From contig NZ_JAMOHM010000005.1 of NCBI RefSeq assembly GCF_024448335.1, forward strand, positions 1 to 64,000: a DNA stretch of 64,000 nt. The letters run 5' to 3'. The notes beneath the pieces are model-generated. The model was not told where the DNA came from. It did not search any database and was given only the letters and a program-made list of their open reading frames with translations. Numbering within the stretch: the stretch's first letter is position 1; every line of letters starts with the position of its first letter. Positions 1 to 64,000 of the stretch are shown piece by piece. This DNA is from Stutzerimonas frequens (GTDB taxonomy: Bacteria; Pseudomonadota; Gammaproteobacteria; Pseudomonadales; Pseudomonadaceae). The translations under genes and the position numbers were made by a program.

Positions 1-1
1 G

Positions 2-30
2 AAAAAACCGAGCCTATGGCTCGGTTTTTT
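2..30. terminator. bidirectional Rho-independent terminator
   Basis: A perfect 13-bp inverted repeat, AAAAAACCGAGCC / GGCTCGGTTTTTT, with a 3-nt loop. It has a T-run on both strands. It probably ends a transcript entering from the left of the window, since purA has its own hairpin at 96-117. Confidence 0.85.
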
Positions 31-95
31 CGTTTCAGCCCAATAGAAATCATCCCCGCCAGCCGATACTCGCGCTGCCGTCACCTCCAGACAGC

Positions 96-117
96 AAAAG
101 ACCGCCCGGAGGCGGTC
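96..117 (-). terminator. terminator downstream of purA
   Basis: On the minus strand GACCGCC and GGCGGTC pair around a 4-nt loop and are followed by TTTT. It lies 18 bases beyond the purA stop codon. Confidence 0.8.
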
Positions 118-134
118 TTCTAGCATGCGCCCGA

Positions 135-1520
<1,386 letters not shown>

Positions 1521-2708
1521 TCAGGACGCCAGCGAAACCACCGTCCAGACACCATTACTCAACCGCAATTGCCGGTCGCAGCCCAGCTGCGCGGCATCGG
1601 CCCGCGACTGGCCATCCAGCGCCTGCACCACGCGCTCGCCCTGGCGCCGCAGCTCGCGAATCGCATTCCAGAGGCCCGACTCATCGCCGTGTGGAGCCCA
1701 GATCCCGGAAATTGGCGCGCTCAGATCGGCATTTCCGAGACTGACCAGCGTTTTCAAATCAGCGGAGAAGCCGGTCGCCGGACGGGCACGCCCGAAATCG
1801 GCACCGATATCGTCGTAACGCCCGCCCTGGGCAATCGACTGCCCCATGCCCGGCACGAACACGGCGAACACAACTCCAGTATGGTAGTGATAGCCACGCA
1901 ATTCGCCCAAGTCGAAGTACAGCGGCACCTGTGGGTAGCGCAGCGCGAGCTGGTCGGCCACCGCCGAAAGGGTCTCCAGCGCCGCCTGCACATCCGCGGG
2001 CGCGCCAGCCAGAGCCTGCCGAGCATCATCGAGCGTCTCGCGCCCGCCACACAGGCGCGCCAGCGAGCGCAGCATCGCGGCGAGCGCCGGATCAAGCGCC
2101 GCGGTCAGCTGCTCGATCTCATCCATAGCCTTGCGCTGCAGCGCGTCGAACAGGCGCTGCTCGGCCTCACCGCTCAGCGCGGCGGCCTTTGCCAGGCCGC
2201 GGTAGATGCCGACATGACCGAGATCCATGTGCACGTCGGGCACATCGGCCAGCTCGAGCATTTCCAGCATCAGACTGATGACTTCGAGATCACTGGAAGC
2301 CGAGGCATCGCCATACAGTTCCGCGCCGAGCTGAATGGGGCTGCGCGAAGTGGAAAGCGCCTGCGGCTTGGCATGCAGCACGCTGCCGGCGTAGCAGAGC
2401 CGGCTCGGCCCTTCACGACGCAGGGTATGCGCATCGACGCGGGCCACCTGGGGCGTGATATCGGCACGCAGCCCCATCTGGCGACCGGAAAGCGGATCGA
2501 TGACCTTGAAGGTGCGCAGATCCAAATCCTGCCCGGAACCGGTGAGCAATGACTCGAGGAATTCCACGTGCGGGGTGATGACCAGCTCGTAGCCCCAGCG
2601 CTGGAACAGATCCAGCACGCGCCGACGCGCCGTTTCGATACGCGCTGCCTCGGGCGGCAGCACTTCTTCGATGCCATCTGGCAAGAGCCAGCGGTCTACC
2701 GTTGCCAT
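1521..2708 (-). CDS. hisZ: ATP phosphoribosyltransferase regulatory subunit HisZ
   Basis: HisZ is the histidyl-tRNA-synthetase-like regulatory subunit that pairs with short-form HisG to make the first enzyme of histidine biosynthesis; it has no synthetase activity itself. The 395-residue product starts [21 protein letters not shown], as pseudomonad HisZ proteins do, and keeps the class II synthetase fold features such as [12 protein letters not shown] true HisS would be longer and carry an anticodon-binding tail, missing here. The ATG at 2708 is preferred over a GTG four codons upstream because AGAGG lies 11 bases before it. It sits between hflC and purA, as is usual in Pseudomonas. Confidence 0.93.
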
Positions 2709-2882
2709 TCGCGAAATCACCTCTCGTTCCGGTAAGCCCAGACGAAAACCGCGGCTGCAGCCTCAGCTGGCCTCCGGTTGCGTGCAGTTGTGTTCGAACC
2801 ATGGCATCCGAGCCATGCCCCTGAGGGGTCGGCATGACCACCGCATGCCTGGGATAGCCTGCGACCTCAAGGGCACAGACGC

Positions 2883-2906
2883 AAAAAAGCCGGGATTTCC
2901 CCGGCT
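2883..2906 (-). terminator. terminator downstream of hflC
   Basis: Minus-strand AGCCGGG/CCCGGCT stem with a 5-nt loop followed by six T. It separates the hfq-hflX-hflK-hflC transcript from hisZ-purA, so hisZ must have a promoter within about 2709-2880. No intact gene was found in 2709-2992. Confidence 0.8.
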
Positions 2907-2992
2907 GGCGGATCATAGCAACCTTTTCCCCATGGGTCACCCGGCGACACGCGCGTGCCGCCGGAGAACCTTAGCCAACTGGCAGTGAGATG

Positions 2993-3859
2993 CTATTTGT
3001 TGCTCTGCAGATAACGGAAGAAGTCGCTCTTCGGATCAAGTACCAGCACGTCTTCCTTACTGGAGAAGCTCTCACGGTAAGCCTGCAGGCTACGGTGGAA
3101 GGCGTAGAACTCCTGATCCTGGCCGTACGCGGCGGCATAGATTGCAGCAGCCTTGGCGTCACCGTCACCACGCAGCTCTTCGGCTTCGCGGAATGCTTCG
3201 GCCAGCAGGACACGGCGCTGGCGATCGGCGTCGGCGCGGATACCCTCGGCAAGCTCCTTACCTTTGGCGCGATGCTCGCGCGCCTCACGCTCCCGCTCGG
3301 AACTCATACGCTCGAAGACACTGCGATTGACTTCACGCGGCAGGTCGATGCCCTTGACGCGGACGTCGACGACTTCGATCCCCAGCTCTTGCTGAGCCGC
3401 ACGATTCAAGCTTCGAGTGACCTGAGCCATCAGCTCATCACGCTGGCCGGAGACCGACTCATGCAGCGTGCGCTTGCCGAACTGATCGCGCAGCGCCGCC
3501 TCGAGACGACGCGCCAGACGCTCATCGGCGATCTGCTTCATGCCCGAGGTCGCGGTATAGAAGCGCTCGGCATCGTCCACACGCCATTTGGCGTAGGAGT
3601 CGACCATCAGCGCCTTCTTCTCCAGCGTCAGGAAACGCGAGGTGGTGGTATCCAGCGTCAGCAGACGCGCATCGAACTTGCGCACCGAGTTCACGTACGG
3701 AATCTTCATGTGCAGGCCCGGCTTCACGTCCGGCTCGACGATACGCCCGAACCGCAGCAGTACCGCGCGCTCGGTCTGCGAAACGATGTAAAAGCTGTTC
3801 CACAGAACGATTGCAGCCACCACACCCACGATCAGGGCAGTAAGGGATTTATTGCTCAT
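2993..3859 (-). CDS. hflC: FtsH protease modulator HflC
   Basis: HflC forms, with HflK, a large periplasmic-facing SPFH (band 7) complex around the membrane protease FtsH and tunes its activity. The 288-residue protein has one N-terminal membrane anchor (about residues 6-24) followed by the SPFH domain starting around YIVSQTERAVLLRFG and a charged, Ala/Arg/Glu-rich helical segment. Its ATG overlaps the hflK stop by one base (TGATG), so the two are translationally coupled. A hairpin terminator follows. Confidence 0.96.
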   Translation of the reverse strand: MSNKSLTALIVGVVAAIVLWNSFYIVSQTERAVLLRFGRIVEPDVKPGLHMKIPYVNSVRKFDARLLTLDTTTSRFLTLEKKALMVDSYAKWRVDDAERFYTATSGMKQIADERLARRLEAALRDQFGKRTLHESVSGQRDELMAQVTRSLNRAAQQELGIEVVDVRVKGIDLPREVNRSVFERMSSEREREAREHRAKGKELAEGIRADADRQRRVLLAEAFREAEELRGDGDAKAAAIYAAAYGQDQEFYAFHRSLQAYRESFSSKEDVLVLDPKSDFFRYLQSNK

Positions 3860-5034
3860 CAGCGGCCCTCCCTCGTACGGACTTCACGCGGACCCAGCTC
3901 TGGCGGCATACGTGTGCCCTGAGCCGCCGCACCCGACGCAACCCCAGCCGGGGCTGGCGTGCTCGCACCACGACCGTTGATCATCTTGTCCAGCGGCAAA
4001 TAGAGCAGGTTCTGCCCACTGTCGCCACTCACCATGACCTTACTGGTATTGCTCATGACTTCCTGCATGGTTTCCAGATACAGACGCTCGCGCGTGACGT
4101 CCGGCGCCTTGCGATACTCGGCGACCAGCTTGCTGAAGCGATCCGCCTCACCCTGGGCACGGGAGATCACCGCGTCGCGGTAACCACTGGCTTCTTCCAG
4201 CATGCGCTGGGCCTGACCACGCGCCTCGGGAATCACACCGTTGGCGTAGGACTCGGCCTGGTTCTTCTCGCGCTGCTCGTCCTCGCGCGCCCGAATGACG
4301 TCATCGAAGGCTTCCTGGACTTCACGCGGCGCGGCCGCACTCTGCAGGTTGACCTGGGTAACGACGATGCCGGTACCGTAGTTGTCGAGGAACCGCTGCA
4401 GACGCTCCTTGACCTCACCGGCCATGACCTCACGCCCCTCGGTGAGCACCTGATCCATGGCCGTCGAGCCCACGACATGCCGCACGGCGCTGTCGGTGGC
4501 GTGCTGCAGGCTCACTTCAGGCTGATCGACATTCAGCACGAAAGACTGCAGGTTGCTGATCTTGTACTGAACGGTCAGCGGCACCTCGATGATGTTCTCG
4601 TCCTCGGTGAGCATCTGTCCCTGCTTGCTGTACGAGCGCTCGCGAGTGACGTTCTCCTGGAACTTGCGATCGATCGGCGGGAAATAGATGTTCAGGCCCG
4701 GCCCGACAGTCTCGTGGTACTTGCCGAAGCGCAGCACCACAGCCTGCTCCTGCTCGTCAACGATGTAGATGGCATTGAACAGCCACACAGCCAGCAATAC
4801 GACCAGGGCGACCCACACCAGGCCGAATCCGCCGCGCTTGCCACTGCCGCCAAAATTGCCGCTGCCACGCTTCTTGCCACCGAACATGCCGTTCAGGCTG
4901 TCCTGCAGCTTGCGGAAAGCCTCATCGAGATCCGGTGGCCCCTTCTGGTCGCCACCGCCGCCACGACGGCCGCCGCCACCACTGCCCCAGGGATCCTGGT
5001 TGTTCGAGTTGCCACCCGGCTCATTCCAAGCCAT
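3859..5034 (-). CDS. hflK: FtsH protease modulator HflK
   Basis: This is the partner of HflC in the inner-membrane SPFH complex that regulates FtsH. The 391-residue protein begins with a Gly-rich, Asn/Gly cytoplasmic tail (residues 1-70), then a membrane segment at about 71-91, then the SPFH domain. The start MAWNEPGGN at 5034 has GGAGAG six bases upstream; the in-frame ATG four codons earlier lies inside that Shine-Dalgarno sequence and is rejected. It sits in the hfq-hflX-hflK-hflC order. Confidence 0.96.
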   Translation of the reverse strand: MAWNEPGGNSNNQDPWGSGGGGRRGGGGDQKGPPDLDEAFRKLQDSLNGMFGGKKRGSGNFGGSGKRGGFGLVWVALVVLLAVWLFNAIYIVDEQEQAVVLRFGKYHETVGPGLNIYFPPIDRKFQENVTRERSYSKQGQMLTEDENIIEVPLTVQYKISNLQSFVLNVDQPEVSLQHATDSAVRHVVGSTAMDQVLTEGREVMAGEVKERLQRFLDNYGTGIVVTQVNLQSAAAPREVQEAFDDVIRAREDEQREKNQAESYANGVIPEARGQAQRMLEEASGYRDAVISRAQGEADRFSKLVAEYRKAPDVTRERLYLETMQEVMSNTSKVMVSGDSGQNLLYLPLDKMINGRGASTPAPAGVASGAAAQGTRMPPELGPREVRTREGR

Positions 5035-5132
5035 AGCGCTCTCCATTCAAATAAAGCTAAAGACGCGCCCACGGCGCGCCCGCCAATGCTACAGAAAGCC
5101 CCGAACGACCGGCAAAATTGCCGATCGAGGCT

Positions 5133-6434
5133 TTATTGCAAAGTGTGTTGCTCGATGAACTCGTCCACCCGCAACCCTTCGCGGCTGATCAAGCGATTCA
5201 GTTCGACCCGCGGCAAGCGAACTTCCAGCAGGCTGCCACCCTCCTCGTCGTGCGTCTCGCGCTGCACCGCACCCAGCTCGAAGAACTGCGCACGCAAGCG
5301 GCCCAGCCTCTGCGGCAGGCACAACGTGCCGACGAAGAGGTCGTCGCCGAGCAGCTCGGCGACGGCCTGACGCAGCAGGTCGAGCCCCAGACCGTCACGG
5401 GCGGACACCCAGACGCGCTGCGGCTTGCCATCGGCATCGCGCTGTATCTGCGGCTCGATGCCCTCGAGAAGGTCGAGCTTGTTGTACACCTCGAGCATCG
5501 GCAGCTCGTTGGCGCCGATCTCGCCAAGCACCGCGAGCACCTGCTCGATCTGCTGATCACGTTCGGGCTCGTGAGCATCGATCACGTGCAGCAGGAGGTC
5601 GGCGTTGCTGGACTCCTCCAGCGTCGCCCGAAAGGATTCCACCAGTTTGTGCGGCAGATGACGAATGAAGCCCACCGTGTCGGCCAGGATCACCGGACCG
5701 ACATCCTCGAGCTCGAGGCGGCGCAGCGTGGGATCGAGCGTGGCGAACAGCTGATTGGCAGCGTAGACCTCGGATTCGGTGAGGGCATTGAACAGAGTGG
5801 ACTTACCGGCGTTGGTGTAGCCCACCAGCGACACGGAAGGAATATCCGCGCGACGCCGCCCGCGACGGGCCTGCTCACGCTGGCCGCGCACTTTTTCCAG
5901 GCGCTGCTTGATCTGCCGAATACGGACACGCAACAGACGACGGTCGGTTTCCAGCTGGGTTTCACCCGGCCCTCGCAGGCCGATACCGCCCTTCTGCCGC
6001 TCGAGGTGAGTCCAGCCGCGAACCAGCCGCGTGCTCATGTGTTCCAGCTGTGCCAGTTCGACCTGCAGCTTGCCCTCATGGGTACGCGCACGCTGGGCGA
6101 AGATGTCCAGGATCAGACCGGTGCGATCGAGCACGCGACATTCGAGGGCACGCTCGAGGTTGCGCTCCTGGCTGGGGGTAAGCGTGTGATTGAAGATCAC
6201 CAACTCGACCTCGCCATCCTTGACGAGGTCATGCAGCTCTTCGACCTTGCCACTGCCGATCAGAAACTTGGCGGACGGCTGGTGGCGGGACACATTGACG
6301 AAGCCAACCGTTTCTGCACCTGCCGAACGCGCCAGTTCCTGGAACTCCTGAGGATCCTCGCGCGCCGCGGGGTCCTGGCCGTCCAGGTGCACCAGGATAG
6401 CCCGCTCACCACCACCGGGACGTTCGAAGAACAA
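5133..6434 (-). CDS. hflX: ribosome-associated GTPase HflX
   Basis: HflX is a GTPase that binds the 50S subunit and rescues or splits stalled or heat-damaged ribosomes. The 433-residue protein has the N-terminal HflX nucleotide-binding domain, the Gly-rich linker GIGLRGPGETQLETD (about 150-164) and the GTPase domain with G1 GYTNAGKST (205-213), G3 DTVGF (252-256) and G4 NKLD. The start appears to be a TTG at 6434: it gives the usual MFFERPGGGER N-terminus, has AGGTAGG upstream, and no ATG gives a complete domain. It lies 11 bases after hfq. Confidence 0.95.
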   Translation of the reverse strand: MFFERPGGGERAILVHLDGQDPAAREDPQEFQELARSAGAETVGFVNVSRHQPSAKFLIGSGKVEELHDLVKDGEVELVIFNHTLTPSQERNLERALECRVLDRTGLILDIFAQRARTHEGKLQVELAQLEHMSTRLVRGWTHLERQKGGIGLRGPGETQLETDRRLLRVRIRQIKQRLEKVRGQREQARRGRRRADIPSVSLVGYTNAGKSTLFNALTESEVYAANQLFATLDPTLRRLELEDVGPVILADTVGFIRHLPHKLVESFRATLEESSNADLLLHVIDAHEPERDQQIEQVLAVLGEIGANELPMLEVYNKLDLLEGIEPQIQRDADGKPQRVWVSARDGLGLDLLRQAVAELLGDDLFVGTLCLPQRLGRLRAQFFELGAVQRETHDEEGGSLLEVRLPRVELNRLISREGLRVDEFIEQHTLQ

Positions 6435-6445
6435 AGAAACCTACC

Positions 6446-6712
<267 letters not shown>

Positions 6713-6793
6713 TTAGAGGATCTGTTTCATTAGTGTTCTATAAAGTACAACCGACGATCCACTTGTCTGAGAATAGACGGTCAGCTTGCAGTG

Positions 6794-7765
6794 TCAGCTC
6801 AATATGGAGAGCGATTGCAGGTATTTCAATGCGCGCGGCAGATTGTCGCGGGACAAACTGTCCAACCAATAACTTTCCCCCCAACTCCGCAACCAGGTGA
6901 ACTGTCGCTTGGCGAGTTGCCGGGTCGCGACGATGCCGCGCTCTACCATCTCGTCCCGGCTCGACCGACCGCCCAGGTACTCCCAGACTTGCCGATAACC
7001 AACCGAGCGAATTGATGGCATGCCGGGATGCAGATCACCGCGGCACCTCAGGGCTTCGACCTCTTCGATGAACCCCTGTTCAACCATCCCCAGGAAACGC
7101 CTTTCGATACGTTCATGAAGAATGCTGCGCTGCGCCGGAGCAATGCACAGATGCGCCACAGTATAAGGCAAGACACCGGAGCCTGGAGCGTCTGCAACGG
7201 CTTTTTGCGACCTTTGTCGGGCACGGTGCTCGCTCATGGTCGAACCGCTGACACGATAGACCTCAAGGGCGCGAACCAACCGCTGTGGATCGTTGGGATG
7301 TATGCGCGCCGCCGACTCGGGATCGATCCGCGCCAGCTCGTCGTGCAACGCCTGCAACCCCTCAGCCGCCGCCTGCGCTTCCAGTCCGGCACGCACCGAC
7401 GGATCGGCACCCGGCATGTCGGCCAGACCATCGCGCAACGCCTTGAAATACAACATGGTTCCGCCGACCAGCAGCGGAATGCGGCCGGCGGCGCTGATCT
7501 CCGACATAGCCGCCAGGGCATCGCTGCTGAATTCGGCTGCCGAGTAACTCTCGGCCGGATCGAGAATATCCACTAGCCGATGCGGGAACTCTGCCAGCAG
7601 CTCTGGAGAAGGCTTCGCCGTGCCGATGTCCATGCCACGGTAGACCAGCGCCGAGTCGACGCTGATCAGCTCGCAGGGCAGCACACGCGCCAGCTCCAGC
7701 GCCAGATCGGTCTTGCCCGAGGCGGTGGGACCCATGAGAAAGATGGCGGGAGGCAGAAAAGACAT
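6794..7765 (-). CDS. miaA: tRNA dimethylallyltransferase MiaA
   Basis: MiaA transfers a dimethylallyl group to A37 of tRNAs that read codons starting with U. The 323-residue protein has the P-loop GPTASGKT at 12-19 followed by the substrate motif [20 protein letters not shown]-like sequence, and a central insertion with the conserved Arg/His-rich segment. The chosen ATG at 7765 gives the family-typical start and length; an ATG at 7792, with GGAA upstream, would add nine residues and cannot be excluded. The neighbours mutL (upstream) and hfq (downstream) match the enterobacterial and pseudomonad order. Confidence 0.95.
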
Positions 7766-7845
7766 CGGCGGGCTCGGCAGGCGTGGCCGCATAGTTTCCA
7801 GTGGCGGACGGTTGCCCGCAAGCGCGGCCTGCCGTCCGGAGCCGG

Positions 7846-9723
7846 TCAGCGACCGCGCAGGAACAGCTTATCCAGATCGTCCATGCCCAGTTGCGTCCAG
7901 GTCGGACGGCCGTGGTTACACTGTCCGCTACGCTCGGTGTGTTCCATGTCACGCAGCAAGGCATTCATCTCCGGCAGCGTCAGGCGGCGATTGGCGCGGA
8001 CCGCGCCATGGCAAGCCATGGTCGCTAGCAATTCGTTGAGGTGGGCCTGGATACGGTCGCTGGTACCGTATTCCAGCAGGTCGGCGAGCACATCGCGCAC
8101 CAGCTGGGTAGCTTCGGCCTGCTTGAGCAGCGAGGGAATCTGACGGATCGCCAGGGTTTCCGGGCCGAGGCGCTGCAGCTCGAAGCCGAGCATCTGGAAC
8201 CACTGTGCATGCTCTTCCGCGCAGTCGGCCTCACGCTGGCTGAGGGCGATGGCTTCAGGCACCAGCAGCGGCTGGCCGCGCAGCCCTTCGCTGGCCATGG
8301 CGGTCTTCAGGCGCTCATAGGTAATTCGTTCGTGGGCGGCGTGCATGTCTACCAGCACCATGCCCTGGGCATTCTCGGCGAGGATGTAGACCCCCTTGAG
8401 CTGCGCCAGCGCGTAGCCCAGCGGGGGTACGTCATCCTGACTGGCAGGCAGTGGCGCCGGGGTGCTTTCGGGCAGCGGAGTAAAAAACTCGCGGTAGGCG
8501 CCCTGGGCTTCGGCGGTATAGCCGGCCGATGTCGGGCGTGGCGCCTGATAGCCCGCGCCGGCACCGCGCCAGACCGGCGTCTCCCCCTGTGGCCGCTCGA
8601 GCACGCTGGCCGACAGGCTCATCTCGTTCTGCCCGGCGAACTCGCCGGCAGCCAGTCCGGAAACCTGGGTCATCGGCGCCACGCTCGCCGGCGCGGCCAG
8701 CTGGTCCTCGGGACGCACATCGCCCAGCGCGCGGTGCAGCGTGCCGTAGAGGAAGTCGTGGACCATACGACTGTCGCGGAAACGCACCTCGTGCTTGGTG
8801 GGATGCACATTGACGTCCACCACTGCCGGATCGACGTCGAGGAAGAGCACGAAGGTCGGGTGTCGGCCATTGAACAGCACGTCGCGATAGGCCTGGCGCA
8901 CCGCATGGGCGACCAGCTTGTCGCGCACCATGCGCCCGTTGACGTAGAAGTACTGCAGGTCCGCCTGGCTACGCGAGAAGGTCGGCAGCCCGACCCACCC
9001 CCACAGTCGCAAGCCGTTACGCTCGATCTCGATCGGCAGCGCCTGCTCGAGGAAGGCCGGCCCGCACACCGCAGCGACGCGCCGCGCACGGGCGCCATCG
9101 TCGTTGGCCTGATGCAACGCCAGCACGCCCTTGCCGTTGTGGCGCAGATGGAAGGCCACATCGAAGCGTGCCAGCGCCAGGCGCTTGATGACCTCTTGCA
9201 GGTGGTCGAACTCGGTCTTCTCGGTGCGCAAGAACTTGCGCCGCGCCGGCGTGTTGAAAAACAGGTCACGCACTTCCACCGAGGTACCCACCGGATGAGC
9301 CGCCGGCTGCACCCGCGCTTCCATTTCGCGCCCCTCGGTTTCCACCTGCCAGGCCTCGCTGGCATCGGCGGTACGCGAGGTCAGGGTCAGCCGCGAGACG
9401 GAGCTGATCGAGGCCAGCGCTTCGCCACGAAAGCCCAGGCTCATCACCCGCTCGAGATCTTCCAGATCGCGGATCTTGCTGGTGGCATGGCGGGCCAGGG
9501 CCAGCGGTAAGTCGTCCGGCGGGATGCCGCAGCCGTCGTCGCGCACACGCAGCAGTTTGACGCCACCCTGTTCGACGTCTACTTCGATGCGGCCGGCGCC
9601 GGAGTCCAGGCTGTTCTCCAGCAGCTCCTTGATCACCGAGGCCGGGCGTTCGACCACCTCGCCAGCGGCGATCTGGTTCGCCAGCCGCGGGCTGAGCAGC
9701 TGGATGCGTGGCGCTTGCGTCAT
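7846..9723 (-). CDS. mutL: DNA mismatch repair protein MutL
   Basis: MutL couples MutS mismatch recognition to strand incision and helicase loading. The 625-residue protein begins with the GHKL ATPase domain ([33 protein letters not shown]) and ends with a dimerisation domain holding [12 protein letters not shown], the metal-binding endonuclease-type motif found in pseudomonad MutL proteins but not in E. coli. The middle (about 330-420) is a Pro/Ala/Gln-rich linker. The true ATG at 9723 overlaps the amiB stop by four bases (ATGA); the much longer open frame upstream is an amiB shadow. Confidence 0.96.
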
Positions 9724-11156
9724 GGCTGGGACGCCAGGGTGGTAGCGGGAATGTTCAGCGTCTGGCCGATCTTGATCACGTCGTTGCGCAGATTGTTGGC
9801 ACTGCGCAGCGAGGTCAGGCTGACCTGATAGCGCTGGGCGAGCAAGGCCAGGCTTTCGCCCGAGCGCACGACATGCTCGCGAGGACCGGCGGCTATCTTG
9901 CCGGAATCGCGCAACCAGGCGACGTAGGTTCCCGGAGGCGGATTCTCGTGGAAGAACTGCCGCACGCCACTGTGAATGGAGCGAGCCAGCGCCTGTTGAT
10001 GGCCGGACGTCTGCAGCTTTTTGGCTTCCGACGGATTGGAGATGAAGCCGGTCTCGACCAGGATCGACGGGATGTCCGGCGACTTCAGTACCATGAAGCC
10101 GGCCTGCTCCACCCGCCGTTTGTGCAGCGGCGTGATGCGGCCCATGTTGCTCAGCACCTTCTGCCCGACGTTCAGACTCGAGGACAGCGAGGCGGTCATC
10201 GACAGGTCCAGCAGCACGCCTGCGAGCATCTGGTCCTTGTCGCCGAGGCTGACGTTGCCGGCACCGCCGATGAGGTCGGAACGGTTTTCGCTGTCGGCCA
10301 GCCAACGCGCGGTTTCCGAGGTGGCGCCGCGATCCGACAGGGCAAATACGGAAGCACCATAGGCCGCTGAACGCGGCGCGGCATCGGCATGGATCGAGAC
10401 GAACAGGTCGGCGCCCTTCTTGCGGGCGATCTCGGTGCGTTTGCGCAGCGGAATGAAGTAATCGCCGGTGCGCACCAGCTCGGCGCGGAAGCCTTTATCG
10501 GCATTGATCTGGCGCTGCAACTCCTTGGAAATCTGTAGTACGACGTGTTTTTCGTAGACCTTGCCGGGGCCAATGGCGCCTGGGTCTTCGCCACCATGAC
10601 CGGCATCGATCGCGATCACGATGTCACGCTTGCCACCGACCGGAGCGGGCAGCTTGACCGCAGGCAGCGTCGGCGAGACCGGTGCGACAGGTTTGGACGG
10701 CGTTGCCGTGACCGGCGGTTGAGTAGCGGCGCGGGCGGCCGTTGCCTGATCGAACAGATCGACCACCAGCCGGTGGCCGTACTGCTGGTTCGGCGCCAGG
10801 CTGAAGCTCTTAGGCGTAACCGGCGCATGCAGATCAACGACTACACGCAGCGTATCGGCATCGTGTTGACCGGCGCGCAGGGAGGCAACAGGGGTATTGC
10901 TCAGCGGCAACTGATCGAGCTGCGCCTTGAGCGTGGCGTTGGTGACGTCGATGACCAGCCGATCGGGTGCGGTGAGGGTGAAGATCTTGTGCTCGACCGG
11001 CCCTGACAGGTCGAACACCAGGCGGGTGTTGTCCGGCGCACGCCACAGACGCACGCTCTGTACATCGCTGGCAGCAAACAGGTCCGTCGCCATCAGCGAC
11101 AGCACCAGGCCAACAACCAGGGTGCGAATGCGCATCCCCAAACCCATGTTATTCAT
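9720..11156 (-). CDS. amiB: N-acetylmuramoyl-L-alanine amidase AmiB-like
   Basis: This periplasmic zinc amidase cleaves peptide stems from peptidoglycan during cell separation. The 478-residue protein has a signal peptide (about 1-28), an AMIN domain for septal targeting (about 30-135), a Pro/Thr-rich linker, an Amidase_3 domain opening with [14 protein letters not shown] and a C-terminal LysM peptidoglycan-binding domain in the last 50 residues ([19 protein letters not shown]). The start [11 protein letters not shown] at 11156 has GGAG five bases upstream and overlaps the tsaE stop by four bases. The order tsaE-amiB-mutL-miaA-hfq is the usual one. Confidence 0.95.
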
Positions 11157-11623
11157 AGCTCTCCGTCGGTCAGGGCGACACACCAGGCTTCGCCCCGCGC
11201 GGTATGGGGCGACAGGCGCAGCGTTCGGCCGGCCTCATGCGGCGTAATGGTAATGTCCATGTCGGCCTTTGGCAAAATGCCGGCCCCGCGCTCCGGCCAC
11301 TCGATCAGGCACAGCGCGTTGCCCTCGAAATAATCGCGGATGCCGAGAAACTCCAGCTCTTCGGGATCGACCAGACGATACAGATCGAAATGGAACACCT
11401 GGACCTCGCCCAGTTCGTAGGGCTCGACCAGCGTGAAGGTCGGGCTCTTGACCTTGCCCTCGTGGCCGAAACCACGGATCAGGCCGCGTGACAGCGTGGT
11501 CTTGCCGGCGCCGAGGTCACCATGCAGATAGATGACGCCCCGACCACCGGTCACCCGGGCAATGCGCGCGCCCAGTGCGAGCATAGCCGCCTCGTCACCG
11601 GCATACAGATTCATTTCAGGCAT
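11153..11623 (-). CDS. tsaE: tRNA threonylcarbamoyladenosine synthesis ATPase TsaE
   Basis: TsaE is the P-loop ATPase that works with TsaB and TsaD to make t6A37 in tRNAs decoding ANN codons. The 156-residue protein shows Walker A GDLGAGKT at 35-42, followed by SPTFTLVEPY and the family motif HFDLYRL. The start at 11623 has GAGGAG eight bases upstream and overlaps the end of nnrED by 13 bases, which suggests coupled translation. Confidence 0.96.
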   Translation of the reverse strand: MPEMNLYAGDEAAMLALGARIARVTGGRGVIYLHGDLGAGKTTLSRGLIRGFGHEGKVKSPTFTLVEPYELGEVQVFHFDLYRLVDPEELEFLGIRDYFEGNALCLIEWPERGAGILPKADMDITITPHEAGRTLRLSPHTARGEAWCVALTDGEL

Positions 11624-13101
11624 GGCGACTGCTCCTCGAACAACTGACGGATCACCGGAATCAGATCACTGGCAGCCAGGCCGCGCCCCAGCGTGCCAAG
11701 GCGCTCACCCGCGCTGGCGTGCAGCCAGGCGCCCAGGCAGGCCGCCTCGAACGGCGCCAGCTGCTGTGCCAGCAAGGCACCGAGCACACCGGCCAGCACG
11801 TCGCCGAGCCCGGCGCTGGCCATCGCCGGATGGCCGCGATCACACAGCGCCAGCCGGCCATCCGGCGCCGCGATCAGCGTGCCGGCCCCCTTGAGCAAAG
11901 CGACGCACCCATAACGCTGCGCCAGCGCCCGCGCCGCCGCCGGGCGATCGGCCTGAACCTCGCCGACCGAGCACTGCAGCAGTCGCGCGGCCTCCCCCGG
12001 ATGCGGCGTAATCAGGCAGCCGGACGGCAATTCGACGGCGCCGCTCGCCAGCAGGTTCAACGCATCGGCATCCCAGACCTGCGGCTGCTCGCGCTGCGCA
12101 GCCGCGGAAATCAGGCTACGCCCCCACGGCGCCTGGCCGAGGCCGGGGCCAACCACCAGCACATCGGCACGTTCCAGCAGCGCCGTCAGGCTGTAGGTGG
12201 ACTCGACGCCACTGCACATGACCTCCGGCCGGCGCACCAGCGAAGCGCCGACGTGTTCCGGTCGGGTCGCCAGGGTCACCATGCCGGCCCCACAACGCAG
12301 CGCCGCCTCGGCGCTGAGCAGCGCGGCGCCGCCGGTACCGAGGTCACCGCCGATCACCAGCACCTGGCCGAAACTGCCCTTGTGCGCTGTCGGCGAACGA
12401 GGTGCGACCCGCGCCAGCGAGCCGTGGTCGAGGCGCACGGCCTCGCTCGGCACCTGCGCGACGATTCCCGGATCAGCCTGCAGATCATCGAACACCAGCG
12501 CGCCAACACGATCAGGACCGTCGGCGGTGAACAGGCCGAGCTTGAGGCCAATGAAGGTCACGCTGAGATCGGCCCGCACTGCCTGCCCCAGCACCTGACC
12601 GGTGTTGGCGCACAGCCCGCTGGGCAGGTCAACTGCCAGCACCGGACGGCCGCTGGCGCTGATCGCCGCGATCGCGCTCGCATAGGGCTCGCGCACCGCA
12701 CCGCTCAGGCCGGTGCCGAGCAGCGCATCCACCAGCACGCCCTGCAGCGGCGCCTCTGCTCGCCAGGGTTCGATGGCCACCCCGCAATCACGCGCTTCGG
12801 CGCAGGCCAGCGCCGCGTCGCCCTGCAGCGTTTGCGGATCGCCCACCGCCAGCACCCGCACCTGCCAGCCAGCGCGCTGCGCCAGCGCCGCCAGCAGGTA
12901 GCCATCGCCGGCATTGTTGCCGCGCCCCGCGAGCACGGTGACAGCCCCTGCATCGGGCCAACTCCGACGCAGCGCGCGCCAGGCGGCATGGGCGGCGCGT
13001 TGCATCAGGTCGAAGCCGGACGTGCCGGCGGCAATCAGGCGCGCATCGAGTTCGCGCACCTGGGCGGCGTTGTACAGGGCGACGGGCAGGGAATCGGTCA
13101 T
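11611..13101 (-). CDS. nnrD: bifunctional NAD(P)HX epimerase/dehydratase
   Basis: This enzyme repairs hydrated NADH and NADPH: the N-terminal YjeF_N domain epimerises R- and S-NAD(P)HX, and the C-terminal kinase-like domain dehydrates S-NAD(P)HX using ADP. The 496-residue protein shows GRGNNAGDGY in the first domain and NPHPGEAARLL, KGAGTLI and GLGDVLAGVLGALLAQ in the second, so both halves are present. The start at 13101 (MTDSLPVALYNAAQVRELD) is a choice; an ATG five codons upstream is also possible and neither has a clear Shine-Dalgarno sequence. It is divergent from queG, 73 bases apart. Confidence 0.93.
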   Translation of the reverse strand: MTDSLPVALYNAAQVRELDARLIAAGTSGFDLMQRAAHAAWRALRRSWPDAGAVTVLAGRGNNAGDGYLLAALAQRAGWQVRVLAVGDPQTLQGDAALACAEARDCGVAIEPWRAEAPLQGVLVDALLGTGLSGAVREPYASAIAAISASGRPVLAVDLPSGLCANTGQVLGQAVRADLSVTFIGLKLGLFTADGPDRVGALVFDDLQADPGIVAQVPSEAVRLDHGSLARVAPRSPTAHKGSFGQVLVIGGDLGTGGAALLSAEAALRCGAGMVTLATRPEHVGASLVRRPEVMCSGVESTYSLTALLERADVLVVGPGLGQAPWGRSLISAAAQREQPQVWDADALNLLASGAVELPSGCLITPHPGEAARLLQCSVGEVQADRPAAARALAQRYGCVALLKGAGTLIAAPDGRLALCDRGHPAMASAGLGDVLAGVLGALLAQQLAPFEAACLGAWLHASAGERLGTLGRGLAASDLIPVIRQLFEEQSPCLK

Positions 13102-13174
13102 CGGTGCAGGGATCATCGCGGCGGAATGTCTGGCAGAATTATACGCACCCGCTCACTTCCCGCCGCAGTCTCCG

Positions 13175-14245
13175 ATGTCCAGCTCCGCTCTCGACCCAAT
13201 CGCCCTCGCCGACTCCATCAAGGAGTGGGGCCGCGAGCTCGGCTTCCAGCAGGTGGGGATCACTGGCGTCGATCTCGGCGAGCACGAAGCGCATCTCGAG
13301 GCCTGGCTGGCGGCGGGCTACCAAGGCGAGATGGACTACATGGCCGCCCACGGCAGCAAACGCTCGCGGCCGGACGAACTGGTGCCCGGTACGCTGCGGG
13401 TCATCTCGCTGCGCATGGACTACCTGCCCGGCGACACGCGCATGAGCCAGCAGCTGGCCGACCCGGAGAAGGCCTATGTGTCGCGCTATGCCCTGGGCCG
13501 CGATTATCACAAGCTGATCCGCAAGCGCATCCAGCAGCTGGCCGAGCGCATTCAGCAGGTGGTCGGCCCGTTCGGCTTTCGCGCCTTCGTCGACAGCGCG
13601 CCGGTGCTGGAAAAGGCCGCCGGCCAGCAGGCCGGGCTCGGCTGGATCGGCAAGAACACCCTGCTACTCAACCGCAAGGCCGGCAGCTGGTTCTTTCTCG
13701 GCGAGCTGTTCGTAGACATCGCGCTGCCGGTCGACGAGCCGGTGACCCGCGATCACTGCGGCAGCTGCCACGCCTGCCTGGACATCTGCCCCACCGAGGC
13801 GTTCGTCGGTGAACGGCTGCTGGACGCACGGCGCTGCATTTCCTACCTCACCATCGAGCTGAAGGGGCCGATCCCGGTCGAGCTGCGCGACAAGATCGGC
13901 AACCGCGTATTCGGTTGCGACGATTGCCAGATCGTCTGCCCCTGGAACCGCTTCGCACGCCCCACCGAGCAGAGCGACTTTCAACCGCGCCATAGCCTGG
14001 ACAACGCTGAACTGGCGACCTTGTTCCGCTGGACGGAAGAGGAATTTCTCAGCCGCACCGAGGGCTCGCCGCTACGCCGCGCCGGCTACGAACGCTGGCT
14101 ACGTAATCTCGCAGTGGGCCTGGGCAATGCGCCGTCGAGCATCCCGGTGCTGGAAGCGCTTCAGGCACGCCGCGACGATCCGTCGGAGCTGGTGCGCGAG
14201 CATGTGGAGTGGGCCCTGGCCCAGCACGCCAAGCGGGCAGGCTAG
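13175..14245 (+). CDS. queG: epoxyqueuosine reductase QueG
   Basis: QueG is a cobalamin- and Fe-S-dependent enzyme that reduces epoxyqueuosine to queuosine at tRNA position 34. The 356-residue protein has two ferredoxin-type cysteine clusters, CGSCHACLDIC (Cys195, 198, 201, 205) and CDDCQIVC (Cys248, 251, 255) with Cys221 in between, and a C-terminal HEAT-like tail. The start MSSSALDPIALAD fits the family; the frame stays open upstream opposite nnrD, which is a shadow. Its TAG stop lies in a CTAG palindrome that also contains the stop codon of the converging ftsH-like gene. Confidence 0.95.
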   Translation: MSSSALDPIALADSIKEWGRELGFQQVGITGVDLGEHEAHLEAWLAAGYQGEMDYMAAHGSKRSRPDELVPGTLRVISLRMDYLPGDTRMSQQLADPEKAYVSRYALGRDYHKLIRKRIQQLAERIQQVVGPFGFRAFVDSAPVLEKAAGQQAGLGWIGKNTLLLNRKAGSWFFLGELFVDIALPVDEPVTRDHCGSCHACLDICPTEAFVGERLLDARRCISYLTIELKGPIPVELRDKIGNRVFGCDDCQIVCPWNRFARPTEQSDFQPRHSLDNAELATLFRWTEEEFLSRTEGSPLRRAGYERWLRNLAVGLGNAPSSIPVLEALQARRDDPSELVREHVEWALAQHAKRAG

Positions 14246-16080
14246 TCCGACGACGGCAACTGAGCGCCGAGCTCGGCGCTCAACGCACGCAGTTGTCCTG
14301 CATCCAGCGTCTCCTGTTGCAGCAGCTGCCGGGCGCAGCGCTCGAGCAGTGCACGACGCGCCTGCAGCAGATCGACGCTACGCTGGAAGGCCGACTGAAC
14401 CAGCTCCTGCACTTCCTCGTCGATCGCCGTCGCCGTGCTCTCGGCATAGTCGTGTTGGGGCTTGAGGCCGAGCATCGCCTCGTTGCCGAGGAAGGAATTG
14501 GGCTCGCGCTCCAACGCCAGGTGACCGAGGCGCTTGGACATGCCGTAGCGCGTCACCATCGCCCGGGCGATGTCGGTGACCTTGGCCAGGTCGTCCGCCG
14601 CGCCGGTGGACAGATGCGCGAAGATCAGCCACTCCGCGGCACGCCCGCCGAGCAGCACGGCCATCTTGTTCTCCAACTCCTCACGGGTCATCAGGAAGCG
14701 ATCCTCGATCGGCCGCTGTATGGTGTAACCCAGCGCCCCCATGCCGCGCGGAATGATCGACACCTTGTGCACCGGATCGACGCCCGGCAGCGCCATCGCC
14801 ACCAGCGCATGGCCCATCTCGTGATAGGCGACGATCTCGCGCTCGCGCGGGTTGAGCAGGCGGTTGCGTTTCTCCAGCCCGGCGATGATGCGTTCGATGG
14901 CCGCGGTGAAGTCCTCCATCGCCACCGCGTCGGCATTGCGTCGGGTTGCCAGCAGCGTCGCTTCGTTGACCAGGTTGGCCAGGTCGGCACCGGTGAAGCC
15001 CGGGGTCAGCGCGGCGATGGCCTGCGGATCGACATCGGTGCCCAGTCGCGATTTTTTAAGGTGCACGTTGAGAATCTGCACCCGCCCGACCTTGTCCGGA
15101 CGATCGACCAGCACCTGACGGTCGAAGCGGCCGGCGCGCAGCAGTGCCGGATCGAGGATTTCCGGGCGATTGGTGGCCGCCAAGAGGACCAGCCCACTGG
15201 AGGTGTCGAAGCCGTCCATCTCCACCAGTAGCTGGTTGAGCGTCTGCTCCTTCTCGTCATGCCCGCCGGACAGGGGGCCGGCACCGCGGGCGCGACCGAG
15301 GGCGTCCAGTTCGTCGATGAAGATGATCGCCGGTGCCTGCGCCCGCGCCTGCTCGAACAGATCGCGCACCCGCGCCGCACCGACACCGACGAACAGCTCG
15401 ACGAACTCGGAACCGGAAATGGAGAAGAATGGCACCTTCGCCTCGCCCGCCACGGCGCGCGCCAGCAGCGTCTTGCCGGTGCCCGGCGGGCCGACCAACA
15501 GCACGCCCTTGGGCATGCGCCCGCCGAGGCGGCCGTAGGTTTGCGGGTCGCGCAGGAACTCGATGATTTCCTTGAGCTCGTCCTTGGCCTCGTCCACGCC
15601 GGCAACATCGGCGAAGCTCACCTTCATGTCGGTCTCGACGTAGACCCGCGCCTTGCTCTTGCCGATCTGCATCATGCCGCCGCCACCCAGGCCGCTGCCG
15701 ATGCGCTTGAGCAGGAACAGCCAGATGCCGAAGAACATCGCCGCCGGGATGATCCACGACAGCAGGTCGCGCACCAGCGTGCTTTCCACCTTGCCGGTGT
15801 AGCGTACCGGGTACTGCTGCAGATGCTCGGCCAGCTGTGGCTCGACGCGGTTGGTGATGAAACGACGCTGGCCGCCGGCCAGGGGCTCCTTGAGCCGGCC
15901 TTCGATGCGCCGGTCCGTGATGGCCAGTTCATCGATGCGCCCGTCCTTGAGGTGCTGCTCGAACTCGCTGTAAGGGATGGTCGCCACTTGCTGCTGGGTC
16001 GACAGCAGGTACTGAAGGCCGAGAAACACCAGGATGGCGATCATCCAGTAGTTGAAGTGGAACTGAGCGCGGTCTTTCAC
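14242..16080 (-). CDS. ftsH: additional FtsH-type ATP-dependent zinc metalloprotease
   Basis: The 612-residue membrane AAA+ protease has membrane segments at about 12-26 and 108-124 flanking a short periplasmic domain, Walker A GPPGTGKT (197-204), Walker B IIFIDE (252-257), the second region of homology ending GRFDRQV, and the zinc site HEMGH (420-424) with the third-ligand motif [11 protein letters not shown]. The usual FtsH has HEAGH, so this is probably a paralogue rather than the housekeeping copy, which in pseudomonads sits beside rlmE and folP, not queG. The start is GTG at 16080 with AAGGAG seven bases upstream. It converges on queG with a 4-base overlap. An accessory FtsH is known from a stress-tolerance island of P. 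aeruginosa clone C; orthology to that is not established. Confidence 0.88.
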
Positions 16081-16172
16081 ACCGGTTCTCCTTGTGGCGC
16101 GGACCTGCCAACTATGCCTGTTCGGCGAAGACGTCGCCTGGACTCAGATCAGTTATGCCACGGTTGCTGCAA

Positions 16173-16463
16173 TCAGAGCCCGCCGCGCACGCCGAGGCCG
16201 ACGCCCAGCTCCGCCGCGACGGCGAAGGGCAGCAACAGCGTGTCCAGCAGGGCGCTGGCCGGCAGATCGAGCGCGGCATGCTTGGGCGCCACGGCACCGA
16301 AGCGTTCCAGCGGGCAGCAGCCACCGTTGAGGCTGTACCAGTCCAGACGCGTGCCGGAATAGATAATCGGCGCGCCGGGCTTGGCCGCGTCCAGCGTGCG
16401 CACCGTGGCGCAGCCACCCAGCACGCTCAGCGTCGTCAGTACCAGCAGCGCCCGACCGATCAT
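16173..16463 (-). CDS. YceK/YidQ-family lipoprotein
   Basis: This 96-residue protein has a short signal peptide ending in the lipobox LGGC (Cys at about 18), then a compact domain with YSGTRLDWYSLNGGCCPLERFG and a hydrophobic PASALLDTLLLPF segment, the pattern of the DUF1375 (YceK/YidQ) lipoproteins of unknown role. It starts one base after the ubiX stop and probably shares its transcript. The 92 bases down to the ftsH-like gene carry nothing recognisable. Confidence 0.8.
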   Translation of the reverse strand: MIGRALLVLTTLSVLGGCATVRTLDAAKPGAPIIYSGTRLDWYSLNGGCCPLERFGAVAPKHAALDLPASALLDTLLLPFAVAAELGVGLGVRGGL

Positions 16464-16464
16464 C

Positions 16465-17094
16465 TCAGTCGTCGCTGACGATATGGTGCTCGCCCCAGCG
16501 CGGCAGCATGTCCTGGGGAATGTTGAGCAGGTTGAGGATGCGCGCGACGACGAAATCCACCAGGTCGTCGATGCTTTGCGGCTGGTGATAGAAGCCGGGC
16601 GAGGCCGGCAGGATCACCGCGCCCAGATTCGACAGCTTGAGCATGTTTTCCAGATGAATGCTCGAATAGGGCGCCTCGCGTGGCACCAGAATCAGCTGGC
16701 GGCGCTCCTTGAGGGTGACGTCGGCGGCGCGTTCGATCAGGTTGTTGCAGGCGCCGGTGGCGATTGCCGACAGCGTGCCGGTGGAACAGGGCACCACCAC
16801 CATCGCCGTCGGTGCGCCGGAGCCGGACGCCGGCGGTGCCATCCAATCCTCCTTGGCGAACACACGGATCTGCCCGGCGGCGGCACCGGTGTACTCGGAG
16901 AGGAAGGCCTGCATGGCCTGCGGCTTGGCCGGCAGTACCACGTCGGTCTCGGTGGCCATCACCAGTTGCGCGGCCTTGGAAATCAGGAAGTGCACCTCGC
17001 GGTCTTCCTGGATCAGGCAATCGAGCAGGCGCAGACCGTACTGCGCGCCGGAGGCGCCGGTCATGGCCAGGGTGATGCGTTCCGGTCCGCTCAT
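16465..17094 (-). CDS. ubiX: flavin prenyltransferase UbiX
   Basis: UbiX attaches a dimethylallyl group to FMN to make prenylated FMN, the cofactor of the UbiD decarboxylase in ubiquinone synthesis. The 209-residue protein shows the flavin-binding TGASGA at 12-17, the conserved [15 protein letters not shown] segment and the C-terminal [19 protein letters not shown] signature. No ubiD is nearby. It lies downstream of mpl in the same direction, with a 189-base gap that holds a GTAGGGTGGA palindrome. Confidence 0.96.
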
Positions 17095-17250
17095 GAATTT
17101 GCTCCCAAAGCTGCTGCGCTTGCTTATGCCGCGTTGAAACCTTACTCGAAATGCTCACTTGCACCAGCAAGCTCCGCCTTCTCGCAAGGTTTCGCCTTGC
17201 CCAAGCTTCGCTCGCGACGCGTTGGAAGCAAATTCGCCCTATCCCAATCT

Positions 17251-17288
17251 CGTAGGGTGGAAAACCGCGAAGCGTTTTCCACCCTACG
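17251..17288. repeat. GTAGGGTGGA palindrome, copy 1
   Basis: Perfect 15-bp arms beginning CGTAGGGTGGAAAAC around an 8-nt loop. Read on the minus strand, the TAG within the left-hand arm of this repeat is the stop codon of mpl. This is the only fully symmetrical copy of the family in the window. Confidence 0.9.
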
Positions 17289-18633
17289 CCAGCGCGGCGG
17301 CCAATTGGCCGTGCAACCCACCGAAACCGCCATTGCTCATCACCACCACCTGGGTGCCCGGCACGGCATCGGCTTTCACTTTGGCAATGATCGCCTCAAG
17401 CGAATCGCAGACCGTGGTCGGCACCGGCGAGCCGGCGACGGTCGCGGCGAGATCCCAGCCGAGGTTGGCCGGTGCGTACCAGATCGCCTGATCGGCCAGC
17501 GCCACCGACTCGGCAAGGCCCTCGCGGTGCGCGCCGAGCTTCATCGAGTTCGAACGCGGCTCGACCACCGCGATGATCGGCGTATCGCCGACGCGCTTGC
17601 GCAGACCGTCGAGGGTGGTGGCGATGGCGGTCGGGTGATGCGCGAAGTCGTCATAGATGGTCACGCCATTGACCTCGGCGACCTTCTCCATGCGCCGCTT
17701 GACGCTACGGAACTCGCTCAGCGCCTCGGCGCCCTGCTTCGGCAGCACGCCGACATGCCGTGCCGCCGCCAACGTCGCCAGCGCATTGTTGACGTTATGC
17801 CGGCCGGTCAGCTCCCACTCCACCACGCCCTGCACCTCGCCGTCGAAGATCACCTCGAAGCGCGAGCCGTCCTCGCTGAGCAACCTGGCCTGCCACTGGC
17901 CACCCTCACCGGTGGTCTGCACCGGCGTCCAGCAGCCCATCTCGATGACGCGCTTGAGCGCCGTTTCCGACTCGGGATGGATGATCAGCCCTTCGCCCGG
18001 CACGGTACGCACCAAGTGATGAAACTGTCGCTCGATCGCGGCGAGATCCGGGAAGATATCAGCGTGATCGAACTCCAGATTGTTCAGGATCGCGGTGCGC
18101 GGGCGGTAGTGGACGAACTTGCTGCGCTTGTCGAAGAAGGCGCTGTCGTACTCGTCGGCCTCTACCACGAAGAACGGCGTACCGCCCAGGCGCGCGGAGA
18201 TGCCGAAGTTCTGCGGCACGCCACCGATGAGAAAGCCCGGGCTCATGCCGGCATGTTCCAGCACCCAGGCCAGCATGCTGCTGGTGGTGGTCTTGCCATG
18301 GGTACCGGCCGCCGCCAGTACCCAGCGCCCCTGCAGCACATGATCGGCCAGCCACTGCGGGCCGGAGACATAGGGCAGCCCCTTGTTCAGCACGTATTCC
18401 ACTGCCGGGTTGCCACGCGACATGGCGTTGCCCACCACCACCAGATCGGGTGCCGGTTCCAGATGCGCCGGCTCGTAGCCCTGCATCAGCTCGATACCCT
18501 GAGCCTCGAGCTGCGTGCTCATCGGCGGATAGACGTTGGCATCGGAGCCGGTGACGCGATGGCCGAGTTCCTTGGCCAGCACCGCGAGCGAACCCATGAA
18601 GGTGCCGCAGATGCCGAGAATATGGATATGCAT
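17284..18633 (-). CDS. mpl: UDP-MurNAc:L-Ala-gamma-D-Glu-mDAP ligase Mpl
   Basis: Mpl recycles cell-wall tripeptide by ligating it directly to UDP-N-acetylmuramic acid. The 449-residue protein is a Mur ligase: N-terminal HILGICGTFMG, ATP site AAAGTHGKTTTS at about 107-118, and the Mpl-specific IYDDFAHHPTAI in the C-terminal domain. The ATG at 18633 has AGAGG seven to eight bases upstream; 36 extra upstream codons of the longest ORF are discarded. The stop codon is provided by a dispersed palindrome that abuts the gene. Confidence 0.95.
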   Translation of the reverse strand: MHIHILGICGTFMGSLAVLAKELGHRVTGSDANVYPPMSTQLEAQGIELMQGYEPAHLEPAPDLVVVGNAMSRGNPAVEYVLNKGLPYVSGPQWLADHVLQGRWVLAAAGTHGKTTTSSMLAWVLEHAGMSPGFLIGGVPQNFGISARLGGTPFFVVEADEYDSAFFDKRSKFVHYRPRTAILNNLEFDHADIFPDLAAIERQFHHLVRTVPGEGLIIHPESETALKRVIEMGCWTPVQTTGEGGQWQARLLSEDGSRFEVIFDGEVQGVVEWELTGRHNVNNALATLAAARHVGVLPKQGAEALSEFRSVKRRMEKVAEVNGVTIYDDFAHHPTAIATTLDGLRKRVGDTPIIAVVEPRSNSMKLGAHREGLAESVALADQAIWYAPANLGWDLAATVAGSPVPTTVCDSLEAIIAKVKADAVPGTQVVVMSNGGFGGLHGQLAAALA

Positions 18634-18822
18634 TGATGACCTCTGAAAGACGCCGCACCAGACGGCATGGCCGCGCATTCGACGCTGGAAAACTGCGGCG
18701 CAGATTAGCACAGGGTCCGCTGCGGGGCGGTCGCACCGCACGTCGCCTCGCCTGCCGACGAACGGAGCCTGTTCTACGCTGAAAGACAGCAGTCATCACA
18801 ATTACAAGACCGGAGACTCATC

Positions 18823-20343
18823 ATGCGTTACGCCCATCCCGGCAGCGAAGGCGCTGTCGTTTCCTTCAAATCCCGCTACGGCAACTACATCAACGGCCAG
18901 TTCGTCGAGCCGGCCGGCGGGCAGTATTTCACCAACCTTTCCCCGGTCAACGGTCAGCCCATCGCCGAGTTTCCGCGCTCCGACGCCGCCGACATCGAGA
19001 AGGCCCTGGACGCCGCCCATGCCGCCGCCGATGCCTGGGGCAAGACCAGCGTGCAGGCGCGTTCGCTGATCCTGTTGCAGATCGCCGACCGCATCGAGCA
19101 GAACCTGGAAATGCTCGCCATCACCGAGACCTGGGACAACGGCAAGGCGGTGCGCGAGACGCTGAACGCCGATATCCCGCTGGCCGCCGACCACTTCCGC
19201 TACTTCGCCGGCTGCATCCGCGCCCAGGAAGGCACCGCCGCCGAGATCGACGAACACACCGCGGCCTATCACTTCCACGAGCCGCTGGGCGTGGTGGGGC
19301 AGATCATCCCGTGGAACTTCCCGATCCTGATGGCCGCCTGGAAGCTCGCCCCGGCGCTGGCGGCCGGCAACTGCGTGGTGCTCAAACCGGCCGAGCAGAC
19401 CCCGCTGGGCATCAACGTGCTGCTCGAATGCATCGGCGACCTGCTGCCGCCGGGCGTGCTCAACGTGGTGCACGGCTTTGGCCGTGAGGCCGGCGAGGCA
19501 CTGGCCTCGAGCAAGCGCATCGCCAAAATCGCCTTCACCGGCTCCACTCCGGTGGGCTCGCACATCATGAAGCGCGCCGCAGAGAGCATCATCCCGAGCA
19601 CCGTAGAGCTGGGCGGCAAGAGCCCGAACATCTATTTCGAGGACATCATGCAGGCCGAACCGGCCTTCATCGAAAAGGCCGCCGAGGGGCTGGTGCTGGG
19701 TTTCTTCAACCAGGGCGAGGTGTGCACCTGCCCATCCCGCGCACTGGTGCAGGAGTCGATCTACGCGCCGTTCATGGAAGCGGTGATGAAGAAGGTCGGG
19801 CAGATCAAGCGTGGCGACCCGCTGGACACCGACACCATGGTCGGCGCCCAGGCCAGCCAGCAGCAGTTCGACAAGATCATGTCCTACCTCGATATCGCTC
19901 GCGAGGAAGGCGCCGAGGTGCTCACCGGCGGTGCCGCGGAGAAGCTCGAAGGCTCGCTCGCCACCGGCTATTACATCCAGCCGACCCTGCTCAAGGGCAC
20001 CAACAAGATGCGCGTGTTCCAGGAGGAGATCTTCGGCCCGGTGATCGGCGTCACCACCTTCAAGGACGAGGCCGAAGCGCTGGCCATCGCCAACGACACC
20101 GAGTACGGCCTCGGCGCCGGCGTCTGGACCCGCGACATCAACCGCGCCTACCGCATGGGCCGGGCGATCAAGGCGGGCCGCGTGTGGACCAACTGCTACC
20201 ACCTCTATCCGGCGCACGCGGCGTTCGGGGGTTACAAGAAGTCCGGCGTTGGTCGCGAGACGCACAAGATGATTCTCGACCACTACCAGCAGACCAAGAA
20301 CCTCTTGGTGAGCTACGACATCAATCCGCTGGGCTTCTTCTGA
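18823..20343 (+). CDS. exaC: NAD-dependent acetaldehyde dehydrogenase (ExaC-like)
   Basis: The 506-residue aldehyde dehydrogenase probably oxidises the acetaldehyde released from ethanolamine to acetate. It has the catalytic pair Glu262 (VELGGKSPN) and Cys301 ([13 protein letters not shown]), and the cofactor motif [11 protein letters not shown]. The residues and length match the ExaC/AldB class. It is followed by the permease and EutBC in the same direction, the arrangement known in P. aeruginosa (PA4022-PA4025). No clear promoter was identified in the 189 bases separating it from the divergent mpl. Confidence 0.93.
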
Positions 20344-20349
20344 TGGGCC

Positions 20350-20377
20350 GGCGCGGGTGGCACCTGCCGCCCGCGCC
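20350..20377 (+). other. strong stem-loop after exaC
   Basis: A 12-bp stem GGCGCGGGTGGC/GCCGCCCGCGCC with one G-T wobble and a 4-nt loop begins six bases after the exaC stop. There is no T-run, so it may be a weak terminator or an mRNA 3'-end stabiliser that separates exaC from eat. Confidence 0.5.
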
Positions 20378-20485
20378 TTGAACAAGACACCTGCCGGGCC
20401 CCGCCGTGGTGCTGAGGGCGCGCAAAAGGTGCGTTTCTGTCGACATCCGCTGACAAAACACCGGCAATCCTGCATTCCGGTGCCG

Positions 20486-20501
20486 GGGCATGACGCTTGC
20501 T
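20486..20501 (+). promoter_or_regulatory. sigma-54 (-24/-12) promoter of eat-eutBC
   Basis: GGGCATG-ACGC-TTGCT matches the RpoN consensus TGGCACG-N4-TTGCA with exact GG-N10-GC spacing. It lies 38 bases before the eat start. In P. aeruginosa the homologous locus is activated by a sigma-54-dependent enhancer-binding protein (PA4021); that regulator is not in this window. Confidence 0.72.
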
Positions 20502-20538
20502 AGGGAGAGACTGCCAACCTATCCAAGAGGATTTCCCC

Positions 20539-21987
20539 ATGGCTCTCGAACACAGCCGCTCCGCGCCACCGCAGCATGCGATCGATTTCGAAACCGTTGG
20601 CAGTAGTTATTTCCAGGAACGCGAACTGAAGAAAGGCGCCGCCGGCTGGGTGCTGCTGGTCGGCCTTGGCGTCGCCTATGTGATTTCCGGCGACTACGCC
20701 GGCTGGAACTTCGGCCTCGCCCAGGGCGGTTGGGGCGGGCTGTTCATCGCCACGCTGCTGATGGCGACCATGTACCTGTGCATGTGCTTCTCGCTGGCCG
20801 AGCTGTCCTCGATGGTCCCGACCGCGGGCGGCGGCTACGGTTTTGCCCGCACCGCCTTCGGCCCATTGGGCGGCTTTCTCACCGGCACGGCGATCCTCAT
20901 CGAATACGCCATCGCGCCGGCGGCGATCGCCGTGTTCATCGGCGCCTATTGCGAGTCACTGTTCGGCATCGGCGGCTGGATGATCTATCTGGCCTTCTAC
21001 ATCGTCTTCATCGGCATCCACATCTTCGGCGTCGGCGAGGCGCTGAAGCTGATGTTCATCATCACCGCCGTCGCCGCCCTTGCCCTGGCGGTGTTCATCG
21101 TCGCCATGGTGCCGCACTTCTCGGTGGACAAGCTGCTCGATATCGCGCCGACCACCGCTGCCGGTGCCAGCAACTTCCTGCCCTATGGCTATGTCGGCAT
21201 CTGGGCGGCGATTCCCTACGCGATCTGGTTCTTCCTCGCCGTCGAAGGCGTGCCGCTGGCCGCCGAGGAAACCAAGAACCCGCAGCGCGACATGCCCCGC
21301 GGGCTGATCGGCGCCATGCTGATCCTGGTCGCCTTCGCCGGGCTGATCCTCCTGGTCGGCCCGGGCGGCGCCGGCTCCAGCACTCTGGTGGCATCCGGCA
21401 ACCCGCTGGTGGAAGCGCTGACCACGGCCTACGGCTCGTCCACCTGGATGAGCGGCTTCGTCAACCTGGTCGGCCTGGCCGGGCTGATCGCCAGCTTCTT
21501 CTCGATCATCTTCGCCTACTCGCGGCAGATCTTTGCCCTGTCGCGGGCCGGCTACCTGCCGCGCAACCTCTCACTGACCAACAAGAACAAGGCGCCGGTG
21601 CTGGCCCTGGTGATCCCCGGCGTGATCGGCTTCGCCCTCTCGCTGACTGGCGAGGGTGACCTGCTGATCCTCGTCGCGGTGTTCGGCGCGACCATCTCCT
21701 ACGTGTTGATGATGGCTTCGCACATCGTGCTGCGCCTGCGCCGGCCGGACCTGCATCGCCCGTACCGGACACCCGGCGGCATCGTCACCTCGGGCGTGGC
21801 GCTGGTACTGGCCTGCATCGCGGTCATCGCGGGCTTCCTGGTCGACCCGAGGGTGGTGATCGGCGCCGCGATCATCTACGGGATCTTCATTGCCTATTTC
21901 GCGCTCTACAGTCGACACCACCTGGTGGCCGGCACGCCGGAAGAGGAATTCGCGGCGATCGAGCAGGCCGAGGCGACACTCAAGTAG
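20539..21987 (+). CDS. eat: ethanolamine permease Eat
   Basis: This is an inner-membrane amino acid-polyamine-organocation (APC) family transporter that brings in ethanolamine. The 482-residue protein has about 12 hydrophobic segments, the APC-typical first helix GWVLLVGLGVAYVISGDYAGWN, and the conserved FFLAVEGVPLAAEETKNPQRDMPRG loop. The start MALEHSRSAPP at 20539 has AAGAGGA seven bases upstream; 14 extra codons of the longest ORF include the promoter region and are rejected. It is followed 11 bases later by eutB, so transport and the lyase are co-expressed. Confidence 0.94.
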   Translation: MALEHSRSAPPQHAIDFETVGSSYFQERELKKGAAGWVLLVGLGVAYVISGDYAGWNFGLAQGGWGGLFIATLLMATMYLCMCFSLAELSSMVPTAGGGYGFARTAFGPLGGFLTGTAILIEYAIAPAAIAVFIGAYCESLFGIGGWMIYLAFYIVFIGIHIFGVGEALKLMFIITAVAALALAVFIVAMVPHFSVDKLLDIAPTTAAGASNFLPYGYVGIWAAIPYAIWFFLAVEGVPLAAEETKNPQRDMPRGLIGAMLILVAFAGLILLVGPGGAGSSTLVASGNPLVEALTTAYGSSTWMSGFVNLVGLAGLIASFFSIIFAYSRQIFALSRAGYLPRNLSLTNKNKAPVLALVIPGVIGFALSLTGEGDLLILVAVFGATISYVLMMASHIVLRLRRPDLHRPYRTPGGIVTSGVALVLACIAVIAGFLVDPRVVIGAAIIYGIFIAYFALYSRHHLVAGTPEEEFAAIEQAEATLK

Positions 21988-21998
21988 GGAGAGCAGCC

Positions 21999-23390
21999 AT
22001 GACGTACTCGCACAGCGTGGGCGGCACCACCTGGCGCTTCGACGATCTGCGCGAGGTGATGGCCAAGGCCAGCCCGGCGCGCTCCGGCGACCTGCTCGCC
22101 GGGGTCGCGGCGGGCAGCGACGCCGAGCGAGTGGCGGCGCAGATGTGCCTGGCCGATGTGCCGCTCAGGCGTTTTCTCGAAGAAGCACTGATCCCCTACG
22201 AAAGCGATGAAGTCACTCGGCTGATCATCGACAGCCATGACGCCGCCGCCTTCGCTCCGATCAGCCACCTGACCGTGGGCGATTTCCGCAACTGGCTGCT
22301 CGGCGAGGAGGCGGACGAGTCGTCGCTGAAAGCCCTCGCACCGGGGCTGACGCCGGAGATGGTCGCCGCGGTGTCGAAGATCATGCGCGTGCAGGACCTG
22401 ATCCTGGTCGCGCAGAAGGTCCGCGTCGTCACCCGCTTTCGCAATAGCATCGGCCTGGCCGGACGCATGTCCACCCGGCTGCAGCCGAACCATCCCACCG
22501 ACGACGGCGCCGGCATCGCCGCGAGCATTCTCGACGGCCTGCTCTACGGCAACGGCGACGCGGTGATCGGCATCAACCCGGCCACCGACAGCACCGCCGG
22601 CATCTGCGAGCTGCTGAAAATGCTCGACGCGGTGATCAGCCGCTACGGGATCCCGACCCAGGGTTGCATCCTCACCCACGTCACCACCTCCATCGAGGCG
22701 ATCAACCGCGGCGCGCCGCTGGACCTGGTGTTCCAGTCCATCGCCGGCACCGAGGCGGCCAACGCCAGCTTCGGCATCAACCTGGCAACGCTGCAGGAAG
22801 GCTACGAGGCCGGCCTGTCGCAAAAGCGCGGCACCCTCGGCGACAACCTGATGTATTTCGAGACCGGCCAGGGCAGCGCGCTCTCGGCCAACGCCCATCA
22901 CGGCGTCGATCAGCAGACCTGCGAAGCCCGCGCCTACGCCGTCGCGCGCCGCTACAAGCCGCTGCTGGTGAATACCGTGGTCGGTTTCATCGGCCCGGAA
23001 TACCTCTACAACGGCAAGCAGATCATCCGCGCCGGGCTGGAGGACCACTTCTGCGGCAAGCTGCTCGGCGTGCCCATGGGTTGCGACATCTGCTACACCA
23101 ACCACGCCGAAGCCGACCAGGACGACATGGACATGCTGTTGACCCTGCTCGGCACGGCGGGCATCAACTTCATCATGGGCATCCCGGGCTCGGACGACGT
23201 GATGCTCAACTACCAGACCACCTCCTTCCACGACGCGCTCTACGTGCGTCAGGTGCTCGGCCTGCGGCCCGCCCCGGAATTCGAGGAATGGCTGGCGAAG
23301 ATGCAGATCCTCCGACAGGACGGCAATCGCCTGCAGCTCGGCCGTGACCTGCCCGAAGCATTCCGCCGGGCGCTGGAGCAGCAGGCATGA
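21999..23390 (+). CDS. eutB: ethanolamine ammonia-lyase large subunit EutB
   Basis: EutB is the catalytic alpha subunit of the adenosylcobalamin-dependent lyase that splits ethanolamine to acetaldehyde and ammonia. The 463-residue protein shows the TIM-barrel family signature across RLQPNHPTDDGAGI, GDAVIGINPATDS and GFIGPEYLYNG, and full length. There are no microcompartment shell genes here, as expected for the short Pseudomonas pathway. A GGAG-type ribosome site precedes the ATG. Its stop overlaps the ATG of a 42-codon ORF. Confidence 0.97.
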   Translation: MTYSHSVGGTTWRFDDLREVMAKASPARSGDLLAGVAAGSDAERVAAQMCLADVPLRRFLEEALIPYESDEVTRLIIDSHDAAAFAPISHLTVGDFRNWLLGEEADESSLKALAPGLTPEMVAAVSKIMRVQDLILVAQKVRVVTRFRNSIGLAGRMSTRLQPNHPTDDGAGIAASILDGLLYGNGDAVIGINPATDSTAGICELLKMLDAVISRYGIPTQGCILTHVTTSIEAINRGAPLDLVFQSIAGTEAANASFGINLATLQEGYEAGLSQKRGTLGDNLMYFETGQGSALSANAHHGVDQQTCEARAYAVARRYKPLLVNTVVGFIGPEYLYNGKQIIRAGLEDHFCGKLLGVPMGCDICYTNHAEADQDDMDMLLTLLGTAGINFIMGIPGSDDVMLNYQTTSFHDALYVRQVLGLRPAPEFEEWLAKMQILRQDGNRLQLGRDLPEAFRRALEQQA

Positions 23391-23515
23391 GATGCCAGGG
23401 CAAATCCGGCAGCGGCCTCGACCGCACAGTGGCCGCGCACGGCTTCGCCGACGAGGCCGCCGCCATGAGCGTCCGACGCCTGGGCCAGCGTATCGACCAT
23501 AGGGAGCCGCAATGA
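23387..23515 (+). CDS. 42-residue ORF bridging eutB and eutC
   Basis: The 121-base gap between eutB and eutC is filled by one open frame. It begins with an ATG overlapping the eutB stop (ATGA) and ends with a TGA overlapping the eutC start (ATGA), so all three frames are chained. Roughly 35 of 42 third positions are G or C. The peptide ([20 protein letters not shown]...) is basic, has no membrane segment, and I do not recognise it. It may be a real small protein, or merely a leader keeping ribosomes on the mRNA to couple EutC to EutB synthesis. A chance open frame is also possible. Confidence 0.4.
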
Positions 23516-24294
23516 ACCACATCCCCAATCCCTGGCAGCACCTGCGCCAGCTGACCCCGGCGCGCATCGCCCTTGGCCGTGCCGGCACCAGTCTGCCGAC
23601 GGTGGCGCAACTGGATTTCCAGTTCGCCCACGCGCAGGCCCGTGATGCCGTGCACCTGCCGCTGGACTGCACCGCGCTGACCGCCGAGCTGGACAAGCAC
23701 GGCCTCGCCTGCCTGCCGCTACACAGCGCCGCCAGCGACCGCCAGACCTATCTGCAACGCCCTGACCTCGGCCGACGCCTGGACGAATCCAGCGCCGCCA
23801 CGCTCGACGCCGAGGCCGGCGACGGCTGCGACCTGGCGCTGGTGATCGCCGATGGCCTCTCGGCCCTGGCCGTGCAGCGTCATGCGGCACCCATGGCACT
23901 GAAGATCGCCGAACAATGCCAGGCCGAAGGCTGGTCCCTCGGCCCCGTCGCGCTGGTGGAACAGGGCCGCGTGGCGGTGGCCGACGAGATCGGTCAGCGC
24001 CTCAAGGCGCGCATGGTGGTGATCCTGCTCGGGGAGCGACCGGGCCTCAGCTCGCCGGACAGCCTGGGCCTTTACTTCACCTGGGCACCGCAGGTCGGTC
24101 GGCACGATGCGCAGCGCAACTGCATCTCCAACATCCGCCCCGAGGGGCTGAGCTACAACCTGGCCGCGCACCGCCTGCTCTACCTGATGCGCGAAGCCAG
24201 CCGCCGACAGCTCTCCGGCGTCCAGCTCAAGGACGAGGCCGACGTGCCGGCGCTGGACGGTCAGCCGCGCGCCGGCAACTTCCTGCTCGGCTAG
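23512..24294 (+). CDS. eutC: ethanolamine ammonia-lyase small subunit EutC
   Basis: EutC is the beta subunit that completes the ethanolamine ammonia-lyase and its cobalamin site. The 260-residue protein contains the family motifs [38 protein letters not shown] and [22 protein letters not shown] sequence precedes the ATG. It converges on the phosphatase gene with six bases between, and a hairpin covers the junction. Confidence 0.96.
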
Positions 24295-24311
24295 CCGGCA
24301 TCAGGCCGGCT
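24293..24311. terminator. hairpin between converging eutC and phoD
   Basis: AGCCGGC and GCCGGCT form a perfect 7-bp stem with a 5-nt loop, and the phosphatase stop codon falls in the loop region. No T-run on either side, so it is only a possible shared terminator. Confidence 0.45.
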
Positions 24312-25872
24312 GCCAGGGCTCCAGCGTCTGGCTGTACACCACCGCGCCGTCGATGTCGCGCAGGCTCACGCTCAGCGCACCGCTCTGGGCGTCGATCTCC
24401 ACCTCGCCGAAGAACTGGAAGCCCGCCCGCGGCGAGCTGTTTGGCGTGGGCGGCGCCTTCTGGAACACCACCTCCGGACCGAAGGTGCCGTCCAGCGGAT
24501 TAGGCCCGAAGCTGCCGGCGTTCAAGGGGCCTGCGACGAACTCCCAGAACGGCTCGAACTGCTGGAAAGCGGCGCGGTTGGGGTGGTAGTGGTGCGCGGC
24601 GCAATAGTGCACATCGGCGGTCAGCCAGACGGTGTTGCGCACCCGCGCACGCTGGATGAAGGCGAGAAGCTCGGCGATTTCCAGCTCGCGACCGAGCGCC
24701 TGACCATCGTCACCGTTGGCGATCGCCTCCCAGCGACGCATGCCCTGGGCGTCCACGCCGTCCGGCACATGCAGGCCGATGGGCATGTCGCCGGCGATCA
24801 CTTTCCAGGTCGCCCGCGAGGCGCGCAGCTCGCGTTTGAGCCAGCGCAACTGCTCACGGCCGAGGAAAGCCGTCTGCGCGCCCTGCTCGCTCTGCAGATT
24901 ATCGGTGTTCGGCCCGCGGTAGCTGCGCATATCCAGCACGTACACGTCCAGCAACGGGCCGTAGCTGACCTTGCGGTAGATGCGCCCGAGCTTGTCGCCA
25001 CGGGCCACGCGCATCGGCGCGTATTCCAGGTAGGCCTGGCGCGCACGGCGGACCAGGGTGTCGATGTCGCGCACCTGCTGATAGCGATCGTCCAGCTCCT
25101 TGCTCGGCGACCAGTTGTTGGTCACCTCGTGATCGTCCCACTGCCAGATCTGCGGCACCTCCGCGTTGAAGGCCCGCAGGTTCTCATCCAGCAGGTTGTA
25201 GCGGTAGTTGCCGCGAAACTCATTGAGCGTCTCGGCGACCTTGCTCTTCTCTTCGGTGACCAGATTGCGCCAGATGCTGCCGTCCTCGGCAGTCAGCTCG
25301 GCTGGGATCGGCCCGTCGGCGTAGATCACGTCTCCGCTGTGCAGGAAGAAGTCCGGTCGGCGCATGCGCATGCTTTCGTAGATGCGCATGCCGCCGAAGT
25401 CCGGGTTGATGCCGTAGCCCTGGCCGCAGGTATCGCCACCCCAGACGAAACGGATATTGCGCGGGCGCGTCGGTGCGCTGCGCAGATAGCCGAACCAGGG
25501 CTCGCTGAGCACGCCACTGCGGGCATCCTCGAAGCGCGCGCGGTAGAAGATCGACTGATCTGCCGGCAGCCCACGCAGATCGACGCGAGCCGTGAAGTCC
25601 TGACCGGCATCGGTGATCGAAGACAGCATGCGCCGCGGATTGCCGAAACGGCTGCGCGTATCCCACTCGACGACCAGTCGCCCGGGCCTGTCGCAGCGGC
25701 TCCAGATCAATGCGCGGCCATCCGTCACGTCGCCGGACTGTACACCGTCGAGCATCTGCGGCCGCTCGCGCGGCGCGGCGATGATGGCGGGCGCAATGCC
25801 CAGGGCCGGCAGGGCGATGCCGGCGCCGATGCCCTGCAGCAGCTGACGGCGTTTCTGATCCGGTGCGGTCAT
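24301..25872 (-). CDS. phoD: PhoD-like alkaline phosphatase/phosphodiesterase, Tat-exported
   Basis: The 523-residue protein starts with a twin-arginine leader (KRRQLLQ followed by a hydrophobic Ala/Ile-rich stretch to about residue 35), an N-terminal PhoD_N domain and the metallophosphatase core with LHSGDVIYADGP, WDDHEVTNNW and LTADVHYCAAHHY. This fits the PhoD family, calcium/iron phosphatases active outside the cytoplasm. The ATG at 25872 has AAGGAG upstream; about 100 upstream codons of the longest ORF overlap mtfA and are a shadow. No Pho box was identified. It could prefer diesters over monoesters. Confidence 0.87.
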   Translation of the reverse strand: MTAPDQKRRQLLQGIGAGIALPALGIAPAIIAAPRERPQMLDGVQSGDVTDGRALIWSRCDRPGRLVVEWDTRSRFGNPRRMLSSITDAGQDFTARVDLRGLPADQSIFYRARFEDARSGVLSEPWFGYLRSAPTRPRNIRFVWGGDTCGQGYGINPDFGGMRIYESMRMRRPDFFLHSGDVIYADGPIPAELTAEDGSIWRNLVTEEKSKVAETLNEFRGNYRYNLLDENLRAFNAEVPQIWQWDDHEVTNNWSPSKELDDRYQQVRDIDTLVRRARQAYLEYAPMRVARGDKLGRIYRKVSYGPLLDVYVLDMRSYRGPNTDNLQSEQGAQTAFLGREQLRWLKRELRASRATWKVIAGDMPIGLHVPDGVDAQGMRRWEAIANGDDGQALGRELEIAELLAFIQRARVRNTVWLTADVHYCAAHHYHPNRAAFQQFEPFWEFVAGPLNAGSFGPNPLDGTFGPEVVFQKAPPTPNSSPRAGFQFFGEVEIDAQSGALSVSLRDIDGAVVYSQTLEPWQPA

Positions 25873-26020
25873 CTCGAGGTCTCCTTGCGAGTGGGTGGTT
25901 CTCCTGATGTAGCCGGCCCGCTTGACAGTCCCATGACGCACCGACCGACGGTACTTCACTGCTTGTCGCATCCCGCAGCCACGCTTAATGTGGGCGCCCA
26001 CTTCGCTGGAGCCTCCGTCC

Positions 26021-26833
26021 ATGTGGTCCTTCCGCGCCTGGCAGCGCAAACGCGTCCTTGCCCGCAACCCGGTCGCGCCTGAGCTGTGGCAGCAGGTACT
26101 CGACAGCCTGCCGATACTCGATGGCCTGAGCGACGACCAGCTGGATCGTCTGCGTGAGCGCGCCGTGCTGTTCCTGCACGACAAGCGCCTGACACCGCTG
26201 GCGGGCGTCGAGCTGCAACCCCAGGACCGCCTGCGCCTGGCGCTACAGGCGCAGTTGCCGCTGCTGCACCTGGCCGATCTCGGCTGGTATCGCGGCTTTC
26301 ACGAGATCGTGATCTACCCCGACGACTTCCTCAGCCCGCAGAAGCACCGCGACGCTGCTGGCGTCGAGCATGAATGGGACGCCGAGCACAGCGGCGAAGC
26401 CTGGTTGCAGGGCCCGGTGATCCTGGCCTGGCCTGGCGTGCAGCAGAGTGGTGGCTGGGAAGCCTACAACCTGGTGATCCACGAGCTGGCGCACAAGCTG
26501 GACATGCTCAACGGCGATGCCAACGGCCTGCCGCCGCTGCACCGGCAGATGCGCATCGAAGCCTGGGCCAGCGCCATGCAGCGCGCCTACGACCAGCTCG
26601 ACCGCACGCTCGACGCCGACCCGGATGCCGAGACGCCGATCGACCCCTACGCCGCCGAGAACCCGGCAGAGTTCTTCGCCGTTACCAGCGAGTACTTCTT
26701 CAGCGCACCGGACGTGCTGCAGCAGGCCTTTCCCGAGGTCTATGCGCAGCTGGCAGCGTTCTACCGGCAGGACCCGCTAGCGCGCCTGCAGCGCCTGCAG
26801 GCCGAACACCCTGCCTACCGGGAACCTGCGTAG
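26021..26833 (+). CDS. mtfA: MtfA-type zinc peptidase
   Basis: MtfA (DgsA anti-repressor) is a cytoplasmic zinc aminopeptidase-like protein, in enterobacteria titrating the glucose repressor Mlc; its partner in pseudomonads is unknown. The 270-residue protein has the gluzincin motif HELAH with NPAEFFAVTSEYFF providing the downstream glutamate. The start MWSFRAWQRKRVL at 26021 matches the family; the longest ORF adds 11 codons. It is divergent from the phosphatase and precedes ppa. Confidence 0.9.
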   Translation: MWSFRAWQRKRVLARNPVAPELWQQVLDSLPILDGLSDDQLDRLRERAVLFLHDKRLTPLAGVELQPQDRLRLALQAQLPLLHLADLGWYRGFHEIVIYPDDFLSPQKHRDAAGVEHEWDAEHSGEAWLQGPVILAWPGVQQSGGWEAYNLVIHELAHKLDMLNGDANGLPPLHRQMRIEAWASAMQRAYDQLDRTLDADPDAETPIDPYAAENPAEFFAVTSEYFFSAPDVLQQAFPEVYAQLAAFYRQDPLARLQRLQAEHPAYREPA

Positions 26834-26878
26834 GCCGGGCGCGTCGAAGCCGGCGTGCATTGCACGCGACATTGCGCC

Positions 26879-26884
26879 TATAAT
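26879..26884 (+). promoter_or_regulatory. -10 box (TATAAT) upstream of ppa
   Basis: A consensus TATAAT lies 56 bases before the ppa start. No good -35 hexamer is seen at 16-18 bp spacing; TTGCAC at 26860 is only 13 bp away. Confidence 0.45.
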
Positions 26885-26940
26885 CGCGCCCACTTTTTTC
26901 CGCCCCCAGGCCGCGCTGGCCGATCAGGAGCCCATCGTTC

Positions 26941-27468
26941 ATGAGCTACAGCAAAGTCCCGGCTGGCAAAGACCTGCCGAACGACATCTACGTCGCCATC
27001 GAGATCCCGGCCAACCACGCGCCGATCAAGTACGAAATCGATCACGACACCGACTGTCTGTTCGTCGACCGCTTCATGGCCACCCCGATGTTCTACCCGG
27101 CCAACTACGGCTTCATCCCGCACACCCTGGCTGACGACGGCGACCCGCTGGACGTGCTGGTCGTGACCCCCTATCCGGTCGCACCGGGCTCGGTCATCCG
27201 CTGCCGTCCGGTCGGCGTGCTGAACATGACCGACGAAGCCGGCGGTGACGCCAAGCTGATCGCCGTCCCGCACGACAAGCTGACCCAGCTGTACAAGGAC
27301 GTGAAGGAATACACCGACCTGCCACCGCTGCTGATCGAGCAGATCAAGCACTTCTTCGAGAACTACAAGGATCTCGAGAAGGGCAAGTGGGTCAAGGTCG
27401 AAGGCTGGGAAGGCGCCGACGCCGCCCGCGCCGCAATCACCAAGGCGGTTGCGGCTTACCAAAAATAA
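26941..27468 (+). CDS. ppa: inorganic pyrophosphatase
   Basis: This cytoplasmic family I enzyme hydrolyses pyrophosphate and so drives nucleic acid and protein synthesis. The 175-residue protein carries the signature [11 protein letters not shown] with its metal-binding aspartates, preceded by [13 protein letters not shown]. Length is typical for bacterial hexameric enzymes. It appears monocistronic, with a TATAAT upstream and a strong terminator just beyond the stop. Confidence 0.98.
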
Positions 27469-27485
27469 GCCAACGCCACCCCCTG

Positions 27486-27510
27486 AAAGCCGGCCACAAG
27501 CCGGCTTTTT
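27486..27510 (+). terminator. terminator of ppa
   Basis: AGCCGGC/GCCGGCT 7-bp stem, 5-nt loop, followed by TTTTT; begins 18 bases after the ppa stop. The remaining bases to 27713 hold no recognisable gene. Confidence 0.88.
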
Positions 27511-27713
27511 AATGCCCGCAATTCGGCACGCTTTCCTCTGCTACGTCCTGGTCCCTCGGCGCTCGCCGCCGCAGTCTGTCGGCTCCCAAGTCGGGAACGA
27601 CTTGATACAAATCAGCCTCTCAATCTGCATCGCTGCGAACAGCGTTATCGCTAAGATTCGCCGCCCCGTGCAGCTGCGCGCGGAGGCTGACTGCCACCAG
27701 CCCGAGATTTCCG

Positions 27714-28475
27714 ATGGAATCGCTCATCCAGCTTTTTTCCGAACCCACCACCTGGGTGGCCCTGGCCACGCTGATCACCATGGAGGTGGTACTCGGCATC
27801 GATAACCTGATCTTCATTTCGATCCTGACCAACAAGCTGCCGGAGCAGCATCGCGAGCGGGCCAGACGCATCGGCATCGGCCTGGCCCTGATCATGCGCC
27901 TGGGCCTGCTGGGGACCGTGGCCTGGATCGTCCAGTTGACCGAGCCGGTCTTCGAGGCGTTCGGCCATGCCTTCTCCTGGAAGGACATGATCCTGATCGC
28001 CGGCGGCCTGTTCCTGCTGTGGAAGGCGACCAAGGAAATCCACCACAGCATGGACCCGACGCCGGGCGGCGACATGTTCGAGGGCAAGTCGGTCGGCAAT
28101 GCGGTCACCATGGGCTTCGGCTCGGCAATCGCGCAGATCCTGCTGCTGGACCTGGTGTTTTCCATCGACAGCATCATCACCGCCGTCGGCATGACCGACC
28201 ATGTGGCCATCATGGTGGTCGCGGTAATCGTTGCGGTGACCGTGATGCTGGTGGCGGCCAACCCGCTCGCCAAGTTCATCAACGACAACCCGACAGTGGT
28301 CATGCTGGCCCTGGGGTTCCTGCTGATGATCGGCATGACCCTGATCGCCGAAGGCTTCGGCGCCCACGTGCCGAAAGGCTACGTCTATGCCGCCATGGCG
28401 TTCTCGGCGGGCATCGAGGTGCTGAACATGCTGGCGCGACGGGCCAAGCGCAAGCAGCTCGAAGGGGCACGCTGA
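27714..28475 (+). CDS. TerC-family integral membrane protein
   Basis: The 253-residue protein has about seven hydrophobic segments and the two family aspartate motifs inside membrane helices, [12 protein letters not shown] near the N-terminus and [12 protein letters not shown] in the middle. TerC/YoaE/YgdQ proteins are linked to metal (Mn, tellurite) handling at the membrane, but the substrate of this one is not shown by sequence. It stands alone; no metal riboswitch was recognised upstream. Confidence 0.88.
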
Positions 28476-28491
28476 CGGCTGTCTAGGTGCT

Positions 28492-28518
28492 GGTGAGCCG
28501 GGCACCGCTCGGCTCGCC
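28492..28518 (+). other. stem-loop after the TerC-family gene
   Basis: GGTGAGCCG pairs with CGGCTCGCC (one G-T wobble) around a 9-nt loop, 17 bases after the stop. No T-run. A weak terminator is possible. Confidence 0.4.
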
Positions 28519-28583
28519 TACCCGGCACAACCGTCTGGACGATTCTGCGGCGCCCGAGCGAGCGAGCACCTGCACGCCGGCCC

Positions 28584-28718
28584 CAGGACGAAGCCAGCTG
28601 CGTGGTTTTCGGCATGCCCAAGGAGGCGCTGCAGATCGGTGCCGCCCAGAGCACCGAGGCCCTGGAAAACCTGCCCAGGTTGATCACCGACTATGCCCGT
28701 GCCACTTGCCGGAGTTGA
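28584..28718 (+). pseudogene. 3' remnant of a cheB methylesterase gene
   Basis: In one frame this stretch reads QDEASCVVFGMPKEA followed by about 29 more residues to a stop. This is the C-terminal signature of chemotaxis methylesterase CheB (E. coli ends similarly with EASCVVFGMPREA). No start codon, receiver domain or upstream part of CheB is present, so it is a relic of a rearrangement or deletion. The rest of the 385-base interval 28476-28860 shows only the stem-loop at 28492 and no other gene. Confidence 0.72.
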
Positions 28719-28860
28719 GCACGGCGCCGCTGCAGACGAGCGGCGCTGATGCGATTCAGCGCACCGCCGATACGGCGTGCCTATATCCCCTGCTTTCGAA
28801 GGGATTCCCGTGACCGTACGGTTTCGCTATGGTGGCTAACAGGTATCACGGAGTGATCGC

Positions 28861-29796
28861 ATGGTTCGGGGCTCAATCCTCTTGCTGTTGTTTGTCGCCT
28901 TGCTCGGCTGCCAGCCCGAATCGGATTCGATCCGTATCGGCAGCAACCGCTGGCTTGGCTATGCACCGATCTATCTGGCGGACGATCTGGGCTGGACTGC
29001 CCCCAGCGGCATCCGTCTGGTGGAATACCCGAACACCACAGGTGTGCTGCGCGGCTTTCGCAACGGCATGCTGGACGCCGCCATGCTCACCCTCGACGAA
29101 ACGCTGCTGCTGCAGGACAGCGCGGCGGAGCTCGACCTGGAGATCATTCTGGTCACCAACGTCTCAGCTGGCGCCGATGCGCTGTTCGCCCGCGCGCCGC
29201 TGACCAACCTCAAGGACTTGGCCGGCCAGCGCATTGGCGTGGAGAACACTGCGCTGGGCGCCTACTTCCTTTCCCGCGTGCTGGATCAGGCCGGGCTGCG
29301 GATCGACGATCTGCAGGTGGTCAGCCTGCCAGTGCATGAGCAGACCGCCGCCTTCGCCGCCGGCGATGTCGACGCTGTCATCACCTTTGCTTCGGAGGGC
29401 CCGGCGCTGGAAAGCAAGGGCGCCCGGCGCATCTTCGATAGCCGCCAGCTGCCGGGCGAGATCGTCGACGTACTGGTGGTCGACCGGCAACGCGTCACCC
29501 ACGAGCAGCGCCGGCGCCTCCGGGCCCTCTGGTTCGATGCGCTGCGCACCTGGCAGGACAATCGCGGTGAAACCGATCCACGCCTGCATGCGCGCCTCGG
29601 CCTGACGCCGATGGCACTGCAGGTCACCCTTGACGGCTTGTTGATGGGTGATCGCGCCGTCAACCGTGAATGGTTCGACGAGGGCCAGTTGCAGCAGAGC
29701 ATCGGCCAGCTCAGCCAGTATCTGCGCGAACGCCGGCTGCTCAACGGTTCGAACCCGGTCAATCTGATCGCTCGCTGCGAGGGCCCAACATGCTGA
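28861..29796 (+). CDS. lipoprotein substrate-binding protein (NMT1/SsuA type)
   Basis: The 311-residue protein has a lipoprotein signal ending in LLGC (Cys17) and a periplasmic-binding fold of the nitrate/sulfonate/pyrimidine-precursor type, with IRIGSNRWLGYAPIYLADDLGW at the start and MLDAAMLTLDE as the usual ligand-loop region. There is no permease or ATPase next to it. Instead its last seven bases overlap the start of a GGDEF-EAL protein, so it more likely acts as a sensor that presents a ligand to that membrane enzyme than as a transporter component. The ligand is unknown. Confidence 0.85.
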   Translation: MVRGSILLLLFVALLGCQPESDSIRIGSNRWLGYAPIYLADDLGWTAPSGIRLVEYPNTTGVLRGFRNGMLDAAMLTLDETLLLQDSAAELDLEIILVTNVSAGADALFARAPLTNLKDLAGQRIGVENTALGAYFLSRVLDQAGLRIDDLQVVSLPVHEQTAAFAAGDVDAVITFASEGPALESKGARRIFDSRQLPGEIVDVLVVDRQRVTHEQRRRLRALWFDALRTWQDNRGETDPRLHARLGLTPMALQVTLDGLLMGDRAVNREWFDEGQLQQSIGQLSQYLRERRLLNGSNPVNLIARCEGPTC

Positions 29797-32180
29797 CAAG
29801 TTTGTCGCTGCGTCGATCAATGCCCCTGCTGCTGGGCATCTTCGGTCTGCTGTTCACGGTCATGCTGACCGCCTGGCACCTGCCGACCCGTATCGAGGAA
29901 AACCTCGCCGGCTGGCGCAACCACACCTCGCAGCATCTTGCCCTGCTGCAGAGCAGCCTGAGCGATCATCGCCGCCTCGGCCGCAACGCCGAGCTGGAGA
30001 CCGAGCTGGCCGATCTGGCCAGCCTGGAAGGCGTGCGCTGGGCGATGGTGATCGACCGTGGGCTACAGGTGATCGCCACGACCCAGCTGGGCCTGTCCCC
30101 CGAGCGCCTGACGCTGATCGATGCCGGTGAGCTCGCCAAGCAGGTGAACGGCGGCCGCGCGGGCTGGTTCGGCAAAGGCTCCAGGCAGCTGGCGATCTAC
30201 CCGCTGGACCGCGTCGCCCAGGACGGCACGCCGCTGCGCGAAGCGCTGCTGGTGGCGTACGACTTCGCGCCGATGCTGGCGCAGACCAAGCGCGAGGCCT
30301 GGTTCTACCTCGTGCAAACGCTGGCCCTGCTGTTGTTGCTTGGCGTGATCCTCAACCGCCTCTACGGTCGCCTGCTGACACGCCGCCTGGCCCGCATCGA
30401 CCAGGCCGCACGCCAGTTCGCCATCGATCAGCAACCGCAGAACCTGTCGGTCGGCGGCCGCGACGAGATCGCCCGGCTGGCCAGAACCCTCAATCGGATG
30501 ATGAACCAGCTGCACGAGCGCCAACTGGCGCTCAGCGAAAGCGAGCAGCTGTTCCGCGACCTGGTGGACACCGCGCCGATCGGCATGCTGGTGGTCGACC
30601 GCGAGCTGCGCGTGCTGCAGGCCAACCCTGCGGCGGCAGCGCTGTTCGGCTGTACCCCGGCGGAGCTGCTGGGCAACCTGCCGAGTGATCGCCTGCTGGA
30701 AAGCGACGCCACCACCCGGCTGCTGAGCACCCCGGCGAACACGCCGCTGGAGCTGACCGGTCGCCGTCATGATCGGGAGGTGCCGCTGGAGATCAGCTGC
30801 ACGCCATTCCAGCGCTACGGCGTTCGCCATTTCCTCGTGCTGCTGCGCGACATCAGCGACCGCCTGCGCGCCGAACAGCGCCTGCGTTTTCTCGCCCACT
30901 TCGATCCGCTGACGCAGCTGGCCAATCGCAACTACCTGGTGCAGCGCCTCGAACAGTTGCTCGCGGCGCGCCTGCCGCTGACACTGCTCTACCTCGACCT
31001 GGACCACTTCAAGCGCATCAACGACAGCCTCGGCCATGAGATCGGCGACAAGCTGCTGGTGCAGATCGGCGACCGCCTGGGCCGGCTGATGCCGGAGCAT
31101 GCGCTGCTGTCACGCAGCGGCGGCGACGAATTCATGCTGCTGCTCGACGGCAGCGACCACGCCCGCGCCGAGCAGCTGGCCCAGTGCATCATCGAAGGCT
31201 TCCAGCCGCCGGTGCGCATCGGCCAGTACGAGTGCTACGTCAGCCCGAGCATCGGCGTTGCCATCAGCGACGGCCGGCACAGTGCCAGCGACCTGCTCAG
31301 GCAGGTGGACCTGGCGCTGTATTCGGCCAAGGACGCGGGGCGCAACTACACGGTCTTCTACAACGAATCCCTAAGCGAAGCCGCCGCGCAACGCCATGAA
31401 CTGGAGCAGGCGCTACGCCGTGCACTGGATCACGACGAGTTCGTGCTCCACTACCAGCCGCAGGTCAACGCCCAGGGTGAACCGGAAGTCATGGAGGCCC
31501 TGCTGCGCTGGAACTCGCCGGAGCGAGGCCTGGTGCCGCCCGGGGTGTTCATCCCGGTGCTGGAAGACAGCGGCATGATCATCGAGGCGACCCGCTGGGT
31601 GTTTCGCGAAGCCTGCCGCCAGGCGTGTCGCTGGCACGCCATGGGGCATGCGCTGCGCATCGCGGTCAACCTCTCGCCACTGGACTTCCGCCAGGCGGAT
31701 CTGGCCGGCAGCCTGCTGGCGATTCTCGAGGAAGAAGGCGCATCGGCAAGCATGCTGGAACTGGAGGTCACCGAGAGCGCGCTGCTCGAAGCCGACGAGC
31801 ATGTCCAGCAGACCCTCGGCCGTCTGAAGGCCGCCGGGCTGCCGCTGCTGCTCGACGACTTCGGCACCGGCTATGCCTCGCTGACCTATCTGCAACGCTT
31901 CCGCTTCGATGGCATCAAGATCGATCGGGAATTCGTCAGCGGACTACCGGATAGCGAGCAGTCCGTCGCGCTGGTGCGAGGCATCCTCACCATGGCCAGT
32001 CACCTCGGCCTGCATGTGGTCGCCGAAGGCGTGGAGAACGAGCGCCAGGCGGCTTTCCTGCGCCTCAACGGCTGCCCCAGCCTGCAGGGTTTCCACTACG
32101 CATGGCCGCTACCCGCCGCCCAATGCCGCCTGCAGCATGGCAACCGGCCGATCAACCTGCAGCTGCCGCTGGACGGCTGA
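29790..32180 (+). CDS. membrane-bound GGDEF-EAL cyclic-di-GMP enzyme with PAS domain
   Basis: The 796-residue protein has a membrane helix at 11-29, a periplasmic sensor region to about 170, a second helix at 172-189, a HAMP domain (to about 240), a PAS domain (about 250-360), then GGDEF and EAL domains. The cyclase site SGGDEF (443-448) is intact, but the inhibitory RxxD site that normally lies just upstream is absent (PEHA instead). The phosphodiesterase site looks complete: EALLRW (569-574), NLSP, ELEVTES, LDDFGTG, KIDREFV and AEGVEN. It overlaps the preceding lipoprotein by seven bases. Whether synthesis or breakdown dominates cannot be read from sequence. Confidence 0.93.
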   Translation: MLTSLSLRRSMPLLLGIFGLLFTVMLTAWHLPTRIEENLAGWRNHTSQHLALLQSSLSDHRRLGRNAELETELADLASLEGVRWAMVIDRGLQVIATTQLGLSPERLTLIDAGELAKQVNGGRAGWFGKGSRQLAIYPLDRVAQDGTPLREALLVAYDFAPMLAQTKREAWFYLVQTLALLLLLGVILNRLYGRLLTRRLARIDQAARQFAIDQQPQNLSVGGRDEIARLARTLNRMMNQLHERQLALSESEQLFRDLVDTAPIGMLVVDRELRVLQANPAAAALFGCTPAELLGNLPSDRLLESDATTRLLSTPANTPLELTGRRHDREVPLEISCTPFQRYGVRHFLVLLRDISDRLRAEQRLRFLAHFDPLTQLANRNYLVQRLEQLLAARLPLTLLYLDLDHFKRINDSLGHEIGDKLLVQIGDRLGRLMPEHALLSRSGGDEFMLLLDGSDHARAEQLAQCIIEGFQPPVRIGQYECYVSPSIGVAISDGRHSASDLLRQVDLALYSAKDAGRNYTVFYNESLSEAAAQRHELEQALRRALDHDEFVLHYQPQVNAQGEPEVMEALLRWNSPERGLVPPGVFIPVLEDSGMIIEATRWVFREACRQACRWHAMGHALRIAVNLSPLDFRQADLAGSLLAILEEEGASASMLELEVTESALLEADEHVQQTLGRLKAAGLPLLLDDFGTGYASLTYLQRFRFDGIKIDREFVSGLPDSEQSVALVRGILTMASHLGLHVVAEGVENERQAAFLRLNGCPSLQGFHYAWPLPAAQCRLQHGNRPINLQLPLDG

Positions 32181-32211
32181 TCGGCGGACGGCGTGCCAGC
32201 ATTAAGCCTGC

Positions 32212-32231
32212 AATTGCGAAGCGTTCGCATC
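32212..32231 (+). promoter_or_regulatory. Fur-box-like palindrome before the ECF sigma factor
   Basis: ATTGCGA-AGCG-TTCGCAT, an inverted repeat 39 bases before the sigma factor start. It resembles the GCGAAT/ATTCGC variants of Fur sites in pseudomonads and has the same overall pattern as the site at 32830. Confidence 0.5.
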
Positions 32232-32269
32232 TGAGTTAGGTTCGTGCCCCCTCCCGGTGGCACGCACCC

Positions 32270-32767
32270 ATGCGCGACAACAACAAGATTCCCGATGCCT
32301 GCCTGCAATGCTATGTCCATCACCGCCAACAGCTGGTGGCCCATCTCACGCGCCTCGGCGGCTGTCGCGCGCTGGCCGAGGACCTGGCTCAGGATGCCTG
32401 GCTGAAACTGGCGCAGGTCATGCCCGAGCAGAGCCTCGCCAACCCCAAGGCCTATCTCTTTCGCATCGCCACCAATCTCTTGCGCGATGCCCTGCGCCGC
32501 CGCGCGCTTGTCGGTGCCGGCGACGAGGCACCGCTGGAACTGATCGAGGCCGTGCAGGCCGACCCCTGCGGGCTGGTGGAACACCAGTGTGCGCTGCGAT
32601 GCGTCCTACGCCAGCTCGACGACTTGCCGCCACGCTGTCGCCAGGTGTTCGAACTGGCGCGGCTGGAAGGGCTCAGCCAGGCGGAGATCGCCGAGCGTCT
32701 GGGCATTTCGGTGAACACCGTGATCGCTCAGCTGGCCAAGGCGCGCCAGCGCCTGGAGCGCCCGTAA
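32270..32767 (+). CDS. ECF sigma factor, FecI-like
   Basis: The 165-residue protein has sigma region 2 (DLAQDAWLKL, NPKAYLFRIATNLLRD) and region 4 with helix-turn-helix LSQAEIAERLGISVNTVIAQL, matching iron-starvation sigma factors of the FecI/PvdS group. No FecR-type anti-sigma gene or TonB receptor follows; instead the next operon makes a siderophore. That suggests direct Fur control of the sigma factor, which then drives iron-uptake genes, possibly elsewhere on the chromosome. The target promoters are not identified. Confidence 0.88.
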   Translation: MRDNNKIPDACLQCYVHHRQQLVAHLTRLGGCRALAEDLAQDAWLKLAQVMPEQSLANPKAYLFRIATNLLRDALRRRALVGAGDEAPLELIEAVQADPCGLVEHQCALRCVLRQLDDLPPRCRQVFELARLEGLSQAEIAERLGISVNTVIAQLAKARQRLERP

Positions 32768-32828
32768 TTTTTTCTTCGACCCCGTAATGGTTTTTCCGCG
32801 CTGATTCGTCTTGCCTGTGCCCTTGCGC

Positions 32829-32848
32829 AATTGAGAGTAATTCTCGAT
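32829..32848 (+). promoter_or_regulatory. Fur box before the siderophore operon
   Basis: ATTGAGA-GTAAT-TCTCGAT at 32830-32847 is close to the Fur consensus pattern (AATGAGAATNATTCTCATT-like) and lies about 115 bases upstream of the decarboxylase start, with no other gene between. Confidence 0.65.
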
Positions 32849-32962
32849 TAAACGGCATCCTCGCAGATGCTTTCGTGCGGCCACGCCGCCAGACAAGAAA
32901 CCACCGACGCCGCGAAAACGGCCCGCTCCGGGTCGCGGCCGCGCTCGGCCCGAGGAATGTGC

Positions 32963-34489
32963 ATGCCCCCGTCCAGTACCGTAGTGCCCTTCGCCCCCGG
33001 CCCCGCCAGCAGCGGGTTGTTCACCCGCAGCAATCATGATGACTACCGCCGGCTCCTGCAGCAGGGTCTGAACCTGGTGCAGCAGTGCGTGCAGCGTCAG
33101 CAGCAGCCGTTCAGCGGCATCCTTCCGCAAGAGCTGGCCGCCGACTTCGAACGCGTCGATCTCGAGCGCCCGCTGGGCGACGCCGGCGCCGCGCTGCGCG
33201 AGCTGGATCAGCTCTATCTGCGCGACGCGGTGTATTTCCACCATCCGCGCTACGTCGCCCATCTCAACTGCCCGGTGGTGCTGCCGGCGCTGCTCGCCGA
33301 AGTGCTGGTGTCATCGCTCAATTCCTCGCTGGACACCTGGGACCAGAGCGCCGGCGGCACGCTGATCGAACAACGCCTGATCGACTGGACCTGCGCGCGC
33401 ATCGGCCTCGGCAGTCAGGCCGACGGCGTCTTCACCAGCGGCGGCACCCAGTCCAATCTGATGGGGCTGCTGCTGGCCCGTGAGCACGTCTGCAACCGTT
33501 TGCCCGGCCACGGCGGCAACCTCCAGCACGGGCTACCGCCGGACGCGGGCCGACTGCGCATCTTCGCCTCCCGCGCCAGCCACTTCAGCGTGCAGAAATC
33601 CGCCGCGCTGCTGGGGTTGGGCTACGACGCCGTGCGCAGCATCGAAACCGATAGTGCCCAATGCATGAGCGTGCCGGCGCTGGCCCAGGCGTTGGCGGAC
33701 TGTCAGCGCCTGGGCGAGCTGCCCATGGCCGTGGTCGCCACCGCCGGCACCACCGACTTCGGCAGCATCGACCCGCTGCCGGAAATCGCCGCGCTGTGCC
33801 AGCACTATGGCGTCTGGTTGCACGTCGATGCGGCCTATGGCGGCGGCCTGCTGGTCGCGCCGCGCTATCGCGGCTGGCTGACCGGCATCGAACACGCCGA
33901 CTCGGTCACCGTGGACTACCATAAGTCGTTCTTCCAGCCGGTCAGCTGCAGCGGCTTCTTCGTTCGCCAGCGTCAGCACCTGAGCTACATCACCCACCAC
34001 GCCGACTACCTCAACCCGCGCAGCCAGACCCGCGAGGGCACGCCGAACCTGGTCAACAAGAGCATCCAGACCACCCGCCGCTTCGACGCGCTGAAGCTCT
34101 GGCTGACCCTGCGCATCCTCGGTGCCGAGCATCTCGGCGCGATGTTCGAGGAAGTCATCGACCGCGCCGCCGACACCCATCGCCTGCTCGCCGACGACCC
34201 GGCCTTCGAGGTCTTCGCCCCGCGCCTGAGCACGCTGGTGTTCCGCTTCGTCGCCGCAGGCGTGGCGGACGAGCGCCTGGACGAGATCAACCGCGAGATC
34301 CGCAAAGCGATCTTCCGCTCCGGCGCGGCGGTCATTGCCGCCACCGTGGTCAAGGGTCGGCAGTACCTCAAGTTCACCCTGCTCAACCCGGAAACCACGC
34401 TGGACGACCTGCGCGCCATCGTCGAGCTGATTCGTGACCACGGCGCCCGCCTGCTCGACGACCGTCAACCAGTAGGAGATCGCTCATGA
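32963..34489 (+). CDS. desA: PLP-dependent lysine/diamine-forming decarboxylase (DesA-like)
   Basis: The 508-residue group II decarboxylase has the PLP pocket HVDAAYGG (287-294) and the Schiff-base lysine K321 in VDYHKSFF. In the context of an N-hydroxylase, an acyltransferase and an IucA/IucC synthetase it most likely decarboxylates lysine to cadaverine, the first step of desferrioxamine synthesis; ornithine to putrescine (putrebactin type) or 2,4-diaminobutyrate are alternatives. Of three in-frame starts, the ATG at 32963 is chosen because GAGGA ends six bases before it. The stop overlaps the next start (ATGA). Confidence 0.85.
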   Translation: MPPSSTVVPFAPGPASSGLFTRSNHDDYRRLLQQGLNLVQQCVQRQQQPFSGILPQELAADFERVDLERPLGDAGAALRELDQLYLRDAVYFHHPRYVAHLNCPVVLPALLAEVLVSSLNSSLDTWDQSAGGTLIEQRLIDWTCARIGLGSQADGVFTSGGTQSNLMGLLLAREHVCNRLPGHGGNLQHGLPPDAGRLRIFASRASHFSVQKSAALLGLGYDAVRSIETDSAQCMSVPALAQALADCQRLGELPMAVVATAGTTDFGSIDPLPEIAALCQHYGVWLHVDAAYGGGLLVAPRYRGWLTGIEHADSVTVDYHKSFFQPVSCSGFFVRQRQHLSYITHHADYLNPRSQTREGTPNLVNKSIQTTRRFDALKLWLTLRILGAEHLGAMFEEVIDRAADTHRLLADDPAFEVFAPRLSTLVFRFVAAGVADERLDEINREIRKAIFRSGAAVIAATVVKGRQYLKFTLLNPETTLDDLRAIVELIRDHGARLLDDRQPVGDRS

Positions 34490-35805
34490 ACAAGATCTAC
34501 GACTTCATAGGCATCGGCATCGGCCCGTTCAACCTTGGCCTGGCCTGCCTGGCAGAGCCCATCGACGGACTCGACTGCCTGTTCCTCGACCGCGCCGAGG
34601 GCTTCAACTGGCATCCCGGCATGATGCTCGACAGCGCCACCCTTCAGACGCCGTTCATGGCCGATCTGGTGACCCTGGCCGACCCCACCAGCCGTTTCAG
34701 CTTTCTCAACTACGCCAAGCAGATCGGGCGGCTGTACGCCTTCTACATCAAGGAAGACTTCTTCCTGATGCGCCGCGAATACAACCAGTACTGCCAGTGG
34801 GTGGTGGAGCAGCTCGACAGCCTGCGCTTCGGGCATTTCGTCCAGCACGTCGACTACCTCGACGAGCGTCGCTGCTACCGCGTGCGCGGGGTACATGCGC
34901 GCAGCGGCGAGGGTTTCGAGTTCCTCACCCGCCGCCTGGTACTCGGCACCGGCACCACGCCCTATCTGCCGAGCTGCTGCGAAGGCGTGGCCGACCACGT
35001 CAGCCACAGCGGCAACTACCTGCAGGACAAGCCACGCCTGCAGGGCAAGCGCTCGATCACCGTGGTCGGCAGCGGCCAGAGCGCTGCGGAGATCTACTAC
35101 GACCTGCTGCAGGAAATCGACCGCCACGACTATCAGCTGAACTGGATCACCCGCGCGCCGCGCTTCTTCCCGCTGGAATACACCAAGCTGACGCTGGAAA
35201 TGACCAGCCCTGAGTACATCGACTACTTCCACAGCCTGCCGCGCAGCACCCGGGAAAAGCTCATCGACAGCCAGAAGGGCCTGTACAAGGGCATCAACGG
35301 TACGCTGATCAATGCCATCTACGACGAGCTGTACAACCAGAGCCTCAAGGGCGAGGTGCCGACCCAGCTGCTGACCAACGCCGAACTGCGCCGCTGCCAG
35401 CGCCTGGCCGACGGCACGCTGGAGCTGGAGTTCTTCCAGCACGAACTGCAGCAGAGCTACCGGCACCGCTGCGAGGCGCTGGTGATGGCCAGCGGGTATC
35501 AGTACCGCCTGCCACGCTTCATCCAGCCGATCGCCGAACGCATCGTCTGGCAGGCGCCGGAGCGCTTCGCCGTGGCGCGCAACTACAGCATCGACCGCAA
35601 CGGCGGCGAGGTCTTCGTGCAGAACGCCGGGCTTGCCGATCACGGTCTGGTGACGCCGGATCTCGGCATGGGCTGCTACCGCAACGCCTGCATCCTGCGC
35701 GAGATCTGCGGGCGCGAGCACTACGCGGTGGAGACGAAGATCGCCTTCCAGCAGTTCAGCCTGCCGCAGCCGCTCACGCCCCAGGGCGCGGTGGCGGCGC
35801 GATGA
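34486..35805 (+). CDS. desB: siderophore amine N-monooxygenase (DesB-like)
   Basis: This flavin enzyme N-hydroxylates the diamine made by the previous gene. The 439-residue protein has the FAD motif GIGIGPFNLG at 9-18, the NADPH motif VVGSGQSAAE in the middle, and the C-terminal NAGLADHGLVTPDLGMGCYRN characteristic of lysine/ornithine N-monooxygenases (IucD/PvdA/AlcA/DesB). It overlaps both neighbours by four bases, so translation of the operon is tightly coupled. Confidence 0.93.
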   Translation: MNKIYDFIGIGIGPFNLGLACLAEPIDGLDCLFLDRAEGFNWHPGMMLDSATLQTPFMADLVTLADPTSRFSFLNYAKQIGRLYAFYIKEDFFLMRREYNQYCQWVVEQLDSLRFGHFVQHVDYLDERRCYRVRGVHARSGEGFEFLTRRLVLGTGTTPYLPSCCEGVADHVSHSGNYLQDKPRLQGKRSITVVGSGQSAAEIYYDLLQEIDRHDYQLNWITRAPRFFPLEYTKLTLEMTSPEYIDYFHSLPRSTREKLIDSQKGLYKGINGTLINAIYDELYNQSLKGEVPTQLLTNAELRRCQRLADGTLELEFFQHELQQSYRHRCEALVMASGYQYRLPRFIQPIAERIVWQAPERFAVARNYSIDRNGGEVFVQNAGLADHGLVTPDLGMGCYRNACILREICGREHYAVETKIAFQQFSLPQPLTPQGAVAAR

Positions 35806-36956
35806 CGCTGCGACGCGCACTGATCGGCATGACGCTGCTGGCCGTGCTCGGCGACAGCCTGCTGATGCCGTTCTACCCGCAATACTTCGCCGAGCGTTTC
35901 GGCGAGCTGCGCAGCGAGCAGGTCGGGCTGTACCTGGCCGCGGTGTGCCTGGTGGCGATGCTCGCACTGCCCGTGTGGGTGCGCCTTGCACGCCATGCTC
36001 ACCCGCTGCGGCTGCTGATCCTCGGTCAGCTGGTAGCCGGCGTGCTGGCACTGGCCTGCGCGGCCATCGACCGGCAGTGGCTGTTCTGGCCGGTGTCGCT
36101 GGCGATGATCGCCGTCAAGGCCAGCTATCTGCTGATGTATCCCTACGTCATGGGCTTGGTAGGCACCGACCAGCAGGTACGCACCATCGGCCTGCTCTCG
36201 GTGGTGGTGCACCTGGGCGCAATTGCCGGCGCGACGCTGGGCGGCGGCGTGCTGCACTACCTCAGTCCGGCGCGGATGTTCGTGCTGATGGGGCTGATGG
36301 ACTTCGTGCAGATGGCCGTCAGCCTGCTGCTGTTGCGCCATGCGCCGCAGCCGGCACGGGCCGATGCGAGCACGCCGCCACGGGCTGCGCAGGAACACCT
36401 TGCGATCATCCGCCTGTGCCTGCTGATGCTGGCTTTCTACTTCTGCGTCTACCTGGCGCGGCCGTTCTTCACGCTGTACTGGGAACAGCTCGGCGGACCA
36501 CAGGCCAGCTGGATCACCGGCCTGGTCTATGCCATTCCCGGCATGCTGGCACTGCTCGCCCTCGCCCTGCACTACCACGCCGGGCAGCACCTGACCGCCT
36601 GGCTGCTGCTCGGTGCCGCCGGGCTGGCGTTGCAGGGCGTCGAGCAGATGCCGCTGGTGCTGGCCGGGCGCGTGCTGTTCGGCTGGGCGCTGTACCAGCT
36701 CACCGTGGCGCTGGATGCGCGACTGTTCGCCCTCAGCCGGCCGGAGCACTACGGCCGCGACTACAGCCTGATCAACATCTTCCAGAACCTCGGCGTACTC
36801 ACCGCCTCCTGGCTGGCCGGCGTGGTGGTACGTGATGCCGGCCTCGCCGCGCCGTTCCTGCTCTCGGCGCTGGGCCTCGTTCTCACCGCATGCACCCTGC
36901 GCTGGCTGCTGGTTTCGGCACCAGCCGGGGCGCCTCTCTGTGGAGCCAAACCATGA
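35802..36956 (+). CDS. MFS transporter, probable siderophore exporter
   Basis: The 384-residue protein has about 11-12 hydrophobic segments with an MFS pattern (MTLLAVLGDSLLMPFYPQYF at the start, a charged loop near residue 185). It is inserted between the hydroxylase and acyltransferase genes with 4-base overlaps at both ends, so it is surely part of the pathway; secretion of the finished siderophore is the likeliest role, with AlcS-like exporters as a precedent. Import cannot be excluded. Confidence 0.85.
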   Translation: MTLRRALIGMTLLAVLGDSLLMPFYPQYFAERFGELRSEQVGLYLAAVCLVAMLALPVWVRLARHAHPLRLLILGQLVAGVLALACAAIDRQWLFWPVSLAMIAVKASYLLMYPYVMGLVGTDQQVRTIGLLSVVVHLGAIAGATLGGGVLHYLSPARMFVLMGLMDFVQMAVSLLLLRHAPQPARADASTPPRAAQEHLAIIRLCLLMLAFYFCVYLARPFFTLYWEQLGGPQASWITGLVYAIPGMLALLALALHYHAGQHLTAWLLLGAAGLALQGVEQMPLVLAGRVLFGWALYQLTVALDARLFALSRPEHYGRDYSLINIFQNLGVLTASWLAGVVVRDAGLAAPFLLSALGLVLTACTLRWLLVSAPAGAPLCGAKP

Positions 36957-37540
36957 ACACCGCTCTTTCCCGCGCGGACGGTCCGCGCTTCGTCCGCTAC
37001 TGCGCCCTCGGCGCGATGCACTTCGAAACCCTGCAACCCGAGCACCTGCCGCTGCTGCAGGACTGGCTGCGCCGCGACTACGCGCGCTTCTGGGGCATGG
37101 GCCACATGAGTCTGACGCAGCTGGCCGACTACGTTGACGAGATCCAGCGCAGCAGTCACCGCGACATCGCCCTCGGCCTGTGGAACGGCGAGCCGGCCTT
37201 CCTGTTCGAGGGCTACCACCCTGCCCACGACCGGCTCGCCGACCACTATCAGGTGCGCCCCGGCGACCGCGGCATGCACCTGCTGCTCGCCCCCTGCGAG
37301 CGCCCGGTGCACGGCTTCAGCCTGGAGGTGATGCGCAGCATCCTCGCCTATCAGTTCGCCGACCCTTTCGCCCGCCGCATCGTCGTCGAGCCCGACGCGC
37401 GCAACGCCAAGGTACATGCGCTCAACCGCCGGGTCGGCTTCGTCTACCAGTGCCTGCTGCATCTGCCGGAGAAGGACGCCTGCCTGGCGTTCTGCACCCG
37501 TGCGCAGTTCCTCGCCACCCTTCAGGAGAACCCGCAATGA
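36953..37540 (+). CDS. desC: siderophore acyltransferase, GNAT fold (DesC/IucB-like)
   Basis: The 195-residue protein resembles the acyl-CoA N-acyltransferases that acylate the hydroxylated diamine: HFETLQPEHLPLLQDWLRRDYARFWGM, then PGDRGMHLLLAP and a C-terminal RIVVEPDARNAKVHALNRRVGF acyl-CoA site. In desferrioxamine synthesis it adds succinyl or acetyl groups to hydroxycadaverine. The ATG at 36953 has GGAG eight bases upstream and overlaps the exporter stop (ATGA). The upstream in-frame ATG at 36890 is rejected. Confidence 0.87.
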   Translation: MNTALSRADGPRFVRYCALGAMHFETLQPEHLPLLQDWLRRDYARFWGMGHMSLTQLADYVDEIQRSSHRDIALGLWNGEPAFLFEGYHPAHDRLADHYQVRPGDRGMHLLLAPCERPVHGFSLEVMRSILAYQFADPFARRIVVEPDARNAKVHALNRRVGFVYQCLLHLPEKDACLAFCTRAQFLATLQENPQ

Positions 37541-39345
37541 ATCAGCTCGTACGCCTGCCGACCGCTACCAGCGACCTGGCCACCGACCATCTGCAAGCCG
37601 AACTCTGGGCCCGCGCCAATCGCCTGCTGCTGAAAAAGGCGCTGGCCGAGTTCAGCCACGAGAAGCTGCTCAGCCCCGAGCCGCTGGGCGACAGCCACTA
37701 CCGCGTCGCCGTGCCGGACAGCTCGACCGAGTACCGCTTCAAGGCGCGGCGGCTGGCGCTGGATCACTGGTCGATCGCGACCGACTCCATCGAAAAGCTC
37801 AGCAACGGGGAACCACAGCCGCTGGATGCCCTTGCATTCATCATCGAGTTCAGCGACGTCCTCGGCCTTTCCGAAACCAACCTGCCGCTCTACCTGGACG
37901 AGATCAGCAGCACCCTGTTCGGCAGCGCCTACAAGCTCGCCAACAGCCCGCTGAGCGCGGCCCAGCTGGCCCTGTCGGACTTCCAGCAGATCGAGACCGG
38001 CATGCGCGAAGGTCATCCGGGATTCGTCGCCAACAACGGGCGGATGGGGTTCGACGCCCAGGATTACCGCGCCTACGCGCCGGAAGCCGCCAGCCCGGTG
38101 CGTCTGGTCTGGCTCGCCGTGCATCGCAGCCGCGCCAGCTACAGCGCCATCGACGGGCTCGACCAGGCGACCCTGCTGCGCGAGGAACTGGGTGGCCAGC
38201 TCGGCGTGTTCCACAACCAGCTGCAGGCGCTGCAGCTCGACCCGGACGACTATCTGCTGATGCCGGCGCATCCCTGGCAGTGGCACAACATCCTGGCCAT
38301 CGGTTTCGCCGCGGAGATCGCCAACCGGCAGATCGTCTATCTCGGCCTGAGCAACGACCGTTACCTGGCGCAGCAGTCGATCCGCACCTTCTTCAACCAG
38401 AGCGAGCCGCAGCGGCGCTACGTGAAGACCGCCCTGTCGATCCTCAACATGGGCTTCATGCGCGGGCTGTCGCCCTATTACATGCAGGCGACCCCGGCGA
38501 TCAACGCCTACCTCGCCGGCCGCGTGGCGCGCGACCCGCTGCTGCGCGGCTGCGGCTTCCAGCTGCTGCGCGAGGTGGCGGCGATCGGCTATCGCAACCC
38601 TTACTACGAGCAGGCGCTGCCGGCCAGCAGCCCCTACCGCAAGATGCTCTCGGCGCTCTGGCGCGAGAGCCCGCTGGGCCACATCGAACCTGGCCAGCGG
38701 CTGATGACTATGGCCGCGCTGCTGCACAGCGACGGCGACGAGCGCGCCCTGCTGCCGACGCTGATCAGCGCCTCGGGACTCACCGCCGACCGCTGGCTGC
38801 GGCAGTACCTCAATGCCTACCTGAAGCCGCTGCTGCACTGCTTCTATGCCCATGACCTGGTCTTCATGCCCCACGGCGAAAACCTGATCCTGGTGCTGGA
38901 AGACCATGTGCCGGTCCGCGTGCTGATGAAGGACATCGGTGAGGAAGCGGTGATCCTCGATGCCGAGGCGAAGATTCCCGAAGCGGTCGGCCGTCTCGCC
39001 GTCTCGGTGCCGGACGAGCTCAAGGTGCTGTCGATCTTCACCGACGTGTTCGACGGCTTCTTCCGCTACTTGGCGCAGATTCTCGACGAACAGGGCGGCC
39101 TGCCGGAGCAGCGCTTCTGGCAGCAGGTCGCCGACTGCATCGCCGACTACCAGGCCAGCCAGCCGCAGCTGCGCGACAAGTTCGCCCGTTACGACCTGTT
39201 CGCCGAGGAATTCGCCCGCTCCTGCCTGAACCGCCTGCAGCTGGGCAACAACCGACAGATGCTCGACCTCGCCGATCCGGCCGGAGCGCTGAAATTCGCG
39301 GGCACCCTGAAGAACCCCGTGGCGCGCTATGCACCGGAGCGCTGA
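37537..39345 (+). CDS. desD: NRPS-independent siderophore synthetase (IucA/IucC family, DesD-like)
   Basis: This enzyme joins the acylated hydroxamate units by ATP-dependent amide bond formation. The 602-residue protein has the IucA/IucC core (GHPGFVANNGRMGF, LMPAHPWQWHN, KTALSILNMGFMRGLSPYYM) and the C-terminal FhuF-like iron transporter segment (PHGENLILVLEDH). It matches type C synthetases that iterate and can close macrocycles, as for ferrioxamine E or putrebactin. Start ATGA overlap with desC, with GGAG upstream. Only one synthetase gene is present, which fits a DesABCD pathway better than aerobactin or rhizobactin. Confidence 0.93.
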   Translation: MNQLVRLPTATSDLATDHLQAELWARANRLLLKKALAEFSHEKLLSPEPLGDSHYRVAVPDSSTEYRFKARRLALDHWSIATDSIEKLSNGEPQPLDALAFIIEFSDVLGLSETNLPLYLDEISSTLFGSAYKLANSPLSAAQLALSDFQQIETGMREGHPGFVANNGRMGFDAQDYRAYAPEAASPVRLVWLAVHRSRASYSAIDGLDQATLLREELGGQLGVFHNQLQALQLDPDDYLLMPAHPWQWHNILAIGFAAEIANRQIVYLGLSNDRYLAQQSIRTFFNQSEPQRRYVKTALSILNMGFMRGLSPYYMQATPAINAYLAGRVARDPLLRGCGFQLLREVAAIGYRNPYYEQALPASSPYRKMLSALWRESPLGHIEPGQRLMTMAALLHSDGDERALLPTLISASGLTADRWLRQYLNAYLKPLLHCFYAHDLVFMPHGENLILVLEDHVPVRVLMKDIGEEAVILDAEAKIPEAVGRLAVSVPDELKVLSIFTDVFDGFFRYLAQILDEQGGLPEQRFWQQVADCIADYQASQPQLRDKFARYDLFAEEFARSCLNRLQLGNNRQMLDLADPAGALKFAGTLKNPVARYAPER

Positions 39346-40090
39346 AGCGCGCTGGCCGGCCACGGATTCGCTGGGCAGCCTGCTGCTGCGCCTGCGTCGC
39401 GTGCTGCCGGGCCTCGATGGCCGGGTCGGCGCACCCCGCGCCGACGAGCTGACGCTGGAGCATCCGCAGTCTGTGGCCAGGCTGCTGGCGCACTGGAGGG
39501 AGGCCTGGCCGGAAGCGGGCCGCCACTACTGGGCGGCGCGCTGCTGGACGCTGCTGGTCTGGCAGCCCATCTACCTGCAGGTGCTCGCGGTGCGCCTGGC
39601 CGGCCAGGCCCCGTGTCTGGACGGCCTGGCGCAGGGCGTCGAACAGGGCTTCGTCGCCGGGTTCTGCCTGCCCGATCACCAGCCACTGCAGGGCGAGTCC
39701 CAGCGCCTGCTGCGCCATGCCGGCGCCCAGATCCGTGGCTTCTGTGAACAGGCCCAGGCCGTCAGCGGGCCGCTGCTCGGGCTGCACCCCAAACTGGCGC
39801 AGAGGCTGGCGGCCGACAGCGTCATGGCCGCACTGCTGCATAGCCAGCGCCTCGACGGTTGCGGCAACCTGCAACTTTGCCGGGCGGCTGACGTCTGGCT
39901 GGCGGCTTGCGCCATGTCCGGCGCCAGCGGCCTGCTCGCGGTACCGCTGGCCGAAGGCGGTACGCGCCTGGGCCTGCAGCGCAAGGCGTGCTGCCAGCAC
40001 TTTCGCCGCGCCGATGGCGAACTCTGCGACAGCTGCCCGAAGCTGCCGCTCGCCGAACGGGAAAGGCGACTGCGCGAGCAGGGCCACTGA
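39329..40090 (+). CDS. fhuF: FhuF-type siderophore ferric iron reductase
   Basis: The 253-residue protein ends with CCQHFRRADGELCDSC, the C-C-x10-C-x2-C cluster of FhuF [2Fe-2S] reductases that release iron from hydroxamate siderophores. The ATG at 39329 lies inside the end of the synthetase gene (17-base overlap), so reduction is co-expressed with synthesis. No TonB-dependent receptor or ABC importer is within the window; those parts must lie elsewhere. The remaining gap to xseB contains only a GACCTACGCAGGTC palindrome without T-run. Confidence 0.87.
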   Translation: MHRSAEARWPATDSLGSLLLRLRRVLPGLDGRVGAPRADELTLEHPQSVARLLAHWREAWPEAGRHYWAARCWTLLVWQPIYLQVLAVRLAGQAPCLDGLAQGVEQGFVAGFCLPDHQPLQGESQRLLRHAGAQIRGFCEQAQAVSGPLLGLHPKLAQRLAADSVMAALLHSQRLDGCGNLQLCRAADVWLAACAMSGASGLLAVPLAEGGTRLGLQRKACCQHFRRADGELCDSCPKLPLAERERRLREQGH

Positions 40091-40231
40091 GCGGCGGCGC
40101 GGGTTGCAGGGCACTCCGCCGACCTACGCAGGTCGATACACATCACGCGGGCAAACCTTGTGGCTGCCACTGGCGTTTCTTTGCTAATGTCGCGCCCGTT
40201 TCCGACTCGCCGCCGACGACAGGTTCCCGCC

Positions 40232-40474
40232 ATGGCCCGCAAGAAAGCTGCACTCGATTTCGAACAATCCCTTGCCGAGCTGCAACAGCTGGTGGAGCGC
40301 CTGGAGAGCGGCGAGCTGTCGCTGGAAGACTCGCTGACCTGCTTCGAACAGGGCATCGGCCTGACCCGCGACTGCCAGGCGGCACTGAGCCAGGCCGAGC
40401 AGAAGGTGCAGATCCTGCTGGAACGCGACGGCAGCCTGCAGGAAGCCCCCTTCGAGTCGGACCCCGAAGCATGA
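40232..40474 (+). CDS. xseB: exodeoxyribonuclease VII small subunit XseB
   Basis: XseB is the small subunit of the single-strand-specific exonuclease VII. The 80-residue protein reads [20 protein letters not shown] with [14 protein letters not shown] and FEQGIGLTR, the standard family pattern. The start at 40232 is family-typical; 24 extra codons of the longest ORF are not. Its TGA overlaps the ispA start, as in other proteobacteria. Confidence 0.96.
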
Positions 40475-41361
40475 TGATCGGCGACTACCAGAAAGGCTGT
40501 CAGCAGCGCGTCGACGGCTGCCTCGAAGCCCTCTTCGTCTCGCCGCTGCCGCAGCTCGAGCGGCTCTACCAGGCCATGCGCTACAGCGTTATGAACGGCG
40601 GCAAGCGCGTCCGCCCGCTGCTGGTCTACGCCGCCTGCGAAGCACTGAACGGTGACAAGGCCAGCGCCGACGGCGCCGCCTGCGCGGTCGAGCTGATCCA
40701 TGCCTATTCGCTGGTGCACGACGATCTGCCGGCCATGGACGACGACGACCTGCGTCGCGGCCAGCCCACCACCCACAAGGCCTTCGACGAAGCCTGCGCG
40801 ATCCTCGCCGGCGATGGCCTGCAGAGTCTCGCTTTCGAGGCCATGGCCCAGGCCGAACACAATCCGCAGGACGCCACACTGCGCCTGCGCATGTTCGCCG
40901 TGCTGGCGCGCGCCGCCGGGCCGGCGGGCATGGTCGGCGGTCAGGCCATCGACCTCGGCTCGGTGGGCCTCAAGCTGGATCGCGATGCCCTCGAGCTGAT
41001 GCACCGGCACAAGACCGGGGCGCTGATCGAGGCCAGCGTGCAACTCGGCGCGCTGGCCAGTGGCCGTGCCGATGCCGACAACCTCGCCTCGCTGAGCCAG
41101 TATGCACGCGCCATCGGCCTGGCCTTCCAGGTCCAGGACGACATCCTCGACGTGGAAAGCGACACCGCCACGCTCGGCAAGCATCAGGGCGCCGACATCG
41201 CGCGGGACAAACCGACCTACCCGGCCCTGCTCGGCATGGACGCGGCCAAGGCCTATGCACTGGAGTTGCGCGACCAGGCATTGCACGCCCTGCGGCCGTT
41301 CGATACCGCCGCCGAGCCGCTGCGCGAGCTGGCGCGCTACATTGTCGAACGGCGCAATTGA
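40471..41361 (+). CDS. ispA: farnesyl diphosphate synthase IspA
   Basis: IspA condenses isopentenyl and dimethylallyl diphosphates into farnesyl diphosphate. The 296-residue protein has both aspartate-rich motifs, [10 protein letters not shown] and QVQDDILD, and [10 protein letters not shown]. The first ATG (40471) overlaps the xseB stop; a second ATG three bases later could equally be used. It is followed by dxs, which makes the precursor of the same pathway. Confidence 0.96.
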
Positions 41362-41469
41362 CCTTTCGCCGAAATCGCAGTCAAACCCCTACCGGACCCG
41401 GGGCCGTTCTTATCGAGGGGCCCATCGGGTAAACTGCCGCTCTTTTTTCCAACGACAACGATCCGCCTG

Positions 41470-43368
41470 ATGCCCAAGACGTTCCATGAGATTCCTCGGG
41501 TGCGCCCCGCGACGCCCGTTCTTGACCGAGCGGCGACCCCCGAGCAGCTGCGCCGACTGGGCGAGGCGGAACTCGAAGAGCTTGCCAACGAACTGCGCCA
41601 GGAGCTGCTGTACAGCGTCGGCCGCACCGGCGGGCACTTCGGCGCCGGCCTCGGCGTGATCGAACTGACCATCGCCCTGCACTACGTCTATGACACACCG
41701 GACGACCGGCTGGTCTGGGACGTGGGCCACCAGGCCTATCCGCACAAGATCCTCACCGGCCGCCGCGAGCGAATGGCGACCCTGCGCCAGAAGGACGGCC
41801 TGGCCGCCTTTCCGCGTCGGGCCGAGAGCGAGTACGACACCTTCGGTGTCGGCCATTCCAGCACCTCGATCAGCGCCGCCCTGGGCATGGCGGTCGCCGC
41901 CCGTCTGAAAGGCGAGCAGCGCAAGTCCATCGCAGTGATCGGTGACGGCGCACTGACCGCCGGCATGGCCTTCGAGGCGCTCAACCACGCCCCGGAAGTC
42001 GGCGCCAACATGCTGGTCGTGCTCAACGACAACGACATGTCGATCTCGCGCAACGTCGGCGGCCTGTCCAACTACCTGGCCAAGATCCTCTCCAGCCGCA
42101 CCTATTCGAGCATGCGCGAAGGCAGCAAGAAGATCCTCTCGCGCCTGCCAGGCGCCTGGGAAATCGCCCGCCGCACCGAGGAATACGCCAAGGGCATGCT
42201 GGTGCCTGGCACCCTGTTCGAGGAACTGGGCTGGAACTACATCGGCCCCATCGACGGCCACGACCTGCCGACCCTGATCGCCACCCTGCGCAACATGCGC
42301 GACCTCGACGGCCCGCAGTTCCTCCATGTGGTGACGAAGAAGGGCAAGGGCTTCGCCCCGGCCGAGGCCGACCCCATCACCTGGCATGCGATCAGCAAAT
42401 TGGAACCGGTGGGCGCGCCGCCAGCGCCGAAGAAGCCCGCGGGGCCGAAATACTCCAACGTCTTCGGCCAGTGGCTGTGCGACATGGCCGCCGCCGACCC
42501 GCGTTTGACCGGCATCACCCCGGCGATGAAGGAAGGCTCCGACCTGGTGGCGTTCAGCGAACGCTATCCGGACCGCTACTTCGACGTCGCGATCGCCGAG
42601 CAACACGCCGTGACGCTAGCGGCCGGCATGGCCTGCGAAGGCATGAAGCCGGTGGTGGCGATCTACTCGACGTTCCTCCAGCGCGCCTACGATCAGCTGA
42701 TCCACGACGTCGCGGTGCAGAACCTCGATGTGCTGTTTGCCATCGACCGCGCCGGCCTGGTCGGCGAGGACGGCCCGACCCATGCCGGCAGTTTCGACCT
42801 CTCCTACCTGCGCTGCATCCCCGGCATGCTGGTGATGACGCCCAGCGACGAGAACGAGATGCGCCGCATGCTCACCACCGGCTACCACTTCGAAGGCCCG
42901 GCCGCGGTGCGCTACCCGCGAGGCAGCGGCCCCAATGCCGCCATCGAGCCGGGGCTGGAACCGCTGGAAATCGGCAAGGCCGTGGTACGCCGTCAGGGCA
43001 GCAAGGTGGCGCTGCTGGTGTTCGGCGTGCAGCTGCCAGAGGCGCTGCAGGTCGGCGAGGCGCTGGACGCCACGGTGGTCGACATGCGTTTCGTCAAACC
43101 GCTGGACGAAGCCCTGCTGCGCGAACTGGCGGGCAGCCACGAGCTGCTGGTGACGGTCGAGGAGAACAGCATCATGGGCGGTGCCGGCAGTGCGGTGGCC
43201 GAGTTCCTCGCTGCCGAAGGCGTGCTGCGACCGATCCTGCACCTGGGCCTGCCGGACTACTACGTCGAGCACGCCAAGCCCAGCGAAATGCTCGCCGAAT
43301 GCGGCCTGGATGCAGCCGGCATCGAGGCAGCGGTGCGCAAGCGCCTGGCGGCGCTGGGCAAAGCCTGA
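41470..43368 (+). CDS. dxs: 1-deoxy-D-xylulose-5-phosphate synthase Dxs
   Basis: Dxs condenses pyruvate and glyceraldehyde 3-phosphate using thiamine diphosphate, the first step of the MEP isoprenoid pathway. The 632-residue protein has [15 protein letters not shown] with NDNDMSIS (thiamine site), [16 protein letters not shown] and the transketolase middle domain ending RYPRGSGP. Full length. It lies 108 bases after ispA, and three dispersed palindromes follow it. Confidence 0.97.
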
Positions 43369-43377
43369 GGTCGTTTT

Positions 43378-43408
43378 GGTGGATGGGTGAAGCGTCATCC
43401 ACCCTACG
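43378..43408. repeat. GTAGGGTGGA palindrome, copy 2
   Basis: GGTGGATG / CATCCACC arms around a 10-nt loop, followed by CTACG; starts ten bases after the dxs stop. Confidence 0.8.
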
Positions 43409-43432
43409 ATCACAGCGCCGCTGAGTGGGAGG

Positions 43433-43464
43433 CGTAGGGTGGAAAACTGCGCAGCTTTTTCCAC
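43433..43464. repeat. GTAGGGTGGA palindrome, copy 3
   Basis: Begins CGTAGGGTGGAAAA and closes with TTTTTCCAC. It is inverted relative to copies 2 and 4 on either side. Confidence 0.8.
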
Positions 43465-43480
43465 GGCGTGGCTCCGCTGC

Positions 43481-43510
43481 GGTGGATGGGTGGAGCGTCA
43501 TCCACCCTAC
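43481..43510. repeat. GTAGGGTGGA palindrome, copy 4
   Basis: GGTGGATG and CATCCACCCTAC arms, almost identical to copy 2. The three copies fill the 202-base gap between dxs and the NYN-domain gene. Confidence 0.8.
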
Positions 43511-43570
43511 ACTGGCAACTCCGAGTCGCCCCGTTGGCAGACAATCGTCGTTCTCTCAAAGCGGCGGATC

Positions 43571-44047
43571 TCAGCCACGCAACAGCAAATCACCCTCGAT
43601 CGGCACGTAACGCGTTGCCGCACGGATCAACGACTGCGCGGTGAGGCCCGGCACGCCGTAGGCTGTCGCTTCGGCGCCACCGGCCCGCACCCGCTCGAGC
43701 AGCAGATCGAAATCACCGTCACCGGACGCCAGCACCACCTCATCGACCCGCGCCGCCGCATCCAGCACATCGATGGTGATGCCCACATCCCAGTCGCCCT
43801 TGGCCGAGCCGTCGCTGCGCTGGATATAGGGCTTGAGCTTCACCGTGAAGCCAAGGTTGCGCAGGATCTGCTGGAACTGCTGCTGACGCGCGTCACCGCG
43901 CTCGATGGCGTAGGCATAGGCCTCGACGATGCTGCCGCGCCGGCTGACATCGGCCCACAGCGCCGAATAATTGAAATGACAGCCATGGGCCTGGCGCACG
44001 GTGTAGTAGAGGTTCTGCACATCGGCGAACAGGGCGATCTTCTTCAC
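43571..44047 (-). CDS. NYN domain protein (LabA/DUF88 type)
   Basis: The 158-residue protein begins KKIALFADVQNLYYTVRQ, and has WDVGITIDVLDAA and VLASGDGDFDLLLERVRAGG, the aspartates of the PIN-like NYN fold. This family is predicted to act as RNases; no target is known for this member. It is convergent with dxs and divergent from the YciC-like gene. Confidence 0.88.
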   Translation of the reverse strand: MKKIALFADVQNLYYTVRQAHGCHFNYSALWADVSRRGSIVEAYAYAIERGDARQQQFQQILRNLGFTVKLKPYIQRSDGSAKGDWDVGITIDVLDAAARVDEVVLASGDGDFDLLLERVRAGGAEATAYGVPGLTAQSLIRAATRYVPIEGDLLLRG

Positions 44048-44164
44048 GCGGCAGCCTGAAATCTGAATGGACCGCCAGTATGGACGGCGAAATCGCGCAT
44101 GTCCCGTCCTTGCCGCATCCGTTACAGTGGCGCCCCGAAACGACTACCTCACCTTCGGTCTGCA

Positions 44165-44845
44165 ATGAACGTTCTTGCCATCCTGCGTGACGCCTGGTTT
44201 TTCTACTCCCGCCACTTCCTGACCATCGTCCGGCTCTGCCTGCCGCTGATCCTGCTGGAAAGTCTGACCCGTCTGGCGCTCGACCACTGGCTCGGCGATA
44301 ACGCACCGCCCGCCCTGGACCTGCTGGTGGGCCTGATCTTCTACCCGCTGTACGTCGGCGCGCTGATCCTCTTTCTGGATGCGCGCAGCCGTGGCCATGA
44401 TCCGGCTCTCGGCGCGGTCTATGCCCGGGCGCTGCCGTTGTGGCCGGCATTGGCGGTGCTCTCGGGGCTGGGCACGCTGTTGATCCTGCTCGGCGCCTCG
44501 CTGTTCGTGCTGCCGGGCATCTGGGTAATGGTCAAAATCGCCTTCGCCGAGTACCTGCTGGTCTTGCGCGGGCTGACACCGCTGGCAGCGCTGAAGCAGA
44601 GCTTCCTCCTCACCCGCGGGCATTTCCTGCTGATCCTGGGCTGTGTGATGACCGTGCTGTTGCCGGTCTGGATGCTCGAGGTCTGGATCGCCGCTCAGCT
44701 GTTCGCCGAGCAGACGCCGCCACTGCTGCCGGCAATGCTGCTGGATGGCGTGGTCGGCCTGCTGCAACTGCTGCCGACCATCATGCTGTTCCGCTGCTTC
44801 ATGCTCTGCAGCGAACCGCCGGCAAGGCAGTCGGAGCCCGGCTGA
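44165..44845 (+). CDS. YciC-like integral membrane protein
   Basis: The 226-residue protein has about six hydrophobic segments and the pattern FFYSRHFLTIVRLCLPLILLE near the N-terminus with a WVMVKIAFAEYLLVLRGLTPLAALKQSF cytoplasmic loop, typical of the UPF0259/YciC family. Its function is not known. The start is chosen at 44165 for the family N-terminus although no Shine-Dalgarno sequence is visible. Confidence 0.78.
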   Translation: MNVLAILRDAWFFYSRHFLTIVRLCLPLILLESLTRLALDHWLGDNAPPALDLLVGLIFYPLYVGALILFLDARSRGHDPALGAVYARALPLWPALAVLSGLGTLLILLGASLFVLPGIWVMVKIAFAEYLLVLRGLTPLAALKQSFLLTRGHFLLILGCVMTVLLPVWMLEVWIAAQLFAEQTPPLLPAMLLDGVVGLLQLLPTIMLFRCFMLCSEPPARQSEPG

Positions 44846-44921
44846 GTCGCCGTTCGGCTGGTCCCGCGGCCAGGCGCCGATGGCCTGCTAGGCTTGCTTG
44901 GCCATTCAAGGAGAACGCACC

Positions 44922-45350
44922 ATGGCCGAACAGAACCCCAGCATCCTTTCCCACATTTCCCTGGGCAGCAATCGCTTCGACGAGGCGGTTGCCTTCTATG
45001 ACCAGGTCCTCGCCACCCTCGGCTGCAAACGCATCCTCGAACACCCGGGCGCGGTCGCCTGGGGCCGCGAATACCCGGAATTCTGGGTCCAGCGCCCGTT
45101 CGACGGCGGCACGGCCTCCGTCGGCAACGGTACCCATGTAGGCTTCTTCGCCGCCGATCAGGCTGCCGTGGATGCCTTCCACCGAGCCGCCATCGCCGCC
45201 GGCGCGGTCGATGAAGGCGCCCCGGGACCACGACCGGAGTATGGCGAGCCCTATTACGGGTGCTTCGTCCGTGATCTGGACGGCCACAAGATCGAGGCGG
45301 CCTACTGGGACGCCGCGCTGATGGAGCAGCTCTACGGCAGCGGCGAGTAA
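44922..45350 (+). CDS. VOC family protein (glyoxalase/bleomycin-resistance fold)
   Basis: The 142-residue protein has the VOC beta-alpha repeat: HISLGSNRFDEAVAFYDQVL at the start and YYGCFVRDLDGHKIEAAYWD at the end, with His/Glu residues placed to bind a metal. Substrate unknown. The ATG at 44922 has AAGGAG eight bases upstream. Stands alone, ten bases before the converging SDR gene. Confidence 0.87.
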   Translation: MAEQNPSILSHISLGSNRFDEAVAFYDQVLATLGCKRILEHPGAVAWGREYPEFWVQRPFDGGTASVGNGTHVGFFAADQAAVDAFHRAAIAAGAVDEGAPGPRPEYGEPYYGCFVRDLDGHKIEAAYWDAALMEQLYGSGE

Positions 45351-45360
45351 CCGCGGGACA

Positions 45361-46188
45361 TCAGGTTCGACTGCCGAGCAGCCGTGGCAGCAGCAGGTTC
45401 TGGTACAGGCGCGGACACCAGCGCGCCAGCAGTCGCGCCTTCCAGTCCAGATTGGAGTGCACCAGCAGCGGGCGCCGACGCAGCGCGCCCTGGTAGATCG
45501 CCTCGGCGACATCCTGTGGCGAGGCGACCCGGCCGATGTCCAGCACCGGCGACGGCGCGGTGGAGCCGTCGCCGACCAGCACGTTCTTGCGCAGGTCGGT
45601 GGCGGTGTAACCGGGGCAGACCAGCATCACATGCACCCCGGTATCGCTCAGCTCGCCGCGCAGCGTCTCGAACAGCCCGTGCAGCGCGTGTTTGCTGGCG
45701 TTGTAGGCGGCGCGGTTGGGCACCGGGGCATACTGCGAAAGCGAGCTGAGCACGATGATCTGCCCGTCCCGGGCGACCAGGCTGGGCAGTGCCGCCTGGG
45801 TGCAATGCAGCGCGCCGTAGAAATTCACCGCCATCACCCGCTGGAACACCGCCAGGCTGGTATTGGCCACCGGGCTGCGATGGGTGATGCCGGCGTTGTT
45901 GACCAGCACGTCGATGCCGCCATAACGCTCGATCACCAGCGTCACCGCGCGCTGCACCGCCTCGGCATCGCTGACGTCGCAGCACAGCCCCAGAGCCTCG
46001 GCGTTGTGGTGATCGGCCAGATGCTGCACCAGGCCATCCAGCGCATCCTGATGCAGATCGAAGATCACCAGCCGCGCGCCGGCCTGGGCCATACGCACCG
46101 CCAGGGCACGGCCGATTCCGGCGCAGCCACCGGTGATCAGCACCAGTTTGCGGTTGAACACCTTGCGATCGAACACCTTGCGCTGCAT
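45361..46188 (-). CDS. short-chain dehydrogenase/reductase
   Basis: The 275-residue protein is a classical SDR: cofactor motif TGGCAGIG at 19-26, NNAG, catalytic Ser in VLSSLSQYAPV and YNASK. It probably uses NADP(H) or NAD(H) on an unknown alcohol or keto substrate. The ATG at 46188 is chosen because GAGGAG lies eight bases before it. Just after the start, KVFDRKVFNRK reflects a small tandem duplication in the DNA (AACACCTTGCG repeated 15 bases apart). Confidence 0.87.
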   Translation of the reverse strand: MQRKVFDRKVFNRKLVLITGGCAGIGRALAVRMAQAGARLVIFDLHQDALDGLVQHLADHHNAEALGLCCDVSDAEAVQRAVTLVIERYGGIDVLVNNAGITHRSPVANTSLAVFQRVMAVNFYGALHCTQAALPSLVARDGQIIVLSSLSQYAPVPNRAAYNASKHALHGLFETLRGELSDTGVHVMLVCPGYTATDLRKNVLVGDGSTAPSPVLDIGRVASPQDVAEAIYQGALRRRPLLVHSNLDWKARLLARWCPRLYQNLLLPRLLGSRT

Positions 46189-46326
46189 ATCTTTACTCCT
46201 CGCCTGCGACATCGCGCCTAGCCTTGAGCATAGGTCGAGATAAGCAGACGTACCTCACGCCGCCGCAAGATGCCTCATGGACAACGACGCAACGCCTGCG
46301 CATGCTTGCCGGAACAGCGCAAGCCA

Positions 46327-47085
46327 GTGATCGATCCTTTGAAAGCATTCCTCCAACTGGGCGTGGCCCTGCTCTGCGGCCTGTCCGCCGTGGCGATGGC
46401 AGATTCCGTTTCGCCGCGAGTCCTCAATATCGGCTATTACGAATTCGCGCCTGCCATCTATACCGACGTCCACGGCACGGCACGCGGCGAGCTGGCCGAG
46501 CTGACCCGCCGCGTGGCGCGCCAGGCCGGCTATGAGGCACGCTTCCGTCCGCTGCCCAGTGCGCGCCTGTATGCGGCACTGGAAAACGGCAGTATCGACG
46601 TCTGGCCAGGTGCCCGGGGCAAGCCTGAGCTCACCGCGCATACCCTGGAGGGGCGGCATACCCTCAGTCAGATCAACCTCAACCTGTACCACCGTGCAGG
46701 CACACCGGCGCCGCGCATTCCCGAGGATCTGGCCGGCAAGTCGCTGATCCTGATCGGCGGCTACAGCTACTGGCCGAACGTCAACACGATGCTCGAGAAC
46801 CCGGCGCTCGATCTGCGCCTGCTGCGCACCAGCAACCACCTTTCGGCGCTGGAAATGCTGCGGCGCAAGCGTGGCGACTATCTGCTGGACTATCAGATTC
46901 CCGTGGAGCAGGCCCGGCAGCGGCTGCAGATGGAAGAGCTGCCCTACCTGCGCCTGACCCAGGTGCCGATCCACTTCATCGTTTCGCGCCACGCGCACGA
47001 CGCCGAAACCATCGTCGATGCACTGGACCAGGCCTACGAAACGCTGCGCCAGGCAGGCGAAGACCTCAGCCTGCCCTCCGACTGA
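46327..47085 (+). CDS. periplasmic solute-binding protein, SBP_bac_3-like
   Basis: The protein (about 252 residues) has a signal peptide (LKAFLQLGVALLCGLSAVAMA) and a small-molecule binding fold with LNIGYYEFAPAIYTD, LPSARLYAALENGSIDVWPG and GDYLLDYQIPVEQA. No transport genes flank it. The GTG at 46327 is chosen because it puts the signal peptide at the N-terminus; an ATG at 46270 would add 19 residues of unlikely sequence. Such stand-alone proteins often feed sensors rather than importers. Confidence 0.75.
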   Translation: MIDPLKAFLQLGVALLCGLSAVAMADSVSPRVLNIGYYEFAPAIYTDVHGTARGELAELTRRVARQAGYEARFRPLPSARLYAALENGSIDVWPGARGKPELTAHTLEGRHTLSQINLNLYHRAGTPAPRIPEDLAGKSLILIGGYSYWPNVNTMLENPALDLRLLRTSNHLSALEMLRRKRGDYLLDYQIPVEQARQRLQMEELPYLRLTQVPIHFIVSRHAHDAETIVDALDQAYETLRQAGEDLSLPSD

Positions 47086-47088
47086 GCC

Positions 47089-49614
47089 TCACTGCCCGCG
47101 TGGCTTGGCCCGGGCGGTGGGCTCGGCGACCAGCGGATCGTCCGGCCAGTAGTGCTTGGGATAGCGCCCCTTCAGATCCTTCTTCACCTCGGCATAGGTA
47201 TTGGCCCAGAAGCTGGCCAGGTCCTGGGTGACCTGTACCGGCCGGCGCGCCGGCGACAGCAGGTGCAGCTTGACGACCTGCCGGCCGCCGGCGATACGCG
47301 GCGTGTCGGCCAGGCCGAACAGCTCCTGCAGGCGCACCGCCAGCACCGGCGGCTGCTCGCTGTAGTCCAGCCGAATGCGCGAGCCGGAGGGCACCGTCAC
47401 GGCCACCGGTGCCAGCTCCTCCAGGCGCTGCGGCAGCGGCCAGGGCAGCAGGGTGGCGAGCATCGCGGCGAGATCGAGCTGGGCGAAGTGCGCCAGCCGG
47501 GTGACCTTGCCGAGATAGGGCAGCAGCCAGTCCTCCAGGCGTGCCAGCAGTGCGGTGTCGCTGACGTCCGGCCAGTCACTGACGCCACTCGCAGCCAGAT
47601 CGAGCTGACGCAGCAGGCCGATGCGCGCCTGCCACTGGCGCAGCTCCGGCGTCCAGGCCAGCAGCTCCAGCCCCTTGCGCCGCACCAGCGCGAGCAGCGC
47701 CTTGCCGCGTTCCGCTTCATCCAGCGTCGGCAGCGATTCGCGACTGAGCACCAGCTCGCCGACCCGCCGCTGCCGCTCGGCACGCAGCACGCCCTCGCGC
47801 TCGTCCCATTCCAGCTCGTCGCGCACGGCGACCTGCTCGGCCAGCGCGCTCTCGAACAATGCCGCGTCCAGCGCCACGGCGCGATAGATGCGCTCCTCGC
47901 GCTGGCCCTGATGACTGCCCAGTTCGGCGATCACCAGCCACGGCTCCTTCATCAACTGGTCCGGCTCGCCGAACTGCGCCGCGCGGCCGTTGGCCAGCCG
48001 ATAGCCACCGCCGCCCTCGCGGCGCTGCCGGGCCACCCGGTCCGGATAGGCGAAGGCCAGCAGCGCGGCCAGGGCGTGTTGCTCATCGAGTTGAGCAACA
48101 CGCGCCGCCGCGGCAGCGCGCAGAAAGCTGCGAAACTGCCGGGCCAGTTGCCGGACGCGCTGCACCCCAGCACCACGACCATCCTGCAACTGATGCAGCC
48201 GCAGGGCGAGATCGGCTCCGCCGCCGCGCTGCCCGCCGGATTGAATATCACGCTCGACCAGCAGCGCCGCCACGTCGGCAGCCAAGGCAGCCACGCCCAA
48301 CGCCTGCCCGCGCAGCAGCATGTGCGCCAGGCGCGGATGCACCGGCAGCTCGGCCATCGCCTGGCCGTGGCGGGTCAGCTGCCAGCCGCCATGCTCGCTG
48401 CGCTGCAGCGCACCGAGGCGCTCCAGCAGGGCCTGCGCCTGACCGTAGGCGGCGGTCGGCGGACGATCGAGCCAGGCCAGCTCGTCCGGCTCGACGCCCC
48501 AGCGCGCCAGCTGCAGCGCGACGCCGGCAAGGTCCGCCTGGAGAATTTCCGCCTCACCGTAGGCCGCCAGCTGCCCGTGCTGCTCCTCCGACCACAGCCG
48601 GTAGCAGGCGCCCGGCTCCAGCCGCCCGGCCCGCCCCGCCCGTTGCGTGGCCGAGGCACGGGAGATGCGCCGGGTTTCCAGGCGGGTCATGCCACTGCCG
48701 GGATCGAAGCGCGGCACCCGCGCCAGCCCGGCGTCCACCACCACCCGCACACCTTCGATGGTCAGACTGGTCTCGGCGATATTGGTCGCCAGCACGACCT
48801 TGCGCAGGCCTGCCGGTGCAGGCTCGATGGCCGCACGCTGCTGGGCCAGCTCCAGTTCGCCATGCAGCGGGCAGAGCAGGATGTCGCCGCGCCCCTCCAG
48901 CTGTTCGGTCAGCGCTTCGTTCACCCGACGGATCTCGGCCTGCCCCGGCAGGAACACCAGCACGCTGCCGCGCTCGTCCTGCAGCGCCTGCAGCACCGTC
49001 TGCACCACCCGCGGCTCGATGCGCTCGCCCGGCGCCAGCGGGCGGCCCCAGCGCTGCTCCACCGGGTGCATGCGTCCCTCGCTGCGCACCACCGGTGCCT
49101 CGTCGAGCAACGCCGACAGGCGCTGGCCCTCCAGCGTCGCCGACATCAGCAGCAGCTTGAGCGGCTCGTCGCGCAGCAGCTGACGCGCATTGAGGGTCAG
49201 CGCCAGGGCCAGATCGGCATCCAGGCTGCGCTCGTGGAATTCGTCGAAGATCACCAGCCCGACGCCTTCCAGTGCCGGGTCGTCCTGCAGGCGGCGCGCA
49301 AGGATGCCCTCGGTGACCACCTCGATGCGGGTGTTCGGCCCGACCCTGCTGTCCAGGCGGATGCGGTAGCCCACCGTCTCGCCGACCCGCTCGCCCAGCT
49401 CGCTGGCCAGGCGTTCGGCGGCGGCGCGGGCGGCCAGCCGGCGGGGTTCGAGCATGATGATGGTCTGCCCGGCCAGCCAGGCTTCGCCGAGCAGCGCCAG
49501 CGGCACGCGGGTGGTCTTGCCGGCGCCGGGCGGCGCCTCGAGCACGGCTTCGTCGCGCTGCTGCAGAGCCTGGCGCAACGCCGGCAGGACTTCGTCGATC
49601 GGTAGGGAATTCAT
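47089..49614 (-). CDS. hrpB: ATP-dependent helicase HrpB
   Basis: HrpB is a DEAH-type helicase of unclear cellular role. The 841-residue protein has Walker A APPGAGKTT near residue 28, the DEFHERSLD box, the SAT motif (MSATLEG), VLATNIAETSLTI and QRAGRAGR, then the HA2/winged-helix regions and the HrpB-specific C-terminal domain with PVQVTQDLASFW and GRYPKHYWPDDP. Start MNSLPIDEVLPALR at 49614, family-typical; the longest ORF begins 20 codons upstream inside the next gene's end. Confidence 0.96.
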   Translation of the reverse strand: MNSLPIDEVLPALRQALQQRDEAVLEAPPGAGKTTRVPLALLGEAWLAGQTIIMLEPRRLAARAAAERLASELGERVGETVGYRIRLDSRVGPNTRIEVVTEGILARRLQDDPALEGVGLVIFDEFHERSLDADLALALTLNARQLLRDEPLKLLLMSATLEGQRLSALLDEAPVVRSEGRMHPVEQRWGRPLAPGERIEPRVVQTVLQALQDERGSVLVFLPGQAEIRRVNEALTEQLEGRGDILLCPLHGELELAQQRAAIEPAPAGLRKVVLATNIAETSLTIEGVRVVVDAGLARVPRFDPGSGMTRLETRRISRASATQRAGRAGRLEPGACYRLWSEEQHGQLAAYGEAEILQADLAGVALQLARWGVEPDELAWLDRPPTAAYGQAQALLERLGALQRSEHGGWQLTRHGQAMAELPVHPRLAHMLLRGQALGVAALAADVAALLVERDIQSGGQRGGGADLALRLHQLQDGRGAGVQRVRQLARQFRSFLRAAAAARVAQLDEQHALAALLAFAYPDRVARQRREGGGGYRLANGRAAQFGEPDQLMKEPWLVIAELGSHQGQREERIYRAVALDAALFESALAEQVAVRDELEWDEREGVLRAERQRRVGELVLSRESLPTLDEAERGKALLALVRRKGLELLAWTPELRQWQARIGLLRQLDLAASGVSDWPDVSDTALLARLEDWLLPYLGKVTRLAHFAQLDLAAMLATLLPWPLPQRLEELAPVAVTVPSGSRIRLDYSEQPPVLAVRLQELFGLADTPRIAGGRQVVKLHLLSPARRPVQVTQDLASFWANTYAEVKKDLKGRYPKHYWPDDPLVAEPTARAKPRGQ

Positions 49615-49673
49615 GAGCACTCGCTTCGGGCAGACGATCCAACAACCGAAGCGCCCGCCCGAAGCTGGGCGCA

Positions 49674-50174
49674 TCAGTTGACGCTGTAGCCGCGTCCGGT
49701 CAGGCAGGCACCGAGGGCACGCTTGTAGGTGTCGGCAACGCTGGCCGCCGGAGCCGTCCGGGCGCTGGCCGGGTCGAAACCGCTCTGGCTGACCGCCCAG
49801 CTATGGCACTCGTAGCGGTCGCGGCTCTGCTGCTCGGCACTCTGGCCCTTGGCCGGATAGGCGATCACATCATATCGCGTGGCCTCGCTGGCCGGCAGCG
49901 GCGGCTGGCTGACGGGTTCGTAGACGTTGCGCTCGGCATTCCACAGGTAATAGGTACCGGCGGCGATGAAGTAGAGCATGCTGCCGATCCAGATTTCCCG
50001 CGCACCGGCCGGAAGACCGTGGCCGTGACGCGGGCCCGGCACATGCTGCGGCCCCGGTCCCGCCGGCCCTCTATGCCCACCCGGCCCCGGACCGGGTGGT
50101 GCGGCGGTGACCGGCAAGGCGATGCAGAGGGAAAGAACGGCGCCAAGCGCGGCGCGCGGCAGTAACCTGGACAT
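49674..50174 (-). CDS. exported Gly/Pro/His-rich protein of unknown function
   Basis: The 166-residue protein has a signal peptide (to about residue 24), a low-complexity region PPGPGPGGHRGPAGPGPQHVPG that might bind metal, one short hydrophobic stretch (IWIGSMLYFIAAGTYYLW) and a C-terminal domain with four-residue hallmark RYECHSWAVSQSGFDP. The tail resembles the DUF6515 group, though I am not certain. It lies 59 bases upstream of hrpB in the same direction. Confidence 0.72.
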   Translation of the reverse strand: MSRLLPRAALGAVLSLCIALPVTAAPPGPGPGGHRGPAGPGPQHVPGPRHGHGLPAGAREIWIGSMLYFIAAGTYYLWNAERNVYEPVSQPPLPASEATRYDVIAYPAKGQSAEQQSRDRYECHSWAVSQSGFDPASARTAPAASVADTYKRALGACLTGRGYSVN

Positions 50175-50388
50175 GATTGAACTCCGGGATGGGATGAAAT
50201 CGCAGCGCGATTATCTGCCCGGCCGATGCAGCGGTCCGTCAGGCCTCGGTAAGGACTGGGTAAAGCCACCCCATGCGTCAGCGCACACGCCGAACACCCG
50301 AGCCCGCGGCATGGTCTGATATCGAGAAAACATCATCCAGCTGTCTTCCGGCCCTTGTATAGTTGCGCCACTTTTCCAGGAGGTCCTT

Positions 50389-50805
50389 ATGCGTACTCGT
50401 AACCGATTCATCGGCGGCGTGTTGGCCGCTTCCCTGTTCACCCAGCTGACCGCCTGCGGCACGCTGTTCTACCCGGATCGCCGCGGGCAGATCGAAGGCC
50501 GCATCGACCCGGCGATTGCGGCTCTGAATGCAGTCGGCCTGATCTTTTACCTCCTCCCTGGCCTAATTGCTTTCGGCATCGACTTCGCAACTGGCGCGAT
50601 CTACCTGCCCGACGACCAGTACTCCGTTGCGCCGGAGAAACTGCAGGAAGCCATTGGTGCCGACGGCGTGATCGATCAGGCTCGTCTGAAAGCCATCATC
50701 GAGGCGGAAACCGGCCGCAGCCTGCCGCTGGACGACCCGCGACTGATCCAGCACAACGGCAGCGTCGAGCAGCTGGCCGCCTTCGGCCTGCGCCCGGCCG
50801 CTTGA
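50389..50805 (+). CDS. small lipoprotein with conserved PDRRGQIEGRIDPAI motif
   Basis: The 138-residue protein has a lipoprotein leader ending LTAC (Cys at about 23) followed by GTLFYPDRRGQIEGRIDPAIAALN, a hydrophobic segment (VGLIFYLLPGLIAFGIDFATGAIYL) and a polar tail. It belongs to a common pseudomonad family sometimes mislabelled as a polyribonucleotide nucleotidyltransferase; nothing enzymatic is visible. A strong AGGAGG lies seven bases before the ATG. The 214-base gap before it shows no gene. Confidence 0.8.
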   Translation: MRTRNRFIGGVLAASLFTQLTACGTLFYPDRRGQIEGRIDPAIAALNAVGLIFYLLPGLIAFGIDFATGAIYLPDDQYSVAPEKLQEAIGADGVIDQARLKAIIEAETGRSLPLDDPRLIQHNGSVEQLAAFGLRPAA

Positions 50806-50830
50806 TGCGCACGGGGGACAGCCGCCGCCG

Positions 50831-51721
50831 ATGAGCATCAATCGCGACCACGCCCGGCTCATGCGCCGGGCCACCGCTGCGGCCCTGGCGACGGCCATCC
50901 TGCTGGCGCTGAGCAAGGCGGTGGCCTGGTGGCTGAGCGGCTCGGTGAGCCTGCTGGCGGGCCTCACCGACTCGCTGCTGGACGGCGCCGCCTCGCTGCT
51001 CAACCTGCTGGCGGTGCACTACTCGCTGCGCCCGGCGGACGACGATCACCGCTACGGCCATGGCAAGGCCGAGGCACTGGCCGGGCTGGGGCAGGCGGCA
51101 TTCATCTGCGTCAGCGCGATCCTCGTCGGCGTGCAAGGCGTCGACCGCCTGCTGCATCCGCAACCCTTGGGCGCGCAGGGTGTAGGCATCGCGGTGATGA
51201 TCTTCTCACTGGTGATGACCGCCGTGCTGCTGACCTACCAGCACCACGTGGTCAAGCTCACCGGCTCCACCGCCATCCGCGCCGATTCGCTGCACTACCG
51301 CTCCGACCTCCTGCTGAATACCAGCATCCTGCTCGCGCTGGTGCTGGCCAGCTTTGGTTGGGAGCGAGTGGACGCGCTGTTCGGCATCGCTATCGCGCTG
51401 TACATCTTCTGGAGCGCAATCAGCATCGTCCGCGAGGCCGGTGCCGTGCTGATGGATACCGAGCTGTCGCCGGAAATCAGCGAACAGATGCAGCAACTGG
51501 TCTGCGAAGTGCCGGGTGTGCATGGCTGCCACGACTTCCGCACGCGGGTTTCCGGCACGCGCTGGTTCGTGCAGTTGCACCTGGAGCTGCCTGGTGAACT
51601 GCCGCTGTCGCAGGCACATGATCTGTGTGTAGCAGTGGAGAACGCGATTCACGATCGCTATCCGAATGCGGAGGTGCTGGTGCATGCCGACCCGCTTGAG
51701 GTAGCGCCGCCTAAGCGGTAA
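50831..51721 (+). CDS. fieF: cation diffusion facilitator (FieF/CzcD type)
   Basis: The 296-residue protein exports divalent metals (zinc, iron) from the cytoplasm in exchange for protons. It has six membrane segments, the two metal-binding signatures ALTDSLLDGAASL in helix 2 and ADSLHYRSDLLLN in helix 5, and a C-terminal cytoplasmic metal-sensing domain. It starts 25 bases after the lipoprotein and may be co-transcribed with it. Confidence 0.92.
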   Translation: MSINRDHARLMRRATAAALATAILLALSKAVAWWLSGSVSLLAGLTDSLLDGAASLLNLLAVHYSLRPADDDHRYGHGKAEALAGLGQAAFICVSAILVGVQGVDRLLHPQPLGAQGVGIAVMIFSLVMTAVLLTYQHHVVKLTGSTAIRADSLHYRSDLLLNTSILLALVLASFGWERVDALFGIAIALYIFWSAISIVREAGAVLMDTELSPEISEQMQQLVCEVPGVHGCHDFRTRVSGTRWFVQLHLELPGELPLSQAHDLCVAVENAIHDRYPNAEVLVHADPLEVAPPKR

Positions 51722-51749
51722 CAGTTTGACCACCACAACGCCCACAACG

Positions 51750-51775
51750 AAAAAGACCACGCCTGGGCGTGGTCT
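51750..51775 (-). terminator. minus-strand terminator between fieF and the Lrp gene
   Basis: AGACCACGCC / GGCGTGGTCT forms an almost loop-less 10-bp (or 8-bp with CTGG loop) stem. On the minus strand it is followed by TTTTTC, a good U-tract; on the plus strand only TCTTCG follows. No minus-strand protein gene is found to its right, so it may end a non-coding RNA. Confidence 0.65.
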
Positions 51776-51905
51776 CTTCGATTCGTCTGGCCGATGGTAA
51801 CGGCTGCTTCGCACGGTGCCTCGTGAGCGCCGGAGGCCCGGACCGTCGGTCTCGGTAAGACTTTCGGTGACCGCAGCGGGGATCGCGTGCCGTGGTCATT
51901 CTGCC
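51752..51905 (-). ncRNA. candidate small RNA
   Basis: The 322-base interval 51722-52043 has no protein gene. On the minus strand it could fold well: ACGGT and GCCTC pair with GAGGC and ACCGT in one long hairpin (about 51815-51850), preceded by a GGTC/GACC stem, and ends in the terminator at 51750-51775. No promoter was identified with confidence and I do not recognise the sequence as a known Pseudomonas RNA. The 5' end is a guess. Confidence 0.25.
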
Positions 51906-52043
51906 GGGGGCTGAAGTTGAGATAAAGCTTACGCCGCCCCGACCGGCATCGGATTGCGAAGATTGCTGATCACGGCACCTCTTGCGCAATCGACAGCCCT
52001 AGATCCATCATCACGCGCAATCCGATCCCAAAGGCCTCCCTCC

Positions 52044-52523
52044 ATGAGCAAACTCGACCGCTACGACCTGCGCATTCTCGCCGAATTGCAGCACGACGCC
52101 CGAATCTCCAATCAGGAGCTGGCCGAACGCATCGGTCTGTCGCCCTCGCCCTGCTCGCGCCGCGTCAAGCAGCTGGAAGACGACGGCTATATCGCGCGCC
52201 AGGTCGCTCTGCTCGACCGCAAGAAGCTCGGTCTGACGCTGACCGCCTACGTGCTGATCGGCATGGACCGGCACACTCCGGAGCGCTTCGAGCATTTCGA
52301 GGGGGTGATCGGACGCTGCCCGGAGGTGCTGGAATGCAGCCTGGTCACCGGCATGGATGCCGACTACCAGCTCAAGGTGGTCGTGCCCGACATGGACCAC
52401 TACCAGCAGTTCCTGCTCGGCACGCTGACGCGTATCGAAGGCGTCTCCAGCGTGCGTTCCAGCTTCGTCCTGCGTCAGGTGGCGTCAAGCACCGAGCTGC
52501 CGCTGGAGCATTTGCGCAGCTGA
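52044..52523 (+). CDS. Lrp/AsnC family transcriptional regulator
   Basis: The 159-residue regulator has an N-terminal helix-turn-helix (ISNQELAERIGLSPSPCSRRVKQLEDDGYI) and an AsnC-type effector domain (LECSLVTGMDADYQLKVVVPDMDHY). It probably senses an amino acid, but neither ligand nor targets can be read here; no transporter or catabolic gene is adjacent. Start MSKLDRYDLRIL at 52044; the longer ORF is not family-like. Confidence 0.93.
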   Translation: MSKLDRYDLRILAELQHDARISNQELAERIGLSPSPCSRRVKQLEDDGYIARQVALLDRKKLGLTLTAYVLIGMDRHTPERFEHFEGVIGRCPEVLECSLVTGMDADYQLKVVVPDMDHYQQFLLGTLTRIEGVSSVRSSFVLRQVASSTELPLEHLRS

Positions 52524-52568
52524 GACGCAGCGCACAGCTTGCGCCCTACTTTTCGCAGGGTTACTGCC

Positions 52569-52574
52569 TATAAT
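52569..52574 (+). promoter_or_regulatory. -10 box (TATAAT) upstream of the globin gene
   Basis: A perfect TATAAT 99 bases before the globin start in the 149-base gap after the Lrp gene. No -35 hexamer at normal spacing is clear. Confidence 0.4.
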
Positions 52575-52672
52575 CCGCGCCCTTGTTTTCCGGCCCGCCT
52601 GGGCGAGCCGGACTACCGAATGCGACGCCCCATGCAGGCGCCGCTCCAGATCCTTCGTGCAAGGGACGCCCC

Positions 52673-53065
52673 ATGAACGACACCAACCGCGTCATGCAGA
52701 GCTATGGCCGCTGCTGCGCGAGCCCCAGCTTCTTCGACGATTTCTACGTGACTTTCCTCGCCAGCTCGCCGGCGATACGGGAGAAGTTCGCCCGCACCGA
52801 CATGACCGCGCAAAAGCAGCTGCTACGCGCCGGCATTCTCAACCTGGTGCTGTTCGCCCGCGGCATGCCGGACACCAAGCTTCGCGCGCTGGGCGAGAGC
52901 CATTCACGGGCACGCCTGGACATCCGCCCGGAGCTCTATGACCTATGGATCGACGCGCTGCTCAAGACCATCCGCCAGCACGATGGCGAACTGCAGCAAC
53001 AGGACCTGAAGGCCTGGCACATGGTCTTGAACAAGGGCATCGACGTGATCAAGGCGGCCTACTGA
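52673..53065 (+). CDS. single-domain bacterial globin
   Basis: The 130-residue protein has the globin pattern: SYGRCCASPSFFDDFYVTFLASSPAIREKF, then LLRAGILNLVLFARG and ALGESHSRARLDIRPELYDLW, where the His in GESH sits at the proximal heme position. There is no reductase or signalling domain attached, so it is a stand-alone heme protein, possibly for oxygen or nitric oxide. Start at 52673 with AAGGGA upstream. Confidence 0.8.
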   Translation: MNDTNRVMQSYGRCCASPSFFDDFYVTFLASSPAIREKFARTDMTAQKQLLRAGILNLVLFARGMPDTKLRALGESHSRARLDIRPELYDLWIDALLKTIRQHDGELQQQDLKAWHMVLNKGIDVIKAAY

Positions 53066-53240
53066 ATACCGGTGAGACATTTCGCCGCACCGGCGCCCGG
53101 CCGGCGCGATCCGAACGCTTTGCGAGCTCGACCGTCCAACCAGCGGTGGCACACCCGCCACTCGCTGGCGGCGTATACTGCGCCGCTTTCGCGCCCGGCC
53201 TGCCACGGGCGCATTCGTCGAAGTCACTCAGGAGATCCCT

Positions 53241-53459
53241 GTGGAGCCCGAAGTTTTCGAAAAGTGGATGATGATCGTGCTCGTCGGCGGGCTGATGGCC
53301 TTCATGGCGTTCATCATCTGGGACCTGGCCAAGAAGTCGAAGGCCGGTCGCCTCGGCACCGCCATTCTCTTCCTCGGTCTGGGGCTGTGCCTGTTCGCCT
53401 TTCTCGCCAAGCCGGTCATCGGTTACGTCATCGAAGTGACTCAGGGCATCCCGCACTGA
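53241..53459 (+). CDS. DUF2788 small membrane protein
   Basis: The 72-residue protein has two hydrophobic helices (about 10-28 and 40-65) with WDLAKKSKAGRLGT between, the pattern of DUF2788 proteins of pseudomonads. Function unknown. It starts with GTG at 53241, supported by CAGGAG six bases upstream. Confidence 0.85.
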   Translation: MEPEVFEKWMMIVLVGGLMAFMAFIIWDLAKKSKAGRLGTAILFLGLGLCLFAFLAKPVIGYVIEVTQGIPH

Positions 53460-53471
53460 GTTGAGGCACCG

Positions 53472-53496
53472 GCCGGCGCGCTACAGCTGCGCCGGC
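53472..53496. terminator. stem-loop between converging genes
   Basis: GCCGGCGC / GCGCCGGC 8-bp stem with a 9-nt loop containing the stop codon of the pseudouridine synthase. No T-run; a weak shared terminator is possible. Confidence 0.4.
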
Positions 53497-54110
53497 ACCT
53501 CCCGCCACTCACCCGGCTGCAGGCCATCGAGCGCCCACGGCCCGATGCGCACCCGTACCAGACGCAGGGTCGGCAAGCCAACCGCCGCCGTCATGCGCCT
53601 GACCTGGCGATTGCGCCCTTCGCGAATCACCAGTTCCAGCCAGCAGGTCGGCACGCTCTTGCGAAAGCGTACCGGCGGGTTGCGTGGCCATAGCTCGGGC
53701 TCATCGAGCTGCCGCGCTTCGGCCGGCAGGGTCATGCCGTCGTTCAGCTCGACGCCCTGACGCAGCCGCTCCAGCTGTGTCTCGTCCACCTCGCCCTCCA
53801 CCTGCACCCAGTAGGTCTTGGGCAGCTTGTGCTTGGGGTCGGCGATGCGCGCCTGCAACCGACCGTCGTTGGTCAAGAGCAACAGCCCCTCGCTGTCGCG
53901 ATCCAGTCGGCCGGCCGGGTAGACGCCCGGCACCTGCACGTAATCCTTCAGCGTCGCGCGACCATCGGCATCGTTGAATTGCGTCAGCACGTCGAACGGC
54001 TTGTTCAGCAGCAACAGCCGCGGCTCGGCCAGCGGTGCCTTGGCGACGCGCCGCGGCGCAGGCGGTCTGGCAGGCGATCGCGAGGATGGAGAGCGCGGTG
54101 GACGGGGCAT
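53481..54110 (-). CDS. rluE: 23S rRNA pseudouridine synthase, RluE type
   Basis: The 209-residue protein lacks an S4 domain and carries the catalytic [17 protein letters not shown] with its aspartate, and [10 protein letters not shown] and [11 protein letters not shown] typical of the RsuA/RluB/E/F branch. Without the S4 domain, the best fit is RluE, which modifies U2457 of 23S rRNA. The N-terminus is an Arg/Pro-rich tail. It is convergent with the DUF2788 gene and divergent from urtA. Confidence 0.88.
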
Positions 54111-54210
54111 GGCGACGGGTCTCGGAGCGGGCCGGCCATGCTAGAAGCCAGGCCTGCAACGGGCAAGTGGCGGGCCGGCACCGAAATCGGGCAAAGCGGG
54201 CCCTGGCAGT

Positions 54211-54244
54211 GCACCAGGCGCCCTGCGATGCACCAGCATGGCTC
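54211..54244 (+). promoter_or_regulatory. NtrC-like sites upstream of urtA
   Basis: GCACCA-GCA-TGGCTC at 54230 fits the NtrC pattern GCACYA-N3-TGGTGC in 9 of 12 conserved positions; a second GCACCA half-site lies at 54211. They are about 70-100 bp upstream of the -24 element, a normal enhancer distance. Confidence 0.5.
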
Positions 54245-54311
54245 ACCACGCAAGCTGCCGGATCAACCCAGGATCGGCGCAAAGCGGCGTCGTAGAAGGC
54301 TTTGCGCCATT

Positions 54312-54327
54312 TGGCACGGATGCTGCC
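54312..54327 (+). promoter_or_regulatory. sigma-54 (-24/-12) promoter of urtABCDE
   Basis: TGGCACG-GATG-CTGC matches the RpoN consensus fully in the -24 block and in three of four bases of the -12 block, with GG-N10-GC spacing. It is 64 bases before the urtA start. Confidence 0.78.
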
Positions 54328-54390
54328 ATTGCTCCAGGCGTTCCGATGTACCCAGCCCACAGTTGCGCACGGACAGCCAAGGAGCCCCAA

Positions 54391-55659
54391 ATGAAACGCC
54401 GTCCTCTGATCAAGACCACCCTCGCCGCCAGTGCCCTGATGCTCAGCGGTCTGTTCCCCTTCACCCTGCAGGCCGCCGAAACCATCAAGGTCGGCATCCT
54501 GCATTCGCTGTCCGGCACCATGGCCATCTCCGAGACCTCGCTCAAGGACATGGCGCTGATGACGATCGACGAGATCAACGCCAAGGGCGGCGTGCTCGGC
54601 AAGCAGCTCGAGCCGGTGGTGGTCGATCCGGCTTCCAACTGGCCGCTGTTCGCCGAGAAAGGCCGTCAGCTGCTGACCCAGGACAAGGTCGCGGTGACCT
54701 TCGGTTGCTGGACTTCGGTTTCGCGCAAATCCGTGCTGCCGGTCTATGAAGAACTCAACGGCCTGCTGTTCTACCCGGTGCAGTACGAAGGCGAGGAACT
54801 GTCGCCGAACGTCTTCTACACCGGCGCCGCACCGAACCAGCAGGCCATCCCGGCCGTCGAGTACCTGATGAGCGAAGACGGCGGCAGCGCCGAGCGCTTC
54901 TTCCTGCTCGGTACCGACTACGTCTACCCGCGCACCACCAACAAGATCCTGCGCGCCTTCCTGATCAGCAAGGGCGTGCCCGAATCCAGCATCGAAGAGG
55001 TCTACACCCCCTTCGGTCACAGCGATTACCAGACCATCGTCGCCAACATCAAAAAGTTCTCCGCCGGCGGCAAGACCGCCGTGGTGTCGACCATCAATGG
55101 CGACTCCAACGTGCCCTTCTACAAGGAGCTGGCCAACCAGGGCCTGGACGCCACCGACGTTCCGGTCGTCGCCTTCTCGGTCGGCGAGGAAGAGCTGCGC
55201 GGCATCGACACCAAGCCGCTGGTCGGCCACCTGGCCGCCTGGAACTACTTCCAGTCGGTGGAGAACCCGGTCAACGAAGCCTTCGTCAGCAAGTGGAAGG
55301 CCTACGCCAAGGCCCAGAACCTGCCGGGCGCCGACAAGGCGGTGACCAACGACCCGATGGAAGCCACCTACGTCGGCATCCATATGTGGGCGCAGGCGGT
55401 CGAGAAGGCCGGCAGCACCGAGGTGGACAAGGTGCGCGATGCCCTCGCAGGGCAGACCTTCGAGGCGCCGAGCGGCTACACCCTGACCATGGACGAGAAG
55501 AACCATCACCTGCACAAGCCGGTAATGATCGGCGAGGTCCAGGAGGACGGACAGTTCTCGGTGGTCTGGGAAACCGAAAGCCCGGTCCGCGCCCAGCCGT
55601 GGAGCCCCTACATCCCGGGCAACGACAAGAAGCCGGATTACGCGGTGAAGTCCAACTAA
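54391..55659 (+). CDS. urtA: urea ABC transporter substrate-binding protein UrtA
   Basis: UrtA captures urea in the periplasm. The 422-residue protein has a signal peptide (about 1-27), then a leucine/amide-binding fold with IKVGILHSLSGTMAISETSLKD and CWTSVSRKSVLPVYEE, the UrtA-specific signature. The ATG at 54391 has AAGGAG six bases upstream. It is first of a urea uptake operon under a sigma-54-type promoter, as expected for nitrogen-limited expression. Confidence 0.96.
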   Translation: MKRRPLIKTTLAASALMLSGLFPFTLQAAETIKVGILHSLSGTMAISETSLKDMALMTIDEINAKGGVLGKQLEPVVVDPASNWPLFAEKGRQLLTQDKVAVTFGCWTSVSRKSVLPVYEELNGLLFYPVQYEGEELSPNVFYTGAAPNQQAIPAVEYLMSEDGGSAERFFLLGTDYVYPRTTNKILRAFLISKGVPESSIEEVYTPFGHSDYQTIVANIKKFSAGGKTAVVSTINGDSNVPFYKELANQGLDATDVPVVAFSVGEEELRGIDTKPLVGHLAAWNYFQSVENPVNEAFVSKWKAYAKAQNLPGADKAVTNDPMEATYVGIHMWAQAVEKAGSTEVDKVRDALAGQTFEAPSGYTLTMDEKNHHLHKPVMIGEVQEDGQFSVVWETESPVRAQPWSPYIPGNDKKPDYAVKSN

Positions 55660-55675
55660 CCGCTGCGGTCGTCAT

Positions 55676-55720
55676 GGTGGATGGGTGACGCACCGATTTC
55701 GCGTCCCGATCCACCCCACG
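55676..55720. repeat. degenerate GTAGGGTGGA-family palindrome, copy 5
   Basis: GGTGGATGGGTGACGC ... GATCCACCCCACG; the arms still pair but are diverged. A related GGGCGGAT / ATCCGCCC inverted repeat follows at about 55739-55782. Both lie in the gap between urtA and urtB. Confidence 0.55.
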
Positions 55721-55835
55721 ATCGCTCGGCTTTCGTTGGGCGGATCGGGACGCGTAGTCGAGACGTTCTCATCCGCCCGCCCATCGCCGCCACCTCCATC
55801 AAGAGAGCCCGCGGCGCCCCCTGGGAAATTCACGC

Positions 55836-57407
55836 ATGAACACTGCCCTGCACCGATTATTGCTGCTGCTCCTGCTGGTTCTGCCCTGGGCAGCCCAGGC
55901 CGGAGACGCGGCCGACTACGCCAAGGCCAGCCCGGCCAAACAGGCCAGGCTGCTGGAAAGCTGGGCCGCCGCGCCCGCGCCTGAGCGGCTGCCGCTGATC
56001 GAAGCGCTGCGCGCCAATCGCGTGGCCATCGACCAGAACAAGACGCCCTTCATCGAGGAAAACGGAGCCTACCGTGCCCTCGAAGGTGATGCCGAGCCGG
56101 TCGGCACGCCGAAGAAGCTGCGCCTGAACAACCGCCTGCGCGGCCTGCTCAACACCGCTCTGGCGAGCCACCAGCTGTTCGCCGAAGACCCCGCGCAGCG
56201 CCTCGCCGCGGCCAAGCGCCTGCAGCGCAGCGGCCAACCGGAACAGCTCGAGCTGCTCCAGCAGCGCCTGGACGCCGAGGACGATGCCGCCGTCAGCGAA
56301 GCGCTGACCCTGGCGCTGGCCAACCTGCAGCTGACCGCGAATGATCCGGCAGTACGCCTCGCCGCGGTGCGCCTGCTCGGCGAAACCGGCGCGCCCATGG
56401 CCCGGGTGCGCCTGGAGAACCTGCTGGCCGACGAGGCGGAAACCGACGCCAACGTGCGCAAGGCCGCCGAGACCAGCCTGGCCCAGGTCAAGCGCAAGCT
56501 CCTGATCGGCGAGCTGCTCGGCCAGGCTTTCAGCGGCCTGTCGCTGGGCTCGATCCTGCTGCTCGCCGCCCTCGGCCTGGCGATCACCTTCGGCCTGCTC
56601 GGGGTGATCAACATGGCCCACGGCGAGATGCTGATGCTTGGGGCCTACACCACTTACATGGTGCAGGTGCTGATGGCGCGGCTCGCCCCGGAAGCCCTCA
56701 CCTTCTACCCGCTGGTGGCGTTGCCGGTGGCCTTCTTCGTCACCGCCGCGATCGGCATGGCACTGGAACGCACAGTGATCCGCCATCTCTACGGCCGCCC
56801 GCTGGAAACCCTGCTGGCGACCTGGGGCATCAGCCTGATCCTGATCCAGCTGGTGCGGGTGCTGTTCGGCGCGCAGAACGTCGAGGTCGCCAATCCGGCC
56901 TGGCTCTCCGGTGGCCTGCAGGTGCTGCCGAACCTGGTGCTGCCGTACAACCGCATGGTGATCATCGGCTTCGCGCTGTTCGTGGTGCTCCTGACCTGGC
57001 TCTTGCTGAACAAGACGCGCCTGGGCCTGAACGTGCGCGCGGTAACGCAGAACCGCAACATGGCCGCCTGCTGCGGCGTGCCCACCGGGCGCATCGACAT
57101 GATGGCCTTCGGGCTGGGTTCCGGCATCGCCGGGCTCGGCGGCGTGGCCCTGAGCCAGATCGGCAATGTCGGCCCGGATCTCGGCCAGAGCTACATCATC
57201 GACTCCTTCCTGGTGGTGGTGCTCGGCGGTGTCGGCCAGCTGGCCGGCAGCATCTTCGCCGCCTTCGGCCTCGGCATCGCCAACAAGATCCTCGAACCGC
57301 AGATCGGCGCCGTGCTGGGCAAGATCCTCATCCTCGCGCTGATCATCCTCTTCATCCAGAAGCGTCCTCAGGGGCTCTTCGCTCTCAAGGGGAGGGTCAT
57401 CGATTGA
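55836..57407 (+). CDS. urtB: urea ABC transporter permease UrtB
   Basis: UrtB is one of the two membrane subunits of the urea importer. The 523-residue protein has a signal-like leader, a long periplasmic N-terminal region with HEAT-like alanine/leucine helices (to about residue 220), then a LivH-type permease with about eight membrane segments (LGLAITFGLLGVINMAHGEMLMLGAY is the hallmark). The long N-terminal extension is normal for UrtB. Its TGA overlaps the urtC start. Confidence 0.95.
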   Translation: MNTALHRLLLLLLLVLPWAAQAGDAADYAKASPAKQARLLESWAAAPAPERLPLIEALRANRVAIDQNKTPFIEENGAYRALEGDAEPVGTPKKLRLNNRLRGLLNTALASHQLFAEDPAQRLAAAKRLQRSGQPEQLELLQQRLDAEDDAAVSEALTLALANLQLTANDPAVRLAAVRLLGETGAPMARVRLENLLADEAETDANVRKAAETSLAQVKRKLLIGELLGQAFSGLSLGSILLLAALGLAITFGLLGVINMAHGEMLMLGAYTTYMVQVLMARLAPEALTFYPLVALPVAFFVTAAIGMALERTVIRHLYGRPLETLLATWGISLILIQLVRVLFGAQNVEVANPAWLSGGLQVLPNLVLPYNRMVIIGFALFVVLLTWLLLNKTRLGLNVRAVTQNRNMAACCGVPTGRIDMMAFGLGSGIAGLGGVALSQIGNVGPDLGQSYIIDSFLVVVLGGVGQLAGSIFAAFGLGIANKILEPQIGAVLGKILILALIILFIQKRPQGLFALKGRVID

Positions 57408-58479
57408 ACCAGCCACTTACCCTCACCGCCGCGCAGAAAGCCGGGCCGAAAGCCACGGTCATCGCCCTCGGCCTGGCGCTGGCCGTCCTCGTCGCCATGC
57501 CGCTGCTGCACCTGCTGCCGGCCGAGCATGCCCTGCACGTTTCGGCCTACACCCTGACCCTGGTGGGCAAGATCCTCTGCTACGCCATCGTCGCCCTGGC
57601 GCTGGATCTGGTCTGGGGTTACGCGGGGCTCTTATCCCTCGGCCACGGCCTGTTCTTCGCCCTCGGCGGTTACGCCATGGGCATGTACCTGATGCGCCAG
57701 AGCGCCGGTGACGGCCTGCCGGCGTTCATGAGCTTTCTCGCCTGGAACGAGCTGCCCTGGTACTGGTATGGCACGTCGAGCTTTCTCTGGGCCATGTGCC
57801 TGGTGGTGCTGGTGCCCGGCGTGCTGGCCTTTGTCTTCGGCTTCTTCGCCTTCCGCTCGCGGATCAAGGGCGTGTACTTCTCGATCATGACCCAGGCGCT
57901 GACCTTCGCCGGCATGCTCCTGTTCTTCCGCAACGAGACCGGCTTCGGCGGCAACAACGGCTTCACCGATTTCAAGACCATCCTCGGCTTCTCGATCTCG
58001 GCCCCTGCCACCCGCGCCACGTTGTTCCTCGCCACCGTGGCGCTCCTGGCCGGCAGCCTGTACCTGGGCTTCCGCCTGGCGCGCAGCAAGTTCGGCCGGG
58101 TGCTCACCGCCCTGCGCGATGCCGAGAACCGGCTGATGTTCTGCGGCTACGATCCGCGCGGCTACAAGCTGTTCATCTGGACGCTGTCAGCGGTGCTCTG
58201 CGGACTGGCCGGTGCGCTCTACGTGCCGCAGGTGGGGATCATCAACCCCAGCGAGATGGCACCGACGCAATCCATCGAGGCGGCCGTCTGGGTCGCACTC
58301 GGCGGACGCGGCACGCTGATCGGCCCGCTGCTCGGCGCCGGCCTCGTCAACGGCATGAAGAGCTGGTTCACCGTGGCCTTCCCCGAATACTGGCTGTTCG
58401 CCCTCGGTGCGCTGTTCATCGTCGTTACCCTGTACCTGCCCAAGGGCGTCATCGGCCTCATCAAGCGGAGGGGCGAAGA

Positions 58480-58483
<4 letters not shown>
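57404..58483 (+). CDS. urtC: urea ABC transporter permease UrtC
   Basis: UrtC is the second membrane subunit, LivM-like, with about eight to nine hydrophobic segments across 359 residues and the family loop SRIKGVYFSIMTQALTFAGMLLFFRN. It starts at a TTG (57404) that overlaps the urtB stop (TTGA), preceded by AAGGGGAGGG. Its stop overlaps the urtD start by four bases. Confidence 0.95.
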
Positions 58484-59331
<848 letters not shown>

Positions 59332-59339
59332 GCAAAAAA

Positions 59340-59367
59340 GTGGATGGCTTCGGCCATTCACCCTACG
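59340..59367. repeat. GTAGGGTGGA palindrome, copy 6
   Basis: GTGGATGGC-TTCG-GCCATTCAC followed by CCTACG: an eight- to nine-base stem closed by a TTCG tetraloop, located eight bases after the urtD stop. Confidence 0.8.
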
Positions 59368-59406
59368 CCCGCCAAACGCCCATGCCCGCATCAACGCAAA
59401 CCTAAT

Positions 59407-59439
59407 CGTAGGGTGGATAACGCCAGAGGCTTATCCACC
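59407..59439. repeat. GTAGGGTGGA palindrome, copy 7
   Basis: CGTAGG then GTGGATAA / TTATCCAC arms; inverted relative to copy 6 and ending just before the urtE ribosome site. Confidence 0.8.
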
Positions 59440-59456
59440 AAGTGAAGGAGTCGCAC

Positions 59457-60155
59457 ATGCTGCAAGTCCAGCAACTGCACCAGTACTACGGCGGCAGCCA
59501 TATCCTGCGCGGCCTCTCGTTCGAGGCGAAGGTCGGCGAAGTCACCTGCCTGCTCGGACGCAACGGCGTCGGCAAGACCACCCTGCTCAAGTGCCTGATG
59601 GGCCTGATCCCGGCCAAGGAAGGCGCGGTGAACTGGGAGGGCAAGCCGATCACCGGCTTCAAGCCGCACCAGCGCGTGCACGCCGGCATCGCCTATGTGC
59701 CGCAGGGGCGCGAGATCTTCGGCCGCCTGACCGTCGAGGAAAACCTGCTGATGGGCCTGTCCCGCTTCAGCGCCAGGGAAGCCAGGGAAGTCCCCGGGTT
59801 CATCTACGAGCTGTTCCCGGTGCTCAAGGAGATGAAGCATCGCCGCGGCGGCGACCTTTCCGGCGGGCAGCAGCAACAATTGGCCATCGGCCGCGCACTG
59901 GCGAGCAAGCCGCGCCTGTTGATCCTCGACGAACCCACCGAAGGCATCCAGCCCTCGGTGATCAAGGAGATCGGCGCGGTGATCAAGAAACTCGCGGCCC
60001 GCGGCGACATGGCGATCCTCCTGGTGGAGCAGTTCTACGACTTCGCCGCCGAACTGGCCGACCAGTACCTGGTGATGAGCCGCGGCGAGATCATTCAGCA
60101 GGGGCGCGGCGAAACCATGGAAGCCGAAGGCGTACGTGGACTGGTCGCGATCTGA
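59457..60155 (+). CDS. urtE: urea ABC transporter ATPase UrtE
   Basis: UrtE is the LivF-type second ATPase. The 232-residue protein has Walker A GRNGVGKT, signature LSGGQQQQLAIGRAL, Walker B LLILDEPTEGIQPSV and the switch His replaced by LVEQFYDFA as in LivF proteins. Start MLQVQQLHQYYGG at 59457 with GAAGGAG six bases upstream. With UrtA-D it completes the importer. Confidence 0.95.
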   Translation: MLQVQQLHQYYGGSHILRGLSFEAKVGEVTCLLGRNGVGKTTLLKCLMGLIPAKEGAVNWEGKPITGFKPHQRVHAGIAYVPQGREIFGRLTVEENLLMGLSRFSAREAREVPGFIYELFPVLKEMKHRRGGDLSGGQQQQLAIGRALASKPRLLILDEPTEGIQPSVIKEIGAVIKKLAARGDMAILLVEQFYDFAAELADQYLVMSRGEIIQQGRGETMEAEGVRGLVAI

Positions 60156-60193
60156 CCGGCCAGCGCACCACAACAGCGCATTTGTCGCTCGAC

Positions 60194-60208
60194 GCACCAG
60201 CCCGATGC
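60194..60208 (+). promoter_or_regulatory. NtrC-like site upstream of ureD
   Basis: GCACCA-GCC-CGATGC matches the NtrC palindrome at 10 of 12 conserved positions and lies about 115 bp upstream of the -24 element at 60309, a typical enhancer distance. Confidence 0.45.
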
Positions 60209-60308
60209 ACAAAAAGAACAACCTGAGACGCTGCCCAAGATGCGAATCCACGTCGAAAAAACGCCATAGCGCCGATCTGTCAGGCCGCGCACCAATGCAG
60301 CGCATAAC

Positions 60309-60324
60309 GGGCATGGCGATTGCT
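60309..60324 (+). promoter_or_regulatory. sigma-54 (-24/-12) promoter of the urease operon
   Basis: GGGCATG-GCGA-TTGCT matches TGGCACG-N4-TTGCA with exact spacing and is nearly identical in its -24 block to the element before eat. It is 38 bases before the ureD start. Confidence 0.72.
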
Positions 60325-60361
60325 CTGCTTTCCTGACCGACAGATCGAAAAGCCTGCACCC

Positions 60362-61195
60362 ATGAACGCCCCTGCACCGCTGTTCACCCCCCATTGGCAT
60401 GCCGAGCTGGAGCTCGGTTATGCGCCGTGCGCCGGCGCAACACGGCCGGTGCTGCGTCGCCACACGGGGCCGTTGCGGGTGCAGAAGCATCTCTATCCCG
60501 AGGGGCCGGAGGTCTGTCAGCACATCATCGTGCACCCACCGGGCGGCATTGCCGGTGGCGATCGGCTGGATATCAGCGCCACGGTTGCAGCCAGTGCCTG
60601 GGCGCAGCTGACCAGCCCTGGTGCAGCCAAGTGGTATCGCGCCGCCAGCCCGGCCTTTCAGGACCTGCGCCTGCGCGTCCAAACCGGTGCCACGCTGGAA
60701 TGGCTGCCGCAGGAGACCATCGTCTATTCCGCGGCTCAGGCCGAGCTGAACACTCGCATCGAGCTGCACGGCGACGCCCGGCTGTTCTACTGGGACATCG
60801 TCGCCCTCGGCCGGCCGGCGGCAGGCGAGCGCTTCGACGCCGGGCATTTCCAGGCGCGCCTGGATATCCGTCGCGACGACCGGCTGATCTGGCACGAGCG
60901 CCAGCGCATCGCCGGCGCCGATGCGTTGCTCGACTCACCGATCGGCCTCGACGGGCGTTCGGTGTTCGCCACCCTCATCGCCAGCGGAGAGCTCGACGCG
61001 GACCTGCTGGAGCGCTGCCGTGAATTGCCCAGCCGCGTGCGCGGTGACCTGACGCAACTGCCGGGGCTCATCGTGGCGCGCTGTCTGGCCGACGAGGCGC
61101 TGCACGCCCGCGCCTGGCTGATCGACCTGTGGCGGCTGTTGCGCCCCGAACTGCTGGGCCGCGAAGCGGTACCGCCGCGAATCTGGAGTACCTGA
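60362..61195 (+). CDS. ureD: urease accessory protein UreD
   Basis: UreD helps deliver nickel to apo-urease together with UreF and UreG. The 277-residue protein has the family landmarks [30 protein letters not shown] and SPGAAKWYR. The ATG at 60362 is chosen; the longest ORF begins 14 codons earlier within the promoter region. It is first in the urease operon. Confidence 0.95.
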
Positions 61196-61200
61196 ATGAT

Positions 61201-61234
61201 GGGTGGGCACGGCTGCGCCGCTGCCCTCCCTACG
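61201..61234. repeat. GTAGGGTGGA-family palindrome, copy 8 (diverged)
   Basis: GGGTGGGCACGGC pairs imperfectly with GCCGCTGCCCTCCC, followed by TACG; the downstream half matches the family end. Lies six bases after the ureD stop. Confidence 0.55.
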
Positions 61235-61292
61235 CCGGCGCGCCTGCGTGCACGTCGCCCTGAACAACGCTGCGTGGTCTCGACCACCGGCC

Positions 61293-61323
61293 GGTGGATA
61301 CGAAGAGCGACATCCACCCTACG
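61293..61323. repeat. GTAGGGTGGA palindrome, copy 9
   Basis: GGTGGAT / ATCCACC arms then CTACG, between ureD and ureA, just before the ureA ribosome site. Confidence 0.75.
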
Positions 61324-61335
61324 ACTGGAGCGGTT

Positions 61336-61638
61336 ATGGATCTGTCACCAAGAGAGAAGGACAAGCTGCTGATCTTCACCGCCGGCCTGGTGGCCGAGCG
61401 CCGGCTGGCCCGCGGTGTGAAGCTCAACTACCCGGAGGCCATGGCCTACATCTCCGCCGCGCTGCTCGAAGGCGCGCGCGACGGCCAGACGGTCGCTGAG
61501 CTGATGCACTACGGCACCACCCTGCTCAGCCGCGAGCAGGTGATGGAAGGCGTGCCGGAGATGATTCCGGAGATCCAGGTCGAGGCCACCTTCCCGGATG
61601 GCACCAAGCTGGTCACCGTGCATCAACCAATCGCCTGA
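61336..61638 (+). CDS. ureA: urease gamma subunit UreA
   Basis: UreA is the small structural subunit of urease. The 100-residue protein begins [23 protein letters not shown] and has [12 protein letters not shown], matching the family end to end. The ATG at 61336 has GGAG six bases upstream; the longest ORF adds 14 codons derived from the adjacent palindrome. Confidence 0.98.
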
Positions 61639-61694
61639 AATATCGGTCAATGTCTACTGCCCACGACCTTGAACCGTTCTTGAAGGAAACCAAC

Positions 61695-62204
61695 GTGCAG
61701 ATACGCGACGCCCTGGACACCGACCTTGAAGGCATCCTCCAGATCTACAACGATGCGGTGCAGAACAGCACGGCGATCTGGAACGACCACTGCGTCGACC
61801 TCGCCAACCGCCAGGCCTGGCTGGCCGAGCGTCACGCGCAGGGCTACCCCGTACTGGTCGCCATCGACGAGCTGGGCCGCGTGGCCGGCTATGCCTCCTT
61901 CGGCCCCTGGCGCCCCCACGACGGCTTTCGTCATACCGTGGAGAACTCGGTCTACGTCAGCCCCGACCACCGCGGCAGCGGCATCGGCCGCAGCCTGATG
62001 AAGGCGCTGATCGAGCGCGCCCGCCAGCTGGAAAAGCACGTGATGGTCGCCTTCATCGAAAGCGAGAACCGTGCCTCGGTGCACATGCACCAGCAACTGG
62101 GCTTCATCCATGTCGGCCAGATGCGCCAGGTCGGCTGCAAGTTCGGCCGCTGGCTGGACCTGACCATGATGCAACTGACCCTGAACAGGAGCTCCAATCC
62201 ATGA
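61695..62204 (+). CDS. GNAT acetyltransferase, phosphinothricin/methionine sulfone type
   Basis: The 169-residue protein matches the Pat/MddA group: [20 protein letters not shown], the acetyl-CoA loop [14 protein letters not shown] and [23 protein letters not shown]. It probably N-acetylates methionine sulfone, sulfoximine or related amino-acid analogues. Its position between ureA and ureB is conserved in P. aeruginosa (PA4866). The GTG at 61695 is preferred because AAGGA lies eight bases upstream; an ATG at 61650 would add 15 residues. It overlaps ureB by four bases (ATGA). Confidence 0.88.
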
Positions 62205-62506
62205 TTCCCGGCGAATACCAGATCCAGGACGGCGACATCGAGCTCAACGCCGGCCGCCGCACCGTCACGCTCAATGTGGCCAACAGCGGCGATCGGCCGA
62301 TCCAGGTCGGCTCGCACTACCACTTCTTCGAAACCAACGACGCGCTCACCTTCGACCGCGCCGCCTCGCGCGGCATGCGCCTGAACATCCCGGCCGGCAC
62401 CGCGGTGCGCTTCGAACCGGGCCAGAGCCGCGAGGTGGAATTGGTCGAGCTGGCCGGCGAGCGCCGGGTGTTCGGCTTCGCCGGGCGGGTGATGGGCGCG
62501 CTCTAG
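62201..62506 (+). CDS. ureB: urease beta subunit UreB
   Basis: UreB is the second small structural subunit. The 101-residue protein reads [19 protein letters not shown] with [17 protein letters not shown] and [12 protein letters not shown], the canonical family sequence. Its start overlaps the acetyltransferase stop, so the acetyltransferase is translated as part of the urease operon. Confidence 0.97.
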
Positions 62507-62534
62507 AGCGCAGCCGCAAGCGACAAGCAAGCTT

Positions 62535-62567
62535 CGTAGGGTGGAAAACGCCGAAGGCTTTTCCACC
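62535..62567. repeat. GTAGGGTGGA palindrome, copy 10
   Basis: CGTAGG then GTGGAAAA / TTTTCCAC arms around an 8-10 nt loop, between ureB and ureC. Confidence 0.85.
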
Positions 62568-62579
62568 ACCCAGATTGCC

Positions 62580-62610
62580 GGTGGACAAGCTTCGCGTTGT
62601 CCACCCTACG
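62580..62610. repeat. GTAGGGTGGA palindrome, copy 11
   Basis: GGTGGACAA / TTGTCCACC arms then CTACG. It is inverted relative to copy 10, 12 bases away, and ends 16 bases before the ureC start. Confidence 0.85.
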
Positions 62611-62626
62611 GACAGGATGAGATGCA

Positions 62627-64000
<1,374 letters not shown>

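Follow-up and report, generated by a model that had tools for sequence, protein, structure and literature searches.

An NMT1-type binding lipoprotein and a GGDEF-EAL protein encoded by overlapping genes: a probable two-protein receptor from a widespread family

Results

An orphan lipoprotein gene overlaps the gene for a membrane GGDEF-EAL protein

We analysed a stretch of 64,000 nucleotides (the window), in which two genes on the forward strand overlap by seven bases. The first (28861..29796, + strand) encodes P0001, a solute-binding protein (SBP) of the NMT1/SsuA type, with 311 amino acids, a signal peptide, and a lipobox (LLGC) that ends at Cys17. This cysteine is invariant in 20 relatives (alignment A1). 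P0001 scores above the Pfam cut-offs for NMT1 (PF09084; 50.8 bits, cut-off 20.5) and NMT1_2 (50.6 bits); the only other Pfam model listed at E values up to 0.001 is Phosphonate-bd, below its cut-off. These scores and the lipobox confirm an earlier note on this DNA, which described an NMT1/SsuA-type lipoprotein. The AF2 model of P0001 (pLDDT 84.2, pTM 0.81) is closest to the solved folds of TauA (Z = 27.8) and SsuA (Z = 27.1), which are also its top sequence matches in the PDB. By profile score and by this TauA/SsuA-type fold, P0001 is a member of the NMT1/THI5-like SBP superfamily. Unlike P0001, TauA and SsuA are soluble SBPs of ABC importers, and P0001 scores below the cut-offs for SsuA_fam (TIGR01728; 87.1 vs. 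163.5 bits) and for the SBPs of taurine (TIGR01729; 35.6 vs. 304.25) and urea (TIGR03427; 84.1 vs. 333.9) ABC transporters.

The second gene (29790..32180, + strand) encodes P0002, a membrane protein of 796 amino acids. Its reading frame was called mechanically from 29670, and the start that fits is the ATG at 29790, which lies within ATGCTGA (29790..29796, + strand), the seven bases that hold both the lipoprotein's stop and the receptor's start; the overlap that the earlier note had reported holds with this start. P0002 has transmembrane segments at residues 13–31 and 170–188, with a periplasmic domain between them, followed by HAMP (residues 192–243), PAS (about 254–358), GGDEF (residues 369–519; 30894..31346, + strand), and EAL (residues 540–772; 31407..32105, + strand) domains. 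The two transmembrane segments and the Pfam domains match the previous description of a membrane GGDEF-EAL protein with a periplasmic domain.

The periplasmic domain (residues 29–172, or about 140 residues; 29874..30305, + strand) appears to be Cache-like, and we will call it type A. It lacks a Pfam model: the window's copy has no match in Pfam at E up to 0.1, and weak matches to CHASE8, Cache_WalK, or sCache_3_2 (best E = 0.0016) occur in just 2–5 of 73 type A members. In a model of the receptor of moderate confidence (mean pLDDT 75.8, pTM 0.57), this domain resembles the Cache domain of WalK according to Foldseek. Lower in the Foldseek list is the periplasmic domain of LuxQ, a receptor that works with the SBP LuxP.

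P0002 is probably a bifunctional enzyme, because its EAL site and its GGDEF motif are intact and the RxxD inhibitory site is missing. All of EALLR, NLS, EVTES, LDDFG, KIDREF, AEGVE, and QGF, which we take to be the EAL catalytic signature, are in the translation. Ahead of the GGDEF motif, at the usual position of RxxD, the four residues are PEHA. Both features had been claimed from the sequence before. RxxD is found in none of the 7 receptors of the Stutzerimonas or Denitrificimonas type with a readable motif; among remoter receptors, L115, L117, L124, and L180 have it and L224 does not.

We also considered that P0002 might be a non-catalytic receptor for c-di-GMP that signals outwards, with the lipoprotein as a periplasmic effector instead of a sensor. 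LapD works inside-out in this way, and it shares the layout of transmembrane segment, periplasmic domain, HAMP, and GGDEF-EAL. However, both active-site motifs of P0002 are intact. Its best matches among NCBIfam equivalogs are phosphodiesterases (DibA, NF045675, at 438.3 bits, below the cut-off of 980), while LapD scores just 140.6 bits, which is also below its own cut-off. Furthermore, the partner is an SBP rather than a protease, and the partners in the wider family (see below) include kinases, which normally signal inwards. A LapD-like role is thus very unlikely.

No transporter genes are linked to the pair

We found no match to an SsuC-type permease profile across the window. The ATPase profile matched only genes at 57.7–60.2 kb, beside a Peripla_BP_5/BPD_transp_2 transporter. 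We rejected this urea-type transporter (54–60 kb) as a partner for P0001 because it has an SBP of another family (Peripla_BP_5) and is 22 kb away. With no ABC genes near the pair in the window, the lipoprotein does lack a permease, as the earlier note had stated.

A siderophore cluster and an ECF sigma factor gene begin 89 bases past the end of the pair. ECF and decarboxylase genes follow the pair at all 11 of the Stutzerimonas-type loci that are long enough to show them, but they were not found within about 2.6 kb at three Denitrificimonas-type loci. We therefore did not adopt a siderophore as the ligand. A scan of 28400–32400 for promoters and terminators found none and was uninformative.

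The two genes are conserved together

Across 37 genomes from the genus, 18 have both genes, adjacent to each other, and 19 have neither; the pair is also present at the three Denitrificimonas-type loci. The possibility that the genes are not conserved together, which had been raised at the outset, can be set aside. An ATG that overlaps the lipoprotein's stop codon is kept in all 34 Pseudomonadaceae rows (several of which are the same genome twice): 31 have ATGCTGA, L054 and L056 have ATGCTAA, and L055 has ATGTTAA. The genes do not overlap in three remoter rows (L030–L032).

Close relatives of the lipoprotein are usually next to signalling genes

Among 117 SBP relatives that score at least 175 bits, 107 are followed immediately by a gene for a kinase or a GGDEF/EAL protein, as judged by home-made profiles built from single seeds. 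(The search for relatives scored 5–6 candidates per genome, so these counts may miss some; and the SBP and domain profiles favour linked cases, because the SBP seeds were mostly adjacent to receptors and the domain seeds were linked to SBPs.) We took the regions of all listed matches at or above about 175 bits, except for those from the window's own genome and G002; from the lower-scoring matches we took a hand-picked subset. The 117 include nine near-identical Stutzerimonas rows that were left out when we built the tree, ran the mirror-tree comparisons, and counted lipoboxes and conserved positions. Only one of the 117 (L164, beside ABC genes) has an ABC permease next to it, so the closest relatives do not sit mostly with permeases, which was the other outcome that had been raised against the pairing. 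Another high-scoring SBP, L142, has no receptor nearby. In contrast, ABC genes lie alongside 25 of the 38 relatives that score 100–175 bits. Four of the lower-scoring SBPs adjoin kinases, so score does not cleanly separate the signalling and ABC classes.

Histidine kinases are the commoner output (58 of the 107 signalling-linked SBPs). The earlier note had proposed a two-part ligand sensor that controls c-di-GMP, with a transport protein recruited for signalling. The linkage and co-presence of the genes support this idea, but it is too narrow on one point, as c-di-GMP is just one of two outputs of the family.

Most signalling SBPs (85 of 102) carry a lipobox, whereas few of the ABC-linked ones do (3 of 26). 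Just 4 of the 85 have aspartate at position +2, and the E. coli +2 rule would route most of these lipoproteins to the outer membrane; we dropped this sorting argument as too weak a basis.

Could the lipoprotein still feed an unlinked ABC permease while also informing the enzyme, or could the receptor sense transport traffic? An ABC or permease gene lies within the flanks (about 1.5 kb) of 5 of the genome's 11 NMT1 loci (L001, L003, L004, L007, and L009), so sharing is possible in principle, and, as the case of BctC indicates, SBPs can serve both transporters and receptors (PMC9602780). This seems unlikely given the single permease among the 117 close relatives, the rarity of the lipobox in ABC-linked cousins, and the fact that the SBP and receptor genes are present or absent together.

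The lipoprotein is co-inherited with a type of periplasmic domain

The type A domain is found in 88 of the 117 partners, in kinases and c-di-GMP enzymes alike. (This is a slight undercount, as the true partner of L196, a kinase, matches the domain (G623) but was not counted.) On the SBP tree (n = 90 for this comparison), the type of receptor domain needs to change just once, as compared to a mean of 13.3 and a minimum of 10 across 200 shuffles. The type of output changes 15 times (shuffles: mean 29.3, minimum 22). This was a quick tree, with support under 80% for 46 of 143 inner branches, and well-supported branches force only 6 of the output changes. Given one change in receptor type and 15 in output, the SBP and its docking domain look like an inherited unit with exchangeable outputs.

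Mirror-tree comparisons were mixed. For distant pairs in the kinase-linked set, SBP distances had r = 0.635 with those of the periplasmic domain vs. 0.431 with those of the kinase domain (bootstrap of the difference, 0.065 to 0.337). In the GGDEF-linked set (30 pairs), the periplasmic domain did no better (r = 0.451 vs. 0.500 with GGDEF). Because the result was favourable in the kinase set only, we dropped it as proof of contact between SBP and receptor.

Three type A receptors (L255, L256, and L258), and L263 by a weaker match, have no SBP of the NMT1 signalling type nearby, so the domain can act alone or with an unlinked partner. Such receptors fit the idea that P0002 senses by itself through its Cache-like domain, with the lipoprotein a bystander that is retained by operon inheritance. 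We give this little credence: the linkage has been kept across the Pseudomonadota despite the exchange of outputs, and a bystander is unlikely to track the type of receptor domain as closely as the tree indicates.

Discussion

We are fairly confident that the pair is co-expressed and that its products form a single receptor of two proteins, in which an SBP that has lost its role in transport reports to a GGDEF-EAL enzyme. We propose that P0001 is a periplasmic SBP that no longer serves a transporter. Upon binding its ligand, the lipoprotein would close and then dock on, or leave, the Cache-like domain of P0002. This change in physical contact would be relayed through the second transmembrane segment, HAMP, and PAS to shift the balance between synthesis and degradation of c-di-GMP, which might in turn affect biofilm or motility. 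Phosphodiesterase activity would probably be the resting state, with the ligand flipping the direction, as in NspS-MbaA.

The principle of a signalling receptor driven by an SBP is already known (NspS-MbaA, AioX-AioS, LuxP-LuxQ). NspS is a polyamine-binding PotD-like SBP, and P0001 lies outside that family, judging from its Pfam matches. P0001 also differs from NspS in being of the NMT1/SsuA type with a lipobox, and its clade pairs with kinases as well. In Vibrio cholerae, and also in Sinorhizobium meliloti, the occupancy of the SBP sets cyclase vs. phosphodiesterase activity, according to two reports (PMC8967002, PMC9993111). As in that system, our SBP gene is linked to a gene for a membrane GGDEF-EAL protein with a periplasmic domain. 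ScrB-ScrC of Vibrio parahaemolyticus (reportedly described by Trimble and McCarter in 2011) is said to be an SBP with a GGDEF-EAL protein as well. In AioX-AioS, LuxP-LuxQ, and TorT-TorS, too, an SBP signals through a membrane receptor; to our knowledge, none of AioX, LuxP, and TorT is in the NMT1 family. As stated in PMC5908839, aioX (for arsenite sensing) is clustered with its kinase gene, and AioX is PhnD-like, with LuxP and TorT structurally distinct from it. Unlike P0001-P0002, the output of AioX is a kinase. Among the matches listed in the open-access literature, we found no title on the pairing of an NMT1-type SBP with a GGDEF-EAL protein, and nothing in print on the SBP clade of P0001 or its receptor domain.

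P0001 has acidic residues at the positions of Glu106 and Asp205 of TauA, which bind the amine of taurine. On this basis, our weak guess is that the ligand is a small molecule with an amine or amide group. In the SBPs of both docking types, a signature of W31, G33, T77-L-D-E80, D106, E128, and D203 is nearly fixed; T77, D106, and D203 correspond in the alignment to residues through which TauA contacts its ligand. Because these positions vary so little, the whole family may report one class of ligand, passed on to the output that suits each species. More broadly, and tentatively, we suggest an unnamed sensory cassette across the Pseudomonadota: a clade of lipid-tethered NMT1-type SBPs that left transport, with its own docking domain (Cache-like, or PhnD-like in one sub-clade), would have been joined repeatedly to histidine kinases or to c-di-GMP enzymes. 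We hold this full version to be less likely than not.

Most likely, the pair is part of a widespread and unnamed family in which the sensing half is constant and the output alternates between two types of signalling enzyme. SBP-driven receptors for c-di-GMP have so far rested on a few studied cases. A family that is easily recognised from sequence would make it possible to ask directly if specificity resides in the input module by itself, and might lead to a ligand that could be common to many species. If our proposal is correct, orphan "ABC transporter substrate-binding proteins" could be re-annotated as sensors.

The lipoprotein and its receptor

The lipoprotein gene (28861-29796, + strand) encodes 311 residues: a signal peptide whose lipobox (LLGC) ends at Cys17, then a solute-binding domain of the NMT1 type. 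Its stop shares seven bases (ATGCTGA) with the start of the receptor gene (29790-32180, + strand), and an overlapping ATG is present in all 34 rows from Pseudomonadaceae (repeat fetches are counted). The receptor has 796 residues: two transmembrane segments enclose a periplasmic domain, and HAMP, PAS, GGDEF, and EAL domains follow. An earlier note had described just such an overlapping pair, with an NMT1-type lipoprotein and a membrane GGDEF-EAL protein with a periplasmic domain. It was also right that RxxD is missing and the EAL site complete: the GGDEF motif is intact, but what we take to be the RxxD position reads PEHA, and the EAL catalytic motifs are all present. RxxD is missing from all seven readable receptors of the Stutzerimonas/Denitrificimonas type and is found in four remoter receptors (L115, L117, L124, and L180; not in L224); the window's lineage has therefore probably lost it.

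Conservation and surroundings of the pair

We found 15 lipoprotein loci. Twelve are from Stutzerimonas or Pseudomonas (78-98% identity over the lipoprotein), which places the window in the Stutzerimonas stutzeri group; the other three, from Denitrificimonas or an uncultured Pseudomonadaceae, are 45-49% identical. Of 37 genomes of the genus (the window's own included), 18 match the lipoprotein at E of 1e-90 or better, and these 18 also have the receptor's N-terminal part, which by its coordinates adjoins the lipoprotein gene. Both genes are missing from the remaining 19 (one of these, G004, is only 71% complete). The two genes are thus conserved together, as the note's reading requires. One genome outside the genus has a weak receptor match (E 3.6e-6).

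Upstream of the pair lies a cheB methylesterase remnant, 39 codons from the end of the gene (28599-28718). At locus L044, the pair is preceded by a whole cheB (Pfam CheB_methylest), an MCP gene, and other che-like frames; the window has therefore probably lost a chemosensory cluster at this place. Directly after the pair is a siderophore cluster (32270-39345: ECF sigma factor, then PLP decarboxylase, ornithine/lysine monooxygenase, MFS, and IucA/IucC), and 11 Stutzerimonas-type loci share synteny with its first genes.

High-scoring relatives of the lipoprotein mostly adjoin signalling genes

We ran a profile of 20 related solute-binding proteins (SBPs) against 369 genomes from the class and 398 from the phylum. 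At 1e-25, at least 80 and at least 132 genomes matched, respectively (5-6 candidates were scored per genome). We classed the neighbours at 155 loci (140 matches and 15 earlier loci) with profiles grown from seeds within the same loci. For 107 of the 117 SBPs scoring at least 175 bits, a signalling gene lies directly downstream on the same strand: 58 histidine kinases, 36 GGDEF-EAL proteins, and 13 with GGDEF only (some of them cut by a contig end or frame break). Just one of the 117 precedes ABC genes (L164). Two are at contig ends and seven are unclassified; downstream of these seven we found a type-A periplasmic domain (see below) in L134 and L209, type B in L216 and L217, only a fragment in L129 and L143, and none in L142. 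The 100-175 bit range holds 38 SBPs: 25 adjoin ABC genes, four a kinase, and nine neither; none adjoins a GGDEF gene.

Because the profile was built mostly from SBPs already seen beside receptors, the SBP tree is a fairer test of linkage. In a quickly built tree with 146 SBPs, linkage (ABC versus signalling) requires two changes, while output (kinase versus c-di-GMP) requires 17, with six forced by well-supported branches. A regular expression, which misses some lipoboxes, found one in 85 of 102 signalling SBPs versus 3 of 26 ABC-linked SBPs; a few others look anchored by an N-terminal membrane helix.

Four lower-scoring NMT1 SBPs (L235, L241, L242, and L251) also adjoin histidine kinases and are possibly a separate recruitment to signalling. 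In family f226, outside the window's class (part of L175-L218), 28 genomes are among the matches of the phylum search, and all of the family's output-labelled tree rows are kinases.

A shared periplasmic domain with different outputs

No Pfam family covers the receptor's periplasmic domain. Iterative profiles from residues 9-195 recognised this domain (type A, about 150 residues) in 88 partners (46 kinases, 31 GGDEF-EAL, 8 GGDEF, and 3 unclassified), again 88 when all 117 frames were searched, and 87 when the profile was rebuilt without transmembrane parts. Another 17 partners have a PhnD-like domain of about 280 residues (type B; Pfam Phosphonate-bd in six of seven tested), and 12 have neither type, some because the frame is cut or is not a receptor. 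At six loci (L138, L148, L149, L155, L206, and L216), an NMT1 SBP partners a receptor that has a PhnD-like SBP domain as its periplasmic part, so that one sensor would hold two binding proteins.

Neither type is tied to one output: kinases number 46 and c-di-GMP enzymes 30 for type A, against 6 and 8 for type B. On an SBP-only tree with 90 doubly labelled rows, receptor type requires one change (200 shuffles: mean 13.3, minimum 10) versus 15 for output (mean 29.3, minimum 22). Of all our results, this one argues most strongly that the SBP is inherited as a single module with the periplasmic part of the receptor and that the output is exchanged. Distance correlations point the same way for the 46 kinase pairs, but those for the 30 GGDEF pairs do not.

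We also searched the 398 phylum genomes for the type-A domain itself, and 57 had a match at 1e-5. Of 44 matches with E below 1e-15, 39 adjoin an SBP by coordinates, although this profile, derived from SBP-linked receptors, favours linked cases. Three are GGDEF-EAL receptors without an SBP of this type beside them (L255, L256, and L258; the weaker match L263 is similar), and for two (L257 and L270) the contig ends upstream. Two of 19 weaker matches adjoin an SBP (G164 and G674). Near the 11 of these 19 that we inspected (L259-L269), we did not find an SBP of this type; three have another periplasmic partner upstream, a PhnD-like SBP (L264) or a YfiR-like protein (L265 and L266), but as weak matches their assignment to type A is unsure. 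In L265 and L266, the YfiR/HmsC-like (DUF4154) gene directly precedes the kinase gene and follows an apparent TonB-dependent receptor gene.

Proposed mechanism

The predicted SBP structure (mean pLDDT 84.2, pTM 0.81) best matches TauA and SsuA. In a profile alignment (numbered by hand), D106 and D203 correspond to Glu106 and Asp205 of TauA, the residues that hold the amine of taurine, and T77 corresponds to Gly79 (PMC6906117). This is a hint about the putative ligand. D106 and D203 are nearly invariant in signalling SBPs and likewise in their ABC-linked cousins; a T-L-D-E motif and E128 are stronger markers of the signalling clade. The predicted receptor structure (pLDDT 75.8, pTM 0.57) is similar to WalK's extracellular Cache domain; TlpQ, LuxQ, and CitA come lower in the list. 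Since roadblock-type folds appear there too, we claim only a general Cache/PAS-like shape.

The pair is backed by linkage, co-presence, the lack of a linked transporter, the lipobox, the shared receptor domain, and co-inheritance. By analogy with NspS-MbaA, we propose that the lipoprotein, when carrying its ligand, would most likely dock on the receptor's Cache-like domain and switch the GGDEF-EAL output; the contact, the ligand, and the direction of switching are the parts of this model that we infer. NspS-MbaA is likewise an SBP with a GGDEF-EAL enzyme, and whether the enzyme works as cyclase or phosphodiesterase depends on the state of the SBP (PMC8967002).

SBP action on signalling receptors is an established principle, considered widespread, and some ten kinase examples have been characterised (PMC9602780). 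Among periplasmic-binding-protein clan domains in c-di-GMP enzymes, only SBP_bac_3 had been studied, according to a review of c-di-GMP sensing (PMC8846402). Among the papers listed in our searches of the open-access literature, none dealt with this SBP clade, with the receptor domain, or with the exchange of outputs.
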